Origin: Bacillota bacterium
GTDB taxonomy: Bacteria > Bacillota_I > Bacilli_A > Erysipelotrichales > Coprobacillaceae
NCBI GenBank assembly: GCA_030540195.1
Contig: JAUNWT010000002.1
Location: 1 to 64,000 of the forward strand
Direction: 5' to 3'
Length of the DNA stretch: 64,000 bases
Shown here in pieces: positions 1 through 64,000 of the stretch (position 1 is its first letter; each line of letters starts with the position of its first letter). The notes under the pieces are model-generated. The model had not been told where the DNA came from. It worked only from the letters and a program-made list of their open reading frames with translations, and did not search any database. Both the position numbers and the translations under genes were made by a program.

Positions 1-6
1 GGACTA

Positions 7-26
7 AGCACCAAAGTGCTTTTTTT
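7..26 (+). terminator. Rho-independent terminator of a gene left of the window
   Basis: A 5-bp stem (AGCAC/GTGCT) with a CAAA loop is followed by six to seven T on the plus strand. On the minus strand no T-run follows, so it should end a rightward transcript that lies outside the window. Confidence 0.5.
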
Positions 27-78
27 CTTGTGTCCGTTTTACAGGGTCCATTTTATTCATTTAAACAACACTTTTTTA

Positions 79-2058
79 TTAATCAATTGCATTTGCTGCA
101 TTATATGCACTTCTAATGGCACTTGCAATATCAGCTGTTCTTTCACCAGAACAATCACCAATATAAGCAAATGGAATATGAATATTTTCTTCCACAAAAA
201 TATTTTTCTTTGAACCTAAAGCATTAATAATTGTATCTGCTTTAATTTCTTTATCTTCTGTATAAACAATATTATTTTCAATATGATCTACTTTTGTATT
301 AACATATTGTTTAACACCATGACTTTCAAAATCTTTCATCATTAATGGTAAAACTGTTGTTGATTCACCTGCAGCAATTTTATCCATCATTTCTACAATT
401 GTCACTTTATGACCTTTGTTTGCAAGATATTCTGCTGTTTCCGCACCTACAAGACCACCACCGATAACAACACAATCACCTTGAACTTCTTGACCATTTA
501 AAACATCCCAACTTGAAACAATGTGACTCTCTTTATGAGGAATAGGCATTTCCATATTATGTGCTCCAATGGCTAGAAGAGCATAATCATAACCATTGAT
601 ATCCTTTACTTCTTCATTTAAATGAAGATCCACATTTAATGTAGGTAAGATTTTTTCATAATATTCTACACTTCTTAAAATCTCATTTTTGCGTGGTGGT
701 ACAGAAGCAATATTGATTTGTCCACCTAATTTATTTTCTTTTTCAAATAAAGTAACATGATGTCCTTTAATAGCTGCCACTCTTGCTGCTTCTAACCCGG
801 CAATTCCGCCACCAATAACAACAACATTTTTAGGATTAGCTGTCTTTTTAATTGACATTGTTGCTTCATTACCATTTTCCGCATTTAAAACACAAGAAAT
901 ATATTTTCTATTTTGAATGGCATCCACACACCCTTTATTACAGTTTAAACATTCACGAATACATTCTCCTCTTTGTACTTTTAAAGCAATATCAGGATCT
1001 GTAAGTAAAGAACGTCCATAACCAATAATATCCGCATCGCCATCATTTAAGATTTTTTCTCCAGCTTCAACACTCACAACTCTTCCTACTGTTGCTACAG
1101 GAATCGAAACAGCATCTTTTACTTTTCTTGCAACAGGTAATGTCCAATTATAAGGAACATCTCCCATAGGTGGAATGGTATCTCCCATATTTCCTGTATG
1201 ATTTGCTTGAGCTACTTGAATCATATCAACACCTGCTTCTTCAAGTTTTTTAGCAAAAGCAATTCCTTCTTCTTCCTTTAAACCACCTTTACCTCTAAAA
1301 GTACCATCTTCATTTTTAGTAACAATTGGTAGTTTATATTCTATTGTAAGTTCAGGAGCCGCTTCTTTAATTGCTTGAACAACTTCTAAAGCATAACGAA
1401 TACGATTTTCAAAACATCCACCATATTCATCTTCGCGGTGATTTAAGATTTCTGAACAAAGTGATCCTAAAAGACGATCTCCGTGTACTTCGATGGCATC
1501 AATTCCCGCAAGCATTGCTTTATGCGCACAACTTGCGATACTTTCTTTGATTTGATTAAGTTGTTCATGACTTGCTTCACTTACAAAATGTTGCATATCA
1601 TGATGAAGTTTCGCATAGGCATCTTTTGTAATCTTTTGCGCAAGTTCTGTTTGTTTTAAAGCTTCTTCTTCATTACCTTGTTCTTTTGCCTTAGCCGCTT
1701 TTTGACGAGCCATTCCTGCTTCCATAATCATTTTTCCAACACCAGGAACATCATATTCTGGATGGAAAATTTGTAAAGCCACTTTACAATCATATTGATG
1801 TAAGGTATCCGCTAATTGTTTAAAAGCAGGAATTTGTTCATCACTATAAAGTTTTGGAGTTGGTGAAGCTGTACGAACAGGAGCCACATCACCAATAACA
1901 ACATAAGAAGTGCCACCTTTAGCTATTCTTTCATAAAAGCTTAAACTTCTTTGTCCAATTGAACCATCTCTTTCTTCATATCCTGTTGTAAGAGGTGGAA
2001 ACATAATTCTGTTTTTTAATGTCATTTTTCCAACTTGGATTGGTTCTAATAGTTTCAT
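79..2058 (-). CDS. NADH:flavin oxidoreductase / ene-reductase with Fe-S and FAD/NAD domains (OYE/2-enoate reductase family), first type
   Basis: This 659-residue protein should reduce an activated C=C bond with NAD(P)H, using FMN, a [4Fe-4S] cluster and FAD. The N-terminal TIM barrel spans about residues 1-350. Cluster cysteines (C-x2-C-x3-C-x11-C) sit near 367-386, a Rossmann GGGIAG FAD motif near 414 and a second GGGLVG motif near 533, as in 2,4-dienoyl-CoA reductase and the bile-acid enzymes BaiCD/BaiH. Two oddities stand out. There is a Lys/Glu/Gln-rich helical insertion at about 108-158. The barrel motif is HGDRLLG at 192-198, where the partner gene has HAHG, so an expected active-site histidine is missing. 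It follows its partner by one base and is the second gene of the operon. The substrate is unknown; bile acid, steroid, flavonoid or cinnamate-like enones are all possible. Confidence 0.85.
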   Translation of the reverse strand: MKLLEPIQVGKMTLKNRIMFPPLTTGYEERDGSIGQRSLSFYERIAKGGTSYVVIGDVAPVRTASPTPKLYSDEQIPAFKQLADTLHQYDCKVALQIFHPEYDVPGVGKMIMEAGMARQKAAKAKEQGNEEEALKQTELAQKITKDAYAKLHHDMQHFVSEASHEQLNQIKESIASCAHKAMLAGIDAIEVHGDRLLGSLCSEILNHREDEYGGCFENRIRYALEVVQAIKEAAPELTIEYKLPIVTKNEDGTFRGKGGLKEEEGIAFAKKLEEAGVDMIQVAQANHTGNMGDTIPPMGDVPYNWTLPVARKVKDAVSIPVATVGRVVSVEAGEKILNDGDADIIGYGRSLLTDPDIALKVQRGECIRECLNCNKGCVDAIQNRKYISCVLNAENGNEATMSIKKTANPKNVVVIGGGIAGLEAARVAAIKGHHVTLFEKENKLGGQINIASVPPRKNEILRSVEYYEKILPTLNVDLHLNEEVKDINGYDYALLAIGAHNMEMPIPHKESHIVSSWDVLNGQEVQGDCVVIGGGLVGAETAEYLANKGHKVTIVEMMDKIAAGESTTVLPLMMKDFESHGVKQYVNTKVDHIENNIVYTEDKEIKADTIINALGSKKNIFVEENIHIPFAYIGDCSGERTADIASAIRSAYNAANAID

Positions 2059-2059
2059 A

Positions 2060-3973
2060 TTATATCTCCTTTGTTATTTGATATGCTTGGCTGATGGCAT
2101 CTTTAAGTGTTCCTACTTTTTGACAATCACCAATTAAATGAGCATTTTCAATTGGTGAAGAAATTGGTTGATAACCCACTGCAAACACTAAAGTATCCAC
2201 ATCATCTAAAACATATTCTTGATTATTTTTTTCATATTTAATGGTTGTTTCATCAACATAGGTAATCTTAGAATTAAGCTCAATCATAACTCCTTTTTCC
2301 ATCATACGCCTTGTAAGTAAACTCTTGGTTGCTCCTGATTCACCTGTCATTAAACCATTTGTCATTTCAATTAAAGTAATATCTCTATTTGTAGGGAATA
2401 AATCATTAATTAATGGAGCTAAATAATCAGCTGTTTCACAACCAACAGAACCTCCACCAATAATCACAATTTTTCTACCTGGGAATTTTTTACCTGATAA
2501 AATATCATCCGCTGTCATTGTTTGTTTAAATACTTTATAAGCTTCAATTTCTTTTGGTGTGGCACCAACGGTTGTAATGATTTCATAATCTTTAAATTCT
2601 GTTTCAATCATTTCTTTTGTAACCATTGTATTGTAGCGAACATCCACACCTTTTAATTGATTTTTCATATATTTTACAACTTTTGTAATTTCTTGTTTAC
2701 CAATAGGTACACAAGCAATGAGTAATTGTCCACCTAAACGATCAGTCTTTTCACATAAAACAACTTCATGTCCTCTTTTTTTAGCAACGTAAGCTGCTTC
2801 CATACCTGCTGGTCCACCACCAATAACAAGAACTTTTTTCTTAACAGGTGCTTCTTCAATTTCTTCTTTTTCTACGGCAGGATTTACTGTACAGCTGATT
2901 GGTTTTCCAAACATGATTCCTGTAAGACATCTTCCACAACCAATACATGGACGAATATCATCAATACGTCCTTCTTTAGCTTTATTCGCAAATTCACTAT
3001 CGCATAAGTTAGGACGACCAATCATACAAATATCAGTTTTACCATTAGCAATCAATTCATCTGCCACCCATGGTTCATTAATACGAGAAACAGTGGCTAC
3101 TGGAATCGAAACATGTTTTTTAATTTCTTCACTGGCATGCATATGTGGTGCTGGGGCTGTCCCACTTGCAGGCATCGAGCTTCCTCTTTTAATGGTATTT
3201 CCACCTGAAACATGGATAAAGTCAACCGTTGCTTTTTCTAATTGCTTAGAAACATAGATCATATCATTAAGTGTTAAACCACCATCACTGTATTCATCTC
3301 CTGAAATACGGACATCAATGATAAAGTCTCTACCACATTGTTTTCTTACTTCTTCAATAACTTCTAAAGTAAGACGTAATCTTCCATGAATATCACCACC
3401 ATATTCATCAGTTCTTTTATTATAAAGTGGTGTTAAAAAACCACCAAGTAAACCATGAGCGTGAGCTGCTTGGATTTCCACACCATCTCCACCAGCTTTT
3501 TTAAAGCGTAAAGCTGCTTCACCAAATTGTTTAACAATCACTTTTAATTCTTCTTTTGTAACTTCTCTTGGTGCACTTTTAGCATAATAAGGTCCTACAT
3601 TTGATGGCGCTATTAATTGTGGTGTTCCTGGAATTGGAAAAGCCATATAAGCAGGATGAAATAATTGTGATAAGATTTTTGTATCATATTGATGAACTGC
3701 ATCCACTAATTTTTTCCATCCTGGGATATAAGAATCATCATAGATTGACATATCTCCTGGTAAATAAGTATAGGTTGGTTCTACGGTTGTTACTTCCGTC
3801 ACAATTAAACCAACGCCTCCTTTTGCACGTGCTTCATAGTGTTTTACTAAAGCATCTGTAACGTATCCTTTATCAGCAAGATTGGTTGATAAAGGAGGCA
3901 TAAAGATACGGTTTTTTATTGTTGTGTTTCCTATTTGAATAGGAGTAAATAAATGTTGATATTGATTATTCAT
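2060..3973 (-). CDS. NADH:flavin oxidoreductase / ene-reductase with Fe-S and FAD/NAD domains (OYE/2-enoate reductase family), second type
   Basis: A 637-residue multidomain ene-reductase. The FMN TIM barrel (about 1-340) carries the canonical EIQAAHAHGLLGGFLTP segment at 166-182 and NKRTDEYGG. Fe-S cysteines follow as C-x2-C-x2-C-x11-C near 343, then an FAD motif GGGPAG near 384 and an NAD(P) motif GGGSVG near 507. The length and architecture match BaiCD-like and 2-enoate reductases. It is the promoter-proximal gene of a two-gene operon with the 659-residue paralogue one base downstream; its ATG has a GAAGGAGAA ribosome-binding site. A perfect cre palindrome covers its -35 region, so I expect catabolite repression by CcpA. 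No bai, PTS or steroid genes are adjacent, so the substrate stays open. Confidence 0.87.
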   Translation of the reverse strand: MNNQYQHLFTPIQIGNTTIKNRIFMPPLSTNLADKGYVTDALVKHYEARAKGGVGLIVTEVTTVEPTYTYLPGDMSIYDDSYIPGWKKLVDAVHQYDTKILSQLFHPAYMAFPIPGTPQLIAPSNVGPYYAKSAPREVTKEELKVIVKQFGEAALRFKKAGGDGVEIQAAHAHGLLGGFLTPLYNKRTDEYGGDIHGRLRLTLEVIEEVRKQCGRDFIIDVRISGDEYSDGGLTLNDMIYVSKQLEKATVDFIHVSGGNTIKRGSSMPASGTAPAPHMHASEEIKKHVSIPVATVSRINEPWVADELIANGKTDICMIGRPNLCDSEFANKAKEGRIDDIRPCIGCGRCLTGIMFGKPISCTVNPAVEKEEIEEAPVKKKVLVIGGGPAGMEAAYVAKKRGHEVVLCEKTDRLGGQLLIACVPIGKQEITKVVKYMKNQLKGVDVRYNTMVTKEMIETEFKDYEIITTVGATPKEIEAYKVFKQTMTADDILSGKKFPGRKIVIIGGGSVGCETADYLAPLINDLFPTNRDITLIEMTNGLMTGESGATKSLLTRRMMEKGVMIELNSKITYVDETTIKYEKNNQEYVLDDVDTLVFAVGYQPISSPIENAHLIGDCQKVGTLKDAISQAYQITKEI

Positions 3974-3994
3974 AACGTTTTCTCCTTCATGTTT

Positions 3995-4000
3995 ATTTTA
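3995..4000 (-). promoter_or_regulatory. -10 box (TAAAAT) of the ene-reductase operon
   Basis: On the minus strand TGATAAAATAAAC lies about 25 bases before the start at 3973. The matching -35 position (about 4018-4023) falls inside the cre site and is itself a poor match to TTGACA. Confidence 0.45.
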
Positions 4001-4014
4001 TCACAAGGAGAAAA

Positions 4015-4028
4015 TGAAAACGTTGTCA
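4015..4028. promoter_or_regulatory. CcpA binding site (cre)
   Basis: TGAAAACGTTGTCA matches every defined position of the cre consensus TGWAANCGNTNWCA. It overlaps the expected -35 region of the ene-reductase operon and so would repress. The match is seen in the sequence; that CcpA binds here is inferred from the known consensus in low-GC Gram-positives. Confidence 0.75.
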
Positions 4029-4061
4029 TTTAATGATAGTTACACCCATTTTTTGTCCTAC

Positions 4062-4096
4062 AAAAATAAAAACAAGGACAAATTAATGCCCTTGTC
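4062..4096 (-). terminator. Terminator after the AraC gene
   Basis: On the minus strand ACAAGG...CCTTGT pairs around a 12-base loop and is followed by TTTTATTTTTG. It separates the AraC gene from the downstream ene-reductase operon. Confidence 0.6.
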
Positions 4097-4101
4097 AGCA
4101 A

Positions 4102-5160
4102 CTATTCTTTTATTTTTATCATTAATTCATTCTTTTCTTGTTTCAAAGAAGCATGATCTATTTGTTTATAATGATAGAGGTTTTCCCCATTTTCTTTAGT
4201 AATTTCAAGATTTTCATCTTGATAGATTCTCTTTTCATTAATAAGATGTTGAATCAATTCAATTTGTTTTTGATCTAAAGACATTCTTTGTTCACGCTGT
4301 TCTTTATTATATTTCAAGTTCTTTTGAAATTGTTTTCGATAGACACTTGGCGTAATTCCATACAATTCTTTAAATGCTTGACTATAGGCTTTAGAACTTG
4401 CCATGCCACAATGAAAAGCAATTTCATCAATCGAATCCTTTCCCGCAAGAAGTGCTTCTAATGAGTGACGTATTCTTACCATTGCTAGATACTTTACAAA
4501 ACTGACTCCGGTATATCTTTTAAACAAACGTGAAGCATAAGAATTACTAAAAGATAAATTCTTAGCAATATCTTCTAAATGAATATCTTTTTGATAATTT
4601 TGATCAATGAAAAGAATGGCTTTCATATAATTTTCATGATTTTTAGAAGTTAAAGGAAGCTGTTCTATTGAATACTCTTTATTTTCACTAATGATATAAA
4701 TCAAGTGAGAAATCACTTTATTTAATAAATAAACATTATCCTTCTTTTGAATAAAATGAAGTAATAAAATACCTAATTGTTGTTGAATTTGTAGTAGCAA
4801 CTTTTCATTTTGATTTTTACGACAAACACACGATTTAAAACTTTGATCAATATCTCCTACCATATAATGAGGCAAATATGAAAAATCAATATGTAATGTT
4901 AAAATAATACTTTCAGGTTCATTCATTTTAAGCATGTGAATATCATAAGGGGCAATTAAAACAAGTTCATGTTCTTTAATAAGCGTTGACATACTTTCCG
5001 TAATAACTTCATAACTGCCTTTTAAAACATAAGAGATTTCTAAACTTGATTGTCTTGAAAAAGCTAAACGATCAAATTGGTTAATACTTAAACTTAGAGG
5101 ATAACCAAATTTTTGTCCTGAAAAGTCATAATAATAATTCATATTTTGCATATTTATCAT
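4102..5160 (-). CDS. AraC-family transcriptional regulator
   Basis: A 352-residue regulator. The N-terminal half looks like a cupin-type sensing domain, with EHELVLIAPYDIHML near residues 64-78. A pair of helix-turn-helix motifs of the AraC/XylS type lies at about 185-285, with IHLEDIAKNLSFSNSYAS and DEIAFHCGMASSKAYSQAF followed by YGITPSVYRK. An unusual tail of about 70 charged residues follows the DNA-binding domain, longer than in ordinary AraC proteins. It sits between the aldo/keto reductase and the ene-reductase pair on the same strand, but terminators on both sides suggest its own transcript. Control of the neighbouring reductases is likely but inferred. The start is the first ATG; a second ATG three codons in is nearly as good. 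Confidence 0.85.
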   Translation of the reverse strand: MINMQNMNYYYDFSGQKFGYPLSLSINQFDRLAFSRQSSLEISYVLKGSYEVITESMSTLIKEHELVLIAPYDIHMLKMNEPESIILTLHIDFSYLPHYMVGDIDQSFKSCVCRKNQNEKLLLQIQQQLGILLLHFIQKKDNVYLLNKVISHLIYIISENKEYSIEQLPLTSKNHENYMKAILFIDQNYQKDIHLEDIAKNLSFSNSYASRLFKRYTGVSFVKYLAMVRIRHSLEALLAGKDSIDEIAFHCGMASSKAYSQAFKELYGITPSVYRKQFQKNLKYNKEQREQRMSLDQKQIELIQHLINEKRIYQDENLEITKENGENLYHYKQIDHASLKQEKNELMIKIKE

Positions 5161-5184
5161 CCCATTTCTTCTTTTATCTTACCA

Positions 5185-5210
5185 TGAAAAAAAGCCTCGT
5201 TAAAGGCTTA
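5185..5210 (-). terminator. Terminator after the aldo/keto reductase
   Basis: Minus-strand AAGCC/GGCTT stem followed by seven T. The TAA stop at 5208-5210 lies in the stem. Confidence 0.65.
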
Positions 5211-6128
5211 TGGCAATGGTTTATCACTTGCAAGATAGAGATCATACCACTCTTGGCGTGTAAGTTGTATTTTACAAGCTTCACTGATTTCTTTTAAATG
5301 AATAGGTGATGTCGTTCCAACAATCGGTTGCATCTTTGCTGGATGTCTTAAAAGCCAAGCAATCGCAATCGCTGGTTTTGTCACGTGATATTTGTTGGCA
5401 AGCTCTTGCATCACATCATTTAATTTTTGATAGTCTGGATGATCAATAAAAGTTCCTTCTGCCCAAGAAGCTTGAATTGAACTCCATGGTTGAATTGTAA
5501 TATCATTTAAACGACAATAATCTAAAACACCACCATCTTTATCTTGAGCAAATGCTTCCTTCATATTCATATTTAATCCTGAATCAATCATCACTGAATG
5601 AACAATCGATAATTGAAGTTGATTAATAATCAAAGGATATTTTGAATATTTCTTTAATAATTCAATTTGTAGTGGGGTATGGTTAGAAACCCCAAAATAT
5701 TTTACTTTTCCTGCTTGATAAAGTTCATCAAACGCTTCAGTAACTTCTTGAGGATCACATAAAGCATCAGGACGATGAAGTAATAAAATTTCAACATGAT
5801 CCGTATTTAATCTTTTTAATGAATCATTGACACATTGAAGAATATGTTCTTTTGAAAAATCATATCTTTTTCCTGGCACAATGCCACATTTTGTTTGAAG
5901 AATCATCTTTGCGCGATATTCTGGGTGTCTTTTTAAAACTTCACCAAATACTTCTTCTGATTTTCCTCCACCATAAATATCAGCATGATCAAAGAAATTA
6001 ATTCCTAAATCTAATGCTGTTTTTACAAGTTCTTCGACTTCTTCTACACTTTTATCACTAATTCTCATACATCCTAAAGCAATTTGAGAAACGATCAAAT
6101 CACTTTGTGGTAATTTATAATATTCCAT
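5208..6128 (-). CDS. Aldo/keto reductase (YdhF-like)
   Basis: A 306-residue NADPH-dependent carbonyl reductase of the AKR superfamily, forming an (alpha/beta)8 barrel in the cytoplasm. The catalytic tetrad is visible: Asp47 and Tyr52 in FDHADIYGGG, Lys80 in MILQTKCG, and His119 in ILLLHRPD. The cofactor end carries AIAIAWLLRHP and PIVGTTSPIHL, typical of the YdhF/YcsN group. It ends a three-gene unit with a DUF296 protein ten bases upstream and a MATE transporter before that. The physiological carbonyl substrate cannot be read from the sequence. A link to the products of the neighbouring ene-reductases is only a guess from proximity. Confidence 0.88.
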   Translation of the reverse strand: MEYYKLPQSDLIVSQIALGCMRISDKSVEEVEELVKTALDLGINFFDHADIYGGGKSEEVFGEVLKRHPEYRAKMILQTKCGIVPGKRYDFSKEHILQCVNDSLKRLNTDHVEILLLHRPDALCDPQEVTEAFDELYQAGKVKYFGVSNHTPLQIELLKKYSKYPLIINQLQLSIVHSVMIDSGLNMNMKEAFAQDKDGGVLDYCRLNDITIQPWSSIQASWAEGTFIDHPDYQKLNDVMQELANKYHVTKPAIAIAWLLRHPAKMQPIVGTTSPIHLKEISEACKIQLTRQEWYDLYLASDKPLP

Positions 6129-6138
6129 CTTTTTTCTC

Positions 6139-6558
6139 CTATAATTTCAATAAATTTAAGCCAATTTCTTCATCAAAGTAACGATCCACTTTACCATTAA
6201 TGATTTGAATAACCATTTCACATGTTGCAGAAACAATAGCTTTATTTAAATGTCCACCAAACACTTGTCCTTGATCATTTCCCGCCGATAAATGCATATG
6301 ACTGTAATATTCATCGTTCATCGTATTGATTGTTCCTGTTAAAGAAACAATTTCAAAATCACCTTTAAATTCATTGGCATAATATTTCTTTTCTTTCGTT
6401 TTAAAAACACCTACCGTAAATTCGTTGATGGCACCAAGAGCTGAAATGCTGGCGAGTTTAATATTTTCTTTTAAAGCAATATTTTTAACTTGTTCAACAA
6501 TATCTTCTCCTTTGTCCATTCTAGCAATAATTGTTTGTTCAAATCTTTGATATTTCAT
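6139..6558 (-). CDS. PPC/DUF296-domain protein
   Basis: A 139-residue stand-alone PPC (DUF296) domain. It shows the family pattern: an N-terminal RFEQTIIARMDKGEDI strand-helix, ISALGAINEFTVG, and a metal-binding-like HMHLSAGNDQGQVFGGHL segment at about 88-105 with three histidines. In plants this domain accompanies AT-hooks; bacterial single-domain versions have no settled function and lack the hook, as here. Its position between a MATE pump and an aldo/keto reductase in one unit suggests a metabolic or regulatory accessory role. Length and motif order make the family call firm; function is unknown. Confidence 0.8.
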   Translation of the reverse strand: MKYQRFEQTIIARMDKGEDIVEQVKNIALKENIKLASISALGAINEFTVGVFKTKEKKYYANEFKGDFEIVSLTGTINTMNDEYYSHMHLSAGNDQGQVFGGHLNKAIVSATCEMVIQIINGKVDRYFDEEIGLNLLKL

Positions 6559-6578
6559 TTTGTCCTCCTTATCTATCT

Positions 6579-7928
6579 TTAATTAACACGATATTTCCAT
6601 CTACCTGATAGAAAACGTGTTGAAAGCAATAAACATCTCGATACATTATCTAAAACCATCATGATCCATACACTTTCAAGTCCAAGTGAAAAGATATTGA
6701 TCATCAACATAGAACCAAAAATACGAATTCCCCACATTGTCATTAAAGAAAAGACAAAAGGTGCTTTGGTATCTCCCATTCCATTAAATGTTCCTTCTAA
6801 AATAATTAAGATACCATAAATCGGTTCACTTACTGAAACGATACGTAAAACTCTTGTTCCTAAAGCTATAACTCTAAGATCAGGGGTAAATAAAGCCATT
6901 AAGTGGCCCGCAAATACAAATAATAAAATCCCTGCCATCAACATAATACTTAAAGTAATACAACAAGTAAGATAAGTCATACGTTTGACTTTCGCTTCAT
7001 CTTTTTCGCCAACAGCATTTCCTACAAGGGTACTTGCAGACGATTGGAAACCATAACCTGGTGCATAAAAAGCTTGTTCAGCTTGAATGGCAATAGTATG
7101 TGTCGCAAAAGGCACAACGCCTAGTTTTGCAATTAAGGATGCAAAAGTAACATGTCCTAAACAAATGACACTTCTTTCCATCACAACAGGTGTCGCAATC
7201 TTTAAACATTCTAAACATAAAGGTTTATGAAAATGAAATCCTGTATGTTTAAAATCAAAAATTTGATTTTTATAATAATGTCTAAAAATCATAATGCCTC
7301 CTGCAATATAAGAAATCGCCGAGGCAATGGCTGCACCTGAAACTGAAAGTCCGGCTCCATAAACCGTTATGCCAAACATCTTTCTTGTGGGATAAATCAA
7401 AATAAAGTTTAAAACAATATTAATTAAGTTCATATAAACATTGATCATCATCGGTGTTTTCATATCTTTAACCGCACGAAGTGTCGATGATAAAACAATA
7501 ACCATTGTCCTAAAAATAAAAGGTGAAGAAACAATAAAGAAGTAGATAGATGCATCTTTTCTTATTTCCTTTGCGCCATTTAACCATCCTGGTAAAAATG
7601 GTGCAATGATAATACTTATAATTGATGTTAATAAACCGACAACCAAGGAAATAAAAAGGGCTTGTTGTCCTGTCATTTGTACCTTTTTATGATCTTTTGC
7701 CCCATCAGCTTGAGCACATACCGCTAAGACCCCAACCCCAAAAGCGACTGAAATACTTCCTAGAAGCCACGTAACTGATGATGTTAAACCAACTGCAGCT
7801 GAAGCAGTTGCTCCCATGGCACCGACCATAGCTGTATCTACATACGTAACAATCGTATTCATTGCTTCTTGAATAATTGCTGGCCAAGCAAGATGACATA
7901 TTCTTTTAATATCTGTTTTATACTTCAT
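6579..7928 (-). CDS. MATE-family efflux transporter
   Basis: A 449-residue integral membrane protein with about twelve hydrophobic segments in two homologous halves. It opens with the MATE signature LAWPAIIQEAMNTIVTYVDTAM and has the matching start of the second half near LECLKIATPVVMERSVI. These pumps export organic cations, drugs or metabolites in exchange for Na+ or H+. It is the first gene of a leftward unit with the DUF296 protein and aldo/keto reductase, behind a promoter placed directly after a terminator. It could export the substrate or product of the adjacent reductases, but nothing in the sequence gives the cargo. Confidence 0.9.
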   Translation of the reverse strand: MKYKTDIKRICHLAWPAIIQEAMNTIVTYVDTAMVGAMGATASAAVGLTSSVTWLLGSISVAFGVGVLAVCAQADGAKDHKKVQMTGQQALFISLVVGLLTSIISIIIAPFLPGWLNGAKEIRKDASIYFFIVSSPFIFRTMVIVLSSTLRAVKDMKTPMMINVYMNLINIVLNFILIYPTRKMFGITVYGAGLSVSGAAIASAISYIAGGIMIFRHYYKNQIFDFKHTGFHFHKPLCLECLKIATPVVMERSVICLGHVTFASLIAKLGVVPFATHTIAIQAEQAFYAPGYGFQSSASTLVGNAVGEKDEAKVKRMTYLTCCITLSIMLMAGILLFVFAGHLMALFTPDLRVIALGTRVLRIVSVSEPIYGILIILEGTFNGMGDTKAPFVFSLMTMWGIRIFGSMLMINIFSLGLESVWIMMVLDNVSRCLLLSTRFLSGRWKYRVN

Positions 7929-7951
7929 TCTCTCACCCTTCCATTAAGCCT

Positions 7952-7979
7952 ATTATACAACAAAAAAAGGAATAAACAA
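7952..7979 (-). promoter_or_regulatory. Promoter of the MATE-DUF296-AKR unit
   Basis: Minus-strand TTGTTT (7974-7979), a 16-base spacer and TATAAT (7952-7957). The -35 sits inside the terminator hairpin of the preceding small gene. Confidence 0.55.
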
Positions 7980-7988
7980 TGTTATTCC
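7962..7988 (-). terminator. Terminator after the 57-residue gene
   Basis: Minus-strand GGAATAA/TTATTCC stem followed by seven T, beginning at the last base of the stop codon of the small gene. Confidence 0.65.
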
Positions 7989-8161
7989 TATGCTGCTTGA
8001 TATAAACGTGTTCTCTTAACATCAAGATATTTCCAATATTTTCTTTCCCGACCGCCTACAGCTATTACTAATTGATCACTATAGCCAAATTCTCTGGCAA
8101 TCGTTCCTTTTTTCACTTTCGAAATGTGTGTTAATTTACCATCAAGTATTGCATATTTCAT
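7988..8161 (-). CDS. Small protein of unknown function (57 residues)
   Basis: An uninterrupted 57-codon frame on the minus strand, starting MKYAILDGKL and ending RTRLYQAA. It has a strong ribosome-binding site (AAAGGGGGTAG, 7 bases before ATG), a TATAAT box upstream and its own terminator directly after the stop, which together argue for a real gene. The product is basic, with 12 Lys/Arg, no cysteine, no signal peptide and no membrane segment; it contains SKVKKGTIAREFGY and GGRERKYWKYL. I do not recognise the family. A nucleic-acid-binding role would fit the charge, but this is speculation. It stands alone between the MATE unit and the alcohol dehydrogenase. Confidence 0.7.
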   Translation of the reverse strand: MKYAILDGKLTHISKVKKGTIAREFGYSDQLVIAVGGRERKYWKYLDVKRTRLYQAA

Positions 8162-8187
8162 AATAGCTACCCCCTTTATCTACTTCT

Positions 8188-8193
8188 ATTATA
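8188..8193 (-). promoter_or_regulatory. -10 box of the 57-residue gene
   Basis: Minus-strand TATAAT lies 27 bases before the start codon; no good -35 is visible (AGAATA at 17-base spacing). Confidence 0.45.
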
Positions 8194-8252
8194 CTTATTT
8201 AAGGATAAGCTATTCTTGTTTATATCTATTTAAACACCTATTTTTTGTATTT

Positions 8253-8278
8253 AAAAAGGAGATTTGAAATCTCCTTTT
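8253..8278 (-). terminator. Terminator after the iron alcohol dehydrogenase
   Basis: Near-perfect palindrome with AAAAGGAGATTT and AAATCTCCTTTTT arms and T-rich on either strand; by position it ends the leftward dehydrogenase gene. Confidence 0.7.
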
Positions 8279-8287
8279 CTATTTATA

Positions 8288-9505
8288 CTAGAAATCTACT
8301 TCAGTATCATAGTAGCATGCTTTTAATAAAGCAACCATTTCATCATGGTTTGGAATACGTGGGTTTGATCCAGTACATGCATCAGCAATAGCGTTGTCTG
8401 CGATTTCATCAACACGTGCTAAGAAGATATCTTCTGGAACAAATCCAGTTTCAGCTGGCATACCATCTGCACCATATTTATTAATTCCATGAGGAATATT
8501 TAATTCATCATTCATTCCTCTTAAATATTTAATTAATAATGCAACTTTTTCATCATCATTAGCTCCACCTAAATGCATGTAATCAGCGATGACACCATAA
8601 CGTTTTTTAGCTGTTGGATCTTTCGCATTGAAAGCAATAACTTTTGGTAAGTACATTGCATTAGCTGCACCATGGATAATATGTCCACCTTGATCAACGA
8701 AAGCAGCTCCTGTTTTATGAGCCATTGAGTGAACAATACCTAATAAAGCGTTAGAGAATGATTGACCTGCTAAACATTGTGCATCATGCATTGTATCTCT
8801 TGCAGCCATATCTCCATTATATGATTTTACCAAATTAGCTTGGATCAATTCAATTGCATGAATTGCAAGTGGATCAGTATAGTTACAGTTTGCAGTAGAA
8901 ACATAAGCTTCAATAGCATGAGTCATTGCATCCATACCAGTATGAGCAACTAATTTAACTGGCATTGTTTCAGCTAAATCAGGATCAACGATAGCAACAT
9001 CTGGTGTAATTTCAAAGTCAGCGATAGGATATTTAATTCCTTTATTATAGTCTGTAATAATTGAGAAAGCAGTAACTTCTGTAGCTGTACCACTTGTAGA
9101 TGGAATTGCACAGAAATGAGCTTTTTTACGTAATTTTGGAATACCAAATACTTTGCACATATCTTCAAATGTGATATCAGGATATTCATATTTAATCCAC
9201 ATAGCTTTAGCCGCATCAATTGGTGAACCTCCACCCATAGCTACGATCCAATCTGGATTAAATTCTTCCATAACAGCTGCCCCTTTCATAACAGTTTCAA
9301 CTGATGGATCTGGTTCAATACCTTCAAATAATTTAACTTCCATTCCAGCTTCTTGTAAATAGTTAACAGCACGATCTAAGAAACCATTACGTTTCATTGA
9401 TCCTCCACCAACACATACAATTGCTTTTTTTCCTTCTAAAGTTTTTAGAGCTTCTAATGCTCCTTTTCCATGATATAAATCTCTAGGTAATGTAAATCTT
9501 TGCAT
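8288..9505 (-). CDS. Iron-containing alcohol dehydrogenase (group III)
   Basis: A 405-residue NAD(P)-dependent group III alcohol dehydrogenase that interconverts short-chain alcohols or diols and aldehydes, usually as a fermentation sink. The N-terminal nucleotide-binding domain has AMGGGSPIDAAKA near 89-101 and PSTSGTATEV near 135-144. The C-terminal domain supplies the metal ligands in GMDAMTHAIEAY (Asp, His), GIVHSMAH (His) and GHIIHGAANA (His), all intact. Length is typical (380-410). It is monocistronic with a GAGGAG ribosome-binding site and terminators on both sides. It resembles butanol, propanediol and lactaldehyde-type dehydrogenases; the substrate cannot be chosen from sequence. 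Confidence 0.92.
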   Translation of the reverse strand: MQRFTLPRDLYHGKGALEALKTLEGKKAIVCVGGGSMKRNGFLDRAVNYLQEAGMEVKLFEGIEPDPSVETVMKGAAVMEEFNPDWIVAMGGGSPIDAAKAMWIKYEYPDITFEDMCKVFGIPKLRKKAHFCAIPSTSGTATEVTAFSIITDYNKGIKYPIADFEITPDVAIVDPDLAETMPVKLVAHTGMDAMTHAIEAYVSTANCNYTDPLAIHAIELIQANLVKSYNGDMAARDTMHDAQCLAGQSFSNALLGIVHSMAHKTGAAFVDQGGHIIHGAANAMYLPKVIAFNAKDPTAKKRYGVIADYMHLGGANDDEKVALLIKYLRGMNDELNIPHGINKYGADGMPAETGFVPEDIFLARVDEIADNAIADACTGSNPRIPNHDEMVALLKACYYDTEVDF

Positions 9506-9568
9506 AACTTATTCTCCTCTTTTCCTATAACTAATGATAGCACTTACATTCCTTTTTGGTTAGATACT

Positions 9569-9597
9569 AAAAAGGCATAGGGATATGCCTTTTTTTA
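9569..9597 (-). terminator. Terminator after the LysR gene
   Basis: AAAAAGGCATA/TATGCCTTTTT hairpin, T-rich on both strands and therefore possibly bidirectional. It sits about 40 bases after the LysR stop. Confidence 0.65.
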
Positions 9598-9636
9598 TAT
9601 ATCAAGTTATTTTTTTCACATTACATGTGCATTTTT

Positions 9637-10527
9637 TCACTTTACTTGTTCGATTACTTTTTTTAAACATTTAATAAAATTTTGATCTTCTTTCGATAAA
9701 ACATAACCTTTACGATAAATCAAATAATCAACATAAGGTGTTTTTTGATCTTTACATTCTTTTAAAATAAAATGATTTTGTTTTAAAAGCTTTTTAGGAA
9801 TAGGAGCTACCCACATATAAGTTTCAGGAATTTCATTTAAAAGTTCAAATTGAATTCCTCTTTCATAAATATTCATTTGTTTATGATGTTCTTGTTTTCC
9901 CTCTTCAATATGTATATCTCCATGTTTTAATTCAATTTGTTTCTTTAAATCTTTGATACTTATTTCTTGATCTTTTAGCGGATTATCTTTTGAAATAAGT
10001 ATTTGATAATCAAATGAAAATAGTTTTTCATAAGTTAATTCTTTTAAATTTAAAATATTAAAATAATAATCTTGATCTCTTATTGGAAAACGCACAATCC
10101 CTAAATTATTTTCCCCATCATAAACATTTTGAATTGTATCAATTGAATTTGTTTCTCGATAATTTAAATTCAATTCTTTTTTCATATTATTATCCATCTT
10201 TAAATATTCAATAAAAGCTTCTGATATATAACTTGAACGTGGTACACAAATATCTAAATTAAGCTTATGGGGATCATCTTGATACATATTTTTTAAATAT
10301 TCTACTTCTTGAACAATCTTTTTAGCTTGCATGAGGAATTCTTTTCCTTTTGTGGTAGGAACAACACCTTTATTATGTCTTTCAAAGATTTTAATATTGG
10401 CTTCTTCTTCGATTTCTTTAATTATTTTTGACAAACGAGGTTGATTGACATATAAATGTTGTGCTGCTTTGGAAATTGATTCACATTTTTCAACTTCTAT
10501 CAAATATTTTAAATGTAAAAAATTCAT
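9637..10527 (-). CDS. LysR-family transcriptional regulator
   Basis: I take the ATG at 10527, giving 296 residues (MNFLHLKYLIEV), because TAAGGAGCT lies 6 bases upstream; a longer frame adds 22 residues without a ribosome-binding site. The N-terminal winged helix is typical LysR: SISKAAQHLYVNQPRLSKIIKEIEEE, then FERHNKGVVPTTKGKEFL. The effector-binding half (about 90-296) is divergent, Lys/Glu-rich and weakly conserved. It is monocistronic, lies upstream of the iron alcohol dehydrogenase and is transcribed in the same direction, so regulation of that gene is possible but not shown. Confidence 0.85.
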   Translation of the reverse strand: MNFLHLKYLIEVEKCESISKAAQHLYVNQPRLSKIIKEIEEEANIKIFERHNKGVVPTTKGKEFLMQAKKIVQEVEYLKNMYQDDPHKLNLDICVPRSSYISEAFIEYLKMDNNMKKELNLNYRETNSIDTIQNVYDGENNLGIVRFPIRDQDYYFNILNLKELTYEKLFSFDYQILISKDNPLKDQEISIKDLKKQIELKHGDIHIEEGKQEHHKQMNIYERGIQFELLNEIPETYMWVAPIPKKLLKQNHFILKECKDQKTPYVDYLIYRKGYVLSKEDQNFIKCLKKVIEQVK

Positions 10528-10571
10528 TTTATAGCTCCTTAAATATAATATAACTATTATATCATCTCTAT

Positions 10572-10600
10572 AAAAAAATTCTATGCAAAACATAGAATTT
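10572..10600 (-). terminator. Terminator after the scpA-scpB-DUF5662 operon
   Basis: Minus-strand AAATTCTATG/CATAGAATTT stem with a TTTTG loop and a T-tract; it overlaps the stop codon of the DUF5662 gene. Confidence 0.7.
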
Positions 10601-11114
10601 ATAAATAAGTTTCTTTAATATAGTCAATTGTTTCTTCTAAATTACTTTTAGATAAATGAACCAACATATCTTTGATCATGGCATCTGTTTCTTCATGAAT
10701 CACATAATAACCATGGGTTTTATTATAATAATCTAAAGGAGCAGAAACATCAAAGTCCTTACCACGATAAACAAGTGTTGCCGCAACACGATCACAAAAC
10801 ATTTCTACGACATATTTTGTCGGCATTTTAGCCGGAACAACTCCTTGTCTTGAAAAATCGACCCAATATTCCCAATGATGTTTATTTCTTCCTTTATGAT
10901 GAAGCCAAGCAGAAGAATAACCTATTGTTTCTCTTTCAATAGAATTAGGAGAACGTGTTCCTACCCAATATTTGGCTCCTGTTTTAAGTTCAGTTGGTGA
11001 ATACTTTGATAAATCATGCAGTATTCCTTGTTTATAAAGTCCACATTTGAAACAAAGCATTGTTACATAATATTTATGTTTATTAATTGTTTTTAAATGA
11101 TTAATCAGTTTCAC
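10599..11114 (-). CDS. DUF5662-type protein
   Basis: A 171-residue soluble protein. GILHDLSKYSPTE (about 31-43), a WLHHKGRNKHHWEYWVDF block (about 70-87) and MFCDRVAAT give many His and Asp residues in a helical, HD-domain-like arrangement. This matches what I know as DUF5662, whose function is not established. Its ATG lies 14 bases inside the end of scpB, so it is translationally coupled as the last gene of the scpA-scpB operon. That placement is unusual, since scpAB is commonly followed by rluB or a D-alanyl-D-alanine carboxypeptidase. A phosphohydrolase activity would suit the HD-like pattern but is inferred. Confidence 0.65.
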   Translation of the reverse strand: MKLINHLKTINKHKYYVTMLCFKCGLYKQGILHDLSKYSPTELKTGAKYWVGTRSPNSIERETIGYSSAWLHHKGRNKHHWEYWVDFSRQGVVPAKMPTKYVVEMFCDRVAATLVYRGKDFDVSAPLDYYNKTHGYYVIHEETDAMIKDMLVHLSKSNLEETIDYIKETYL

Positions 11115-11679
11115 TTAAATCACCTTCTTGATATCTTGTCGCAAATATATCTTCATCACTTTCAGTTTCTACGATATCTCCCAGTTCAGGAAGTTCATCT
11201 AAAGAAGCCAATGAAAAAGCATCCATAAATTCATCCGTTACCCCATATAAAATAGGAAGTCCGGGGCTTTCTTCTCTTCCCACTTCTTTAATAAGGGCTT
11301 TAGCGAGAAGCTTACGAATCATCGCATCACAACCTACCCCACGAATATCTTCTACTTTTGAACGGGTAATCGGTTGATTATAAGCAATAATAGCCAATGT
11401 TTCTAAAGCTGCTTGAGAAAGTTTTGCTTTGGATTGTTCTACCATTTTTTGATAGTAAGGGAAATAGTCTGGATTCGTCGCAAATTTATATTTTCCACCA
11501 AAATCGACGACTTGAATTCCATTAAAGCCTCTATGTTCATATTTTTCAACAAATTCATCCATCAATTCCGTTGCTTTCTTCTTAGAAACTTCTAATACAA
11601 CTGAGATTTCTTTAATATCGAGCCCTTCATCTCCTCGAATATAAAGCATACCTTCTATGATATGATCATAATTTTCCAT
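11101..11679 (-). CDS. scpB: Segregation and condensation protein B
   Basis: A 192-residue ScpB (kite subunit) that dimerises and, with ScpA, completes the SMC condensin complex for chromosome organisation. It has two winged-helix domains. The first starts IIEGMLYIRGDEGLDIKEISVVLEVSKKKA, and the second contains SQAALETLAIIAYNQPITRSKVEDIRGV, a hallmark of the family, followed by REESPGLPILYGVT. An acidic C-terminal tail follows. The start overlaps the scpA stop by one base (TAATG), giving tight coupling. Length is normal. Confidence 0.95.
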   Translation of the reverse strand: MENYDHIIEGMLYIRGDEGLDIKEISVVLEVSKKKATELMDEFVEKYEHRGFNGIQVVDFGGKYKFATNPDYFPYYQKMVEQSKAKLSQAALETLAIIAYNQPITRSKVEDIRGVGCDAMIRKLLAKALIKEVGREESPGLPILYGVTDEFMDAFSLASLDELPELGDIVETESDEDIFATRYQEGDLSETD

Positions 11680-12407
11680 TAAGCTTTTCCCTCCACATAT
11701 ATTTCATCAAATAAACCATCTTGACTAATTTCTACTTCTTTATCTTTCGCTAAAACTAAGATTGATAAAAATGTCACAATAAAGTAATAACGATCTCCTC
11801 TTTCAAATAAATCTTCGAGTTTTACTTTTTTATTTACTCTTACTTTAAAGAATTTTCTAATTTCATCACTTCTTTGTTCAATAGAAATATCTTTTTTAGA
11901 AATATGGGTATCAAGAGGTTTTGATAAAGCTTTTCTTTGAAACATCTTTTGCATAGCTTTCATTAAATCATAAACTTCTAAATCTTGAGGAATCATAGTT
12001 GAAGTATCCATAACATATTGTTCCATATTATCTGCTGGTTTAATGATCACTTCTTGACGTTTTTCATATTTTTCTTGAATTTCATCAAGAACATCTTTAT
12101 AACGTTTATATTCAATTAATCTTTTAATTAATACTTCTCGAGGATCTTCTTGATATTCATCATCAATTTGTACCTTTTCTTTAGGTAAAAGCATTTTACT
12201 TTTCATTTCAATCAGTTGTGCTGCCATAACTAAATATTCTGACATGATTTCAAGCTGTGATGATTCCATCATATGTATATATTGTAGATATTGATCTGTG
12301 ATGACAGAAAGTTCAAGAGTTTGTAGATCCATTTCTTTTTCTTTAATTAAATGAAGTAATAAATCTAATGGTCCTTGAAAATCCTCTAAGATAACTTGAT
12401 ATTCCAT
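11679..12407 (-). CDS. scpA: Segregation and condensation protein A
   Basis: A 242-residue ScpA (kleisin) that bridges the SMC heads. The N-terminus YQVILEDFQGPLDLLLHLIKEKEMDL is diagnostic, followed by ISVI-type helices and YLVMAAQLIEMKSKMLLP at about 70-90. The C-terminal winged helix contains RYYFIVTFLSILVLAKDKEVEISQ. It leads the scpA-scpB-DUF5662 operon behind a TATAAT box and an AGAGGTGG ribosome-binding site. Length is normal. Confidence 0.95.
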   Translation of the reverse strand: MEYQVILEDFQGPLDLLLHLIKEKEMDLQTLELSVITDQYLQYIHMMESSQLEIMSEYLVMAAQLIEMKSKMLLPKEKVQIDDEYQEDPREVLIKRLIEYKRYKDVLDEIQEKYEKRQEVIIKPADNMEQYVMDTSTMIPQDLEVYDLMKAMQKMFQRKALSKPLDTHISKKDISIEQRSDEIRKFFKVRVNKKVKLEDLFERGDRYYFIVTFLSILVLAKDKEVEISQDGLFDEIYVEGKA

Positions 12408-12426
12408 ATTTCCACCTCTGATTGGT

Positions 12427-12432
12427 ATTATA
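12427..12432 (-). promoter_or_regulatory. -10 box of the scpAB operon
   Basis: Minus-strand TATAAT 20 bases before the scpA start. No clear -35 is visible. Confidence 0.45.
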
Positions 12433-12475
12433 ACATAAAAAAATATTTTTTATTTATTATCTTCGTTATTTCCTA

Positions 12476-12481
12476 TATAAT
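12476..12481 (+). promoter_or_regulatory. -10 box of the plus-strand membrane protein gene
   Basis: TATAAT 21 bases before the ATG at 12503; it diverges from the scpA promoter, and no good -35 is visible. Confidence 0.45.
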
Positions 12482-12502
12482 ACGCGTGAAAGGGGTTATA
12501 AA

Positions 12503-13324
12503 ATGTTTTCATTATTATCTATTATTTTAGCTTTTTTTGCGGGAATTTTAGGAGCACTGATTGGTGGAACACAAACCTTTATTTGTACAGGGTTTGTCGG
12601 CCTTCTTATATTTTTATTAGAACATGTTGGTGTTGATACAACATTTTTAAATGAAGCTTTATCAAATAATTTATTTTTACCATGTATTATCTTTAATGCG
12701 GCTGGTCTTGCGACAGCCTATGCTGGAACAAAACATAACATAAGAGGTGTTGAAACCTCAAGATCACTTGCTTTTACCAATGATCCCATGGTTTTACTGG
12801 TAGGAGCTATTGGTGGCGTTTTGGGTTATTTGATTTTTGCCTTTGAAAATTATTTTTCATTTCCAGTAGATACAGGAGCTGTTTCGGTTATTCTTGTAGG
12901 AGTTTTAGGAAGAATCTTATTTAATCAAGAAGATACATATAATAAAAAGAATTTAGATTTCTTAAAAAAGGCATCCACTTCATTTTGGTTATTTCAATTT
13001 CTCATTGGTTTAGCTGTTTCTACTGTTATGGCCTATTTTGCGAAAGAAACAGGACTTTATACAATTGGTTTTTCTATTAGTGCCTTAACATTTATTTTTG
13101 CTTTAAGTGATCCTGCTTTTCCGGCAACACATCATACAACACTTGTTGTTGGTTATGCCATGGCACAAACAGGAAATGTTGTGATTGCAATTGTTTTTGG
13201 AATTATCGCTCATTTTATTGGTTTAATTTTTGGCATGGTGCTCAACACAGATTGTGGAACACATATCGATCCACCAGCTGTTGCGATTGCTACATGTAGT
13301 TTTATTTTATTTACATTATTTTAA
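12503..13324 (+). CDS. Integral membrane protein of unknown function
   Basis: A 273-residue, very hydrophobic protein with about seven or eight predicted membrane spans and almost no soluble part except a short charged loop (NQEDTYNKKNLDFLKK, about 141-156). Glycine-rich helices (FFAGILGALIGGTQTF, LLVGAIGGVLGYLIF) resemble a permease. Two striking polar motifs lie at or in the membrane: FPATHHTT near 210 and DCGTHIDPPA near 250. Such invariant-looking His/Asp pairs could bind a metal or proton, but I do not recognise the family and assign no substrate. It has a GAAAGGGG ribosome-binding site, its own -10 box and its own terminator. It is one of only three plus-strand genes here. Confidence 0.8.
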   Translation: MFSLLSIILAFFAGILGALIGGTQTFICTGFVGLLIFLLEHVGVDTTFLNEALSNNLFLPCIIFNAAGLATAYAGTKHNIRGVETSRSLAFTNDPMVLLVGAIGGVLGYLIFAFENYFSFPVDTGAVSVILVGVLGRILFNQEDTYNKKNLDFLKKASTSFWLFQFLIGLAVSTVMAYFAKETGLYTIGFSISALTFIFALSDPAFPATHHTTLVVGYAMAQTGNVVIAIVFGIIAHFIGLIFGMVLNTDCGTHIDPPAVAIATCSFILFTLF

Positions 13325-13325
13325 G

Positions 13326-13347
13326 CAGAAGGTAACTTCTGTTTTTT
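13326..13347 (+). terminator. Terminator after the plus-strand membrane protein gene
   Basis: CAGAAG/CTTCTG stem with a GTAA (GNRA) tetraloop and six T, two bases after the stop. Confidence 0.75.
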
Positions 13348-13359
13348 ATTTAATAAAAA

Positions 13360-13407
13360 TGTATAAATCGTACATATATTTTAAAAGATTTATGTACGAT
13401 TTATACA
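13360..13407 (-). terminator. Long inverted repeat ending the spoVA operon
   Basis: Perfect 16-bp arms (TGTATAAATCGTACAT and its complement) around a 16-base loop directly abut the spoVAF stop. On the minus strand five T follow, so it most likely is the terminator. The arms are much longer than in the other terminators here. Confidence 0.6.
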
Positions 13408-14679
13408 CTACTTCTTCGGTTCTCTAATAATGAATTGAAGTAAATCTTTTCCATTAAAAGGAATCAACGGATAAAGATAAGAAAAACCAAAAGGTTTTAA
13501 TGATATTAAATACATATATAAAATAACTTGATATGCAATAAAGCCTAACCAGCCAAATAATCCTGAAAATAGAATCATAAAGATTTTTACATATTTATTC
13601 GTTAATGAGAGTTCATAATTAGGAGTTGCAAAACCACAAACATTGCCAATAGATACAAATAATAAAATTTCTCCTGAAAAGAAACCAAGTTCAATCGCAA
13701 ATTCTCCTAATAAAATAGCAGCAATCATCCCCATCGTATTTGAAATAGAATCAGGTGTATGAATGGTTGCAATTCTTAAAAGTTCTACGGCCAGTTCAAC
13801 TAAAACAATAGAAAAGAGAGTTTTAAAACTGACACTTCCTTGACTTTTAATCAACATCCATAAGGGTACTAGATAAATCGAAAGAAAAACTGCACTAAAA
13901 CGAATTAAACGAATAAAGGTTCCAATAATAGGTGTTTGACGATGTTCTTCTACGTGTTCTAAGATTTCAAATAAAGTTGTTGGTAACATCATGACCGAAC
14001 TTGAAGTATCACAAATGATAGCAAGATAACCATGATGAATATGTGTTGAGACAACATCTGGTCGTTCACTATATCTTACAAGGGGAAAAGGATTATAGCC
14101 TTGATCAAAGATCAGTTCTTCTAAAGCACGATCTGTCATAATCAAATCTTCGTTCTTTATTTCTTTTAATCTTTCTTTAATGCTTTTTAACATTGTTTTA
14201 TCTATTTTACTTTGTAGATAACATAAACAAATATCTAATTTATTCGTTTTTCCTACGGTTACCTTTTCCATCACTAAATCTAAAGTGCGTATTCTTCGAC
14301 GAATCAGTCCCGCACAGTTTAAAAGATTTTCATTAAAACCATCTTTACTTCCTCTGACTGATTTTTCTGTATCAGGTTCATCAATAGAACGTGAAGGAAA
14401 ATGACGGGTATCTAAAACATAAACTTTTTGTTTTTCTAAATCTTTAACAATGGCACAACCTGTAAGCATGGCATATTCATATTTATTTGAATTTATTTCT
14501 TCTTGGACATCGCCATTATTTAAGCAATCTTTTAATGTTTTTCCTTTGGCATTGGTAATTCCTTCAACTAAATAAGCAATTAATTCATCAGAGCATAGAC
14601 TTGAAACATAATTGATTTCTATTTTTCGATTATGAAAATCAAGAACTCTGACATTGATATCAAATGAATTATTATTCAT
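13408..14679 (-). CDS. spoVAF: Stage V sporulation protein AF (GerA-family membrane protein)
   Basis: A 423-residue GerA/SpoVAF-type protein of the spore inner membrane. The soluble N-terminal half (about 1-230) includes EFNEN-like and RRRIRTLDLVMEKVTVG segments, SDRPDVVSTHIHHGYLAII-like and SSSVMMLPTTLFEILEHVEEH. Four to five membrane helices follow in the C-terminal half (FIRLIRFSAVFLSIYLVPLW, MGMIAAILLGEFAIELGFF). SpoVAF works with the SpoVA channel in dipicolinate release during germination. It is somewhat shorter than Bacillus SpoVAF (about 490). The ATG overlaps the spoVAE stop by four bases (ATGA). It could formally be a GerA subunit, but the operon position supports spoVAF. Confidence 0.88.
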   Translation of the reverse strand: MNNNSFDINVRVLDFHNRKIEINYVSSLCSDELIAYLVEGITNAKGKTLKDCLNNGDVQEEINSNKYEYAMLTGCAIVKDLEKQKVYVLDTRHFPSRSIDEPDTEKSVRGSKDGFNENLLNCAGLIRRRIRTLDLVMEKVTVGKTNKLDICLCYLQSKIDKTMLKSIKERLKEIKNEDLIMTDRALEELIFDQGYNPFPLVRYSERPDVVSTHIHHGYLAIICDTSSSVMMLPTTLFEILEHVEEHRQTPIIGTFIRLIRFSAVFLSIYLVPLWMLIKSQGSVSFKTLFSIVLVELAVELLRIATIHTPDSISNTMGMIAAILLGEFAIELGFFSGEILLFVSIGNVCGFATPNYELSLTNKYVKIFMILFSGLFGWLGFIAYQVILYMYLISLKPFGFSYLYPLIPFNGKDLLQFIIREPKK

Positions 14680-15026
14680 GATTTTGGTTTAAAAAAGATT
14701 GCGACTAAAAAAGCAAATAAGATAGCTGAAGCAATACCGGCTGCCGTTAAATCAAACATTCCCATAGCAAGTCCAAAAACACCATATTCTTTTGTCATTG
14801 CCATAGCGCCATGCATTAACGAATGTCCAAAACTCGTAATTGGAAGCATCGCTCCGGCATGAAAGATTTTGATTAAGCGATCATAAATATGAAATAAATC
14901 TAAAAGTGCGCCAATAACCACAAAACTACAGGTAATATGTCCTGGGGTTAATTTGGTATATTCATAAATCAATTGAGCAACAACACAAACAAAACCACAA
15001 AAAAGAAAAGATAATAGATAATTCAT
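14676..15026 (-). CDS. spoVAE: Stage V sporulation protein AE (C-terminal type)
   Basis: I start at the ATG at 15026 (MNYLLSFLFCGFV, 116 residues) rather than 12 codons upstream. GGAGGT lies 6 bases before it and ATGA overlaps the spoVAD stop. The product is a small protein with three to four membrane spans, containing YTKLTPGHITCSFVVIGALLD and GAMLPITSFGHSLMHGAM, the hallmark of the SpoVAC/SpoVAEb family. It forms part of the SpoVA channel that moves Ca-dipicolinate into the forespore and out during germination. The length matches SpoVAEb. Confidence 0.92.
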   Translation of the reverse strand: MNYLLSFLFCGFVCVVAQLIYEYTKLTPGHITCSFVVIGALLDLFHIYDRLIKIFHAGAMLPITSFGHSLMHGAMAMTKEYGVFGLAMGMFDLTAAGIASAILFAFLVAIFFKPKS

Positions 15027-16027
15027 GCAACTACCTCCAATACATATCCATGACAAACACAAGGAATAGATAGTTTTTGATTTGTCATTACCGGATTTAA
15101 TAAAGCACCTGTTGCTAGTATAAGCACACGTTTATATTTTCCTTGAAGCATCATTTTATAAATATAGCCAAAGCTAACAAGCCCATTACAAACAGGACCA
15201 CTTCCACCTTGATAAACATTTTGAGTGACATCATATAAAAGGCAGCCACAATCGTCATATTCATTATATTTTTGCTTTTCTTCTTTCAATAAATCTTTCA
15301 TAATTGTTTTACCATAACGAGATAAATCTCCCGTTAAAATAAGATCATAATAAGTTCCATCTCTTTTTAAATCTTTCATATGTTGTAAATACGTATCTAA
15401 GGCAGCTGGTGCCATCGCACGTCCCATGTCATTAGCGTCATATTGATCATAGTCGATTACTTTACCTAAAGTAATGGATTCAATTCGAATTGAACTTGGT
15501 TTATTTGATAAATAAACTGCTACACTTCCTGTAGCTGTAAAAGTCATGGTTTCTTTTCTTTGAATTCCATATTCTAATGGATATCGGAATTGTCGTTCTG
15601 CTGTGGCATTATGAGAAACCGTACAAGCAATCGCTTTATGAATACTATGATTTTCAATCATAATAGAAGCATTTGCAAGGGCAAGACCAATAGTGCTACA
15701 AGCACTATATAATCCAATAAAAGGACGATGTAAATGATTTGCATAATAGTAACAAGCCGTTAATTGATTATTTAAATCTCCGCCAAAATAAAAATCAATT
15801 TCTTCTTTTTTTACTTTTCCATTTTTTAAACAAATTAAAAGTGCATCTTTCAACATTTCAATTTCTGCTTGTTCATAACTAACATTATGATGATAATGAT
15901 CAGGATAATGTTTATCAAAATAATGTCCTAAAGGACCTTGATATTCCACAATTCCTGCCGTTGTTCCAACGCTTTGAATATAAACATTTTCAAAAACAAA
16001 ACTACTACCAGAAATAAGTGATGACAT
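15023..16027 (-). CDS. spoVAD: Stage V sporulation protein AD
   Basis: A 334-residue SpoVAD, the soluble, membrane-associated component of the spore dipicolinate transport complex, with a thiolase/ketosynthase-like fold. FENVYIQSVGTTAGIVEYQGPLG opens the protein. GLYSACSTIGLALANASIMIE (about 100-120) corresponds to the family nucleophile-elbow region, and GGSGPVCNGLVSFGYIYKMM and ILATGALLNPV lie near the end. Length matches the family (about 338). It overlaps spoVAC by 23 bases and spoVAE by four. Confidence 0.94.
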   Translation of the reverse strand: MSSLISGSSFVFENVYIQSVGTTAGIVEYQGPLGHYFDKHYPDHYHHNVSYEQAEIEMLKDALLICLKNGKVKKEEIDFYFGGDLNNQLTACYYYANHLHRPFIGLYSACSTIGLALANASIMIENHSIHKAIACTVSHNATAERQFRYPLEYGIQRKETMTFTATGSVAVYLSNKPSSIRIESITLGKVIDYDQYDANDMGRAMAPAALDTYLQHMKDLKRDGTYYDLILTGDLSRYGKTIMKDLLKEEKQKYNEYDDCGCLLYDVTQNVYQGGSGPVCNGLVSFGYIYKMMLQGKYKRVLILATGALLNPVMTNQKLSIPCVCHGYVLEVVA

Positions 16028-16448
16028 ATCGCAATCCTCCTACAATAAACGAAGCAACAATGCCAAAAGTAATGACCGCTCCTCCAAGCTTAAAAATATT
16101 TGCGCCAATTCCGGTAACCAGCCCTTCACTTCTTGCTTCTAGTGCACTTGAAGTCATCGCATTAGAAAAACCGGTAATAGGGATAAATGAACCTGCTCCG
16201 GCAAAATCACCTAAACGATCATAAATACCTAGACCTGTGAGTATTGCGGCAATTAATATTAGAGTAATCAACATAATAGGGGTTGCTTCTTTTTCGCTAA
16301 AAGAAAAGATTTCTTTGTAGAGATTTAAAAATAATTCTCCAATCATCCCAATAATCCCCCCAACCATAAAAGCATTAAATGTATGTTTTAACACTTGTTT
16401 TTGAGGTTTATTTTTTTCAGCAATTTCATTATATTTCTTTATATTCAT
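16005..16448 (-). CDS. spoVAC: Stage V sporulation protein AC
   Basis: A 147-residue membrane protein with four spans, and the first gene of spoVAC-D-E-F. A charged N-terminus, MNIKKYNEIAEKNKPQKQ, precedes helices. GAGSFIPITGFSNAMTSSALEARSEGLVTGIG is diagnostic of SpoVAC, the mechanosensitive pore component of the spore dipicolinate channel. A GGAGG ribosome-binding site is clear. I looked for a sigma-G promoter in the 50 bases upstream and found none convincing. spoVAA and spoVAB are absent, as in many clostridia-like spore formers. Confidence 0.94.
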   Translation of the reverse strand: MNIKKYNEIAEKNKPQKQVLKHTFNAFMVGGIIGMIGELFLNLYKEIFSFSEKEATPIMLITLILIAAILTGLGIYDRLGDFAGAGSFIPITGFSNAMTSSALEARSEGLVTGIGANIFKLGGAVITFGIVASFIVGGLRYVITYFW

Positions 16449-16495
16449 AGATTTACCTCCACATTTTTAGGATAGACAAAAAATATGAATATAAA

Positions 16496-16522
16496 CAAAA
16501 AAACAGATGTTTCCATCTGTTT
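16496..16522 (-). terminator. Terminator of the trp operon
   Basis: Minus-strand AAACAGATG/CATCTGTTT stem with a GAAA tetraloop and a T-tract, overlapping the trpA stop. Confidence 0.8.
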
Positions 16523-17294
16523 AAAGTTCATTTGTAAGTGATTGGATATATTCTTTTAAAGGTTGATCGGCATTTGCGCCATGTTCTTTAATAATATTAA
16601 CAATGGCACTACCAACAATAACACCATCTGCATATTTTTTAAATTCTTTGACTTGTTCTGGTTTATTGATACCAAAACCAATAGCAACTGGGGTATCTGT
16701 CACTTGATGAATATGATCTATGATTTCTTCAAGATTGTTTGCAAAAGAAGTATTCTCTCTTGTTCCAGTAACTCCCATCGAAGAAACTAAATAAATAAAT
16801 CCTTTTGCATCTTTTGCAATCATTTCAACACGATCTTTGCTTGTTGGTGCAATCATAGAAATTAAAGTAACATCATAGCTATAACAAACATCTTTAACTT
16901 CTTGACTTTCTTCATAAGGTAAATCGGGAAGAATAACGCCATCAATACCTACTTCTTGACATTTTTTAAAGAATTTATCATAACCATAATGGAATACAAC
17001 ATTCAGATATGTCATAAAACAAAGTGGTATATCACTTTTTTCTCTTACCTTTTTAACCATTTCAAAAACATCATCTGTTGTGACTTTATTTTTTAAAGCA
17101 CGTACATTAGCTTCTTGAATCGTTGGACCTTCAGCAATTGGATCAGAAAATGGAATACCAATTTCAATAAGACTAGCTCCTGCTTGTTCCATATCTAAAA
17201 TATAATCAACTGTTTTATCTAATACTGGATCTCCTGCTGTTAAAAATCCAATAAAAGCTTTTTTATTTTCAAAGGCTTTATGTATTCTATTCAT
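16521..17294 (-). CDS. trpA: Tryptophan synthase alpha subunit
   Basis: I place the start at 17294 ([14 protein letters not shown], 257 residues), 13 bases after GGGGGAAAG; the longer frame begins inside the end of trpB. The alpha subunit cleaves indole-3-glycerol phosphate to indole and glyceraldehyde-3-phosphate in a channelled complex with TrpB. Catalytic residues are in [14 protein letters not shown] (Glu, Asp). Phosphate-binding loops are VTGTR near 175-180, AIGFGIN near 204 and GVIVGSAIV near 225. Last gene of the operon; it overlaps trpB by 8 bases. Confidence 0.96.
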
Positions 17295-18468
17295 AGATTT
17301 CTTTCCCCCTATATCTCGCAATTGCGGCTACATCCTTATCTCCTCTACCTGAAAGACAGACAATTAAAATATCATCTTTTTTCATTGTTGGTGCAATTTT
17401 GATTGCATGCGCAATCGCATGGGCGCTTTCAATAGCACAAATGATTCCTTCAGTTCTTGCAATATATTCAAAAGCATCCACTGCTTCATCATCAGTAACT
17501 GGAACATATTGTGCTCTTTTTGTATCATGTAAATAAGCATGTTCAGGTCCAATACCTGGGTAATCTAAACCAGCTGAAATTGAATATACGGGAGCAATTT
17601 GTCCGTATTTATCTTGACAGAAATAAGATTTCATACCATGGAAAACACCTAATGATCCTGTCGCAATTGTTGCTGCTGTTAAAGCTGTATCGACTCCTTT
17701 ACCAGCGGCTTCACAACCAATAAGTTTTACATCTTTATCATTAATGAAGTTATAGAACATTCCCATGGCATTACTTCCACCACCAACACAAGCCATAACA
17801 GCTGTTGGAAGTTTTCCTTCATATTCAAGAATTTGTTCTCTTGCTTCTTTAGAAATAACACTTTGGAAATCTCTTACCATCATTGGAAATGGATGAGGTC
17901 CCATAACAGAACCTAAAACATACATTGTATCATCTACACGTTTTGTCCATTCTCGCATTGCTTCATTGACTGCGTCTTTTAAAGTCATTGTTCCTGTAGT
18001 AACTGGATGTACTTTTGCACCTAATAGTTCCATACGATAAACATTTAAAGCTTGTCGATCTGTATCTTCTTTTCCCATAAAGATTTCACATTCAAGCCCA
18101 AGTAAAGCAGCTGCTGTTGCTGTTGCCACCCCATGTTGACCAGCACCCGTTTCCGCAATGATTCTTGTTTTTCCCATCTTTTTAGCCATCAAAGCTTGTC
18201 CTAAAACATTATTGATTTTATGAGAACCAGTATGGTTTAAATCTTCTCTTTTTAAATAGATTTTTGCTCCACCTAAATCTTCTGTCATCTTTTTAGCGTA
18301 ATACAATAAAGATGGTCTTCCTGCATATTCTTTTAACAATGTATTAAGTTCATCATTAAAAGCTTGATCATTTTTATAAAATTCATAAGCCTCTTCAATT
18401 TTGTGAATTTCACTCATCAAAGTTTCAGGGATATACTGTCCCCCATGTATTCCATATCTACCCTTCAT
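17287..18468 (-). CDS. trpB: Tryptophan synthase beta subunit
   Basis: A 393-residue PLP enzyme joining indole and L-serine to tryptophan. The PLP lysine is in HTGSHKINN near 81-89. The phosphate-binding loop is [10 protein letters not shown] near 222-231, and the family opener [16 protein letters not shown] is present. [19 protein letters not shown] and [10 protein letters not shown] are intact. Length is typical of TrpB1. It overlaps trpF by 11 bases and trpA by 8, so coupling is tight. Confidence 0.97.
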
Positions 18469-19051
18469 TTCTAACTCTCCTTACGATTTTCTTAATTTTT
18501 TCTTCATCTTTAACACCATCTGTTTCAACCCCACTTGAAACATCTAATGCATAAACATTCTTTTTTAAAGCTTCATCAATATTTAAAAGATTGATTCCTC
18601 CCGCTAAAAACACCGGCTTATCTACTTCCTTTAACATCGACCAGTCAAAACTTTCCCCTGTTCCTCCTGATCCATGATCATAAAGATAATAATCAACATC
18701 ATAATGTTCATTAAAAGAATCCTCATTTTTAATTTGAATCGCTTTAATAATGGGAACATCTACTTTTTCTTTTAAAGATTGAATATATTTATGATCTTCT
18801 TGTCCATGAAGTTGAACAAGATTAATCACATGTTCCTTCACTAACTTTTCAACAAAAGAAATATCCTCATTTACAAAAACACCAACCACTTGAATTGAAG
18901 GTATTAAATATTTCTTTAAATCAACAGCTTGATCATACGTTAGTTTTCTTTTCTTCCCCGCAAAAACAAAACCAATATAATCCGGTTGATACTTATTGAC
19001 ATATTCAATATCTTCTCTTCTTTTTAAACCACAAATCTTAATCTTCTTCAT
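18458..19051 (-). CDS. trpF: Phosphoribosylanthranilate isomerase
   Basis: A 197-residue TIM-barrel isomerase converting N-(5-phosphoribosyl)anthranilate to the carboxyphenylamino-deoxyribulose phosphate. The catalytic cysteine is in [11 protein letters not shown] at the N-terminus. Family motifs [37 protein letters not shown] and [14 protein letters not shown] follow in order. It is slightly shorter than average (about 205). It overlaps trpC by 14 bases and trpB by 11. Confidence 0.95.
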
Positions 19052-19829
19052 CTAAGCCTTTTAAGACTTCTAATGTATGTCTTTTATCATGGCTTTTCAT
19101 CATTGTTTCACCAATTAAGACACCATTAACATGATGTTTTTCTAATAATTCAATATCTTCTCTTGTTTTAATACCACTTTCAGAGATAAAGATCACATCA
19201 TCATCAACCATATCTCTTAATTTTAATGTTGTATTTAAATCAACACTAAAATCTCTTAAATCTCTATTATTTACACCAATAATTTTAGCACCCACACGTA
19301 ATGCTTTTTTAACTTGCATTGAACTATGTGTTTCCACAATTGCTGACATACCTAAATTATGTGCTAAATTGACACAACGCATTAATGTAATTTCATCTAA
19401 AACACCTGCAATTAATAAGATAGCATCTGCTCCTAAGATTTTAGCTTCATAAACCATATATTCATCTACAACAAAGTCTTTTCTTAAAACAGGAATCTTT
19501 ACAATACGTTTGATTTCTCTTAAAAAATCATCATCCCCTTTAAAATAATCAGGTTCAGTCACAACTGAGATAGCATCAGCACCAATCATTTCATATTCTT
19601 TCGCAATGGCTTTAAAATCAAAAGTAGAAACAATTTGACCTTTTGATGGAGAATGTCTTTTTACTTCTAAAATATAAGACATTCCTTCTTTTTCTAAAGC
19701 TTTTTTGAAAGGAAAACTTTGATCAATAGGCATTGCAAATGCTTTTTCTTTTAATTCATAAATTGAATGACGTTTTTTGTTTGTTTCAACACGTTCCTTT
19801 GTACTTTCAACAATATCTTCTAAAATCAT
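19038..19829 (-). CDS. trpC: Indole-3-glycerol-phosphate synthase
   Basis: A 263-residue TIM-barrel enzyme that decarboxylates and cyclises carboxyphenylamino-deoxyribulose phosphate. The catalytic block is ILEVKRHSPSKGQI (about 52-65). PVLRKDFVVDEYMVYEA, ADAILLIA, IIGVNNRDLRDFSVDL, FISESGI and GVLIGETMM follow, all intact. It is separate from trpF, unlike the enterobacterial fusion. It lies 11 bases after trpD. Confidence 0.96.
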   Translation of the reverse strand: MILEDIVESTKERVETNKKRHSIYELKEKAFAMPIDQSFPFKKALEKEGMSYILEVKRHSPSKGQIVSTFDFKAIAKEYEMIGADAISVVTEPDYFKGDDDFLREIKRIVKIPVLRKDFVVDEYMVYEAKILGADAILLIAGVLDEITLMRCVNLAHNLGMSAIVETHSSMQVKKALRVGAKIIGVNNRDLRDFSVDLNTTLKLRDMVDDDVIFISESGIKTREDIELLEKHHVNGVLIGETMMKSHDKRHTLEVLKGLDEED

Positions 19830-19840
19830 AATATACGCTC

Positions 19841-20848
19841 CTATTTGTTTGATTCTTTTATAAACTCTTCTAATTTATCCTTTGCCTTTCCACTATCAAT
19901 GAGTTCAGCTGCTAAATCAATTCCTGCTTGTAAAGAATCAACCTTACCTCCAACATAAAGCCCAGCCCCTGCGTTCATTAGAACTGCCGTTCTTGGACCT
20001 CCTTGTTGTCCATTTAAAACATCTAGAGTAATTTGGGCATTTTCTTTTGGTGTTCCCCCAATAAGTTCTTCTTTTAAACATCTTTGTAAACCAAATTGTT
20101 CTGGAGAAATGGTATAGGTCTTAAATGTTCCTTCCTTGATTTCACATACATATGTTTCATCAGATGCAGAAATTTCATCTAATCCATCTTTACCATAAAC
20201 CACCATTGCTCTTTTAACCCCTAAATTACTTAAAACTTGAGCAAGTGGTTCAACCAAAGATTCATCATAAACACCCATTACTTGATAAGTAGCTCCTGCT
20301 GGATTGGTAAGTGGTCCTAAAATATTAAAGACTGTACGAATACCTAATTCTTTTCTTACAGGTGCAACATATTTCATTGCTAAATGATAGTTTTGAGCAA
20401 ATAAGAAACAAATATTAATATCATTTAATAATTGTTTACTTCTTTTTTCATTGATTGTAATATCAACACCTAAAGCTTCTAAACAATCTGCTGCTCCACT
20501 TTTTGAACTTGCTGCACGATTTCCATGCTTAGCAACTTTAACACCACCACTGGCAATCACTAATGAAGATGTTGTAGAAATATTGAAAGAGTTTGATCCA
20601 TCTCCTCCAGTTCCTACAATTTCAAGAACATCTTGATCATTTAATAACTTCACACAATGTTCTCTCATTCCTTTAGCACTTGCTGTTATTTCATCAATGG
20701 TTTCACCTTTTAATGAAAGTGCTGTTAAATAAGCAGCCTTTTGAATATCAGAAGCTTGCCCATCCATGATTTCATTCATGCATTCATAAGCTTCTTGATA
20801 TGTTAAATCTTCTTTTTTTGATAATTTAATAATTGCTTCCCTAATCAT
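19841..20848 (-). CDS. trpD: Anthranilate phosphoribosyltransferase
   Basis: A 335-residue enzyme transferring phosphoribosyl from PRPP to anthranilate. It has the PRPP loop [17 protein letters not shown] near 80-96, then [21 protein letters not shown] and the anthranilate site region [11 protein letters not shown] near 174. The helical N-terminal domain opens the protein. It overlaps trpG by 8 bases. The glutaminase is a separate gene upstream, not fused. Confidence 0.96.
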
Positions 20849-21419
20849 TTTGTATCTCCTTTAAAAAATTTTCAACTATTTTTTTACCATCTTTTGTTAA
20901 AATCGACTCTGGATGAAACTGTAAACCATAAATTGGATAGTTTTTATGACAAACTGCCATGATTTCTCCATCATCACTTTCCCCTATAATTTGTAAACTT
21001 TTCGGTAAATTTTCTTTTTTAGCAGCTAGACTGTGATATCTTGAAACTTTTGTTTTTTCCTCGATTCCTTTAAATAAAGGATTGCTTGTATCTACTTTAA
21101 TAATGGAAGATTTACCATGCATGACACTTTTAGCATAGCCAACAACTCCTCCAAAAGCTTCAACAATGGCTTGATGTCCTAAACAAACTCCTAAAATTGG
21201 ATATTTTGTATAATAGGTTTGAATAACCTCTTCTATAATTCCTGCTTCACTTGGTTTTCCAGGACCTGGTGAAATAATAATACAAGAAGGATTGATCTTC
21301 TCTATTTTTTCAACTGCAATTTCATCATTTCTTACAACTTTAATATCTTCATTGATAGAACCAATTAATTGATAGAGGTTATAAGCAAAACTATCATAAT
21401 TATCAATAAGTAGAATCAT
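20841..21419 (-). CDS. trpG: Anthranilate synthase glutamine amidotransferase subunit
   Basis: I start at 21419 ([15 protein letters not shown], 192 residues); the upstream ATG lies in the GGAGG ribosome-binding site itself. It is a class I glutaminase supplying ammonia to TrpE. The catalytic cysteine is in [11 protein letters not shown] near 76-86 and the His-Glu pair in LQFHPESIL near 168. The oxyanion loop [11 protein letters not shown] is present. It may also serve folate synthesis (PabA) if no other copy exists. It overlaps trpE by 17 bases and trpD by 8. Confidence 0.95.
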
Positions 21420-22875
21420 AATCAATACCTCCATCTGCCATTTTAATTGCTTCTACAACCGCTCCTGCTTTATTTAAGCATTCTTGATATTCACTTTCTG
21501 GAACACTGTCATAAACAATACCTGCCCCACTGCAAATCGAAATTTCATTATTTCTTTTATAGGCTAAACGAATACCAATACAGAGATCCATATTTCCTGT
21601 AAAATCTAAATAACCAATAGCTCCACCATAAATACCTCTTTTATTTTGTTCCAATTGATTAATAATTTGACAAGCTCTTATTTTAGGCGCTCCTGATAAG
21701 GTTCCTGCTGGAAGTAATGAATCAATGGCATCTAAAGCATCATAGCCTTCTTTGATTTCACTACTTACCACACTCGCAATATGAATAACTTTTGAAAATT
21801 TCAAGATATCCATATAAGAAATAACCTTCACACTATTAAATTTAGAGATCTTTCCTAAATCATTTCTTCCTAAATCAACGAGCATATTATGTTCAGCTAA
21901 TTCTTTTTCATCTTTTAATAATCCTTCTATTAATTGTTGATCTTCTTGATCATCTTTTCCTCTTTTTCTTGTTCCCGCAATTGGGAAAGTCGTTAACTTC
22001 TTTCCTTCGAGTTTAATAAGGGTTTCAGGAGAAGCTCCTGCCACTTCAATATTATCACTCGCAAAGTAGAACATATAAGGTGAAGGATTCGTTGTTCTTA
22101 ATACACGATAGGTATCAAAGAGAGAGCCCGTTGCTCTTGCATATTGTCTATTTGATAAAACCACTTGGAAGATATCTCCTTCTTTAATATACTCAATGCC
22201 TTTTTCAACCATTTGACAATATTCTTCTTTAGAAAGAACCGGTTTAAAATCATCTAATAGTTTTAATGGTTGAACAAGTGTTTTAACATGTTTACGAACA
22301 ATATATTCAAGTTCATCCAATTCTTTAATTCCATTTTTATAATTCTTTTGTAAGTGATCTGTTTTAATATTGACAATAAGAATCATTTTTTGTTTAAAGT
22401 GATCAAAACAAATGACTTTATCAAACAACATTAAATCAACATCATTAAAACCATTATCCTTTTGATTCTTAATAATTGAAGGTTCACTGTATTTAAAATA
22501 ATCAAAACTAAAATAACCAACCAAACCTCCTGTAAAAGTAGGAAACCCTTCTAACTTTAAACTACGATTTTCATTTAAAACCTTTCTGATATATTCTTTA
22601 GGATGTTCTACCTTAAAGATTTTATCATTGACTTTCATCATCTTGTTATAACATGTAATTTCACTTTTAGGATCAAATCCAATAAAAGTATATCTCCCCC
22701 ATTTACTTTTATCTTCATGACTTTCTAACATATAAACATGTTTAGAATACTGTTTTAGTTTCCTCATCAATTCAATGGGTGTAATCATATCACTATAGAT
22801 TTCTTTTTTTATTGGCACTAAATCGTAATCATCTAGATTCATTTTCTCTAACATTTCTAATTCTGGATAATACAT
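21403..22875 (-). CDS. trpE: Anthranilate synthase component I
   Basis: I place the start at 22875 (MYYPELEMLEKMNL, 490 residues) with GGGGGAG 6 bases upstream. The open frame continues 28 codons into the T-box terminator, but that part is leader RNA. The enzyme makes anthranilate from chorismate with TrpG. The tryptophan feedback site resembles LLES (YMLESHEDKSKWGRYTFIG). The chorismate-binding domain has FYFASDNIEVAGASPETL, FPIAGTRKRG, AEHNMLVDLGRNDLG and AGTLSGAPKIRA. First gene of trpEGDCFBA. Confidence 0.96.
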   Translation of the reverse strand: MYYPELEMLEKMNLDDYDLVPIKKEIYSDMITPIELMRKLKQYSKHVYMLESHEDKSKWGRYTFIGFDPKSEITCYNKMMKVNDKIFKVEHPKEYIRKVLNENRSLKLEGFPTFTGGLVGYFSFDYFKYSEPSIIKNQKDNGFNDVDLMLFDKVICFDHFKQKMILIVNIKTDHLQKNYKNGIKELDELEYIVRKHVKTLVQPLKLLDDFKPVLSKEEYCQMVEKGIEYIKEGDIFQVVLSNRQYARATGSLFDTYRVLRTTNPSPYMFYFASDNIEVAGASPETLIKLEGKKLTTFPIAGTRKRGKDDQEDQQLIEGLLKDEKELAEHNMLVDLGRNDLGKISKFNSVKVISYMDILKFSKVIHIASVVSSEIKEGYDALDAIDSLLPAGTLSGAPKIRACQIINQLEQNKRGIYGGAIGYLDFTGNMDLCIGIRLAYKRNNEISICSGAGIVYDSVPESEYQECLNKAGAVVEAIKMADGGIDYDSTY

Positions 22876-22894
22876 AAAACTCCCCCTTATAATT

Positions 22895-23160
22895 AAAAAA
22901 ACCGTCTTGAAAGTTAAACTTTCAAGGACGGTTATATCCGCGGTGCCACCTTGATTCATGATTATAAAATCATGCCCTTAGCTAGATGCTATCACATCTA
23001 CGACTACTTACGTAAGCCTAACGTCAAAGAATACTCAGCCAAAGCCTTTCCTTTTGCCCTCAGTGGTCCATTTAATAGCCTGCGTTCTGTTTGCTTCCAC
23101 CATCCAAACTCTCTATAAGTGCACGATCTATTTTTATCTCCACTTCATCGGTTTTTACTT
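22895..23160 (-). ncRNA. T-box leader (tRNA-Trp sensing) of the trp operon
   Basis: On the minus strand the T-box core AAGGTGGCACCGCGG (22938-22952) is followed by a terminator with CCGTC...GACGG arms and seven T (22895-22931). Upstream is stem I with a distal GGATG-type loop and, on its 3' side, AAATGGACC; I read UGG (23068-23070) as the specifier codon, as expected for a trp operon. Uncharged tRNA-Trp would favour the antiterminator and transcription of trpE onward. This accounts for the 354 bases between trpE and proC. Confidence 0.93.
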
Positions 23161-23166
23161 GTTTGT

Positions 23167-23196
23167 ATTATAAAACTGTTTCAAAAACAAAGTCAA
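23167..23196 (-). promoter_or_regulatory. Promoter of the trp operon
   Basis: Minus-strand TTGACT (23191-23196), an 18-base spacer, TATAAT (23167-23172); transcription should start near 23160 at the head of the T-box. Confidence 0.8.
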
Positions 23197-23229
23197 CAAA
23201 GTTAAACAATGTTTTATTTTTTATACAAT

Positions 23230-24000
23230 CTATTTTGCTTTATCGATTGCTTCAATAACGGCATTTCTAAAACCATTTTCTTCTAAAGCTTTGACCCCTT
23301 TAATAGTAATCCCCCCTGGTGAACAAACTTGATCTTTTAATAGTCCAGGATGAGCCTTCGTTTCTTGTACCATTTTGGCACTTCCTAAAACAGTTTGACT
23401 GGCAAGTTTATAAGCCAAATCACGAGGGAGACCATTTAAAACAGCTCCATCAGCTAGTGCTTCAATAAACATATAAACAAAAGCAGGTCCACAGCCACTT
23501 AAAGCACCCCCAGCGACCATTTGTTTATTATCAATGACATAAACTTCACCAATGCTTTCAAACATTTTTTTAGCAAAATCAAATTCTTCTTGAGTCAAGG
23601 TATTTTCTCTTTCAAAAAGTGTTACACCTTCAAAAACCTTAGCAGGTGTATTTGGCATAATTGTAAGATGATGTGTTCCAGGAATGAGTGCTTCATATTT
23701 TTCATGACTATACCCTGCCACAATCGAAATAATTGTTTTATCACCTAGTAGATCTTTTACTTTATCAAGAACACTTTCAATAACATTTGGTTTAACCCCC
23801 ATTAAAACATAATCACTATGTTCTACCAAATCTCTTTCACTTGTACAAATATGAATCCCATAATCTTTTTCCATTTGTGTAAGTTTATCTTGGTTAATGT
23901 CAAAACCACAAACATCCTCTCCTTTGATAAACCCACTTTCAATTACACCTTGGCAAATTGTCCCTGCCATATTTCCTAATCCAATAAACCCTAATTTCAT
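23230..24000 (-). CDS. proC: Pyrroline-5-carboxylate reductase
   Basis: A 256-residue NAD(P)H-dependent reductase making the last step to proline. The N-terminal Rossmann motif is GFIGLGNMAGTICQGVIESG. The C-terminal dimerisation and active-site region has GALSGCGPAFVYMFIEALADGAVLNGL and QVCSPGGITIKGVKALEENGFRNAVIEAI, the family signature. Length is slightly short (about 265 is usual). It follows ftsZ after a terminator, and no separate promoter is obvious, so it may depend on read-through or a weak promoter. Confidence 0.95.
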   Translation of the reverse strand: MKLGFIGLGNMAGTICQGVIESGFIKGEDVCGFDINQDKLTQMEKDYGIHICTSERDLVEHSDYVLMGVKPNVIESVLDKVKDLLGDKTIISIVAGYSHEKYEALIPGTHHLTIMPNTPAKVFEGVTLFERENTLTQEEFDFAKKMFESIGEVYVIDNKQMVAGGALSGCGPAFVYMFIEALADGAVLNGLPRDLAYKLASQTVLGSAKMVQETKAHPGLLKDQVCSPGGITIKGVKALEENGFRNAVIEAIDKAK

Positions 24001-24019
24001 CTTTAAATCCCCCTTTTAT

Positions 24020-24046
24020 AAAAAAGAGCTAACGATGTTAGCTCTA
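24020..24046 (-). terminator. Terminator after ftsZ
   Basis: Minus-strand AGAGCTAAC/GTTAGCTCT stem, three-base loop, six T. The ftsZ stop lies in the stem. Confidence 0.75.
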
Positions 24047-25126
24047 AATTCTTCTATTTTTAATAAATGCTGGTGGAAAACCATCATCATCGTCATCGTC
24101 ATCATCAAATGAATCATAAGTTTGAGGTTCATCACCTAATGGTTTTGCGACAGAAGGTTGTACTGTAACTTCTTCTTTTTCTTCTTCAAATCCAGTTGCA
24201 ATAACTGTAACGATGATTTCATCATCTAAGTTTTCATTAATAGCGATACCTAAATATGTGTTAATGTCATCCCCAACTTCTTGAGTAATTGTTTCAAGGG
24301 CAATATTTGCATCATATAATGAAATATTTGGTCCACCTGTAACATTGATAATGGCATCTTTAGCTCCAGCAACAGAGACTTCTAATAATGGTGAAGAGAT
24401 AGCACGTTTTGCAGCTTCTTTTGCTTTATCATCACCAGAAGACATACCAATACCAATTAAAGCATTTCCTCTATTTTTCATAACCGCACAGATATCTGCA
24501 AAGTCAAGGTTGATAAATGCTGGAACAGCAATTAAGTCAGTAATTGTTTGAACACCTTGTCTTAAAACATTGTCAGCTTCTCTAAATGCTTCTTGCATTG
24601 GACGACCACCAATTAATTGTAATAAACGGTCATTTGAAACAACGATAATACTATCAACATTTGCACGTAATTCATCAATACCTTCAATGGCTTGCTTTTT
24701 ACGTTTCATTCCTTCAAAAGTAAATGGTTTTGTAATAACTCCAACAGTTAACGCTCCAAGTTCACGGGCAATTTTTGCGAATACAGGCGCAGCACCTGTT
24801 CCAGTTCCACCACCCATACCAGCAGCGATGAAAACCATATCAGCTCCTTCTAAAGCTGTTCTAATATCTCCTTCAGATTCTAAAGCAGCTTTTTTACCCA
24901 TTTCTGGATTACCACCTGCTCCTAAACCTTTTGTTAAATCTTTTCCTAAAACAATTTTATTTTCAACTGGTGAACGACGTAAAACTTGTACATCGGTATT
25001 AGCGACATAAAATTCTACTCCTCTTACACCTTCTTCAACCATTCGATTGACAGCGTTGTTTCCTCCACCACCAACACCAATGACTTTTATTTTTGCTACT
25101 TGTTCAAAATCTAATTCTTCGTTCAT
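24044..25126 (-). CDS. ftsZ: Cell division protein FtsZ
   Basis: A 360-residue tubulin-like GTPase that forms the division ring. The N-terminus has [13 protein letters not shown] at 17-29. The tubulin signature GGGTGTGA is at 105-112, and the synergy loop has [15 protein letters not shown]. The linker is very short. It ends in eight consecutive aspartates (341-348) and runs straight into the conserved C-terminal peptide [11 protein letters not shown] (350-360), which binds FtsA and SepF, both encoded in this window. It lies 19 bases after ftsA. Confidence 0.98.
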
Positions 25127-25145
25127 GATTTTCCCTCTCTTTTAT

Positions 25146-26408
25146 TTATTCTTCTTCTCCAAAGAAAGTATCAAGTAATCTACTGAACCTTCCAGTTTTT
25201 TCCTTTGTATCTTTTGTTTTTGTTAAACCTTTAAATTTTACAGCCATTGTATTTGAAATATCTGGTAAAACAACAGACGTTTCATAAGCCCCTAAATATT
25301 TAGCACGGTCAGACATATAGAAAATCATACCTACTGCCGAAACAAATGCCATATCGCGGATCCCTATAATATCTGGTCGATAAACTCTTACAGGTCCTTC
25401 TAAAACTTTTCCTGCAACCTTATCTAACATTTCAAGTTCACCGCCACCACCAACGATCAAGGTTTCATAATGACCACCATCATCGATGATTTTTAGCTTT
25501 TCTTTAATTACATTTAAAACATCAACAGTTGCTTCTTCCAAAATATGCGCAAAATCTTTTTGTGTATAATCTTTTCGTCCATCAGGTAATTCTGTTGAAT
25601 GAATAATATCTTCTTGCCCTATCGTATAATCCAATGAACCATATTTGATTTTATAAGCTTCTGCTTGATTCATTGAGATTTGCAAGTTTTGAGCAATCGC
25701 TCTTGTCAAGTTATATCCACCAACGGAACATACTGTTAAATATTTCAAATAACCATCTTTATAAAAAGAAATTGTTGAAGTTTTATATCCCATATCAATC
25801 AACACAGCACCTTCTTGAAGATAAACGGTATCAAATGCTTCTTTTGCACATGCAAATGCATTAACACAAATATCCATAACTTCTAAACCTGCTTTTTCTA
25901 CAGCCATAATATATGGATAGAGTATATGTTTTTGTGAAGTAATAACAAGTGTATCTACAATTAAATTTCTTGATGATTCACCAATTGGTGGTTGATTACT
26001 GATTCCAAAATCACCATTAAATTTAACAGGAATAACACATACAACTTCTTCTTCAGAAGATCTTTTGAATTTTGTGGATAATTTTAATCCTCTCACAATA
26101 TCATCTTTTGTTATTTTTGCTTCATGATTTAAAGAAACAGTACTATTACTTTGATAGAGTTTTGAACGAATTGTTGGAATCGTTAAACCGATTGCTTTAA
26201 TTTCTCCTTCAAGAAATTCATTAGCTTCTTGGACAACCGCTTTAATATCATTTACCAATAAACGCTCATCTTCAATAATACCTTTTTTTACACCATGACT
26301 TGGGACTTTTTTTGAAAAAAGCACATGCAAATTAGAGTTCATAATTTCGCCAACAAGTAATTCAATTGTTGCACTACCTATATCTAACACTGCATAAACT
26401 TCATTCAT
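25146..26408 (-). CDS. ftsA: Cell division protein FtsA
   Basis: A 420-residue actin-like protein tethering FtsZ to the membrane. It has phosphate-1 motif VLDIGSATIELLVGE at 6-20, an SHS2/1C domain (about 85-165), phosphate-2 AVLIDMGYKTSTISFYKDG, and the adenosine motif LIVGGGGELEMLDKV. The C-terminus KTGRFSRLLDTFFGEEE contains an amphipathic helix fitting the membrane-targeting sequence. It heads an ftsA-ftsZ pair with an AAGGGGAG ribosome-binding site; a hairpin separates it from divIB. Confidence 0.96.
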   Translation of the reverse strand: MNEVYAVLDIGSATIELLVGEIMNSNLHVLFSKKVPSHGVKKGIIEDERLLVNDIKAVVQEANEFLEGEIKAIGLTIPTIRSKLYQSNSTVSLNHEAKITKDDIVRGLKLSTKFKRSSEEEVVCVIPVKFNGDFGISNQPPIGESSRNLIVDTLVITSQKHILYPYIMAVEKAGLEVMDICVNAFACAKEAFDTVYLQEGAVLIDMGYKTSTISFYKDGYLKYLTVCSVGGYNLTRAIAQNLQISMNQAEAYKIKYGSLDYTIGQEDIIHSTELPDGRKDYTQKDFAHILEEATVDVLNVIKEKLKIIDDGGHYETLIVGGGGELEMLDKVAGKVLEGPVRVYRPDIIGIRDMAFVSAVGMIFYMSDRAKYLGAYETSVVLPDISNTMAVKFKGLTKTKDTKEKTGRFSRLLDTFFGEEE

Positions 26409-26447
26409 GTCTATCTCCCCTTACTACATATATGCTAATAATATCAT

Positions 26448-26495
26448 AAAAGCTACGATAATTAAAGGTTTTAGTTTCAATCACGTAGCTTTTTT
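26448..26495. other. Hairpin between divIB and ftsA
   Basis: Ten-base perfect arms (AAAAGCTACG/CGTAGCTTTT) around a 26-base A/T loop. T follows on both strands, more strongly on plus, although no plus-strand gene precedes it. On the minus strand it could reduce read-through from murG-murB-divIB into ftsA. Confidence 0.5.
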
Positions 26496-26504
26496 CTTTG
26501 TTAT

Positions 26505-27257
26505 TTAATTGTATACATACACATTTTTACCTAAAAAATCATAGTATTTATTCTCTGGATATTTTTGAATAACCAGATAATAATTTGTTGATGTCAGTTG
26601 ACGAGCCATATCTTCAATTCGTACATAAAAGATTTTTCCATCATCTAATTCTAATTTACATTTCGTTTGATCTTTATCATTTGGTTCAAAAACAATACTC
26701 GAGATTTGATTTTTGATAACAGATGGCAATTGTTTATATTCTTTAATAAATTGTTTTAAATGTTTTTCATCAAAATTCATTGCTTGAGGATATCTTTGAA
26801 CATAAGAAAGTTTTTCATGTTTTTCGTCTTTTTCCATGACACCATCTTCATCAACAAGGTAAAGAACATTATCGATATAACTATAAAGCATTGCATTATT
26901 TTCTTGGATTGTGATTTTCACATTTCCAAATAAATCTTTTTTTACAGTTGCTTTTTTCACAAAAAGCATTTGATTAATTTCTTTTTCTATTTGATTGCAA
27001 TTCACTTTAAAGAAATACGTTTCTTTTGATTTAATTGAAATATTTTCAATAATACTTTCTTGATTTGTAAGATGACATCCACTTATTGAAATCTTTTTAA
27101 CCTTGCTTGCACTTCCTGTCATAAAAACAATACAAGCAATAATTATTAAAACAACCAAAACAAAACATCGTCTTCTCTTTTGTTTCTTCTTTTTTATTTT
27201 CTTTTGCATGTTTTTAACTTGATTAATATCATGCTCATTGTACATATACGTTGCCAT
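26505..27257 (-). CDS. divIB: Cell division protein DivIB/FtsQ
   Basis: A 250-residue bitopic membrane protein. A strongly basic cytoplasmic tail (KKIKKKKQKRRR, about 19-30) leads into a membrane segment FVLVVLIIIACIVFMTG (32-48). An extracytoplasmic POTRA domain follows (KVKKISISGCHLTNQESIIENI, then FFKVNCNQIEKEI) and a beta domain with LVDEDGVM. DivIB/FtsQ stabilises the FtsL-DivIC-FtsW division complex. It lies two bases after murB. Length is typical. Confidence 0.93.
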   Translation of the reverse strand: MATYMYNEHDINQVKNMQKKIKKKKQKRRRCFVLVVLIIIACIVFMTGSASKVKKISISGCHLTNQESIIENISIKSKETYFFKVNCNQIEKEINQMLFVKKATVKKDLFGNVKITIQENNAMLYSYIDNVLYLVDEDGVMEKDEKHEKLSYVQRYPQAMNFDEKHLKQFIKEYKQLPSVIKNQISSIVFEPNDKDQTKCKLELDDGKIFYVRIEDMARQLTSTNYYLVIQKYPENKYYDFLGKNVYVYN

Positions 27258-27258
27258 T

Positions 27259-28173
27259 TTATAACTCCCAGTTAATAAAACGCACTTCTGGTTTTAATAA
27301 AACACCTGATTTTTCTTGAACTGTTTTTTGTACATAAAAAATCAAATCATGAATATCTTTTGCTGAAGCATAACCATTATTAACAATAAAATTAGAATGC
27401 TTTGGTGATACTTGAGCACCCCCTATTTCATAGCCTCTAAGTCCTGCATCATCAATCAATTTCCAAGCAGCACTTCCATCCGGATTTCTAAAAACACTTC
27501 CGGCACTTGGCTTATTCCATGGTTGCGATGACATACGTCTTTCTTTTCTCTTATCTAATTTTTCATTGATTTCTTCAACACTTTTATTTTCTAATTCGAA
27601 TGTTACTTCCAAAACGATCCATTTAGGATGATCTTGAATAATAGAATGTCTATAAGAAAATTCCATTTCTTCTTTAGTAAGAGTTACAACCTTTAAATTT
27701 TCATTCAATACTTTAACAGATTTTACAACTTCACTTAAACATGATTTATAGGCACCGGCATTCATAAAAATACCTCCACCGATATTTCCAGGAATACCTC
27801 CCATAAATTCAAAACCACTTAAGCCAACTTTGGCACAATCATATGCCAGTTTAATCATGGCAACTCCACTTTGTGCCACAACTTCACTACCATTAATTGA
27901 ATATTGATTCATATTTTCTAATGAAATAATAATTCCTTCAAAACTTTTATCCGAGAATAATAAGTTAGATCCTCTACCAATAACAAAAAGTTGAATTCGA
28001 TGTTTACGACAATATTTAATAACAGAAATAAGTCCTTCTACATCTTTTACTTTAATAAATAATCTTGCAGGACCTCCTACACGATACGTTGTGTGTTTAT
28101 AAAGAGGTTCATCTTTTAAAATTGTTCCTACATTAAGTTCTAAAAGTTCTTGATAATATTTTTCAAATTTCAT
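27259..28173 (-). CDS. murB: UDP-N-acetylenolpyruvoylglucosamine reductase
   Basis: A 304-residue FAD enzyme reducing the enolpyruvyl group to make UDP-N-acetylmuramate. FAD-binding segments are TYRVGGPARLFIKV, LFVIGRGSNLLFSD and EFMGGIPGNIGGGIFMNAGAY. The catalytic serine and glutamate lie in PSAGSVFRNP and KPEVRFI at the end. This is the short type II MurB of Gram-positives. Gene order murG-murB-divIB is classical. Confidence 0.97.
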   Translation of the reverse strand: MKFEKYYQELLELNVGTILKDEPLYKHTTYRVGGPARLFIKVKDVEGLISVIKYCRKHRIQLFVIGRGSNLLFSDKSFEGIIISLENMNQYSINGSEVVAQSGVAMIKLAYDCAKVGLSGFEFMGGIPGNIGGGIFMNAGAYKSCLSEVVKSVKVLNENLKVVTLTKEEMEFSYRHSIIQDHPKWIVLEVTFELENKSVEEINEKLDKRKERRMSSQPWNKPSAGSVFRNPDGSAAWKLIDDAGLRGYEIGGAQVSPKHSNFIVNNGYASAKDIHDLIFYVQKTVQEKSGVLLKPEVRFINWEL

Positions 28174-28175
28174 AC

Positions 28176-29252
28176 TTATTTTCCTAACATATCCACAATC
28201 ACTCGATACATATCTTCAAGAGCGTTGGGTTTTCCTAATTTTTGTGCATTTTCTTTTAAAACATTCAAACGGCTTTCATCATTAATAATCGCATCAATTG
28301 TAGAAATCAATTTTTCACCAGTTAAGTCCTTTTCTAAAATCATATCTGCTGCTTGATTATTAACAAGCTCTCTTGCATTATATTCTTGATGATTAGCCGA
28401 AACATAAGGGCTTGGAATTAAGATTGCTGGAACACCTAAAGCTGTTAATTCAGCAAGCGTACTTGCACCCGCACGGGAAACAATTAAATCTGTAATATGC
28501 ATTAATGATGGCATATCATTTACATAAGGAACAATATGCACATTTTCATTTTCATATGCTTTCATAGATTCATAATAAGGTTTTCCTGATACATAAACTA
28601 CTTGATAATCTTTTCCTTTAAATTGATCCATGCATTCTTTCATTGTTTGGTTGACTGTTTGTGACCCTAAAGATCCCATGACAATTGTGACAATCTTTTT
28701 TTGACGGTCTAAATGATATTCATCATAAACATCCTTAGGTTGTTCGTGAACAATCACGCTAGCACGTGGATTTCCTAAAAGAAGTGTTTTTTCTTTTGGA
28801 AATTCTTGATAAGCTTTTTGATAACAACATACAATTTGATCTACTTTTTTAATTAAAATCTTATTTGTAAGACCAATAATTGAATTTTGTTCATGAATCA
28901 TGGTTTTGATTTTTAGGCCAAAGGCAGCTTGCACAGCTGAAGCACTTGGATAACCTCCAAAACCAACAACAATATCAGGATTAAATTTCTTAATAGCTTT
29001 TTTGGCGTGTCCAATAGAACGGACAAATAATAAAGCAGCATGTGCTTTCTTTAAAGGATTTCCAACCAATCCTTTTACATTTAATCCTACATAATCATAA
29101 CCAAGTTGTGGTACAACTTGTGATTCTAAACGATCTTTTGTCCCAATAAATAGAAACTGAGAATCAGGTTCTTGTTTTTTTATATATTCAACTAAGGCAA
29201 GAGCAGGATAAAGATGTCCTCCTGTTCCTCCCGCAGCAACGACGACTTTCAT
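28176..29252 (-). CDS. murG: UDP-GlcNAc:lipid II precursor N-acetylglucosaminyltransferase
   Basis: A 358-residue GT28 enzyme converting lipid I to lipid II at the inner membrane face. The N-terminal G-loop is VVVAAGGTGGHLYPALALVEY. Second-half motifs are VTIVMGSLGSQTVNQ, then IVSRAGASTLAELTALGVPAILIPSPYVSANHQEYNA, which forms the UDP-GlcNAc site. It is first in murG-murB-divIB with a plausible promoter and an AAGGAG site. mraY, murD and ftsW are absent from this cluster. Confidence 0.97.
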   Translation of the reverse strand: MKVVVAAGGTGGHLYPALALVEYIKKQEPDSQFLFIGTKDRLESQVVPQLGYDYVGLNVKGLVGNPLKKAHAALLFVRSIGHAKKAIKKFNPDIVVGFGGYPSASAVQAAFGLKIKTMIHEQNSIIGLTNKILIKKVDQIVCCYQKAYQEFPKEKTLLLGNPRASVIVHEQPKDVYDEYHLDRQKKIVTIVMGSLGSQTVNQTMKECMDQFKGKDYQVVYVSGKPYYESMKAYENENVHIVPYVNDMPSLMHITDLIVSRAGASTLAELTALGVPAILIPSPYVSANHQEYNARELVNNQAADMILEKDLTGEKLISTIDAIINDESRLNVLKENAQKLGKPNALEDMYRVIVDMLGK

Positions 29253-29280
29253 TTCATTTCACTCCTTATACTTATTCTTA

Positions 29281-29309
29281 ATTATACTCTAAATTTTTAG
29301 AATATGAAA
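29281..29309 (-). promoter_or_regulatory. Promoter of the murG operon
   Basis: Minus-strand TTTCAT (29304-29309), 17 bases, TATAAT (29281-29286). Confidence 0.5.
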
Positions 29310-29364
29310 TAACTATAGTGCATTAAATAGTGCCACTATTTTCTAAAAAAATCAAGATTGAAAT

Positions 29365-29393
29365 AAAAATTTCCAAATATTTCTATTTGGAAA
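29365..29393 (-). terminator. Terminator after the histidine kinase
   Basis: Minus-strand TTTCCAAATA/TATTTGGAAA stem with a GAAA tetraloop and TTTTTATTT, directly after the stop. Confidence 0.8.
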
Positions 29394-30695
29394 TTATTTA
29401 TGTATTACAAAGCTGACCCCATCTTCTCGATTAAGTGCTTCAACTTTAAAGCCATACATCGTCACTGTCTTATACACAATGGATAAACCAAGTCCAAATT
29501 GCCCTTTATGTCCAATTTCATAAGGTTGGAATAAAGATTCTGGTTTTGAATTATCAATTGGTTCACCATCATTAAAGATTTCTAAATATTGATCTTTTAA
29601 AATAACTTTGATAGTGTGATTTACATAGCGTGAAGCATTTTCAATAATGTTTTCAATACAAATACGCCAATATTCTTCATCACCTTTAAAATAAGTATCT
29701 TGAAGTTCAGTAATAATTTCAATATTTGGATGCATTGCATTAAGCTGATAAACAATATGTTCTATAAGTTCTTTCATAGAGCACACTTCATCACCTACTT
29801 GCCCACTTAGATAATCTAAACGATTGAGATAAAGCAAACTTCTTACTTTCTTTTCTAAACGATTGGTATTTTCTAAAATAACATCTACTGAAGAATCTTT
29901 ATCTCCATAAGGATAGATATCATCTTTAATACTTTGTGCATAGGTTTGAATTAAAGCAATCGGTGTTTTTAAATCATGAGAAATATTATGAATCATTTCT
30001 TCTTTAATTTCATTTTGTTTATCGATTTCTTCTTTCATCGCAATAAGTGAAGAAGAAACAACACCAATTTCATCTTGACGATCAATATGTAACGTACTTT
30101 CTTTATCTTCTTTAATATCATCAATATAATTCTTAATAAGTTTTAATGGCTTTATTAAAGAAGAAACCCAGACAAATAAGACAAGCGCAATGACAAATAG
30201 AGCGCCATAAAAGATATTAATAACTTGTCCTTTCAAACTATTAATAAGTGTTTTTGAATACTCACTATAAACGATTGAAATAATATAATTATCACTATCT
30301 GCCCTGGCAATTTGATAATAGATCGTTTCATCATTCATTTTCACTTTTGCCTGAAGTTTCTTTTTATTTTTTTTAATTACTTTTAAAAGATCATCTTGAA
30401 AAGCATAATCTAATACTTGAAATTTCTTAGCTGATATTTTTTGTGAAGAACGCAATGTATCTTCACTAACACAATAGGTAAAATGATAAATTTGTTTTTC
30501 AGAATCTAATGCATCTGGTGAAAAATCATAAGAATAGAAATCATTTTGTGAACGTGTTAAAACATCATACATTTCATTATCCATAATATGTGTGAGGTTA
30601 TTATCAATCAAAGGCAATAGTATAGCTAATATTCCTATTGCGATGATTGAAAATATAATAATTAACTGTTTTTGTAAAGAATATTTTGTAAGCAT
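29394..30695 (-). CDS. Sensor histidine kinase
   Basis: A 433-residue membrane kinase. The first transmembrane segment is at about 10-28 (IIIFSIIAIGILAILLP). An extracellular sensor of about 120 residues, rich in Lys and Ser, follows, then the second segment near 160-180 (FYGALFVIALVLFVWVSSL). A HAMP linker leads to the H-box EEMIHNISHDLKTPIALIQT (phosphorylated His near 240). The N-box is reduced (IENIIENASRYV), and FNDGEPI and GLGLSIV form the ATP site. It overlaps its response regulator by one base. The signal is unknown; its place next to cell-wall genes and cdaA could hint at envelope stress. Confidence 0.93.
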   Translation of the reverse strand: MLTKYSLQKQLIIIFSIIAIGILAILLPLIDNNLTHIMDNEMYDVLTRSQNDFYSYDFSPDALDSEKQIYHFTYCVSEDTLRSSQKISAKKFQVLDYAFQDDLLKVIKKNKKKLQAKVKMNDETIYYQIARADSDNYIISIVYSEYSKTLINSLKGQVINIFYGALFVIALVLFVWVSSLIKPLKLIKNYIDDIKEDKESTLHIDRQDEIGVVSSSLIAMKEEIDKQNEIKEEMIHNISHDLKTPIALIQTYAQSIKDDIYPYGDKDSSVDVILENTNRLEKKVRSLLYLNRLDYLSGQVGDEVCSMKELIEHIVYQLNAMHPNIEIITELQDTYFKGDEEYWRICIENIIENASRYVNHTIKVILKDQYLEIFNDGEPIDNSKPESLFQPYEIGHKGQFGLGLSIVYKTVTMYGFKVEALNREDGVSFVIHK

Positions 30696-31348
30696 TAGTC
30701 TAAACGATAGCCAAAGCCATAAATCGTACGAATATTAATTTCTGGCATTTTTTTACGTAATCGACGTAATGTATCATCTACAACACGATCGCTACCAAAA
30801 TAGTTTTCATCCCACACTTTTGATAAGACTTGTTCACGAGAAATCGCAAGTCCCTTATTATTTAAAAAATAAACAAGTAAATCATATTCTTTTGTTGTAA
30901 GAACGATTTCGTTATTATGATAGAATACACGTCTTTTTTCTAAATCCACATCATAACCATCAATTTGTATTTTAGATGGATTATCATATGCTCTTTTTAA
31001 GAGATTATTGATTCGTAAAATAACTTCTTTCACATTAAAAGGCTTTGTAATATAGTCATCTGAACCTTTTTCTAAACCTATAATACGATCAAATTCTTGA
31101 TCTCTTGCTGACATAAAGATAATTGGCATTTTAGGTTTTGAGGCTTTAATTTCATTAAATAATTCAAAACCACTTGCCTTATCTAACATAATATCAATTA
31201 ACCATAAATGGACATCATCATCCTTATGAAGTAAAGCTTCATCATACGTATAAAAAGAACAAACACTATATCCTTCTTTTTCTAAATAGGTTCTTACTAA
31301 ATCATTTAAATTTTTTTCATCATCTATAATATTAATCTTAAATAACAT
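30695..31348 (-). CDS. OmpR/PhoB-family response regulator
   Basis: A 217-residue response regulator. The receiver domain (1-115) has the acidic pocket IIDDEKN, the phospho-accepting Asp in LWLIDIMLDKASG near 52, and the conserved Lys in DDYITKPFNV. The winged-helix DNA-binding domain (about 125-217) has LTTKEYDLLVYFLNN and VDDTLRRLRKKM ending in IRTIYGFGYRLD. It is first in the two-gene unit with the kinase, with a TATAAT box about 43 bases upstream. Confidence 0.95.
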   Translation of the reverse strand: MLFKINIIDDEKNLNDLVRTYLEKEGYSVCSFYTYDEALLHKDDDVHLWLIDIMLDKASGFELFNEIKASKPKMPIIFMSARDQEFDRIIGLEKGSDDYITKPFNVKEVILRINNLLKRAYDNPSKIQIDGYDVDLEKRRVFYHNNEIVLTTKEYDLLVYFLNNKGLAISREQVLSKVWDENYFGSDRVVDDTLRRLRKKMPEINIRTIYGFGYRLD

Positions 31349-31401
31349 TTTTTCTTCACCCCATCTTTATTCATACCATTTTTATTATGTCCATTATATA
31401 G

Positions 31402-31432
31402 AAAATATTGCCATAATCTATGGCAATATTTT
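31402..31432 (-). terminator. Terminator after glmM
   Basis: Perfect 14-bp stem (AAAATATTGCCATA and complement) with a three-base loop, T-rich on both sides. Confidence 0.75.
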
Positions 31433-31448
31433 GTGAGAATATGTGATT

Positions 31449-32801
31449 TTAGTGTTTAATAATGAATCCTTGTTCTCTCATTTTTGAGATAATATAGTCA
31501 ACAGATTGTAAACATTTTTCATTTGTATCTGCTTCAACCATGACACGTACAACTGGTTCAGTTCCAGATTCACGTACTAAAACACGTCCTTCATCACCTA
31601 ATTTTGCTTCTACTTCTTTAATTGCTTCTTGTACTTTAGGATCACTTTGTGCTTCTTTTTTATCTCTAACGTAAACATTTTTCATTAATTGAGGATAGAT
31701 AGTTACTGGTTCTACTAATTGAGCAAGTGTTTTCTTGCTTTCAATGACAGCTTCCATAATTTTTAATGATGTTAAAATACCATCACCTGTTGTCGCATGT
31801 TTAGAGAAAATGATATGTCCTGATTGTTCTCCACCGATACAATGTCCATTTTTTACCATGTTTTCATTAACATATTTATCTCCAACAGCTGTTTTTTCAT
31901 ATTTAATTCCTTCTTTATCTAATGCTTTATATAATCCTAAGTTAGACATAATTGTTGTAACAATGGTATTGTTCGATAATTCACCATGTTCTTTTAAATA
32001 TTTACCACAAACATAAAGAATTAAATCTCCATCGATCACTCGACCGAATTCATCAACAGCTAAACAACGGTCTGCATCTCCATCATAAGCAAAACCAATA
32101 TCTAAACCTTTTGATTTTACAAGTTCTTGTAAAGATTCAATATGAGTTGATCCACAATTTGTATTAATATTTAAACCATCAGGTTCACTATGAATAACAT
32201 AAGTTTTTGCACCTAAAGCATCAAAAACACTTTTTGCTAAATTAGAACTTGCTCCATTAGCACAATCTAAACCAACGCGAATATTTTTAAAAGCACGTGT
32301 AGGAATAGACATTAAATATCCTAAATATCTATTTCTTCCAACTGAATAATCTGTTGCACAACCAATACCATCTTTTGTCGCAAATGGAATTTCTTCTACT
32401 TCTCCATCAATATATTTTTCAATTAATTCTTCAACTTTAGCATCCATTTTATGACCATTAGCATCTAATACTTTAATACCATTATCATAATAAGGATTGT
32501 GTGAAGCAGAAATCATAATTCCACAATCAAATCCATCTGTTCTTGTAATATAAGCCACACTTGGTGTTGTTGTTACGTGCATTAATGAAACATCTGCACC
32601 ACTTGCTGTAAGTCCAGCAACAAGAGAATATTCTAACATATAAGAACTTCTTCTTGTATCTTTCCCGATAACAACTTGTGCATGGTCTTTATTACGACCG
32701 AAATACCAACCTAAATAACGTCCTACTTTGTAGGCATGTTCTACTGTTAAATCTTTGTTGGCTTCTCCTCTAAAACCATCTGTTCCAAAATATTTTCCCA
32801 T
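31449..32801 (-). CDS. glmM: Phosphoglucosamine mutase
   Basis: A 450-residue alpha-D-phosphohexomutase converting glucosamine-6-phosphate to the 1-phosphate for UDP-GlcNAc and peptidoglycan. It begins with GKYFGTDGFRGEAN. The phosphoserine loop is ISASHNPYYDNG with Ser100. The metal loop is AYDGDADRCLAVDE near 240, the sugar loop GGEQSGHIIF near 325, and the phosphate loop VRESGTEPVVRVMVE near the end. Third gene of cdaA-cdaR-glmM, a conserved arrangement in which CdaA/GlmM contact tunes c-di-AMP output. Confidence 0.97.
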   Translation of the reverse strand: MGKYFGTDGFRGEANKDLTVEHAYKVGRYLGWYFGRNKDHAQVVIGKDTRRSSYMLEYSLVAGLTASGADVSLMHVTTTPSVAYITRTDGFDCGIMISASHNPYYDNGIKVLDANGHKMDAKVEELIEKYIDGEVEEIPFATKDGIGCATDYSVGRNRYLGYLMSIPTRAFKNIRVGLDCANGASSNLAKSVFDALGAKTYVIHSEPDGLNINTNCGSTHIESLQELVKSKGLDIGFAYDGDADRCLAVDEFGRVIDGDLILYVCGKYLKEHGELSNNTIVTTIMSNLGLYKALDKEGIKYEKTAVGDKYVNENMVKNGHCIGGEQSGHIIFSKHATTGDGILTSLKIMEAVIESKKTLAQLVEPVTIYPQLMKNVYVRDKKEAQSDPKVQEAIKEVEAKLGDEGRVLVRESGTEPVVRVMVEADTNEKCLQSVDYIISKMREQGFIIKH

Positions 32802-32813
32802 TTTTAAAATCTC

Positions 32814-34217
32814 CTATTTTTTTATATTTACGCGAATTTGTTCATCGCTGTCTAAACGATAGCTTAAGGTTGAATCACTTAATTCAACTTCAAGTTTGAC
32901 ATTATGACGTCCTTTTTTCAATCCGTCAACATTAGCATAAACTTTAATATCCTCATTTGTCAAGGCGTTTATACGCTCACTTGTTCCTGATATCGTTAAG
33001 TTACATGTCTCTTGTGATAATGTCACATTACTACTTTTTCCGTTTTTAATATTAATAGGAATATCGACAAATTGTCTTTGCGCTGATGGGACAATAGAAA
33101 TCGTTCCATCAACTGTTGTAAAGGACATTTTATTCACATCAGAAACACTTAAAAGTTTCAAATCCTTAAATGTTTTGCCTTCTTCTAAATCACTAATATC
33201 AACTTTAACTTTAACATTTTCAATATTTTTCAATTTACTTTCATCGCCATAAATTTTCACTTTATCTTTAGAAAATGTCATAGAATCAACAGCATATCCT
33301 GTCGCAATTGTTCCCGTATATTCAGGAACAAGTGGGACTGATTTACTATAATTTGAAAGTGAACAATCCACTTTTACCGTAGAAGGAATAACACTTACAT
33401 CTAAAGCTTTACCGCTTCTATTATATGCTTTTATTTTACATTTTTGTGTAAACGAATCTGTAACTCCTTTTAAATCAATAATTGCTTGAACTGAATAAAC
33501 ATTATCAATATTATCTTTTGAACCTCTTACTTCAACTTCACTATGTTCAATAGAATCTACAGAAACAGAACTTTTAGCTGTTAAGCTATCTTCATTTTTA
33601 AAACGATATCCTAAACTAAATGTTTTTGTTACTTTTTGTGAAACAGTTACTGTTACCGTTTGAGGAACAATAAGAACTTCTAAATCATTTGAAAAATTAC
33701 GTGACTTTAATTCAACCGTTTGTTCTCCTTCACCGACACCCGAAAAATCAGCATATACTTCATAATTTTTCATAAGTTTTGTATTATAAATATCAATTGA
33801 TGGCCCAACAAGACCAACACTTACTGTTTCAGGCATTCCTGCTACAACAAAATCATCTTGTAAGTTTTCGATTTTAACAGGGACCGATTGAATGTAGTCT
33901 CCTGAATTAGGTGTTGAAAAAATACTATCAAAATTGCCTCCATTGACTGTAAACAACAATATTGTTGCAAGTATAAAAGAAAGAATTTTTAAAGAAAGCC
34001 CCGATTGTAACATTTTATCCAAGGTTGAATTAATAAAATTCATTAATCGAATGGCACCATTGACAAATGACTCTCCCTTAGAATCAATTTCTGCATTAAT
34101 CATTTGTGTTGTTATATGCTTTTCTTCTGTTTTTTCTGGATTTTCTTTTTCTTTTGAAATAAATTTTAAGAAAAAATCAGTTGTTGAATCACGATGTTCT
34201 TGATCTTTTTTACTCAT
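32814..34217 (-). CDS. cdaR: CdaA regulatory protein CdaR (YbbR domains)
   Basis: I start at 34217 (MSKKDQEHRDS, 467 residues), which overlaps the cdaA end by 8 bases with GAGG upstream; the open frame extends further but only inside cdaA. About 75 N-terminal cytoplasmic residues precede one membrane helix (LKILSFILATILLFTVNGG), a longer tail than the usual CdaR. Four YbbR repeats follow outside the membrane, each with a VPV/VPLVPEYTG-type strand pattern. CdaR binds and modulates CdaA. Confidence 0.92.
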   Translation of the reverse strand: MSKKDQEHRDSTTDFFLKFISKEKENPEKTEEKHITTQMINAEIDSKGESFVNGAIRLMNFINSTLDKMLQSGLSLKILSFILATILLFTVNGGNFDSIFSTPNSGDYIQSVPVKIENLQDDFVVAGMPETVSVGLVGPSIDIYNTKLMKNYEVYADFSGVGEGEQTVELKSRNFSNDLEVLIVPQTVTVTVSQKVTKTFSLGYRFKNEDSLTAKSSVSVDSIEHSEVEVRGSKDNIDNVYSVQAIIDLKGVTDSFTQKCKIKAYNRSGKALDVSVIPSTVKVDCSLSNYSKSVPLVPEYTGTIATGYAVDSMTFSKDKVKIYGDESKLKNIENVKVKVDISDLEEGKTFKDLKLLSVSDVNKMSFTTVDGTISIVPSAQRQFVDIPINIKNGKSSNVTLSQETCNLTISGTSERINALTNEDIKVYANVDGLKKGRHNVKLEVELSDSTLSYRLDSDEQIRVNIKK

Positions 34218-35022
34218 CATCATCACCATCCTCATCTTCTGATTTAAACCAATCAAGTTCATTGACAAGACTTGCTCTTAATTCCTTTCTTGGAATTTTA
34301 ATAAGTTCACCCTTGATTGCAAAAGAAATGGTTCCTGTTTCTTCAGAAACAACAATTGTAAGTGAATCTGTAATTTCACTAATCCCTAACGCAGCACGGT
34401 GTCTCGCTCCATAAATTGGTGAAAGATCACGCTGTGTTGGTGGAAAGAAAGCTGCTGCACAGACAATACGATCATCTCTAATAATGACAGCTCCATCATG
34501 TAAAGGTGTTCCTTCCCAAAATATGGTATTAAATAATTCTGATTTAATATCTGCATTAATTTTAGTACCCGTATTAATATAATCAATTAAAGATTGCCCT
34601 CTTTCAAAAGTAATTAAAGCCCCTGTTTGTGTTTCTGAAAGCTTTGTAACTGAATCAACAATTTCATCGAGCATATGTTCCTTTTGATCATTAGACAAAT
34701 GATCCATATGATATTCTCTTTTGGTTTGTCCCATTTTTTCAAGCAAAGAACGGATTTCTGGTTGGAAGATAACAATAATCGCAATAATTCCCCACGTTAA
34801 AACCGTATTCACTAAATAAGACATTGTTGAAAGTCCTAAAATACTAGTCACTAATTTAATAAGTAAAATAATAAGAACCCCTTTAAAAAGTTGCATTGTT
34901 CTCATATTTTGTTTAAACATACTAATTCCTAAATATAAAATATACCACACTAATAATAAATCAATCAGTGTACGAATAATATTCACAATTAAAGAGAAGT
35001 TCACTTCTATCCCTGCTAACAT
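34210..35022 (-). CDS. cdaA: Diadenylate cyclase CdaA
   Basis: A 270-residue membrane enzyme making cyclic di-AMP from two ATP. Three N-terminal helices (about 10-30, 40-60, 66-85) are followed by the DAC domain. Its catalytic motifs are HDGAVII near 172 and GARHRAALGISE near 202, both intact. An acidic tail, SEDEDGDDDE, ends the protein. It leads cdaA-cdaR-glmM. c-di-AMP controls K+ and osmolyte uptake and envelope stress in Firmicutes. Confidence 0.97.
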   Translation of the reverse strand: MLAGIEVNFSLIVNIIRTLIDLLLVWYILYLGISMFKQNMRTMQLFKGVLIILLIKLVTSILGLSTMSYLVNTVLTWGIIAIIVIFQPEIRSLLEKMGQTKREYHMDHLSNDQKEHMLDEIVDSVTKLSETQTGALITFERGQSLIDYINTGTKINADIKSELFNTIFWEGTPLHDGAVIIRDDRIVCAAAFFPPTQRDLSPIYGARHRAALGISEITDSLTIVVSEETGTISFAIKGELIKIPRKELRASLVNELDWFKSEDEDGDDDE

Positions 35023-35047
35023 TCTATCGCCTACTTTCTTTAAATAT

Positions 35048-35076
35048 ATTATACTTGATGTTTTTCATTTTATAAA
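35048..35076 (-). promoter_or_regulatory. Promoter of cdaA-cdaR-glmM
   Basis: Minus-strand TTTATA (35071-35076), 17 bases, TATAAT (35048-35053), overlapping the typA terminator. Confidence 0.5.
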
Positions 35077-35103
35077 GAAAAGATAGGTTTTATTAAACCT
35101 ATC
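35076..35103 (-). terminator. Terminator after typA
   Basis: Minus-strand GATAGGTTT/AAACCTATC with an AATA loop and TTTTCTTT; the typA stop is in the stem. Confidence 0.7.
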
Positions 35104-36919
35104 CGTTATTATTTTTTCTATATTGTTGTCTTCTTTCGTTTTCAGTTAAATAGCGTTTTCTTAAACGAATATTTTCAGGTGTTACTTCTACAAGTTCATC
35201 TTCATTAATATAATCTAAGCAAGCTTCTAAGTTGAATTGACGAGGTCTTTTTAAGACAACTGTTGAATCTTTTGATGATGAACGTGTATTTGTCATTTGT
35301 TTACCTTTAGTAACATTAACAGTTAAATCATTATCTCTACTGTGTTCACCAACAATCATACCTTCATAAACATCCACACCAGGACCAACGAACATAACTC
35401 CACGATCTTCAACACTTCCAAGTGAATAAGCTGTAGTTTGTCCACTATCAATTGAAATTAAAACTCCTAAGTTTCTCTTACCAACTGTTTCACCTTCCAT
35501 TGGACGGTAATCAATAAATGAGTGAGAGATAATTCCATATCCTTTTGTCATTGTCAAGAAGTTTGTCATAAATCCAAAGAGCCCTCTTGATGGAATTGTA
35601 TAAACAACACGTGTTTGTCCATCACGAGAATCCATTGTTTCTAAGACACCTCGACGATATCCAAGTGATTCAATAACCGCTCCAATACAATCATCAGGTG
35701 CTTCAATCGTTACTTCTTCATATGGTTCACATAAAACACCATCGATTTCTTTCATGATTGCTTTAGGTTTAGAAACTTGTAACTCATAACCTTCACGTCT
35801 CATATTTTCAATTAAAATAGATAAGTGTAATTCTCCACGTCCAGAAACGATCCATTCTTCTTTATTTTGAATTCTTTCAATTTTTAAAGATACATCTCTA
35901 TTTGTTTCTTTAAATAATCTTTCTTCAATTTGTCTAGCAGTCACAAATTTACCATCTTGACCAGCAAATGGTGAAGTATTTGTTCCAAAAACCATTTGAA
36001 TTGTTGGTTCATCCACATGTAATAATGGTAAAGCTTCTTCTTGACCTGTTGTACAAACAGTTTCACCAACACCAATATCAGCAAGACCAGCAATAGCAAC
36101 GATATCCCCTGCACTTGCTTCTTCAATTTCAATACGATGTAATCCAATAAATCCATATAATTTTTGAATTCTAAATTGTGTGTGACTTCCATCAGCTCTT
36201 ACACAAGTGACTGATTCATTAACATGAATCTTACCTCTTTGAATACGTCCAATTCCAATACGTCCTACATAATCATTATAATCTAATAATGCTGGTTGGA
36301 ATTGTAATGGTCCATCTACATCAACTAATGGTTCAGGAATTTCTTTGATAATCATATCAAATAAACAATCCATATTTGGTACTTGTGTTGAAATATCAGG
36401 ATCTAGACTTGATGTTCCTTGTAAAGCTGAAGTATAGATTGTTGGGAATTCTAATTGGTCATCATCAGCACCTAATTCCATAAATAATTCTAAAACTTCA
36501 TCCATAACTTCATCAATACGTGTTACTGGTCTATCAACTTTATTAATAACTACGATAGGTTTTACTTTTGCAGCTAACGCTTTCTTTAAAACGAAACGTG
36601 TTTGTGGCATTGTTCCTTCATAGGCATCTACTACTAATAAAACACCATCTACCATGTTCATGATACGTTCTACTTCTCCACCAAAGTCAGCATGACCTGG
36701 TGTATCCATAATATTGATTCGATAGTCTTTATAATTAATTGCTGTATTTTTAGCAAGAATTGTAATTCCTCTTTCTCTTTCAAGGGCATTGCTATCCATA
36801 GCACGTTCGTTGATTTGTTCACGATCTTCTAATGTTCCAGATAGTTTTAATAATTGATCTACTAATGTTGTTTTTCCATGGTCTACATGGGCAATAATCG
36901 CTATATTTCTAATATTCAT
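35099..36919 (-). CDS. typA: Ribosome-associated GTPase TypA/BipA
   Basis: A 606-residue translational GTPase related to EF-G, acting on the 50S subunit, notably under stress and in assembly. G1 is AHVDHGKTTL at 10-19, G2 lies in RERGITI, G3 is DTPGHADFG, and G4 is NKVDRP. Domain II and EF-G-like domains III and V follow, then the BipA-specific C-terminal domain with VGKRNLGVLISIDSGQTTAYSLG and KQMTNTRSS. Length is typical (about 605-615). Monocistronic. Confidence 0.97.
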   Translation of the reverse strand: MNIRNIAIIAHVDHGKTTLVDQLLKLSGTLEDREQINERAMDSNALERERGITILAKNTAINYKDYRINIMDTPGHADFGGEVERIMNMVDGVLLVVDAYEGTMPQTRFVLKKALAAKVKPIVVINKVDRPVTRIDEVMDEVLELFMELGADDDQLEFPTIYTSALQGTSSLDPDISTQVPNMDCLFDMIIKEIPEPLVDVDGPLQFQPALLDYNDYVGRIGIGRIQRGKIHVNESVTCVRADGSHTQFRIQKLYGFIGLHRIEIEEASAGDIVAIAGLADIGVGETVCTTGQEEALPLLHVDEPTIQMVFGTNTSPFAGQDGKFVTARQIEERLFKETNRDVSLKIERIQNKEEWIVSGRGELHLSILIENMRREGYELQVSKPKAIMKEIDGVLCEPYEEVTIEAPDDCIGAVIESLGYRRGVLETMDSRDGQTRVVYTIPSRGLFGFMTNFLTMTKGYGIISHSFIDYRPMEGETVGKRNLGVLISIDSGQTTAYSLGSVEDRGVMFVGPGVDVYEGMIVGEHSRDNDLTVNVTKGKQMTNTRSSSKDSTVVLKRPRQFNLEACLDYINEDELVEVTPENIRLRKRYLTENERRQQYRKNNNG

Positions 36920-36947
36920 ACGCTACTCTCCCTTCAATAACTTCCTC

Positions 36948-36975
36948 ATTATATCACAATAATTTCAATTGTCAT
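36948..36975 (-). promoter_or_regulatory. Promoter of typA
   Basis: Minus-strand ATGACA (36970-36975), 16 bases, TATAAT (36948-36953). The spacer and flank hold an ACAAT...ATTGT inverted repeat. Confidence 0.6.
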
Positions 36976-37028
36976 TATTTATTTTAATATGTCAAAAAAC
37001 AATTTTCAATGTAAGAGTTTACACTTTA

Positions 37029-37820
37029 TTATTGACTCAAAACTTCTTTTTTTATAACTTCTAATACACCTTGATGATCATTACTCGCCGCTATTCCATA
37101 AGCAATATCTTTAATACGTGGTACAGCATTTGCCATTGCATAACTGTATTTGACAGATTTTAATAAAGTATAATCATTCATTTGATCTCCAAACGCCATA
37201 CATTCCTCAGGCTTAATATTCAATTCTTTTTGTAAAATTTTCATTGCTTTTCCTTTGTTAATATCTTCATTTTGAATATCAATCCATTCATTGCCAGAAG
37301 TTGTTGCTTTTATACCTTTATTTACACCTTGAGCAATCGCATCTGCATAACGAATAATTTGATGATTTGCATCATAGATGGCAACCTTCATAATTTCATC
37401 ATCAATTTCATCATAGCTTTCAACAAATTGATAATTACAATAATACATATGTATAACTGACTCTATATTTCTAAACTTATTTAAGCAATAGGCACTTTTA
37501 ACACCACATAAAATCATATTAAGTTCAGGATGTTCCTCTACCAACTTAATAATTGCTTTCACTTGCTCTTTTTTTAGAGTGTTTGTTGCAATCAATTTTG
37601 CTCCTTTTGCAATATAACTTCCATTTTCTCCTATAAAATACATTTCATTAGAAATTGGTAAAAATTTTTGATATAAACGAAAATATTGATTTCCTGACGC
37701 TATAACAAACTTAATTCCTCTTTTTCTAAGTTCAGCAAAAATATCAAAAAATTCCATCGAAAATCTTTTAGATGAATCTAAAAATGTTCCATCCATATCT
37801 GTTGCAATTAATTTAATCAT
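37029..37820 (-). CDS. Cof-type HAD hydrolase
   Basis: A 263-residue sugar or nucleotide phosphatase of the HAD IIB (Cof) family. Motif I is LIATDMDGTFLDSSKR with the nucleophile Asp8 and Asp10. Motif II is FVIASGN near 38, the conserved Lys lies in NKGKAMKIL, and motif IV is CMAFGDQMNDYTLL near 210. A cap domain lies between. Length is typical. It probably dephosphorylates small phosphorylated metabolites; the substrate is not predictable. Monocistronic, and I see no clear terminator in the 109 bases after it. Confidence 0.9.
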   Translation of the reverse strand: MIKLIATDMDGTFLDSSKRFSMEFFDIFAELRKRGIKFVIASGNQYFRLYQKFLPISNEMYFIGENGSYIAKGAKLIATNTLKKEQVKAIIKLVEEHPELNMILCGVKSAYCLNKFRNIESVIHMYYCNYQFVESYDEIDDEIMKVAIYDANHQIIRYADAIAQGVNKGIKATTSGNEWIDIQNEDINKGKAMKILQKELNIKPEECMAFGDQMNDYTLLKSVKYSYAMANAVPRIKDIAYGIAASNDHQGVLEVIKKEVLSQ

Positions 37821-37883
37821 TAACTTGTCCCCTTTATCTTCAAAAACATATTAAAGAAATATGATTTATTTTTCAATACAAAC

Positions 37884-37912
37884 AAAAAGAAAAGTACGAT
37901 TTCTCGTACTTT
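37884..37912 (-). terminator. Terminator after the Rpn gene
   Basis: Minus-strand AAAGTACGA/TCGTACTTT stem with a GAAA tetraloop and a TTCTTTTT tract. Confidence 0.8.
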
Positions 37913-38849
37913 ACTTACCTATTATTTTCTTTATTTCTTCTATGCTTTCATCATTTAACAGCTTATCAAAAATTTCATCATATTGTTTTTCTGTGAGATT
38001 TTCTAAATAACTTATATCTTCATTAGGATATTTCTTTTGATAGAATTTTACGACTTGTTCCTTGATCTTTTCTCTTTTTTCTTCTAATGCCTTTATTTTT
38101 TCTTCTTCTGCACTTTTCAACGCTTCCACTACTTTTTCGTAGTTTCTTTGTTTTGCCTTTTGTTGACTTTGAAATTTTGCGATGGCTAGTGCTTCATCTT
38201 TTAAGTCGTCATCTTCCATGAATTTATCATATTTTTTCTTCATGATTTGTCCCACCTTTGTCAGGTTTATTCTATCACATTCATTCCCTTTTTCAATTAA
38301 ATTGACAATCTCTTCTAATTCATTTAAGTTTTCTTCTCCCTTCTCTTCAATAATTCGATCGATTTCTTTCATAAATACAAAATACATATAAATCAAACTT
38401 CTTTGATTATCATGATATTTATTCCCTGTATTACTGAACTCCCTTACCAATTCATGATGTTCTTTATCATATTCATGATAAAGTACGATTTGATAAAATG
38501 GTTTGAGTTGATTGTAGTCATCTCCTTCTTCTATCTGTGTTGCAATATTTTTACAGGCATAGTATTGAAATCTTTTGAAGACATTTTCAAAATCATCATA
38601 GGCTTGGATCTCAATATTGACAGTTTCTCCATCATTTGTTTTCACTCTTACATCTAATACCGCTCTTTTTTCACGATAATGACTAGGAAGCAGTTCTGCA
38701 TTTTTTACATAAAGTTCTTTACACTTTAAAGGAGTTACTGCTTCAATAATTGTTTTTAATAAATACATGCAATCTTGATCTTCATTGTTGTAGACGAAAT
38801 ACTTAAATAACAGGTCATTATAAAATGGTATATTCTTTTCTTTATTCAT
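37911..38849 (-). CDS. Rpn-family PD-(D/E)XK nuclease / putative transposase-like protein
   Basis: A 312-residue protein. IPFYNDLLFKYFVYNNEDQDCMYLLKTII opens the Rpn/transposase_31-like fold. A PD-(D/E)XK core is visible as AVLDVRVKTNDGETVNIEIQ near 63-82 (Asp and Glu-x-Gln), followed by KRFQYYACKNIATQI. The last 110 residues form a long charged coiled coil (KAKQRNYEKVVEALKSAEEEKIKALEEKREKIKEQ) ending in YLENLTEKQYDEIFDKLL. Rpn proteins are RecA-independent recombination-promoting nucleases, often multi-copy; the true role is unsettled. It has its own AGGAGG site and terminator, and no repeats or target duplications were seen around it. Confidence 0.82.
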   Translation of the reverse strand: MNKEKNIPFYNDLLFKYFVYNNEDQDCMYLLKTIIEAVTPLKCKELYVKNAELLPSHYREKRAVLDVRVKTNDGETVNIEIQAYDDFENVFKRFQYYACKNIATQIEEGDDYNQLKPFYQIVLYHEYDKEHHELVREFSNTGNKYHDNQRSLIYMYFVFMKEIDRIIEEKGEENLNELEEIVNLIEKGNECDRINLTKVGQIMKKKYDKFMEDDDLKDEALAIAKFQSQQKAKQRNYEKVVEALKSAEEEKIKALEEKREKIKEQVVKFYQKKYPNEDISYLENLTEKQYDEIFDKLLNDESIEEIKKIIGK

Positions 38850-38902
38850 ACTTTTTTCCTCCTACTAATATATTCGTCACTTCTTCCTGTTTTTTCTTCA
38901 AA

Positions 38903-38942
38903 AAATAAAAAAGAATTTATTTGTTTTGATACAAATAAATTC
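38903..38942 (-). terminator. Terminator overlapping the end of malY-like gene
   Basis: Minus-strand GAATTTATTTGT/ACAAATAAATTC stem with a six-base loop and six T; it covers the last codons and the stop of the aminotransferase gene. Confidence 0.75.
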
Positions 38943-40080
38943 CTTCTTTAAAACGATTTAAACCATCTTTTAACCTTTCAAATGAACAAGCAACATTCAT
39001 ACGAATAAAAGCTTTTCCATTTTCGCCATATTCAAGGCCATCACTTACATAAAGTCCTGTTTTTTCTCTTATAAAAGAAGTAAGTTCAACACTATCTAAA
39101 CATACATTATGACAATCAATCCATAAAAGATATGTTGCTTCTGTAGGTACTACATAAACATCTTTGATTTCTTTTTGGATGAACGAAATGGCATAATCTT
39201 TATTATTTTGAATATATTGATTTAATTCATTGAGCCAATCTTCACTTTGATTGAAAGCTGCCTTTGTTGCACAAATTGCAAAACTATTTGGTTCAGCTAC
39301 TTCATCCGTATTGATTCCACGATTGACTTTATATCTTAATACTTCATTCGGTACAACAATACAAGCTGTTTGCATTCCTGCCATATTAAAAGCCTTGGTT
39401 GGTGCAATACACATGATCGTATTTTCCAAATTTGTTTTTGAAACTGACGCAAAAGGGATATATTCCTTTTGTGGATTGGAAATATCACAATGAATTTCAT
39501 CACTTAAAACAATAACATGATGTTTTGCACATAAATCACCTATTCTTTGTAATGTCTCTTTATCCCAAATTTTACCAATAGGATTATGGGGATTACAAAA
39601 AATCATCAACGTTGTTTGATTTAAAGCAAGTTTTCTTTCTAAATCTTCAAAATCAATATGATATTCTTTACCATCAAAAACAAGATCACTCGATAAAACA
39701 TGTCTTCCATTATTTAAAATAGAATTATAAAAGATATTATAGACCGGTGACATGATTAAAACATTTTCACCAACCGTTGTCACTTTTCTAACTACTGAAG
39801 AAATAGCAGGAACAACACCTGTGACAAACATCATCCATTCTTTTTCCATATGGAAATGATGTCGTCTTTCCCACCAATTTTGATAAGCTTCAAAATAATC
39901 ATCTGGTACCGTATTATAACCAAAGATTTTATGATCTACTCTTTTGTGTAGAGCATCTATAATGGCAGGGGCTGTTTCGAAATCCATATCCGCTACCCAC
40001 ATAGGGAGTTCATTTTCTTTTACATCCCATTTGTATGAATTTGTATTAAAACGATTGGTCATCTTTGAAAAATCGTACAT
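38917..40080 (-). CDS. MalY/PatB-type C-S lyase (PLP aminotransferase fold)
   Basis: A 387-residue fold-type I PLP enzyme of the MalY/PatB group, which cleaves cystathionine and related thioethers. The N-terminus YDFSKMTNRFNTNSYKWD and LPMWVADMDFETAPAI is diagnostic. FCNPHNPIGKIW near 158, VLSDEIHCDI near 195 and the PLP lysine in APTKAFNMAG near 229 are intact. RMNVACSFERL supplies the carboxylate-binding Arg. It follows the DUF3737 gene by two bases. In sulfur metabolism such enzymes make homocysteine or release H2S, ammonia and pyruvate. Aminotransferase activity is the alternative. Confidence 0.9.
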   Translation of the reverse strand: MYDFSKMTNRFNTNSYKWDVKENELPMWVADMDFETAPAIIDALHKRVDHKIFGYNTVPDDYFEAYQNWWERRHHFHMEKEWMMFVTGVVPAISSVVRKVTTVGENVLIMSPVYNIFYNSILNNGRHVLSSDLVFDGKEYHIDFEDLERKLALNQTTLMIFCNPHNPIGKIWDKETLQRIGDLCAKHHVIVLSDEIHCDISNPQKEYIPFASVSKTNLENTIMCIAPTKAFNMAGMQTACIVVPNEVLRYKVNRGINTDEVAEPNSFAICATKAAFNQSEDWLNELNQYIQNNKDYAISFIQKEIKDVYVVPTEATYLLWIDCHNVCLDSVELTSFIREKTGLYVSDGLEYGENGKAFIRMNVACSFERLKDGLNRFKEGIYLYQNK

Positions 40081-40082
40081 AT

Positions 40083-40928
40083 TTACATCTCCTTTAATTG
40101 AATCATTGTTTGACTTGGATCCACAATTTGATCATCAATAATCATTTCACCAATACTATGTGCACTAATTTTACCAGAAACAGGATTTGTAATGCTATCA
40201 ATATGACTCTCAATTTGTGCATCGATATCTTTACAGAATTCAAAAGCAAGTGTTGTATTAATTAATTTACAATTTACCATCTTTAAACCTTCGATATAAC
40301 ATAACCCTTGCAAACTTTCAATTGTGCAATTCACAAAAGTAATATTCTTGGTATTCCAGGCAAGATATTCACCAATAATTACTGAATCATAAACTGTAAC
40401 ATTTTCACAATTCCAAAAAGCATCTTTTGAAACAAGTTTAGAATTTCTAACAGTAATATTCTTACCACCATCAAAACAATAATTACCCGATAAATTCAAA
40501 CCATCAATTTCAATATTTTCACTATTCATGCCAAAGTAATCACCTTTAGCGACCACATTATGTAACTTAATATCTTGACATTTCCATAAAGTTTCTTGAG
40601 CATTGACCATATTGACATTTTCTAAAGAAATATGTGTTCCTCTTCTAAAGGTCTTAGGGGCATCAATCACACTATCTTTAATATTGATATGATGTGTATA
40701 CCAAATACCCGATCTCGCTGTTTCAAGTAAAGTACTATTTTCTACATTGACGTGATTACAATACCATAAAGGATATTTCCATTTAAAAATACTTCCACTA
40801 ATATCTAAGTGATCACTTTCTTTTAAAGGTGATTCACCATCCGCAAAAATACTATCTTCTACTTTTAAATCATGACTTTTAAATAAAGCTCTTTCCCCTT
40901 TTAGATAAGCTTGTTTTACTAATTCCAT
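40083..40928 (-). CDS. DUF3737 right-handed beta-helix protein
   Basis: A 281-residue protein made of about ten short repeats of the type x-V-x-(N/D)-S-x-(I/L). Examples are LKVEDSIFADGES, VNVENSTLLETA, INIKDSVIDAP, ITVRNSKLVSK and VTVYDSVIIGE, typical of a right-handed parallel beta-helix. This matches DUF3737, found in lactobacilli and clostridia, often beside MalY-type lyases, as here. Function is unknown; the stacked-repeat fold suggests binding of a sugar polymer or a partner protein. It has no signal peptide. Second gene of a three-gene operon, one base after the 81-residue gene. Confidence 0.82.
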   Translation of the reverse strand: MELVKQAYLKGERALFKSHDLKVEDSIFADGESPLKESDHLDISGSIFKWKYPLWYCNHVNVENSTLLETARSGIWYTHHINIKDSVIDAPKTFRRGTHISLENVNMVNAQETLWKCQDIKLHNVVAKGDYFGMNSENIEIDGLNLSGNYCFDGGKNITVRNSKLVSKDAFWNCENVTVYDSVIIGEYLAWNTKNITFVNCTIESLQGLCYIEGLKMVNCKLINTTLAFEFCKDIDAQIESHIDSITNPVSGKISAHSIGEMIIDDQIVDPSQTMIQLKEM

Positions 40929-40929
40929 T

Positions 40930-41175
40930 CTATTCTTCCTCCATTTGTTTCTTTAATGAATAAATCAAATAATCTAAACAATCTATTTTCTTTTGTTCTT
41001 CATGTAATTTATCTAATAAACAACAACGATGACACTGTAATGACTTAATCAACATTTTTAAATCATCATTATTATATTTTTTGATACACTTGGTAATAAG
41101 TTCTTCATCACAGCCTGCATCCTTTAAATTCATAATTAATTCTTCAATTACTTCTTTTCCCAAAGCTCTCACCAC
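40930..41175 (-). CDS. Small Cys-containing protein of unknown function (81 residues)
   Basis: A small, probably all-helical protein: an acidic N-terminal helix, IEELIMNLKDAGCDEELITKCIKKYNNDD, a central LQCHRCCLLDKLHEEQKKIDCLDYL with five cysteines and a CHRCC cluster near 47-51, and a charged tail. I do not recognise a named family. The cysteines could bind a metal or sense redox state. It leads the operon with DUF3737 and the C-S lyase and faces a LysR gene. The start is uncertain: the first codon is GTG (41175) close after AAAGGA, a second GTG follows directly, and a TTG lies at 41163. Confidence 0.65.
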   Translation of the reverse strand: MVRALGKEVIEELIMNLKDAGCDEELITKCIKKYNNDDLKMLIKSLQCHRCCLLDKLHEEQKKIDCLDYLIYSLKKQMEEE

Positions 41176-41292
41176 TTTCCTTTATTATTGTAATTCTTTA
41201 CTCTTGTATTATCAAATACCTATAACAAATACAATTCTATACTTGCAAGGCATAATAAAGAGCTTTAAAATAAAAATAAAGGATGTGAAATC

Positions 41293-42189
41293 ATGGAATT
41301 TAGACTTTTACAATATTTTCTTGCTATTGCAAGAGAGGAAACGATTTTAAAAGCAGCTGAAAGTTTAAACGTTACACAACCCACTTTATCAAGACAAATG
41401 AAAGAACTTGAAGATCATTTAGGAAAACAACTTTTCATTCGGGGTAATCGTAAGATTACTTTAACAGAAGAAGGAATCCTCCTTCGTCAACGTGCTGAAG
41501 AAATTGTCAGTCTAGTTGAAAAAACAGAAAGTGAAATTATGTTATTCGATGAAACTTTAAGTGGAGAAGTATGTATTGGCAGTGGTGAAACGTTAGGCAT
41601 AGAAATCATTTGTAAAGCCATTCAACGTGTGCAAGAAGATTATCCTCGTATTCAATTTCATTTATTTAGTGGTAATGAACAGGATGTAACAGATCGTCTT
41701 GAAAAAGGTCTCATTGATTTTGGCATGATTATTGAACCTGCTAACATTTATAAATACAATCATTTATCTTTACCCTATCAAGACTTATGGGGAATCTATA
41801 TAAAGAAAGACCATCCTCTTGCTTTAAAAGAAACCATTGCCCCTCAAGATTTAATCGATGTTCCTCTTTTATGTTCCTCACAAGAATTAAAATATAAACA
41901 AATTGAAAACTGGGCCAATTCTTATTTTTCTAAATATCATATTATTGCAACCTATAATTTAATTTATAATGCCAGTATTCTAACAAAGGAATGCAATGGT
42001 GCGGTTATTTCTTTAAAAAATCTTATTGATACAAGTGGTGAAAATTCTTTATGTTTTAGACCACTGGAACCACAAATTACTTCATCACTTGCCTTTATTT
42101 GGAAAAAATATCGTGTACTTTCAAAGCCTGCGCAGTATTTCTTAAAAATATTAGAAGAAGAAATTAAAAAGTATTCTACCCCTCATTAG
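41293..42189 (+). CDS. LysR-family transcriptional regulator
   Basis: A 298-residue LysR protein. The winged helix is at 1-65 with EETILKAAESLNVTQPTLSRQMKELEDHLGKQLF and LTEEGILLRQ. The effector domain spans about 88-295 with the usual GEVCIGSGETLG start. It diverges from the small-protein/DUF3737/C-S lyase operon across 117 bases, the classic layout for a LysR gene controlling its neighbour. The effector may be an O-acetylserine- or thioether-like compound if the lyase is involved in sulfur metabolism, but that is inference. GGATGTG precedes the ATG. Confidence 0.9.
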   Translation: MEFRLLQYFLAIAREETILKAAESLNVTQPTLSRQMKELEDHLGKQLFIRGNRKITLTEEGILLRQRAEEIVSLVEKTESEIMLFDETLSGEVCIGSGETLGIEIICKAIQRVQEDYPRIQFHLFSGNEQDVTDRLEKGLIDFGMIIEPANIYKYNHLSLPYQDLWGIYIKKDHPLALKETIAPQDLIDVPLLCSSQELKYKQIENWANSYFSKYHIIATYNLIYNASILTKECNGAVISLKNLIDTSGENSLCFRPLEPQITSSLAFIWKKYRVLSKPAQYFLKILEEEIKKYSTPH

Positions 42190-42200
42190 AATACTTTTTT
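42166..42200 (+). terminator. Terminator between convergent LysR and glucosidase genes
   Basis: AAAAAGTATTCTA/TAGAATACTTTTT stem with an eight-base loop next to the LysR stop; T-rich on both strands, so it may serve both genes. Confidence 0.75.
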
Positions 42201-42208
42201 CATTATTA

Positions 42209-43672
<1,464 letters not shown>

Positions 43673-43686
43673 TTATATTCTTGCAT

Positions 43687-43692
43687 ATTATA
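43687..43692 (-). promoter_or_regulatory. -10 box of the first GH1 gene
   Basis: Minus-strand TATAAT 38 bases before the start; the -35 is weak (TAAAAC at 17 bases). I found no cre site or antiterminator sequence here. Confidence 0.45.
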
Positions 43693-43771
43693 ACTTATTA
43701 TTTGATAGAGTTTTATTTTTTTCATTATTGTAAAAAAACTTGACAAATATCTATTAAAAAATATATTCAAA

Positions 43772-44293
43772 CGGGTAATCAAATAATTTAGGGGTCTCAA
43801 CTTTGGGGGTTTACTTTAGGGGACAACTTTAGGGGGATGGACTTAAAAATTCATATTAAAGAATAGCAACTAAAAATTATCTCAATTAGTTGTTATTTTT
43901 TTATTATATTCAATTAAATAAAATTATATTACATTTTAAAAACAATATGTTAATAAGTTAATTACCACAAACTGTTCCATTCTATTAGATATTATTAAAT
44001 CGTCAAAAGTGCTTAGATATAGCCATTTTTCTTTTATTAAATATATTTTTGATCTAACAATTTATTTTAATAGCATACTTTATATTTCTAACAGTAGGAT
44101 GTTATTATTTTCTTATTTATGTAAAAAGAGAACAATTTGCATTTCGCATTTGCTCTCTCTTTTTATAAATTTTCTTGTAGTATTTTAGGTTGGCCCCTAA
44201 AGTGCCCCCTAACTTTTAACAGACTTTTTTCAAGCCCCCTAAAGTTGGCCCCTAAATAATTTGGCTTTTCCCCTAAATTATTTGGTTACCCCG
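43772..44293. mobile_element. 522-bp non-coding element with repeated inverted ends (MITE-like, IS21/Mu-type ends)
   Basis: Within the 678-base gap between the first GH1 gene and pfk, the two ends are inverted copies. Plus-strand 43772-43794 and the complement of 44270-44293 differ at only a few positions, ending in AAATAATTTAGGGG. Inside each end the core TTTAGGGG recurs every 13-30 bases. The left end has cores at about 43787, 43801, 43815 and 43828; the right end, complementary, has CCCCTAAA-type cores at 44194, 44205, 44235, 44249 and 44270. GC-rich G-runs stand out from a very AT-rich interior (43840-44180) with no open frame above 60 codons and two terminator-like hairpins (43862-43902, 44127-44163). 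Repeated transposase sites at both ends are known from IS21, Tn7 and Mu-type elements. The class assignment is inference; no target duplication was seen. Confidence 0.6.
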
Positions 44294-44326
44294 ATATTTA
44301 TTTCGTAACACCCTTTTTCATAAAAA

Positions 44327-45394
44327 TTATTCTCCAAAACTTACTCCCATCATTTTAGCAGATTGGATAACCTCTCCTTCTGGATCAACATATTTCAATT
44401 TACCTGCTGTTTCACTCAAAGGAATTGCCTTAATTTCATTTTTATCAAAAACAACAAGTTTTCCAAAATCATTTTTTAAAAGAAGAGTTGCTCCATACGT
44501 TCCAAAGCGAGTTGCCATAAATCGATCATAAGCACAAGGTTGTCCTCCTCTTTGAATATGTCCTGCTATAGCAACACGAATTTCATTTGGAATCAATTCT
44601 TGTAACTGATTTGCAAGTTCATAAACAACAGAAAGTCCTTGGCGGCTTGCCACTTTCGCTTTATATTTTTTCTTTGATAAAAGACTATCTTCTTCACTGA
44701 TTGCTCCTTCAGCACAAGCAATCAAAGTATACTCTTTTCCAGCTTTTTGATTTTCTTTAATTTTCTTGACAACTGCATGAATATCATAAGGAATTTCAGG
44801 AAGTAAAATAACATCTGCCCCAGAAGCAATCCCTGCTTGTAAACAAATATGTCCTACTTTGTGACCCATTATTTCTACAACAAAAACACGACTATGGCTT
44901 TTCGCTGTTGTCTCGATTTCATTTAAATAATTTGTCGCAATATCTACTGCACTTTGAAAACCAAAAGTATAATCTGTTCCCCAAGTATCATTATCAATTG
45001 TTTTAGGAAGTCCTATGACATTAAGCCCTTCTTGAGCTAACATATTTGCTGATTTCAAAGAACCGTTTCCTCCCAAAACAACAAGACAATCAAGTTTTAA
45101 TTTTTTATATGTCTTTTTCATAGCAGCTACTTTGTCAAAGCCATCTTCAATCACACGCATTTTTTTAAAAGGACAACGAGAAGACCCTAAAATTGTCCCA
45201 CCTATATTTAAAATATCTTCAAAATCACTTAATGACATTATTTTATATTTTTCATACATCAAACCTTGATATCCCTTTAAAAAACCAATAATTTCAATAT
45301 CTTTTTTTTGTTGATAAAGAGTCTTTACTAGTCCTCTCATCGTTGCATTAAGCGCCTGACAATCTCCGCCACTTGTTAGAATTCCAACTCTCAT
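44327..45394 (-). CDS. 6-phosphofructokinase, group III-like
   Basis: A 355-residue phosphofructokinase phosphorylating fructose-6-phosphate in glycolysis. The ATP-binding start is RVGILTSGGDCQALNA. GGNGSLKSA near 107-115 replaces the usual GGDGS; the glycine after it predicts ATP rather than PPi. GLPKTIDNDTWGTDYTFGF near 131-149 has the catalytic Asp and the PKTIDND form seen in PPi and mixed-type (actinobacterial-like) enzymes. VEIMGHKVGHICLQAGIASGADVILLPE and AGHIQRGGQPCAYDR complete the site. It lies 12 bases after ppk. It may be a paralogue of a main PfkA elsewhere. Confidence 0.88.
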   Translation of the reverse strand: MRVGILTSGGDCQALNATMRGLVKTLYQQKKDIEIIGFLKGYQGLMYEKYKIMSLSDFEDILNIGGTILGSSRCPFKKMRVIEDGFDKVAAMKKTYKKLKLDCLVVLGGNGSLKSANMLAQEGLNVIGLPKTIDNDTWGTDYTFGFQSAVDIATNYLNEIETTAKSHSRVFVVEIMGHKVGHICLQAGIASGADVILLPEIPYDIHAVVKKIKENQKAGKEYTLIACAEGAISEEDSLLSKKKYKAKVASRQGLSVVYELANQLQELIPNEIRVAIAGHIQRGGQPCAYDRFMATRFGTYGATLLLKNDFGKLVVFDKNEIKAIPLSETAGKLKYVDPEGEVIQSAKMMGVSFGE

Positions 45395-45406
45395 ATAACT
45401 TCTCCT

Positions 45407-47446
45407 TTATTTTACATCATTTTTAAAAAAGTATTCCTGACTGTTCATTTCTTTATTCTTATTTTTTACACGTTTATATTTTCCATTATTTTCTAATACA
45501 CACGCTTTTACATTGTCATGTAACATGCAATCAAACATCGTAAGTAATTTATGTTTTAATTTTTCATCTAATACCGGTGCCGCTACTTCTACACGTCTTT
45601 CTAAATTTCTCGTCATTAAATCCGCCGAAGAAATATATACCTTAGGATTGTCTTTACCAAAAATATAAATTCTTGAATGTTCTAAATATCTTCCGACAAT
45701 CGAAAGAACACGGATATTTTCAGTTGCTCCTTCAACCCCTGGTACAATACAACAAATTCCTCTTACGATCATATCGATTTTAACACCGGCTTGACTTGCT
45801 TCAATAAGTTTATCAATCATCTTTTTGCTTGTTACTGAATTGCATTTAAATCCCACATAGGCTTCTTTTCCTTGTTTAGCAAGTTCAATTTGTTCATCAA
45901 TATAATGACAAATATGACTGATCATACAATGAGGTGCTACCATTAATAGATCCGTATGATTTTCTGTTTCTCCTAAACTTAAATGATTAAAGACACCATT
46001 GATTTCTTCCCCAATTTCATATTTAGAAGTCATCAAAGAAAGATCAGTATAAAGTCTTGATGTTTTTTCATTATAGTTTCCTGTTCCTATTTGACTAATA
46101 TATTGAATGCCTTTTTCGTTTTTATATGTAATCAAACATAATTTTGAATGTACTTTTAAACCATCTAAACCATAAATAACTCGACATCCTGCTTCTTCTA
46201 AACGTTTTGACCAATCAATATTGTTTTCTTCATCAAAACGTGCTCTTAATTCAACTAAAACAACAACTTCTTTTCCGTTTTCTGCTGCTTTAATTAAAGA
46301 TTTAACAATCTTAGAATTCTTTGCTACACGATAAAGCGTCATTTTAATACTCACAACATTTTTATCATTGCTTGCTTCATCTAGAAGTCTTAAAAATGGT
46401 GACATTGATTCAAACGGATAAGAAAGTAACATATCTCTTTTCAAAATTTGTTTAATCATTGGTACCCTATTTTCTACAAGTGCATTATTTCTTGCTTCTA
46501 AACGTTTATAGAACATATTTGGACAAAGATATTTCAAACGATCTCTTAATTCTCCAACAAAGCCAAAATCAAGTGGAGAATTATTAATAAAAACTTGATT
46601 TTTCTTTAAATTCAAGAAATTCATCAACATTAAAACTTCTAATTCATCCAACCCTGGCGTCATTTCTAAACGCATTGGTGATAATTTTCGTCTTTGTTTG
46701 ATTAAATTTTCCATCATTTCTCGATAATCATCATGACCCTCTAAAGAGTGATCATCTTCATCGATATCTGCACTTCTTGTTACACGAATAAGCGCTTTTT
46801 CTTTAACTGTATACTTTGAAAAAATACGTGAAGCAAAATGTAAAATAATATCCTCAACTAAAATAAATTTTTGTGGTTGGCTAGGAAGTGCAACTAATCT
46901 TTCATCCATGGCATTTGCACATGAAATAATTCCCATCTTTCTTTTTCCTTTTTTAGATTCAAGATGTACAACCACATACATTTCTCGATTATTAATAAAA
47001 GGAAATGGTTGCCTTTTTGAAATAACTTGTGGTGAGATAAGTGGTAACAATTCTCTTTCAAAGTATTCTTCAAAATAACGTCGATCTTCTTTATTTTCAA
47101 TATCTTTATATTTAATCACTGACCAACCAGCCGTTTTTAATTCATCCATGACATTTTCATAAATACGATCTTTCTTTTTTGTTAGATAATGTGTTCTTTT
47201 TAAACACGCTTTTAACTGTTCTAAACCAGTCATTCCTGTTTTATTATCTTTTGAATCAGGATAAAACAACATTTGATCATAAAGCGATCCGATACGTACC
47301 ATAAAAAACTCATCTAAATTTGTTTGAAATATAGAAATAAAACTTAATTTTTCAGCAAGTGGCACTTGTGAATCCTTTGCCTGCATTAAAACTCGATCAT
47401 TAAACTTAAGCCATGACAGCTCTCTATTTTCTCGACATATGTTCAT
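45407..47446 (-). CDS. ppk1: Polyphosphate kinase 1
   Basis: A 679-residue PPK1 that reversibly builds polyphosphate from ATP at the membrane or nucleoid. N-domain RELSWLKFNDRVLMQAKD is diagnostic. The head domain is at about 110-310. The phospholipase D-like C1 and C2 domains have the autophosphorylated His in LKVHSKLCLI near 425 and the second catalytic His in YLEHSRIYIFG near 585. SSADLMTRNLERRVEVAAPV is the C-terminal signature. Length is typical (about 690). It is cotranscribed with pfk, with its own TATAAT promoter. Confidence 0.95.
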   Translation of the reverse strand: MNICRENRELSWLKFNDRVLMQAKDSQVPLAEKLSFISIFQTNLDEFFMVRIGSLYDQMLFYPDSKDNKTGMTGLEQLKACLKRTHYLTKKKDRIYENVMDELKTAGWSVIKYKDIENKEDRRYFEEYFERELLPLISPQVISKRQPFPFINNREMYVVVHLESKKGKRKMGIISCANAMDERLVALPSQPQKFILVEDIILHFASRIFSKYTVKEKALIRVTRSADIDEDDHSLEGHDDYREMMENLIKQRRKLSPMRLEMTPGLDELEVLMLMNFLNLKKNQVFINNSPLDFGFVGELRDRLKYLCPNMFYKRLEARNNALVENRVPMIKQILKRDMLLSYPFESMSPFLRLLDEASNDKNVVSIKMTLYRVAKNSKIVKSLIKAAENGKEVVVLVELRARFDEENNIDWSKRLEEAGCRVIYGLDGLKVHSKLCLITYKNEKGIQYISQIGTGNYNEKTSRLYTDLSLMTSKYEIGEEINGVFNHLSLGETENHTDLLMVAPHCMISHICHYIDEQIELAKQGKEAYVGFKCNSVTSKKMIDKLIEASQAGVKIDMIVRGICCIVPGVEGATENIRVLSIVGRYLEHSRIYIFGKDNPKVYISSADLMTRNLERRVEVAAPVLDEKLKHKLLTMFDCMLHDNVKACVLENNGKYKRVKNKNKEMNSQEYFFKNDVK

Positions 47447-47471
47447 TACTATTCCCCCAATGTATAAATAT

Positions 47472-47500
47472 ATTATACTCTCTTTCTTATTTTATATAAA
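47472..47500 (-). promoter_or_regulatory. Promoter of ppk1-pfk
   Basis: Minus-strand TTTATA (47495-47500), 17 bases, TATAAT (47472-47477); about 25 bases before the start, with TTGGGGGAA as ribosome-binding site. Confidence 0.55.
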
Positions 47501-47553
47501 AGCATTTTATACTTTATTCATTCCCCCATCTATCAAGTTTATGTTAAATAAAC

Positions 47554-47576
47554 AAAAAAAAGACCAAATGGTCTTC
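47554..47576 (-). terminator. Terminator of the candidate small RNA
   Basis: Minus-strand AAGACC/GGTCTT stem, ATTT loop, eight T. Confidence 0.7.
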
Positions 47577-47666
47577 AAATAAATTCTACAAGTCTTGTAC
47601 AAATTTCAGAATGTTGTTGTCAAAAAAATATTTAAGGAAGAAAAACCTGTTCATGACTTGTCTACG
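47554..47666 (-). ncRNA. Candidate small RNA of about 113 nt (promoter and terminator bounded)
   Basis: In the 360 bases between malQ and ppk1, a clear promoter (47673-47700) is followed after about 90 bases by a hairpin with AAGACC/GGTCTT arms and eight T (47554-47576). In the transcript ACAAGTC near the 5' end can pair with GACTTGT shortly before the terminator, closing a long-range stem. A 22-codon frame (47586-47654) exists, but it has no Shine-Dalgarno and is rich in Phe; I regard it as incidental. It could also be an attenuated leader of ppk1, which has its own promoter further on. I recognise no known RNA family. Confidence 0.5.
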
Positions 47667-47672
47667 TTTCCT

Positions 47673-47700
47673 ATTATATTTTTTCTTAAATAAAAATCAA
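47673..47700 (-). promoter_or_regulatory. Promoter of the candidate small RNA
   Basis: Minus-strand TTGATT (47695-47700), 16 bases, TATAAT (47673-47678), placed downstream of the malQ terminator. Confidence 0.65.
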
Positions 47701-47752
47701 TTTATTCTTATCAAAAACAAAAATAAAAGCGATTACATTGTTGAAAAATAGA

Positions 47753-47779
47753 AAAAAACCGCTTTTAATGCGGTTTTTT
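47753..47779 (-). terminator. Terminator after malQ
   Basis: AAAAAACCGC/GCGGTTTTTT arms with a seven-base loop; strong T-run on the minus strand. Confidence 0.8.
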
Positions 47780-47806
47780 AGGCTTTTTAAAAAATAAATA
47801 TGGTAT

Positions 47807-49273
47807 TTATCTTTTAGATTTATCAATCATTTTCTTAATATCTTCTAGCTTCTTTTTATAATCATCAAAAGATGTTAAACGATAAGACCAATTATAAGAA
47901 CCTACTGTTCCAGGAAGATTGACACGTGCTTCTTTTCCATAGCCAAGTAAATCTTGAAGCGGGAGCATCGCAATCAAAGCATCACATTCAAACGCATAAC
48001 TTAAAATAGAGTGTACGACATCTGCTCCTTTATAACCTAAAGATATCATCACATTTTTTATAAATTCTTTATCTTCTAATTCATCATACCATTGTTTTAA
48101 AGGTGCATTGTCATGTGTTCCCGTATAAACAACACATTGTTTAGGAATTTTATATTTAACTTTTCTTTCATCTTCCCCAAATGAAAATTGCATAACTTTC
48201 ATGCCAAGTAAATGATAATGATCACGTAATTCATGTACTTGTGGCCTTAATTCTCCCAAATCTTCAACAATCATATTTAATTCAGGGAGTTGTTTGTAAA
48301 CAGAGTCTAAGAAATGATAGCTTGGTCCTTCAATCCATTTTCCTTCCCTTGCGGTTTCACTTCCATAAGGAACTGACCAATACGTATCAAAAGCTCTAAA
48401 ATGATCGACACGTAAAATATCAAAAATTTCATTATTCCATTTTAATCTTTTGATCCAAAAATTATATCTTGTTTTCTTTAAATAATCCCAATTATAAAGA
48501 GGATGTCCCCATAATTGACCATCCGCCGAAAAATAATCAGGTGATGCCCCAGAAATATAAAGAGGATAATTATCTTTTCCTAATTGAAAACATTTACGAT
48601 ATTCATAAACATCCGCTGAATCATTTCCTACATATAGTGGAAGATCTCCCATAATGGAAACACCTTTTTCATGAGCATGTATTTTTAATAAATTAAATTG
48701 TTTAACAAAAATATATTGTAAGAATTGAATATAGGCAATTTCATCTTCCAATCCTGCATTACTTCCACTTACTTTTTGATCTTCTTCATTCCAATCTGCC
48801 CAAGGCAATCCATCATTGGCTTGATTCAATGCCATAAAACGGGCATATCTTTTTAACCAAAATGTTCCTTTAACAAAGGTACGATATTCTTTTTTGAGTT
48901 CTTTATTCTTTAGAAAAGCAAGATATGCTTTTCTTAAATATTTATCTTTAAAAAGACGTACCCGTTTATAATCAACTTTTGGATAATCTTCTAAATATGA
49001 AGGTACTTCTTCTAATAAATGCCATTCTTGTAATAAATCTAAAGAAATATAGATTTCATCTCCCGCAAATGAAGAATAAGGTGTATAGGGTGAATTTCCT
49101 GAACTTGAAGGATTGAGTGGTAATATTTGCCAGATAGAAAAACCTGCTTTCGCGCTTAAATCAATAAATTCATAGGCGCTTTTTCCTAAATCACCAATAC
49201 CATGACGACTAGGTAAGCTAAATAATGGTAACAAAACACCTGCTTGTCTTTGTTTTAAACTTTTTAATTCCAT
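47807..49273 (-). CDS. malQ: 4-alpha-glucanotransferase
   Basis: A 488-residue GH77 amylomaltase that disproportionates maltodextrins. It starts RQAGVLLPLFSLPSRHGIGDLG, and SFAGDEIYISLDLL and MGDLPLYVGNDSADVY follow. The nucleophile Asp is in ILRVDHFRAF near 280, the acid/base Glu in MIVEDLG near 327, and the third acid is in YTGTHDNAPLKQW near 378. SVPYGSETAREGKWIEGP is conserved. Length is typical of the short bacterial form. Monocistronic, with no glycogen or maltose genes next to it. Confidence 0.96.
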   Translation of the reverse strand: MELKSLKQRQAGVLLPLFSLPSRHGIGDLGKSAYEFIDLSAKAGFSIWQILPLNPSSSGNSPYTPYSSFAGDEIYISLDLLQEWHLLEEVPSYLEDYPKVDYKRVRLFKDKYLRKAYLAFLKNKELKKEYRTFVKGTFWLKRYARFMALNQANDGLPWADWNEEDQKVSGSNAGLEDEIAYIQFLQYIFVKQFNLLKIHAHEKGVSIMGDLPLYVGNDSADVYEYRKCFQLGKDNYPLYISGASPDYFSADGQLWGHPLYNWDYLKKTRYNFWIKRLKWNNEIFDILRVDHFRAFDTYWSVPYGSETAREGKWIEGPSYHFLDSVYKQLPELNMIVEDLGELRPQVHELRDHYHLLGMKVMQFSFGEDERKVKYKIPKQCVVYTGTHDNAPLKQWYDELEDKEFIKNVMISLGYKGADVVHSILSYAFECDALIAMLPLQDLLGYGKEARVNLPGTVGSYNWSYRLTSFDDYKKKLEDIKKMIDKSKR

Positions 49274-49325
49274 AATGAAACTCCTTACATTTGTAATCTT
49301 CTTTCATTTTATCATTTTAAGTTAT

Positions 49326-49350
49326 AAAAAAAAAGACGATTGCTCGTCTT
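49326..49350 (-). terminator. Terminator after ileS
   Basis: Minus-strand AAGACGA/TCGTCTT stem with a GCAA (GNRA) tetraloop and a long T-tract. Confidence 0.85.
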
Positions 49351-52089
49351 TTATTCAGCTACACGGTGAGCTACGCTTGCACAACGTGAACATAATTCAC
49401 CATTCATTTCATCTTCATCAAAATAGTTCCAACATCTTGGACATTGTACACCATTGAATTTTTCAACTTTGATGTAGCTTGTTTCATATTCTTCTAAAGT
49501 TGTATCATCCACTAATTCAACTTTCGCAACAATGAATAATTGTTTTAAATCATCTTTTAAGTTAGCGATATCTTTATATTCATCTTTTAAAGATAATGTT
49601 ACTTTTGTTTCCATGTTCGATTTAATTAATTTTTCATTTCTTAAACCTTCCATAGATTTTAAGACATCTTTTCTTACTTCCATAAATTTAGAGAAATAAG
49701 CTAAAACTTCTTCTTCATTTTCAATATCAAATAATTCATATTTTGGTTCTAAGAAGATAGATTCTGCTTTAGTTTCATCACAATGGAAATGATCATGTAA
49801 TTCTTCAGCTGTAAATACAAGTACTGTTGATAATAATTTCATCATTGTTTTTGCATGATGATATAAAACAGTTTGAACTTGTCTTCTACGTGGAGAATTT
49901 GCATCTTCAATGTATAAGATATCTTTTGTGAAATCCATATAGAATGAACTTAAAGTATTTGTAAAGTAATTTAAGATTTCTTGGTTTGCTGTTGCAAAAT
50001 CATAGTTTGCATAAGCTTCATCATAAGCTTTCATTAATTCATTTAATTTAGCTAACATATATTGATCAACACCAGGTAAATCTTTGATTTCTACTAAATC
50101 ACTTGCTTTAAAATCATTTAAGTTACCTAATACGAATCTCATTGTATTACGGATCTTACGGTATCCTTCAGCCACTTGTTTCATGATTTCATCAGAAATA
50201 CGAACATCTTGTTGATAAGCAACAGAAGTAGCCCATAATCTTACGATATCAGCACCATATTGGTTAACAAGTTTAATAGGATCTACGGTATTTCCTAAAG
50301 ACTTAGACATTTTATTTCCTTTACCATCTAATACGAAACCATGTGATAAGACAGTTTTATAAGGAGCTTTACCATGAGCAGCGACACCAATAATTAATGA
50401 TGAGTTGAACCATCCACGATATTGGTCACTACCTTCAAAGTAAAGATCTACTGGATAATTAAATCCTCTTTCTACCATCACACCTGTATGTGAACTTCCT
50501 GAGTCAAACCATACATCCATGATATCTTTTTCTTTTTTGAAGATACCATTTGGTGAATGTTCATTTGTATATCCTTCAGGTAATAAATCTTTTTCATCTC
50601 TTTCAAACCAAACATTTGATCCATGTTCTCTAAATAATTCAGAAATATGATCAAATACTTCTTGTTCAATAATTGGAGTTCCGTCTTCACAATAGAAAAT
50701 AGGAATTGGTACACCCCAAGTACGTTGACGTGAAATACACCAGTCTCCACGATCTCTAATCATGTTATAGATTCTAATGTGTCCCCATTCATTTAACCAG
50801 TTAACATTATCAATTTCACTTAATAATTTATCTCTGATCTTATCTAATGAACAGAACCATTGATCAGTTGCTCTAAAGATAATAGGTTTTTTAGTACGCC
50901 AATCATGTGGGTAACTGTGTGTGATGAATTCAAGTTTTAATAAAGCTCCAATTTCATCTAATTTCATAGTAACAGTTTTATTTGCGTCATCTACATATTG
51001 ACCTGCTAACCATTCACCACAATCTTCCATCATGCAACCATGTTCATCAACGTTACAATAAGCTGGTAAGTTATATTTTTGACCTACAAAGAAGTCGTCT
51101 GCCCCAAATCCAGGTGCAGTATGAACGCATCCAGTACCAGAATCAGCAGTAACATGATCTCCTAAGATAACTAATGATTCTCTATCATATAATGGATGTT
51201 GACATGTGATGTATTCTAATTCAGATCCTTTATAATGATTAACAACTTTGTAATCTGTAATTTCAAATTTAGCCATTAATTCATCAACTAAAGTATCTAA
51301 GACAATTAATTTTCCTTTTTCTGTTTCTACTAAAGCATAGTTATAAGAAGCATTTAAACAGATTGCTAAGTTAGCAGGAATTGTCCAAGGAGTTGTTGTC
51401 CAAATAACAAAATTAACATCGTTATCTAAAATTCCTTTACCATCTTTAACTTGGAATTTAACAAAGATAGTTGGAGATTTGATATCATGATATTCAACTT
51501 CAGCTTCAGCTAAAGCGGATTCACTTGATGGTGACCAATATACTGGTTTTAATCCTTTAAAAATTAATCCATCCATCGCCATTTTAGCAAATACTTCGAT
51601 TTGTCTTGCTTCAAATTCATGTTGTAATGTTAAATATGGATGTTTGTAATCCGCAAATGTTCCCATACGGATAAGTTGTGCCATTTGTTTATTTACTTGT
51701 TCATGTGCATAAGCATCACATTTTTCTCTAAATTTAGCTGTTGGCATTTCTTTACGGTTAACACCTAATTTTTGAATAGCATTTTCAATTGGTAAACCAT
51801 GTGTATCCCATCCAGGAATATAAGGTGTATAGAAACCATTCATATTTTTATAACGACAAATAACGTCTTTGATGACTTTGTTTAACATATGTCCCATATG
51901 CATATTTCCATTTGCATAAGGAGGACCATCATGGAAGACAAAGCTGTCTTTTCCTTCATTTTGTTGGATAACTTTGTTATACATGTCATTTTCTTGCCAA
52001 CGTTCTACATATTTAGGTTCTTTTTTTGGTAAGTTTCCACGCATTTCAAAGTCAGTTTTTGGCATTAATAATGTGTCTTTGTAATTCAT
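49351..52089 (-). CDS. ileS: Isoleucyl-tRNA synthetase
   Basis: I start at 52089 (MNYKDTLLMPKTDF, 912 residues) with GAGAGG ten bases upstream; a longer frame runs into the T-box terminator. It is a class I synthetase. The HIGH motif appears as PYANGNMHMGHML near 57-69 and KMSKS as GNKMSKSLGN near 590. The CP1 editing domain has TTPWTIPANLAI and GTGCVHTAPGFGADDF. The C-terminal zinc site is CPRCWNYF and CSRC at about 885-907. This is the bacterial short type of Bacillus. Expression is under a T-box reading AUC. Confidence 0.97.
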   Translation of the reverse strand: MNYKDTLLMPKTDFEMRGNLPKKEPKYVERWQENDMYNKVIQQNEGKDSFVFHDGPPYANGNMHMGHMLNKVIKDVICRYKNMNGFYTPYIPGWDTHGLPIENAIQKLGVNRKEMPTAKFREKCDAYAHEQVNKQMAQLIRMGTFADYKHPYLTLQHEFEARQIEVFAKMAMDGLIFKGLKPVYWSPSSESALAEAEVEYHDIKSPTIFVKFQVKDGKGILDNDVNFVIWTTTPWTIPANLAICLNASYNYALVETEKGKLIVLDTLVDELMAKFEITDYKVVNHYKGSELEYITCQHPLYDRESLVILGDHVTADSGTGCVHTAPGFGADDFFVGQKYNLPAYCNVDEHGCMMEDCGEWLAGQYVDDANKTVTMKLDEIGALLKLEFITHSYPHDWRTKKPIIFRATDQWFCSLDKIRDKLLSEIDNVNWLNEWGHIRIYNMIRDRGDWCISRQRTWGVPIPIFYCEDGTPIIEQEVFDHISELFREHGSNVWFERDEKDLLPEGYTNEHSPNGIFKKEKDIMDVWFDSGSSHTGVMVERGFNYPVDLYFEGSDQYRGWFNSSLIIGVAAHGKAPYKTVLSHGFVLDGKGNKMSKSLGNTVDPIKLVNQYGADIVRLWATSVAYQQDVRISDEIMKQVAEGYRKIRNTMRFVLGNLNDFKASDLVEIKDLPGVDQYMLAKLNELMKAYDEAYANYDFATANQEILNYFTNTLSSFYMDFTKDILYIEDANSPRRRQVQTVLYHHAKTMMKLLSTVLVFTAEELHDHFHCDETKAESIFLEPKYELFDIENEEEVLAYFSKFMEVRKDVLKSMEGLRNEKLIKSNMETKVTLSLKDEYKDIANLKDDLKQLFIVAKVELVDDTTLEEYETSYIKVEKFNGVQCPRCWNYFDEDEMNGELCSRCASVAHRVAE

Positions 52090-52113
52090 TTTTTCTTTCC
52101 TCTCTTTAAAAAT

Positions 52114-52295
52114 AAAAAAACACATCATCCTAAGGACGATGTGATCGCGGTACCACCTTAATTCGTATTTTCATACGCTCTTGAAATCTTAACGCGATTA
52201 ACGTCACCTTCTACTTAATTCAAAGGGCTACTCCAGAGTGATACATTATAATCTTTGTTACTGATTTTCACCAACCATCAGCTCTCTTAAAACTC
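52114..52295 (-). ncRNA. T-box leader (tRNA-Ile sensing) of ileS
   Basis: Minus-strand T-box core AAGGTGGTACCGCG (52146-52159) is followed by a terminator of CACATCGTCC and GGATGATGTG arms and seven T (52114-52143). Stem I lies upstream, and TGTATCACTCTGG offers AUC (52240-52242) as specifier, as expected for ileS. The leader starts only a few bases after the divIVA stop codon, so it is unusually tightly packed. Confidence 0.92.
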
Positions 52296-52297
52296 TA

Positions 52298-52303
52298 ATT
52301 ATA
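52298..52303 (-). promoter_or_regulatory. -10 box for the ileS T-box, overlapping the divIVA stop
   Basis: TATAAT on the minus strand includes the TAA stop of divIVA; transcription would begin near 52291, just at stem I. The -35 position (TAAATA) is poor. Confidence 0.45.
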
Positions 52304-52739
52304 AACTGTCTCCTTCATCGTATTTATCTTCATTAATTAAATTATAAACTTCTGATTGGTCAATAGACTCAAGGATATCTTTTGACATTTTTTCGACCGA
52401 AGCTCTAAATTTAACAGCTTGCGCTTTAAAGTCACTCATTTCATCTGATAATGAACGAACATACTCTAGCGATTCGCTCAGTATCATATTAGCATTCTTT
52501 TTCGCTTTGTCAATAAGTTCACTCGCTTCTTTTAGGGCAAGACGCGCAATTTCTTCATTTGTTTGTTCTTGGATGTTCACTCGATGCTGTAATAAGGACT
52601 TTTGTTTTTCTAAATGTTCATAGTCTTCTTTTAATTTATTTATTTGCTCATTTAAAGATTTGATTTCTCGGTCTTTTTGATCCATTAAATCATCGACCTG
52701 TTCTTTATTATAACCAAATAATTGTTTTTTTAATGGCAT
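52299..52739 (-). CDS. divIVA: Cell division initiation / polar protein DivIVA
   Basis: I choose 52739 (MPLKKQLFGYNKEQVDDLMDQ, 146 residues), with GGGGAG 8 bases upstream; the longer frame lies in the end of ylmH. The N-terminal domain, with FGYNKEQVDDLM, replaces the usual FRGYDxxEVDxFL lipid-binding pattern. Two coiled-coil stretches follow (about 22-60 and 70-130). DivIVA marks negatively curved membrane at poles and septa. It is slightly short and has a diverged N-terminus, but context (sepF, ylmH, ileS) makes the call safe. Confidence 0.88.
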   Translation of the reverse strand: MPLKKQLFGYNKEQVDDLMDQKDREIKSLNEQINKLKEDYEHLEKQKSLLQHRVNIQEQTNEEIARLALKEASELIDKAKKNANMILSESLEYVRSLSDEMSDFKAQAVKFRASVEKMSKDILESIDQSEVYNLINEDKYDEGDSL

Positions 52740-52752
52740 CTTGTTCACTCCC

Positions 52753-53508
52753 CTACTTATAAAAATATCCTTCAACCACATAGTTATCTGAACGTGTTTG
52801 CTTGTTACAATCAACAAACATCACTCTTCCATGCTTTTTGAATGATATTATGTCTTTATTATTACACAAATAATTTATTTGTTCAACCGGTTTGTGATTA
52901 ACTTTTACGTGGCCAGCACGAATAAATTCGGCTGCTTTTTGTCTTGATATTTTATAGAAAGAAGAGATGATCTTATCAAGTCTCATCGAAGAAACAATAA
53001 AGGATTTGATGATATATTCATTCTTTACTTCTATTTCTTCTTGACACTCTGTAAGTTTTACCTTACTTCTTTTAATCATTTTAAGTTCATCTTTTAAATA
53101 TTCATAAATATGACGATCAACCGCTAAATAAAACTCTTTATCTTTTTCAACAATATCGCCAAATAATTCTCTTTTGATACCTAAAGACATCAAAGCTCCC
53201 AAGATATCTCGATGACTTAATTTTTCAAAGTTTTTAGCATAAATGATTTTACAAACCACAATTTCAAAATCACTTTCTTCAATTTCATAAAAATCTGGAG
53301 CAATAATCATTCTTTTACTTTCACTATTTAAAAATCCACCCTGTTCTTTTATTTGAATGTCACCATGACCGATAACACTTCTTACAATTGATTGATGATA
53401 AGGATCTAAAAAAGAAGTTAAAATAAGTCTTTGTTTATAATCTACTTGATCTTTATAATCCAAGATTTTTTTAACAAAGACTTCTTCCCCTTTAAAATGT
53501 TCTAACAT
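52753..53508 (-). CDS. ylmH: S4-domain RNA-binding protein YlmH
   Basis: A 251-residue protein. The N-terminal half matches YlmH (HFKGEEVFVKKILDYKDQVDYKQRLILTSFLDPYH), and the C-terminal S4 domain has MRLDKIISSFYKISRQKAAEFIRAGHVKVNHKPVEQ. YlmH is linked to division genes and acts as a ribosome-rescue/quality-control factor on stalled 50S subunits. The start ATG at 53508 has no Shine-Dalgarno; it lies four bases after the U-tract of the terminator behind sepF. Homology with the family N-terminus still favours this start. Confidence 0.9.
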   Translation of the reverse strand: MLEHFKGEEVFVKKILDYKDQVDYKQRLILTSFLDPYHQSIVRSVIGHGDIQIKEQGGFLNSESKRMIIAPDFYEIEESDFEIVVCKIIYAKNFEKLSHRDILGALMSLGIKRELFGDIVEKDKEFYLAVDRHIYEYLKDELKMIKRSKVKLTECQEEIEVKNEYIIKSFIVSSMRLDKIISSFYKISRQKAAEFIRAGHVKVNHKPVEQINYLCNNKDIISFKKHGRVMFVDCNKQTRSDNYVVEGYFYK

Positions 53509-53512
53509 ATTA

Positions 53513-53537
53513 AAAAAGTATGGAAACCATACTTTTT
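53513..53537 (-). terminator. Terminator between sepF and ylmH
   Basis: Minus-strand AAAAAGTATGG/CCATACTTTTT with a three-base loop and T-run, overlapping the sepF stop and ending next to the ylmH start codon. Confidence 0.65.
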
Positions 53538-53967
53538 AATCTTCTTGTTCATCTTCATCTAAATCAATTGTACCAGCAACAGATATATTACGAGGTGTAC
53601 ATAAGAAAATCTTTGGACCAATTCTTTGAATATCTCCTTCGATTGCATAAATAACACCACTTAAGAAATCTACTACACGTTTTGCTTGATCTTTTTGTAA
53701 ACGATGTAAATTTACAACAGTTGCTTTTTTAGTTTTTAAATAGTTCGCAATATCTTGAGTTTCTCCGAATGAACGTGGTTCAAATAAAACTAAATGACTA
53801 TCTTTATTCATATTTAATGATTTAACAGCTTCACTTGTTTTAGAGAACTTGGCTTGTTCAAATAAGCTTGTTTTTGGTTCTGTATCAACCTCTACAGCAT
53901 CATATTCTTCAACCACATCTTCTCCATCGCCATCTTCATCAAAAAACCATTTTTTTACTTTATCCAT
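53536..53967 (-). CDS. sepF: Cell division protein SepF
   Basis: I start at 53967 ([17 protein letters not shown], 143 residues) with AAAGGAGG upstream. SepF is an alternative FtsZ membrane anchor and ring organiser. The N-terminal amphipathic helix MDKVKKWFF is followed by an acidic linker and the SepF core (about 55-135) with [55 protein letters not shown] and FLCTPRNI. Its partner FtsZ is encoded 30 kb away. Length is typical. Confidence 0.95.
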
Positions 53968-54033
53968 GAAGTCGTCCTCCTTTGATTTCTCCCCCATTAT
54001 ATCATACATTTCTCTTTAATCAAAGCAAACGTA

Positions 54034-54276
54034 CTAATCATGTTCAATATTTACTAAAATAACGTCTCCTTTTAAGGAAACCACACATTGAATAGGAATC
54101 ACGATAACTGGCGGTTCTTTAAAAAAACAAAGAAAATGGAAAAAATTAATTTTTTCCACAATCAATGCTTGAATACATCTTTGACACCAATCCACTTCAA
54201 TATCTGCAATATAGCCAATCTTTCTTCCATCATAAACATTAATGACATCTTTTGATTGTAAAGAAACAAGTCGCAT
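54034..54276 (-). CDS. ylmC: YlmC/YmxH-family PRC-barrel protein
   Basis: An 80-residue protein of the YlmC/YmxH family, a small PRC-barrel-like domain common in spore formers next to sigG. MRLVSLQSKDVINVYDGRKIGYIADIEVDW is the conserved opening, and EPPVIVIPIQCVVSLKGDVILV closes the barrel. The middle FFHFLCFFK is more aromatic than usual. Function is unknown; the family is annotated as sporulation protein because of context. It sits 25 bases after sigG. Confidence 0.85.
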   Translation of the reverse strand: MRLVSLQSKDVINVYDGRKIGYIADIEVDWCQRCIQALIVEKINFFHFLCFFKEPPVIVIPIQCVVSLKGDVILVNIEHD

Positions 54277-54301
54277 TTTATCACCTGTATAAAAATATGC
54301 T

Positions 54302-55069
54302 TTAAACTAATCTTTTATGTAGTTTTTCTAAAGCATTTTTTTCAATACGTGATACTTGAGCTTGTGAAACAAAGAGTTCTTTCGCAATTTCACATTGTGA
54401 ATAACCTTTATAATAACGTTCTTGAATCACTTTTTGTTCTCTTGGATTTAAACAAGTCATTGCTTTTTTTAAATCTAAGTGTTGATGATAATGTTTAAGT
54501 GTTTCTTTATCGAGGGGAATCATATCAATAAGATGGAGTTCATTTTGATCATCATGACCAATAATTTCTTGAAAAGAAGCAACACTTTGGGTGGATTGTA
54601 TTGCTTCTATAATTGAATGTTGATCTATTTGTAGATTATTGGAAAGTTCTTCGATTGTTGGTTCTCTTTGTTTTTCAACAAGATATTTTTCTTTTTCTTT
54701 TAAAATAGCATAAGAAAGATCTTTGACTGTCCTTGAAATCTTTACTTGGCTATCATCTCTTAAATAGCGTTTCATTTCACCAAGAATCAAGGGAACAGCA
54801 TAGGTTGAAAACTGTAATTGATAACTGGTATCAAAATTATCAATGGCTTTAATTAAACCAATCATACCAACTTGAAAGAGATCTTCGTAATGCTTTGATT
54901 TTTGATAAAAGCGTTTCATTAATGAAAGAACAAGACGCATGTTTCCAACAAGTAGTTCTTCTTTAATTGCTGGATCATGTGTTTTTTGATATTTTTCAAT
55001 AAGTATATAGAACTCTTGTTTAGAAAGTGTTTTTTGTAAAGCAATGTATTTATTTTGTTGTTTTTCCAC
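54302..55069 (-). CDS. sigG: Sporulation sigma factor G
   Basis: I favour the GTG at 55069 (255 residues, EKQQNKYIALQKTLSKQ after the start) because GGTGA lies just upstream; a TTG four codons earlier has none. Region 2 has LVGNMRLVLSLMKRFY, YEDLFQVGMIGLIKAIDNFD and FSTYAVPLILGEMKRYLRDD. Region 3 has SRTVKDLSYAI, and region 4 has LNPREQKVIQERYYKGYSQCEIAKELFVSQAQVSRIEKNAL. Sigma-G directs late forespore genes such as spoVA and SASPs. Sigma-F is the closest alternative, but gene order after sigE identifies sigG. Confidence 0.93.
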   Translation of the reverse strand: MEKQQNKYIALQKTLSKQEFYILIEKYQKTHDPAIKEELLVGNMRLVLSLMKRFYQKSKHYEDLFQVGMIGLIKAIDNFDTSYQLQFSTYAVPLILGEMKRYLRDDSQVKISRTVKDLSYAILKEKEKYLVEKQREPTIEELSNNLQIDQHSIIEAIQSTQSVASFQEIIGHDDQNELHLIDMIPLDKETLKHYHQHLDLKKAMTCLNPREQKVIQERYYKGYSQCEIAKELFVSQAQVSRIEKNALEKLHKRLV

Positions 55070-55084
55070 AATAATCACCAAAAT

Positions 55085-55113
55085 TATTTTGGCTTTTTTG
55101 TCATTTTTTATTC
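55085..55113 (-). promoter_or_regulatory. Possible sigma-F/G promoter of sigG
   Basis: Minus-strand GAATA (55109-55113), 17 bases, CAAAATA (55085-55091) resembles GHATR and CATNHTA with one mismatch. The leader would be only about 9 bases, so this is tentative. Confidence 0.3.
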
Positions 55114-55806
55114 TTTGACTTCATCAAAGTTTAATTGATTTCTTAATTTTTTAATGATCTTTTTTTCAAGACGTGAAATATAAGATTGTGATATACCTAA
55201 AAGTTTAGCCACATCTTTTTGTGTTAATTCATCCTGATTTGAAAGTCCATATCTTAAAATCAAGATTTCTTTTTCACGTTCATTTAAATCTTTTAAAGCT
55301 TCATAAAACAATTTTCTTTGATCACTTTTCATCATTTCTTGTTCAACAAGATCATCTTCTGTTCCTACGATATCGCCAAGTAAAAGCTCATTACCATCAT
55401 AATCTATATTAAGAGGTTCATCCAAAGATATTTCATAACGTATTTTATTATTTTTCCTTAAATACATTAATATTTCATTTTCAATACACCGTGATGCATA
55501 GGTTGCCAGTTTAATATTTTTATCAGCTTTAAATGTATTAATAGCTTTTACAAGTCCAATCGTACCAATACTAATTAAATCTTCCAATGGGCAATTTGTA
55601 CTATTATCATACCTTTTAGCGACATAAACAACGAGTCTTAAATTATGTTCTATCAAAGTATCTCTTGCTTTTTGATTTCCTGAAACAGCTTGTTCAATCA
55701 CTTTTCTTTCTTCTTCTCCTTTTAAAGGAGGAGGTAAAATGTCATGTTTACCTATATAATAAAGAAATTGATTTTGATTTAAAAATTGACGAAATACATC
55801 CCACAT
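55108..55806 (-). CDS. sigE: Sporulation sigma factor E (pro-form)
   Basis: Start at 55806 ([19 protein letters not shown], 232 residues): GGAGG lies 8 bases upstream and the ATG overlaps the spoIIGA stop (TGATG). Sigma-E drives early mother-cell transcription. Region 2 has [34 protein letters not shown] and [19 protein letters not shown]; region 4 has [15 protein letters not shown] and [25 protein letters not shown]. By alignment to the Bacillus cleavage site before YIGG, the pro-sequence here is only about 16 residues, against 27. Processing would be by the SpoIIGA encoded next to it. Confidence 0.95.
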
Positions 55807-56543
55807 CAGATTACACCTCCCATCAATTCTTGATTGAGTAAGCAATCATACTTTAAATCATCTAGTACACCAATATAGACATTATCTAGTTTCTGTTGAT
55901 TGACTAAAATTGAATCAATTAAAAGAATATCAATTTTACGTTTTTTAATACCTTCTAGTTGAATTTGATCAATCTGTTTATAAGGATATAGAATACTTTT
56001 TTTAATAAAAATCAAGGGATAACCTTTATAGTATGCCTCATTTCCACTATCTAAAAATCCTTTACAATAAATAGTTTTATTTTCTTGAAAAAGAATAACA
56101 TCATAAAGATAATTTTGATGTTTTATTTTTCTTTTAGTATATGTTAAATAAATACTTTGAATAATAAGAAATAAAAAGGTAATAACAATAATAACTAAGT
56201 TTTTATAAGAGATAGGGGTAATCAAGATTCCATTATAAATAAATGATTCTTTTATTAGGGTATTGATAAAGAACAGTATTGAAAAATAAACGATTAAAAA
56301 AACTGGAAAATATAAGAAAAATTGTTTTTTAAAAAAGAATAAAAAAAGGACAAACCAGTATAAAAAACTTACATATGGCAAATAGTCTATATAAATGAGA
56401 ATAACTGATATATTACTTAAAAAACTCAAGAAAAGGATTTTCATAAAAGGCCAATGAATATTAAGCAATAATGAAATCATTTCATAAGTCATGATAAATA
56501 AGATACCATTCATACAATAAGTTAATTCTACATAGATATCCAT
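55806..56543 (-). CDS. spoIIGA: Pro-sigma-E processing aspartic protease SpoIIGA
   Basis: Start at 56543 ([20 protein letters not shown], 245 residues) with AAAGGGG upstream. Five membrane helices fill the first 135 residues, many runs of Phe/Leu/Ile. The C-terminal half holds the aspartic protease motif [13 protein letters not shown] near 162-174. SpoIIGA sits in the septal membrane and cleaves pro-sigma-E after a signal from the forespore protein SpoIIR. It is about 60 residues shorter than the Bacillus protein. It leads the operon with sigE. Confidence 0.92.
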
Positions 56544-56561
56544 CTTGCTTACCCCTTTATC

Positions 56562-56594
56562 ATCATATATGATTCTTCTAAAAAAAAATGTCAA
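56562..56594 (-). promoter_or_regulatory. spoIIGA promoter with long spacer and Spo0A-box-like overlap
   Basis: Minus-strand TTGACA (56589-56594) and TATGAT (56562-56567) are 21 bases apart. The -35 complement TGTCAAA (56589-56595) is one base from the Spo0A box TGTCGAA. The Bacillus spoIIG promoter is known for a 22-base spacer and 0A boxes at the -35. Confidence 0.5.
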
Positions 56595-56622
56595 AAAAAA
56601 GATGTGATTTAAAAATCACACC
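56593..56622 (-). terminator. Terminator after the second GH1 gene
   Basis: Minus-strand GGTGTGATTT/AAATCACATC hairpin followed by eight T. Confidence 0.8.
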
Positions 56623-58161
<1,539 letters not shown>

Positions 58162-58180
58162 TTATTCGTTTCATATTATG

Positions 58181-58211
58181 AAAAAAAGAGCAATCTTTAA
58201 AATTACTCTTT
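58181..58211 (-). terminator. Terminator after the second Rpn-type gene
   Basis: Minus-strand AAAGAGTAAT/ATTGCTCTTT imperfect stem followed by T. Confidence 0.6.
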
Positions 58212-58225
58212 AAGCTCATTATTAT

Positions 58226-59203
58226 TTATGATTGAAAATACTTTTCAATACTCTTTTTTTCATTCTCTGATAATTTTAAAATACTTGTTGCTCTTTGATA
58301 TGAACAATTTAGCTCATTCATTACATTTCTTACATGTTCTATATTCTTTTCTTTACGTTCTATTTGTTTACCTTGATCAATTCCTTGAGTAATTCCTTGA
58401 CTGATTCCTTCATTCCTTGCTTCTAATGCAATACTTTCCCCTAAATCACACATATCTTTGACCTCACTTTCTATTTTCTTTGTATCAAATCCATACTCTT
58501 CTATAATCATCTGTTTTCCTTTATAATCTAATACATTATTTAAAAGGACCATCAATGGTGTCAATAATTCATCATATTCTTCATACTTTTTATTTAAGTC
58601 ATGTTCTTTGTTTAAGTATATCACAAGAATTACTCCCTTGTCATAAACTTCTTTTTCTTCTACTGTTGTTCCATAAATAATCCTTTCATTTGTTTCATAA
58701 GCGTTCATATGCCCATCTTTTCTTTTTGGTGCCTTTGGCATGATCCATAATGAATAGACCTTCTTCATTCCATCATAGTTTTTATCATCATACTCTGTTC
58801 CCCATTGTCCTGACACTATTCTTGAAACATAAGCATAGCCTCTGGTAATGATAGAATATCCTGGATAAAGATTATTCTGTATTTCTACATTTAAATAAAC
58901 TCGTATATTCTTTTTATCTTCTTGTGGTACATCAATATAACATAAAATATCATAATAAACCATACCTTCATCTTTGATAAAGCCCTCTTTATCTACAAGA
59001 TGAAAATGTGGATTGACTATTCGATCACCTATATGTACCCCTTTTATCAATCTTCTAATTTCCTCAACACTTAAATACTTTGCTTCATCTACAACTGCCT
59101 TTATGATTCTTGATAATACTTCTTCATTTCCTATGATCATCTTACATAAATGGTCATACATTGTTGTTTGTTTACTCGTTGTTATTTTATTGATTGTTTC
59201 CAT
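58226..59203 (-). CDS. Rpn/PD-(D/E)XK nuclease-family transposase-like protein
   Basis: A 325-residue protein, distantly like the one at 37911. YDHLCKMIIGNEEVLSRIIK opens the fold. The nuclease-like core is MVYYDILCYIDVPQ and IRVYLNVEIQNNLYPG (Asp then Glu-x-Gln) near 81-112, and ITRGYAYVSRIVSGQWG follows. Near residue 270 a small repeat GISQGITQGIDQGK leads into a basic helix. The family is abundant in gut Firmicutes and annotated variously as PD-(D/E)XK transposase or Rpn. No inverted repeats flank it. Its ribosome-binding site lies in a hairpin loop. Confidence 0.78.
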   Translation of the reverse strand: METINKITTSKQTTMYDHLCKMIIGNEEVLSRIIKAVVDEAKYLSVEEIRRLIKGVHIGDRIVNPHFHLVDKEGFIKDEGMVYYDILCYIDVPQEDKKNIRVYLNVEIQNNLYPGYSIITRGYAYVSRIVSGQWGTEYDDKNYDGMKKVYSLWIMPKAPKRKDGHMNAYETNERIIYGTTVEEKEVYDKGVILVIYLNKEHDLNKKYEEYDELLTPLMVLLNNVLDYKGKQMIIEEYGFDTKKIESEVKDMCDLGESIALEARNEGISQGITQGIDQGKQIERKEKNIEHVRNVMNELNCSYQRATSILKLSENEKKSIEKYFQS

Positions 59204-59222
59204 AAGTAGTCCTCCTACTTAT
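59201..59222 (-). promoter_or_regulatory. Hairpin presenting the ribosome-binding site in its loop
   Basis: On the minus strand ATAAGTAG-GAGGA-CTACTTAT forms an eight-base-pair stem with the Shine-Dalgarno GAGGA as the whole loop; the start codon overlaps the 3' arm. It may tune translation of the downstream Rpn-type gene. Confidence 0.6.
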
Positions 59223-59258
59223 TTATTCGCTCTTTTTTTATTTTTTTCTTCTTTTTTG

Positions 59259-59287
59259 TAAAAAAAATTGGAAATTTCTTTCCAATT
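59259..59287 (-). terminator. Terminator after rnhA
   Basis: Minus-strand AATTGGAAA/TTTCCAATT stem with a GAAA tetraloop and eight T; includes the stop. Confidence 0.85.
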
Positions 59288-59933
59288 ATCTACCAAGCGC
59301 TAAATTAGCAAGTTCATCTGCTCGATCATTATAACGATTGATTTCTGTTTTATGTGTGACATGCGATTTTACTTTAACAAAAGTAATGTCAATTTGTTTT
59401 TGATATTCTTTCATTTGTTTTACATAAAGCTTTTCAAGTCTTTCATCTTCATTGACCCATGCACCTGTTGCATAAAAGGCCACACCTTCATAATCATGAA
59501 TCAAATACATTTTCTTATAGCCTTGTTGAATGCAATAGGAAACTGCATCTAACGCTGCTTTTAATTCTCCCATTACTTGATTATATTCTACAAATTCATC
59601 ATCAAATTTTTGACAGTTTGTATATATTTCTTGATTATTTTCAATAATTACAACGCCAAAGCTATACGCATAACATGTATCTCCATTTGTTAAACAACTT
59701 CCATCTACATATGCATAAGGAACATCTTTTTCATTTAAATTAAGTTGTGATTCATCCATTGTTTGTTTAAAAGAAGCAATATAGCTCTCTACATCTTTTA
59801 GTTCTTCTTGCAAAAATCCTTTATAAACATACTTTCCCCCGCTTACAAGTTTTTGACAATCACTCCATTGTTTAAACTTATAAACCTCTTTTGTGAGTTT
59901 ATCAATTGCGACATATAGTACCTTCTTTGCCAT
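59286..59933 (-). CDS. rnhA: Ribonuclease HI with N-terminal viroplasmin-type domain
   Basis: Start at 59933 (MAKKVLYVAIDKLTK, 215 residues) with GGAG nine bases upstream. The N-terminal viroplasmin-like hybrid-binding domain (about 1-50) contains VYKFKQWSDCQKLVSGGKYVYKGF. The RNase HI domain (about 70-215) has all four acids: YVDGS, MGELKAAL, LIHDYEG and RYNDRADELAN. It removes RNA from RNA-DNA hybrids. This two-domain form is common in Firmicutes. Monocistronic. Confidence 0.94.
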   Translation of the reverse strand: MAKKVLYVAIDKLTKEVYKFKQWSDCQKLVSGGKYVYKGFLQEELKDVESYIASFKQTMDESQLNLNEKDVPYAYVDGSCLTNGDTCYAYSFGVVIIENNQEIYTNCQKFDDEFVEYNQVMGELKAALDAVSYCIQQGYKKMYLIHDYEGVAFYATGAWVNEDERLEKLYVKQMKEYQKQIDITFVKVKSHVTHKTEINRYNDRADELANLALGR

Positions 59934-59958
59934 TTTTTCATCTCCATTCATCCTTACA

Positions 59959-59964
59959 ATTATA
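59959..59964 (-). promoter_or_regulatory. -10 box of rnhA
   Basis: Minus-strand TATAAT 25 bases before the start; TTTGAT at 16 bases lies inside the preceding terminator. Confidence 0.5.
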
Positions 59965-59969
59965 ACAAA

Positions 59970-59997
59970 TAAAAAGAAGAATCAAAACGATTCTTCT
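59970..59997 (-). terminator. Terminator after the 3-hydroxyacyl-CoA dehydrogenase gene
   Basis: Minus-strand AGAAGAATC/GATTCTTCT stem, five-base loop, TTTTATTT; includes the first bases of the stop. Confidence 0.75.
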
Positions 59998-60940
59998 AAT
60001 ATTTATAGAATCCTTCTCCCGAAGCCATTCCAAGTTTACCTTCATCAATATATTTCTTTAACATCTTCGCCATTCCTTTAAAATTATAAGGAGCTAAAAA
60101 TGAAGGAACTTTTAAATACATTGAAACAATATTATAAGCTGTTGTAAGTCCTACAGTATCTAAAATTTGGAAAGGTCCTTTAGGCGCACCTGTACCTAAT
60201 GTCCATGCTTTATCTATGCTTTCAGGATCACTAATACCATTAACATAAAGATCCATTCCTGAAAATAATAAAGGAACAAGCATTGAATTTAATAGATATC
60301 CTGATTTTTCCTTACGTACAGGTAAAGGAATCATTCTTATTTCTTTAGCAAAATCCATAATCAAATCAAAATACTTTTGATCTGTTTGTTTTTGTGCCAT
60401 AACTTCTGTCATATTATTTTTCCAAATACTATTAGCAAAATGTAAAGATAAATATTTATCTGGACGTTTTGTATATTTAGCGAATTTTGATGGTAATAAT
60501 GTCGATGAGTTTGTGACAATCACTGTTTTTTCCGGTAACAAGTCTGCCATCTTTTTATAAATATCTATTTTTTGTTCAACATTTTCAGCCATTGATTCAA
60601 TAATCAAATCCGCATCGCTCACTGCTTTACTTAAGTCTAATTCCAATTTAATATTTTCATAAGCAAGATTCGCTTTTTCTAAACATTTTTCTTTATCAAA
60701 ATCTTCATAATCACTAATACCCATAGCCCAATTTTGAGGTGTTTTACCTTCATCACTTGCCATCAACGTAATCGTATCATGATAAACTTCTTTTAAATGA
60801 TCTAACTTAGGTTGACATCTACCAATACTTCCTTCACTTCTAAGCCAAATTGTAACATTAAATCCACAATACGCTGCTTGATACGCAATCTGGCTTCCTA
60901 AAACGCCTCCACCAATAACAACAACATTTTTAATATCCAT
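59996..60940 (-). CDS. 3-hydroxyacyl-CoA dehydrogenase-like oxidoreductase
   Basis: Start at the ATG at 60940 (MDIKNVVVIGGGVLG, 314 residues), 8 bases after AGGAGG; a TTG two codons upstream is unlikely. The N-terminal NAD domain has VIGGGVLGSQIAYQAAYCG at 8-26. ADLIIESMAENVEQKIDIYKKM and NSSTLLPS follow. The catalytic His-Glu pair is in SLHFANSIWKNNMTEVM, and the C-terminal domain has SGYLLNSMLVPLLF and GTGAPKGPFQILDTVGL. Length is near 3-hydroxybutyryl-CoA dehydrogenase (about 282) with a tail. With no beta-oxidation genes nearby the substrate is unclear; a short-chain hydroxyacyl-CoA is likely. Confidence 0.85.
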   Translation of the reverse strand: MDIKNVVVIGGGVLGSQIAYQAAYCGFNVTIWLRSEGSIGRCQPKLDHLKEVYHDTITLMASDEGKTPQNWAMGISDYEDFDKEKCLEKANLAYENIKLELDLSKAVSDADLIIESMAENVEQKIDIYKKMADLLPEKTVIVTNSSTLLPSKFAKYTKRPDKYLSLHFANSIWKNNMTEVMAQKQTDQKYFDLIMDFAKEIRMIPLPVRKEKSGYLLNSMLVPLLFSGMDLYVNGISDPESIDKAWTLGTGAPKGPFQILDTVGLTTAYNIVSMYLKVPSFLAPYNFKGMAKMLKKYIDEGKLGMASGEGFYKY

Positions 60941-60960
60941 AAACAATACCTCCTAAACTC

Positions 60961-60989
60961 ATTTTACCATTTTGTTAAAATGTTCACAA
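60961..60989 (-). promoter_or_regulatory. Promoter of the 3-hydroxyacyl-CoA dehydrogenase gene
   Basis: Minus-strand TTGTGA (60984-60989), 17 bases, TAAAAT (60961-60966). Confidence 0.55.
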
Positions 60990-61022
60990 AAGATATTTTC
61001 ATTTTTAGTTTGAACTCCATAT

Positions 61023-61050
61023 AAAAAAAGAATCCTATTTCTAGGATTCC
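61023..61050 (-). terminator. Terminator after the YhgE/Pip gene
   Basis: Minus-strand GAATCCTA/TAGGATTC stem with a GAAA tetraloop and seven T. Confidence 0.85.
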
Positions 61051-61056
61051 TTTACA

Positions 61057-63657
61057 CTATTCAGCTTTAGTTGAATTTACTTCTTCAAACATTTGAGGAA
61101 TAACATGTTTATCTTCTTTATTTTTATATTTGAAATAAACAACTGTTAATAATGAACATACAATTAAGATTCCAGCAAATACTGCAATTTCAACTGAAAT
61201 TGAAGGAGCTGTCATACTAATTGTTTTTCTAAATCCATCTACACTATAAGTATATGGTACAAATTTATGAATAGCTTTGTAGATAGCTGGACCTGTATCT
61301 AATGGATAAGTACCAGCAGAACCACCTAAGTTAACAATCATGAATACAAGTAACAAGAAGTCACCAATAAATCCTGTTGTTAAACTTAATAACATAACGA
61401 GTGACATAAATGCCGCCGATACGAGAATCGCAAGCAAGTATGTTAAACCTAAGTTAACAGGTTCAAATCCATTAATTAATCTTAAAGCAGTTACCATAAC
61501 GATTGCAGCTAATGTAGAAACTGTATACATAACAGTTGCTTTACTAGCCCAATATTTCCATGCATTTTCAGCTTTCTTAATACCACGTCTAATTGGATAC
61601 ATTAAGGCAAATGCTAAGCATGTTACATATAAACCAACTGACATCATATATGGAGCCATGGCATGTCCGTTATTTTCAACTTTAGAAATTTCTTTATGAC
61701 TTGTTTCAACTGGAGTAGCAACCATATCTGTTGTCTTATCAGTTGAATCAATCTTACTTTCTTCTGCACCAGATTTTAATGCATCATTTAAAGTATTTAC
61801 TCCATCAGCTGCACTTTCAATACCTTCACCTAAAGTATCAGAACCAGCAGCTAACTTACCAGCACCGTCACTAATTTGACCAGCACCACTTGCTAATTGA
61901 TTAGCACCATTCATTAATGTTGAATTATTGCTTACTAATGTTGAAGTACCATTAGCTAACTTGTCAACACCACTTGTTAAAGCTGTAATTCCTTTAGTTA
62001 ATTCAGGTACACTACTATTTAATTTTGAAGTACCTGCAGCTAAATCTGATGCACCACCTGTTAATGATGTATTGTAACCTGTAAGTTGTTGTAATCCATC
62101 TTGTAAGCTAGCTACACCAGCTGTATAAGCTTGAACACCTGTTAATAATCCTTTTTTAGAATCAGTTAATCCAGTATTAACTTGACTTAATCCGTTATCA
62201 ACTAATTTACTAGCTTGAATCAATCCAACATTTTCTTGATCATTAACTGGATCAGCTGAAACTTTTGTTAAAGCTTGTTGAATTGCATAAATACCATTAG
62301 CTGAAGTTAAAGATTTTTGAGATAATTCATTTACTTGAGTAGCTAAAGTATTAGTTGTATCTAATAAACCTGCAGTTTGATCAGTTCCTAATAGATACGT
62401 ATTAATTGTACTAGATGACTTTAAACAATTAATCAATGCAGCATATTGTTCCTTATCAAGAATATATTCATTTTGATTAGGATTTTCAGTTTGTAAACTT
62501 TGAAGTACTTTTAATGCATCCACATTATTTTGATTAGATTGATTTGCCATACTTTTTAATACTGTTGTAGTATTATTAATTTTAGGTAATTGTGTATCGT
62601 TAAAATCCATTGCTTGTTGAGCAAGTGCAGTCAACTCTTCTTGAGTAGGTACACCAGCTGCAGCAATTTGATTTGATAAATCTTGTAATCCTTTTGTTAT
62701 AGAACTATTAACTCCTTGTACTTGTTGTACACCAGCAGTTAATGTTTTAACTCCATTAACTAAATCTTGACTATTCGCATTTAATTGATTTGCACCATCT
62801 AAAGCTTTACTTACATTTTCTGTATAATCATTAATACCTTTGTTTAAAGTTTGAGCACCATCGTTTAATTGATTAATGCCACTAGCTAATTCTGGAGTTT
62901 TAGTACCTAAAGTACCAACACCAGATTTTAATTGATAAACACCATCGTTTACTGTAACAACACCATCAGTATAGCTTTTTAATCCTTTAGTTAAAGTATT
63001 TGTACCATCTTTAAATGTTAAAGAGCTACTTGCTAATACTTTTAAGTTATCACTAATTGTTTTGTTACCATCTTCTAATTGAGTCATACCATCAGATAAT
63101 TGTTGAGTACCATCGCTGGCTTCCGCAAATCCATCTGACATAGTTCCAATTGAAGTAAAGATTGTTTCAGCATATGTTTTTGTTACTGAAGCTGAAACTT
63201 CAGCTTTGATTTTAGCGATTGCTGAATCATCCATTTTTGATGCAACATAGTTTGTACCTGGGTTTGTTGTATAATTTAAAACCATCTTTTTAGGATTTTT
63301 ATCCAACAAAGTTGTTGCATTTTCTGAGAAATTGCTTGGAATCGTAATGACCATATAATAGTCACCATTTTTTAGTCCCTTATTTGCTTCTTTTGAATTT
63401 ACAAAATGGAAATCTAATGATTCGTTGTCTTTTAATTTTTCGACAAGTTGATCACCAACGTCTAATTTCTTATCGTTGTATTCAACCGCCTTATCTTTAT
63501 TAACGACAGCGACAGGAAGATCACCACTGTTTCCATATGGATCCCACATAGATCCAAGGAAGACAACTGTGTAAATACTAGGAATAAGAATAAGAGCAAC
63601 TAAAACAATTTGAATCCAATGATTTTTTAAAATGTTTTTCCACTCTTGCTTAATCAT
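61057..63657 (-). CDS. YhgE/Pip-family membrane protein
   Basis: An 866-residue membrane protein of the YhgE/phage infection protein family. A cytoplasmic start, MIKQEWKNILKNHW, precedes the first membrane helix (IQIVLVALILIPSIYTVVFLG). SMWDPYGNSGDLPVAVVNKDKAVEYNDKKLDVGDQLVEKLK is the family signature. About 560 extracytoplasmic residues (150-640) consist of short repeats with a Gly or Ser every 7 residues (QLSDGMTQLEDGNKTI and the like), predicted to form long helical bundles. Five C-terminal helices resemble an ABC-2 permease. Pip is a phage receptor in Lactococcus; relatives join type VII secretion or export. It faces an Rrf2-type gene. Confidence 0.9.
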   Translation of the reverse strand: MIKQEWKNILKNHWIQIVLVALILIPSIYTVVFLGSMWDPYGNSGDLPVAVVNKDKAVEYNDKKLDVGDQLVEKLKDNESLDFHFVNSKEANKGLKNGDYYMVITIPSNFSENATTLLDKNPKKMVLNYTTNPGTNYVASKMDDSAIAKIKAEVSASVTKTYAETIFTSIGTMSDGFAEASDGTQQLSDGMTQLEDGNKTISDNLKVLASSSLTFKDGTNTLTKGLKSYTDGVVTVNDGVYQLKSGVGTLGTKTPELASGINQLNDGAQTLNKGINDYTENVSKALDGANQLNANSQDLVNGVKTLTAGVQQVQGVNSSITKGLQDLSNQIAAAGVPTQEELTALAQQAMDFNDTQLPKINNTTTVLKSMANQSNQNNVDALKVLQSLQTENPNQNEYILDKEQYAALINCLKSSSTINTYLLGTDQTAGLLDTTNTLATQVNELSQKSLTSANGIYAIQQALTKVSADPVNDQENVGLIQASKLVDNGLSQVNTGLTDSKKGLLTGVQAYTAGVASLQDGLQQLTGYNTSLTGGASDLAAGTSKLNSSVPELTKGITALTSGVDKLANGTSTLVSNNSTLMNGANQLASGAGQISDGAGKLAAGSDTLGEGIESAADGVNTLNDALKSGAEESKIDSTDKTTDMVATPVETSHKEISKVENNGHAMAPYMMSVGLYVTCLAFALMYPIRRGIKKAENAWKYWASKATVMYTVSTLAAIVMVTALRLINGFEPVNLGLTYLLAILVSAAFMSLVMLLSLTTGFIGDFLLLVFMIVNLGGSAGTYPLDTGPAIYKAIHKFVPYTYSVDGFRKTISMTAPSISVEIAVFAGILIVCSLLTVVYFKYKNKEDKHVIPQMFEEVNSTKAE

Positions 63658-63678
63658 AAATATCCTTCTTTCTATCTT

Positions 63679-63718
63679 CTATAGACATTTTACGTCCATA
63701 GATATATAATGTCTATAG
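63679..63718. promoter_or_regulatory. Operator-like palindrome upstream of the YhgE gene
   Basis: Perfect 11-bp arms CTATAGACATT and AATGTCTATAG, 18 bases apart, with a third related CATAGAT in between. The palindrome begins at the predicted transcription start and fills most of the leader, a good position for a repressor. Confidence 0.65.
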
Positions 63719-63721
63719 AGT

Positions 63722-63749
63722 ATTATAATTTTTTCAATATAAATGTCAA
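63722..63749 (-). promoter_or_regulatory. Promoter of the YhgE gene
   Basis: Consensus minus-strand TTGACA (63744-63749), 16 bases, TATAAT (63722-63727): the best promoter match in the window. Confidence 0.8.
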
Positions 63750-63780
63750 TATTCTTACATACAAAATATAAAAAATTAGT

Positions 63781-63786
63781 TATAAT
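63781..63786 (+). promoter_or_regulatory. -10 box of the Rrf2-family gene
   Basis: TATAAT 22 bases before the ATG at 63808, with AAGGGAAGGG as ribosome-binding site; the -35 is weak. Confidence 0.5.
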
Positions 63787-63807
63787 AAAAAAAGGGAAGG
63801 GATTACA

Positions 63808-64000
63808 ATGAGAATAAGAAAAAGTTTTGAACAAGCAATTTGTATTTTATTGCTTATTGGAACAAGTGAAGGACCATTAAAAAGTCATGAACTTAGTAAA
63901 AAATTAGATGTTTCTGATTCATATTTAAAGAAAGTAACAAGACAATTGGTTGTTGCAGGTCTTATTACTTCTAAAGCAAGTAAATTAGGTGGTTTTATTT
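63808..64000 (+). CDS. Rrf2-family transcriptional regulator (partial)
   Basis: The first 64 codons of an open frame that runs off the window. MRIRKSFEQAICILLLIG is the first helix. HELSKKLDVSDSYLKKVTRQLVVAGLITSKASKLGGF is the winged helix typical of Rrf2 proteins (SxxYLxxxxxxLxxAGLxxSxxGxxGG). The Fe-S or redox-sensing cysteines of the family would lie beyond the edge. It is divergent from the YhgE gene, with a palindrome between, so repression of that gene is likely but unproven. Confidence 0.85.
   Translation, partial: MRIRKSFEQAICILLLIGTSEGPLKSHELSKKLDVSDSYLKKVTRQLVVAGLITSKASKLGGFI

Follow-up and report, generated by a model that had tools for sequence, protein, structure and literature searches.

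We identified a 519-bp unit without a transposase gene in the window (the whole 64-kb stretch of DNA analysed here) which, with a probability of about 0.93, belongs to an ISL3-family lineage as a non-autonomous, MITE-like element. Its ends match those that surround an ISL3 transposase gene in the same draft genome (G000), the unit recurs with its interior at an unrelated site in a sister species, relatives with the same ends are flanked by 8-bp target site duplications (TSDs), and the repeated cores within its ends are selectively conserved. The borders (43773–44291) were fixed by comparison with other copies that have matching element borders, i.e., those on contigs C74, C56, and C3 of G000, the one in G041, and the TSD-flanked copies in G040 and G055. 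The single C on the left and the CG on the right just outside the termini belong to the flank, so that the initial annotation (43772–44293) had set the left border one base and the right border two bases too far out. The features of the unit and its ends are as follows.

43773–44291, + strand: whole element, 519 bp, probably a non-autonomous, MITE-like ISL3 element; termini GGGTAATC...GGTTACCC, matching other copies
43773–43794, + strand: left terminal inverted repeat GGGTAATCAAATAATTTAGGGG; 95% complementary to the right end and identical to the left end on C3
43787–43835, + strand: left array (core scan and end test); cores at 43787, 43802, 43815, and 43828, spacing 15, 13, and 13
43858–43901, + strand: hairpin adjoining the left array, putatively a terminator; −13.2 kcal/mol, z −5.0 against shuffles
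43874–44183, + strand: AT-rich interior; 89% identical in the G004 copy; no resemblance to the transposase gene detected
44120–44167, − strand: hairpin adjoining the right array; − strand fold −19.4 kcal/mol, z −6.4 against shuffles
44194–44277, − strand: right array (core scan and end test); cores at 44270, 44249, 44236, 44206, and 44194, spacing inward 21, 13, 30, and 12
44270–44291, − strand: right terminal inverted repeat GGGTAACCAAATAATTTAGGGG (− strand reading); common to C74, C56, G002, G004, G040, and G046

Nine inward-facing 8-nt cores, each TTTAGGGG or one mismatch away from it, are present in the unit, four on the left and five on the right, just as the initial annotation had described them. 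In a direct end test, which counted copies of the best 8-mer common to the two 130-bp ends and compared the result with 100 dinucleotide shuffles, nine inward (4 + 5) and no outward cores were found (shuffle mean 3.7, maximum 6; 0/100 reached nine). Exact copies of TTTAGGGG number 10 in the 64-kb window, seven of them within the element (chance expectation 1.2; 0/100 shuffles reached 10). Core positions are kept on the left in G002, G040, G055, and G041 and on the right in C74, G002, G004, and G040; across the TTTAGGGG lineage, identity was 93% in cores vs. 63% in spacers at the left end and 83% vs. 65% at the right end, and the arrangement is conserved across several genera. The outer inverted repeat, given as 23–24 bases in the initial annotation, was confirmed as such but measured 22 nt at 95%; it starts with GGGTA, while relatives start with GGCTA. 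ISL3 inverted repeats are about 15–39 bp long and start with GG, a description that the 22-nt repeat fits.

No ORF of at least 60 aa was found inside the element, consistent with its original reading as a non-coding, non-autonomous mobile element. The two hairpins are strong folds, and a hairpin is also visible in the autonomous C74 copy at the place matching 44120–44167; their description as terminator-like found no support in a terminator scan, which called neither of them. A structured RNA leader, named at the outset as a reading that would count against a mobile element, was rejected, as no Rfam family matched the 519-bp element and the only Rfam matches in the 64-kb window were two T-boxes elsewhere.

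The search of G000 for a complete element in which these ends enclose a DDE gene, as suggested in the initial annotation, led to contig C74. The C74 element is approximately 1.77 kb long, with its two matching ends about 1.7 kb apart; its right end is 95% identical to that of the 519-bp element over 110 bp and its left end 84% over 90 bp. Between these ends lies one long intact ORF (P0001, 471 aa as used here), which encodes an ISL3 transposase scoring above both curated cut-offs (Pfam DDE_Tnp_ISL3, PF01610, E 5.4e-36; NCBIfam transpos_ISL3, NF033550, 194 bits, cut-off 180). When solved structures were searched by sequence, none was found for this transposase. G000 also contains a 67-bp right-end fragment on contig C56, and contig C3 starts within a left end, 55 bp of which are identical to the left end of the 519-bp element. 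The same 8 bp, AATATTTA, lie outside both the C3 left end and the C74 right end, suggesting that C3 and C74 may represent a single insertion divided between two contigs of the draft assembly; the left end on C74 itself is 12–13 bp short, at the contig edge, and has a sequence unlike the C3 left end. Synteny could not join the two contigs, as the C3 region was absent from the relatives searched, and the evidence for this putative TSD is therefore the shared 8-mer.

Target duplications were observed in several relatives with the same ends. A 464-bp transposase-less relative of the same design in G041 is flanked by a perfect 8-bp TSD (TAAATCAT); an empty site for it was sought in the congener G010, where the flank was absent. 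In G040 (taken as Thomasclavelia cocleata), three of the left-end flanks each have an exact 8-bp counterpart among the right-end flanks, and G055 contains four such exact pairs, for a total of seven in the two genomes. Three autonomous close relatives (L162, L163, and L165) also have 8-bp TSDs. In L162 (G044:C1), which has TTTCCGGG-type ends, the right end is tandem-duplicated (25053–25074 and 25154–25175, 101 bp apart) and the TSD, AACTTTAT, is located outside the outer right-end copy, pointing to an element with a duplicated end.

Further ISL3 elements, with borders set by 8-bp duplications (by inverted repeats alone for L219), were compared for the structure of their ends. Those closest to the C74 partner also have arrays, with TTTAGGGG in G089, TTTTGGGGTC in G085, and TTTCCGGG in G044, and in a second branch the repeats are longer and follow the pattern TAAATTATCGTGGGG (e.g., three per end in G058); the core differs with the transposase (TTTAGGGG, TTTTGGGG, TTTCCGGG, and TCGTGGGG). 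Most multi-repeat elements scored 5–9 copies, reached by 0/100 shuffles; scores were weaker for L201, L203, and L217, which were reached by 9, 3, and 15 of 100 shuffles, respectively. Four elements with GGCTCT or GGTTGT ends had two copies, at chance level, and a fifth single-site element, L208, had three (reached by 1/100 shuffles). In a tree of 17 transposases, a small sample labelled with the ends in view, multi-repeat and single-site elements fell on opposite sides of one branch with support 100/99; L186–L195 and other relatives at 30–35% identity, with ends not fixable by TSD, were left out of this test. From these comparisons, multi-repeat ends appear to be characteristic of one ISL3 transposase clade, itself well supported, in the Erysipelotrichales. 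Three ISL3 relatives from other families of the class, L240 (G225), L241 (G423), and L242 (G230), seem by eye to have two to three repeats per end with other cores (AGGTGGTGGC and CTTGGGGT), a suggestive pattern at putative borders. No earlier description of multi-repeat or subterminal-repeat ends in ISL3 elements was found in the open-licence papers searched; ISfinder was outside this search, and such ends may have been described there or elsewhere.

Classical ISL3 elements (IS1251-like and lactobacillar) share with the lineage described here the transposase family, GG...CC termini, and an 8-bp TSD, the last of which has been reported for an element with an ISL3 transposase (PMC9782665). However, the classical, GGCTCT-ended members examined are 1490–1604 bp long and have a single site per end (GGCTCTTTGTCAA...), with array scores at chance apart from the weak three-copy signal of L208, whereas the 519-bp element has nine cores and no transposase gene. 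It resembles MITEs and other non-autonomous IS derivatives (e.g., the TIMEs of Tn3, PMC4133298) in being short, non-coding, and found at several sites, with terminal inverted repeats common to an autonomous element (C74), but differs from MITEs in its low copy number and in having arrays of sites instead of one terminal repeat.

The ends of Tn7, Mu, and IS21 contain several sites in the same orientation, in arrays that are unequal between left and right. This anatomy is also that of the 519-bp element, and the initial annotation had likened its cores to binding arrays for IstA, TnsB, or MuB-linked transposases; the corresponding rival is a Tn7/IS21/Mu-type miniature element with repeats that would bind TnsB, IstA, or MuA. 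The likeness goes no further than anatomy: the ISL3 transposase is the sole gene between the matching ends in G000, where no IstA/IstB, TnsB/TnsABC, or MuA/MuB genes (TnsB, MuA, or IstA with an ATPase partner) were found; the termini differ, being GG...CC, and are accompanied by 8-bp TSDs in relatives; and comparable arrays are found in other members of this ISL3 clade. We therefore give the Tn7/IS21/Mu assignment very little credence. A role for the array in the host would fit the hairpins and the location between the genes for glucosidase and pfkA, where it might bind a protein, insulate, or terminate transcription; however, the element was missing from this site in all relatives examined and was found at unrelated sites, which removes the initially envisaged case of a single copy conserved at one position in all relatives, and it has the ends of an insertion sequence. 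Such a role is highly improbable as the reason for the array's presence.

A derivative of the C74 insertion sequence formed by a single internal deletion, which then stayed put and never gave rise to a dispersing MITE family, would account for ends 84–95% identical to C74 and for the presence of only one complete transposase-less copy (the window copy) in G000. A tblastn search of the element with P0001 gave a best E of 8.2, however, and the interior was rejected as a remnant of the transposase gene. Moreover, a transposase-less copy on contig C12 of the sister species G004 is 88% identical over nearly the whole length (89% in the interior), lacks the outermost left bases, and has a neighbourhood unrelated to the window site, indicating that the unit disperses as such. 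Older truncated copies that include the interior edge are found at two further sites in the relatives (G003:C9/G004:C5 and G003:C34/G004:C7), and the dispersed copies predicted by the initial annotation were thus recovered, at a low copy number per genome. Because no relation of the interior to the transposase gene was detected, the unit is better described as a dispersing miniature element than as a fresh internal deletion, which we consider improbable.

At the window copy itself, no TSD was found at the corrected borders, in agreement with the initial annotation; the 8-bp flanks (ATTCAAAC and CGATATTT) contain no recognisable duplication. The insertion site differs from that of relatives, with two boundaries.

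43749–43772, no strand: left rearrangement boundary; blastn homology to the G003/G004 glucosidase upstream region stops at approximately 43749
44292–44327, no strand: right rearrangement boundary; G004 homology restarts at 44327, the pfkA stop codon

In G004, the gene order is glucosidase, response regulator with GGDEF output, second GGDEF protein, and pfkA (domains judged from sequence), so that G004:C34 97242–102378, as compared to window positions 42209–45394, includes a two-gene GGDEF locus of approximately 3.5 kb between glucosidase and pfkA. Both GGDEF genes are missing from the window, where the element occupies the glucosidase–pfkA junction, while in G003 a remnant of the first GGDEF gene, 92% identical, is left at this site, suggesting that the site has been rearranged; the second GGDEF gene has an ortholog in G004 only, among six genomes of the genus. 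The difference may reflect either loss in G000 or gain in G003/G004. The missing TSD is best explained by this rearranged site, at which the duplication may have been lost, and not by age, which the initial annotation had left uncertain together with the exact borders. A simple insertion in which the 8-bp duplication decayed by mutation, without any rearrangement or loss of flanking genes, is possible but the less likely account: G000 may have branched off before G003 and G004 separated, and the GGDEF genes would then be a gain of that pair and not a loss here, but the two flanks share no recognisable duplication although the outer repeats have kept 95% complementarity, and the GGDEF remnant is retained in G003 at the same place.

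For the ISL3 reading of the unit, we propose that a C74-type ISL3 transposase, supplied in trans, would bind the repeated TTTAGGGG cores, pair both ends, and cut at the GGG/CCC termini, with insertion duplicating 8 bp of the target. As the unit has no transposase gene, it can move only if an ISL3 transposase comes from elsewhere; judged from sequence, binding of the transposase to the cores and present-day mobility of the element are both plausible. By analogy with Tn7 and Mu, several molecules of the transposase most likely occupy each end, across the four sites of the left array and the five of the right. The 519-bp lineage may also pass through a circular intermediate of the kind reported in other ISL3 elements (PMC3812183), and the hairpins inside both arrays, visible in the autonomous element too, may stop transcription entering from outside. 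We lean towards the view that multi-site ends, asymmetric and Tn7/Mu-like, have arisen in an ISL3 clade of the Erysipelotrichales, and probably more widely, and are read by a single transposase, with a core that drifts with the transposase, and that the miniature element keeps its 4 + 5 arrangement because all sites would be needed for end pairing. If pairing through arrays is true, multi-site end recognition would extend beyond Tn7, Mu, and IS21 to a system with a single protein; core swaps across the matched series of cores and transposases could then reveal the DNA-recognition code, with the 519-bp unit as a minimal substrate. ISL3 elements occur widely among Bacillota and may have resistance genes as cargo (PMC3812183).

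Elsewhere in the window, an ORF of 312 aa (37911–38849, − strand) resembles, by eye, a PD-(D/E)XK (Rpn-type) transposase-family protein. The two T-box leaders are both located on the − strand (22921–23157 and 52129–52327); the latter immediately precedes an ORF that resembles isoleucyl-tRNA synthetase.
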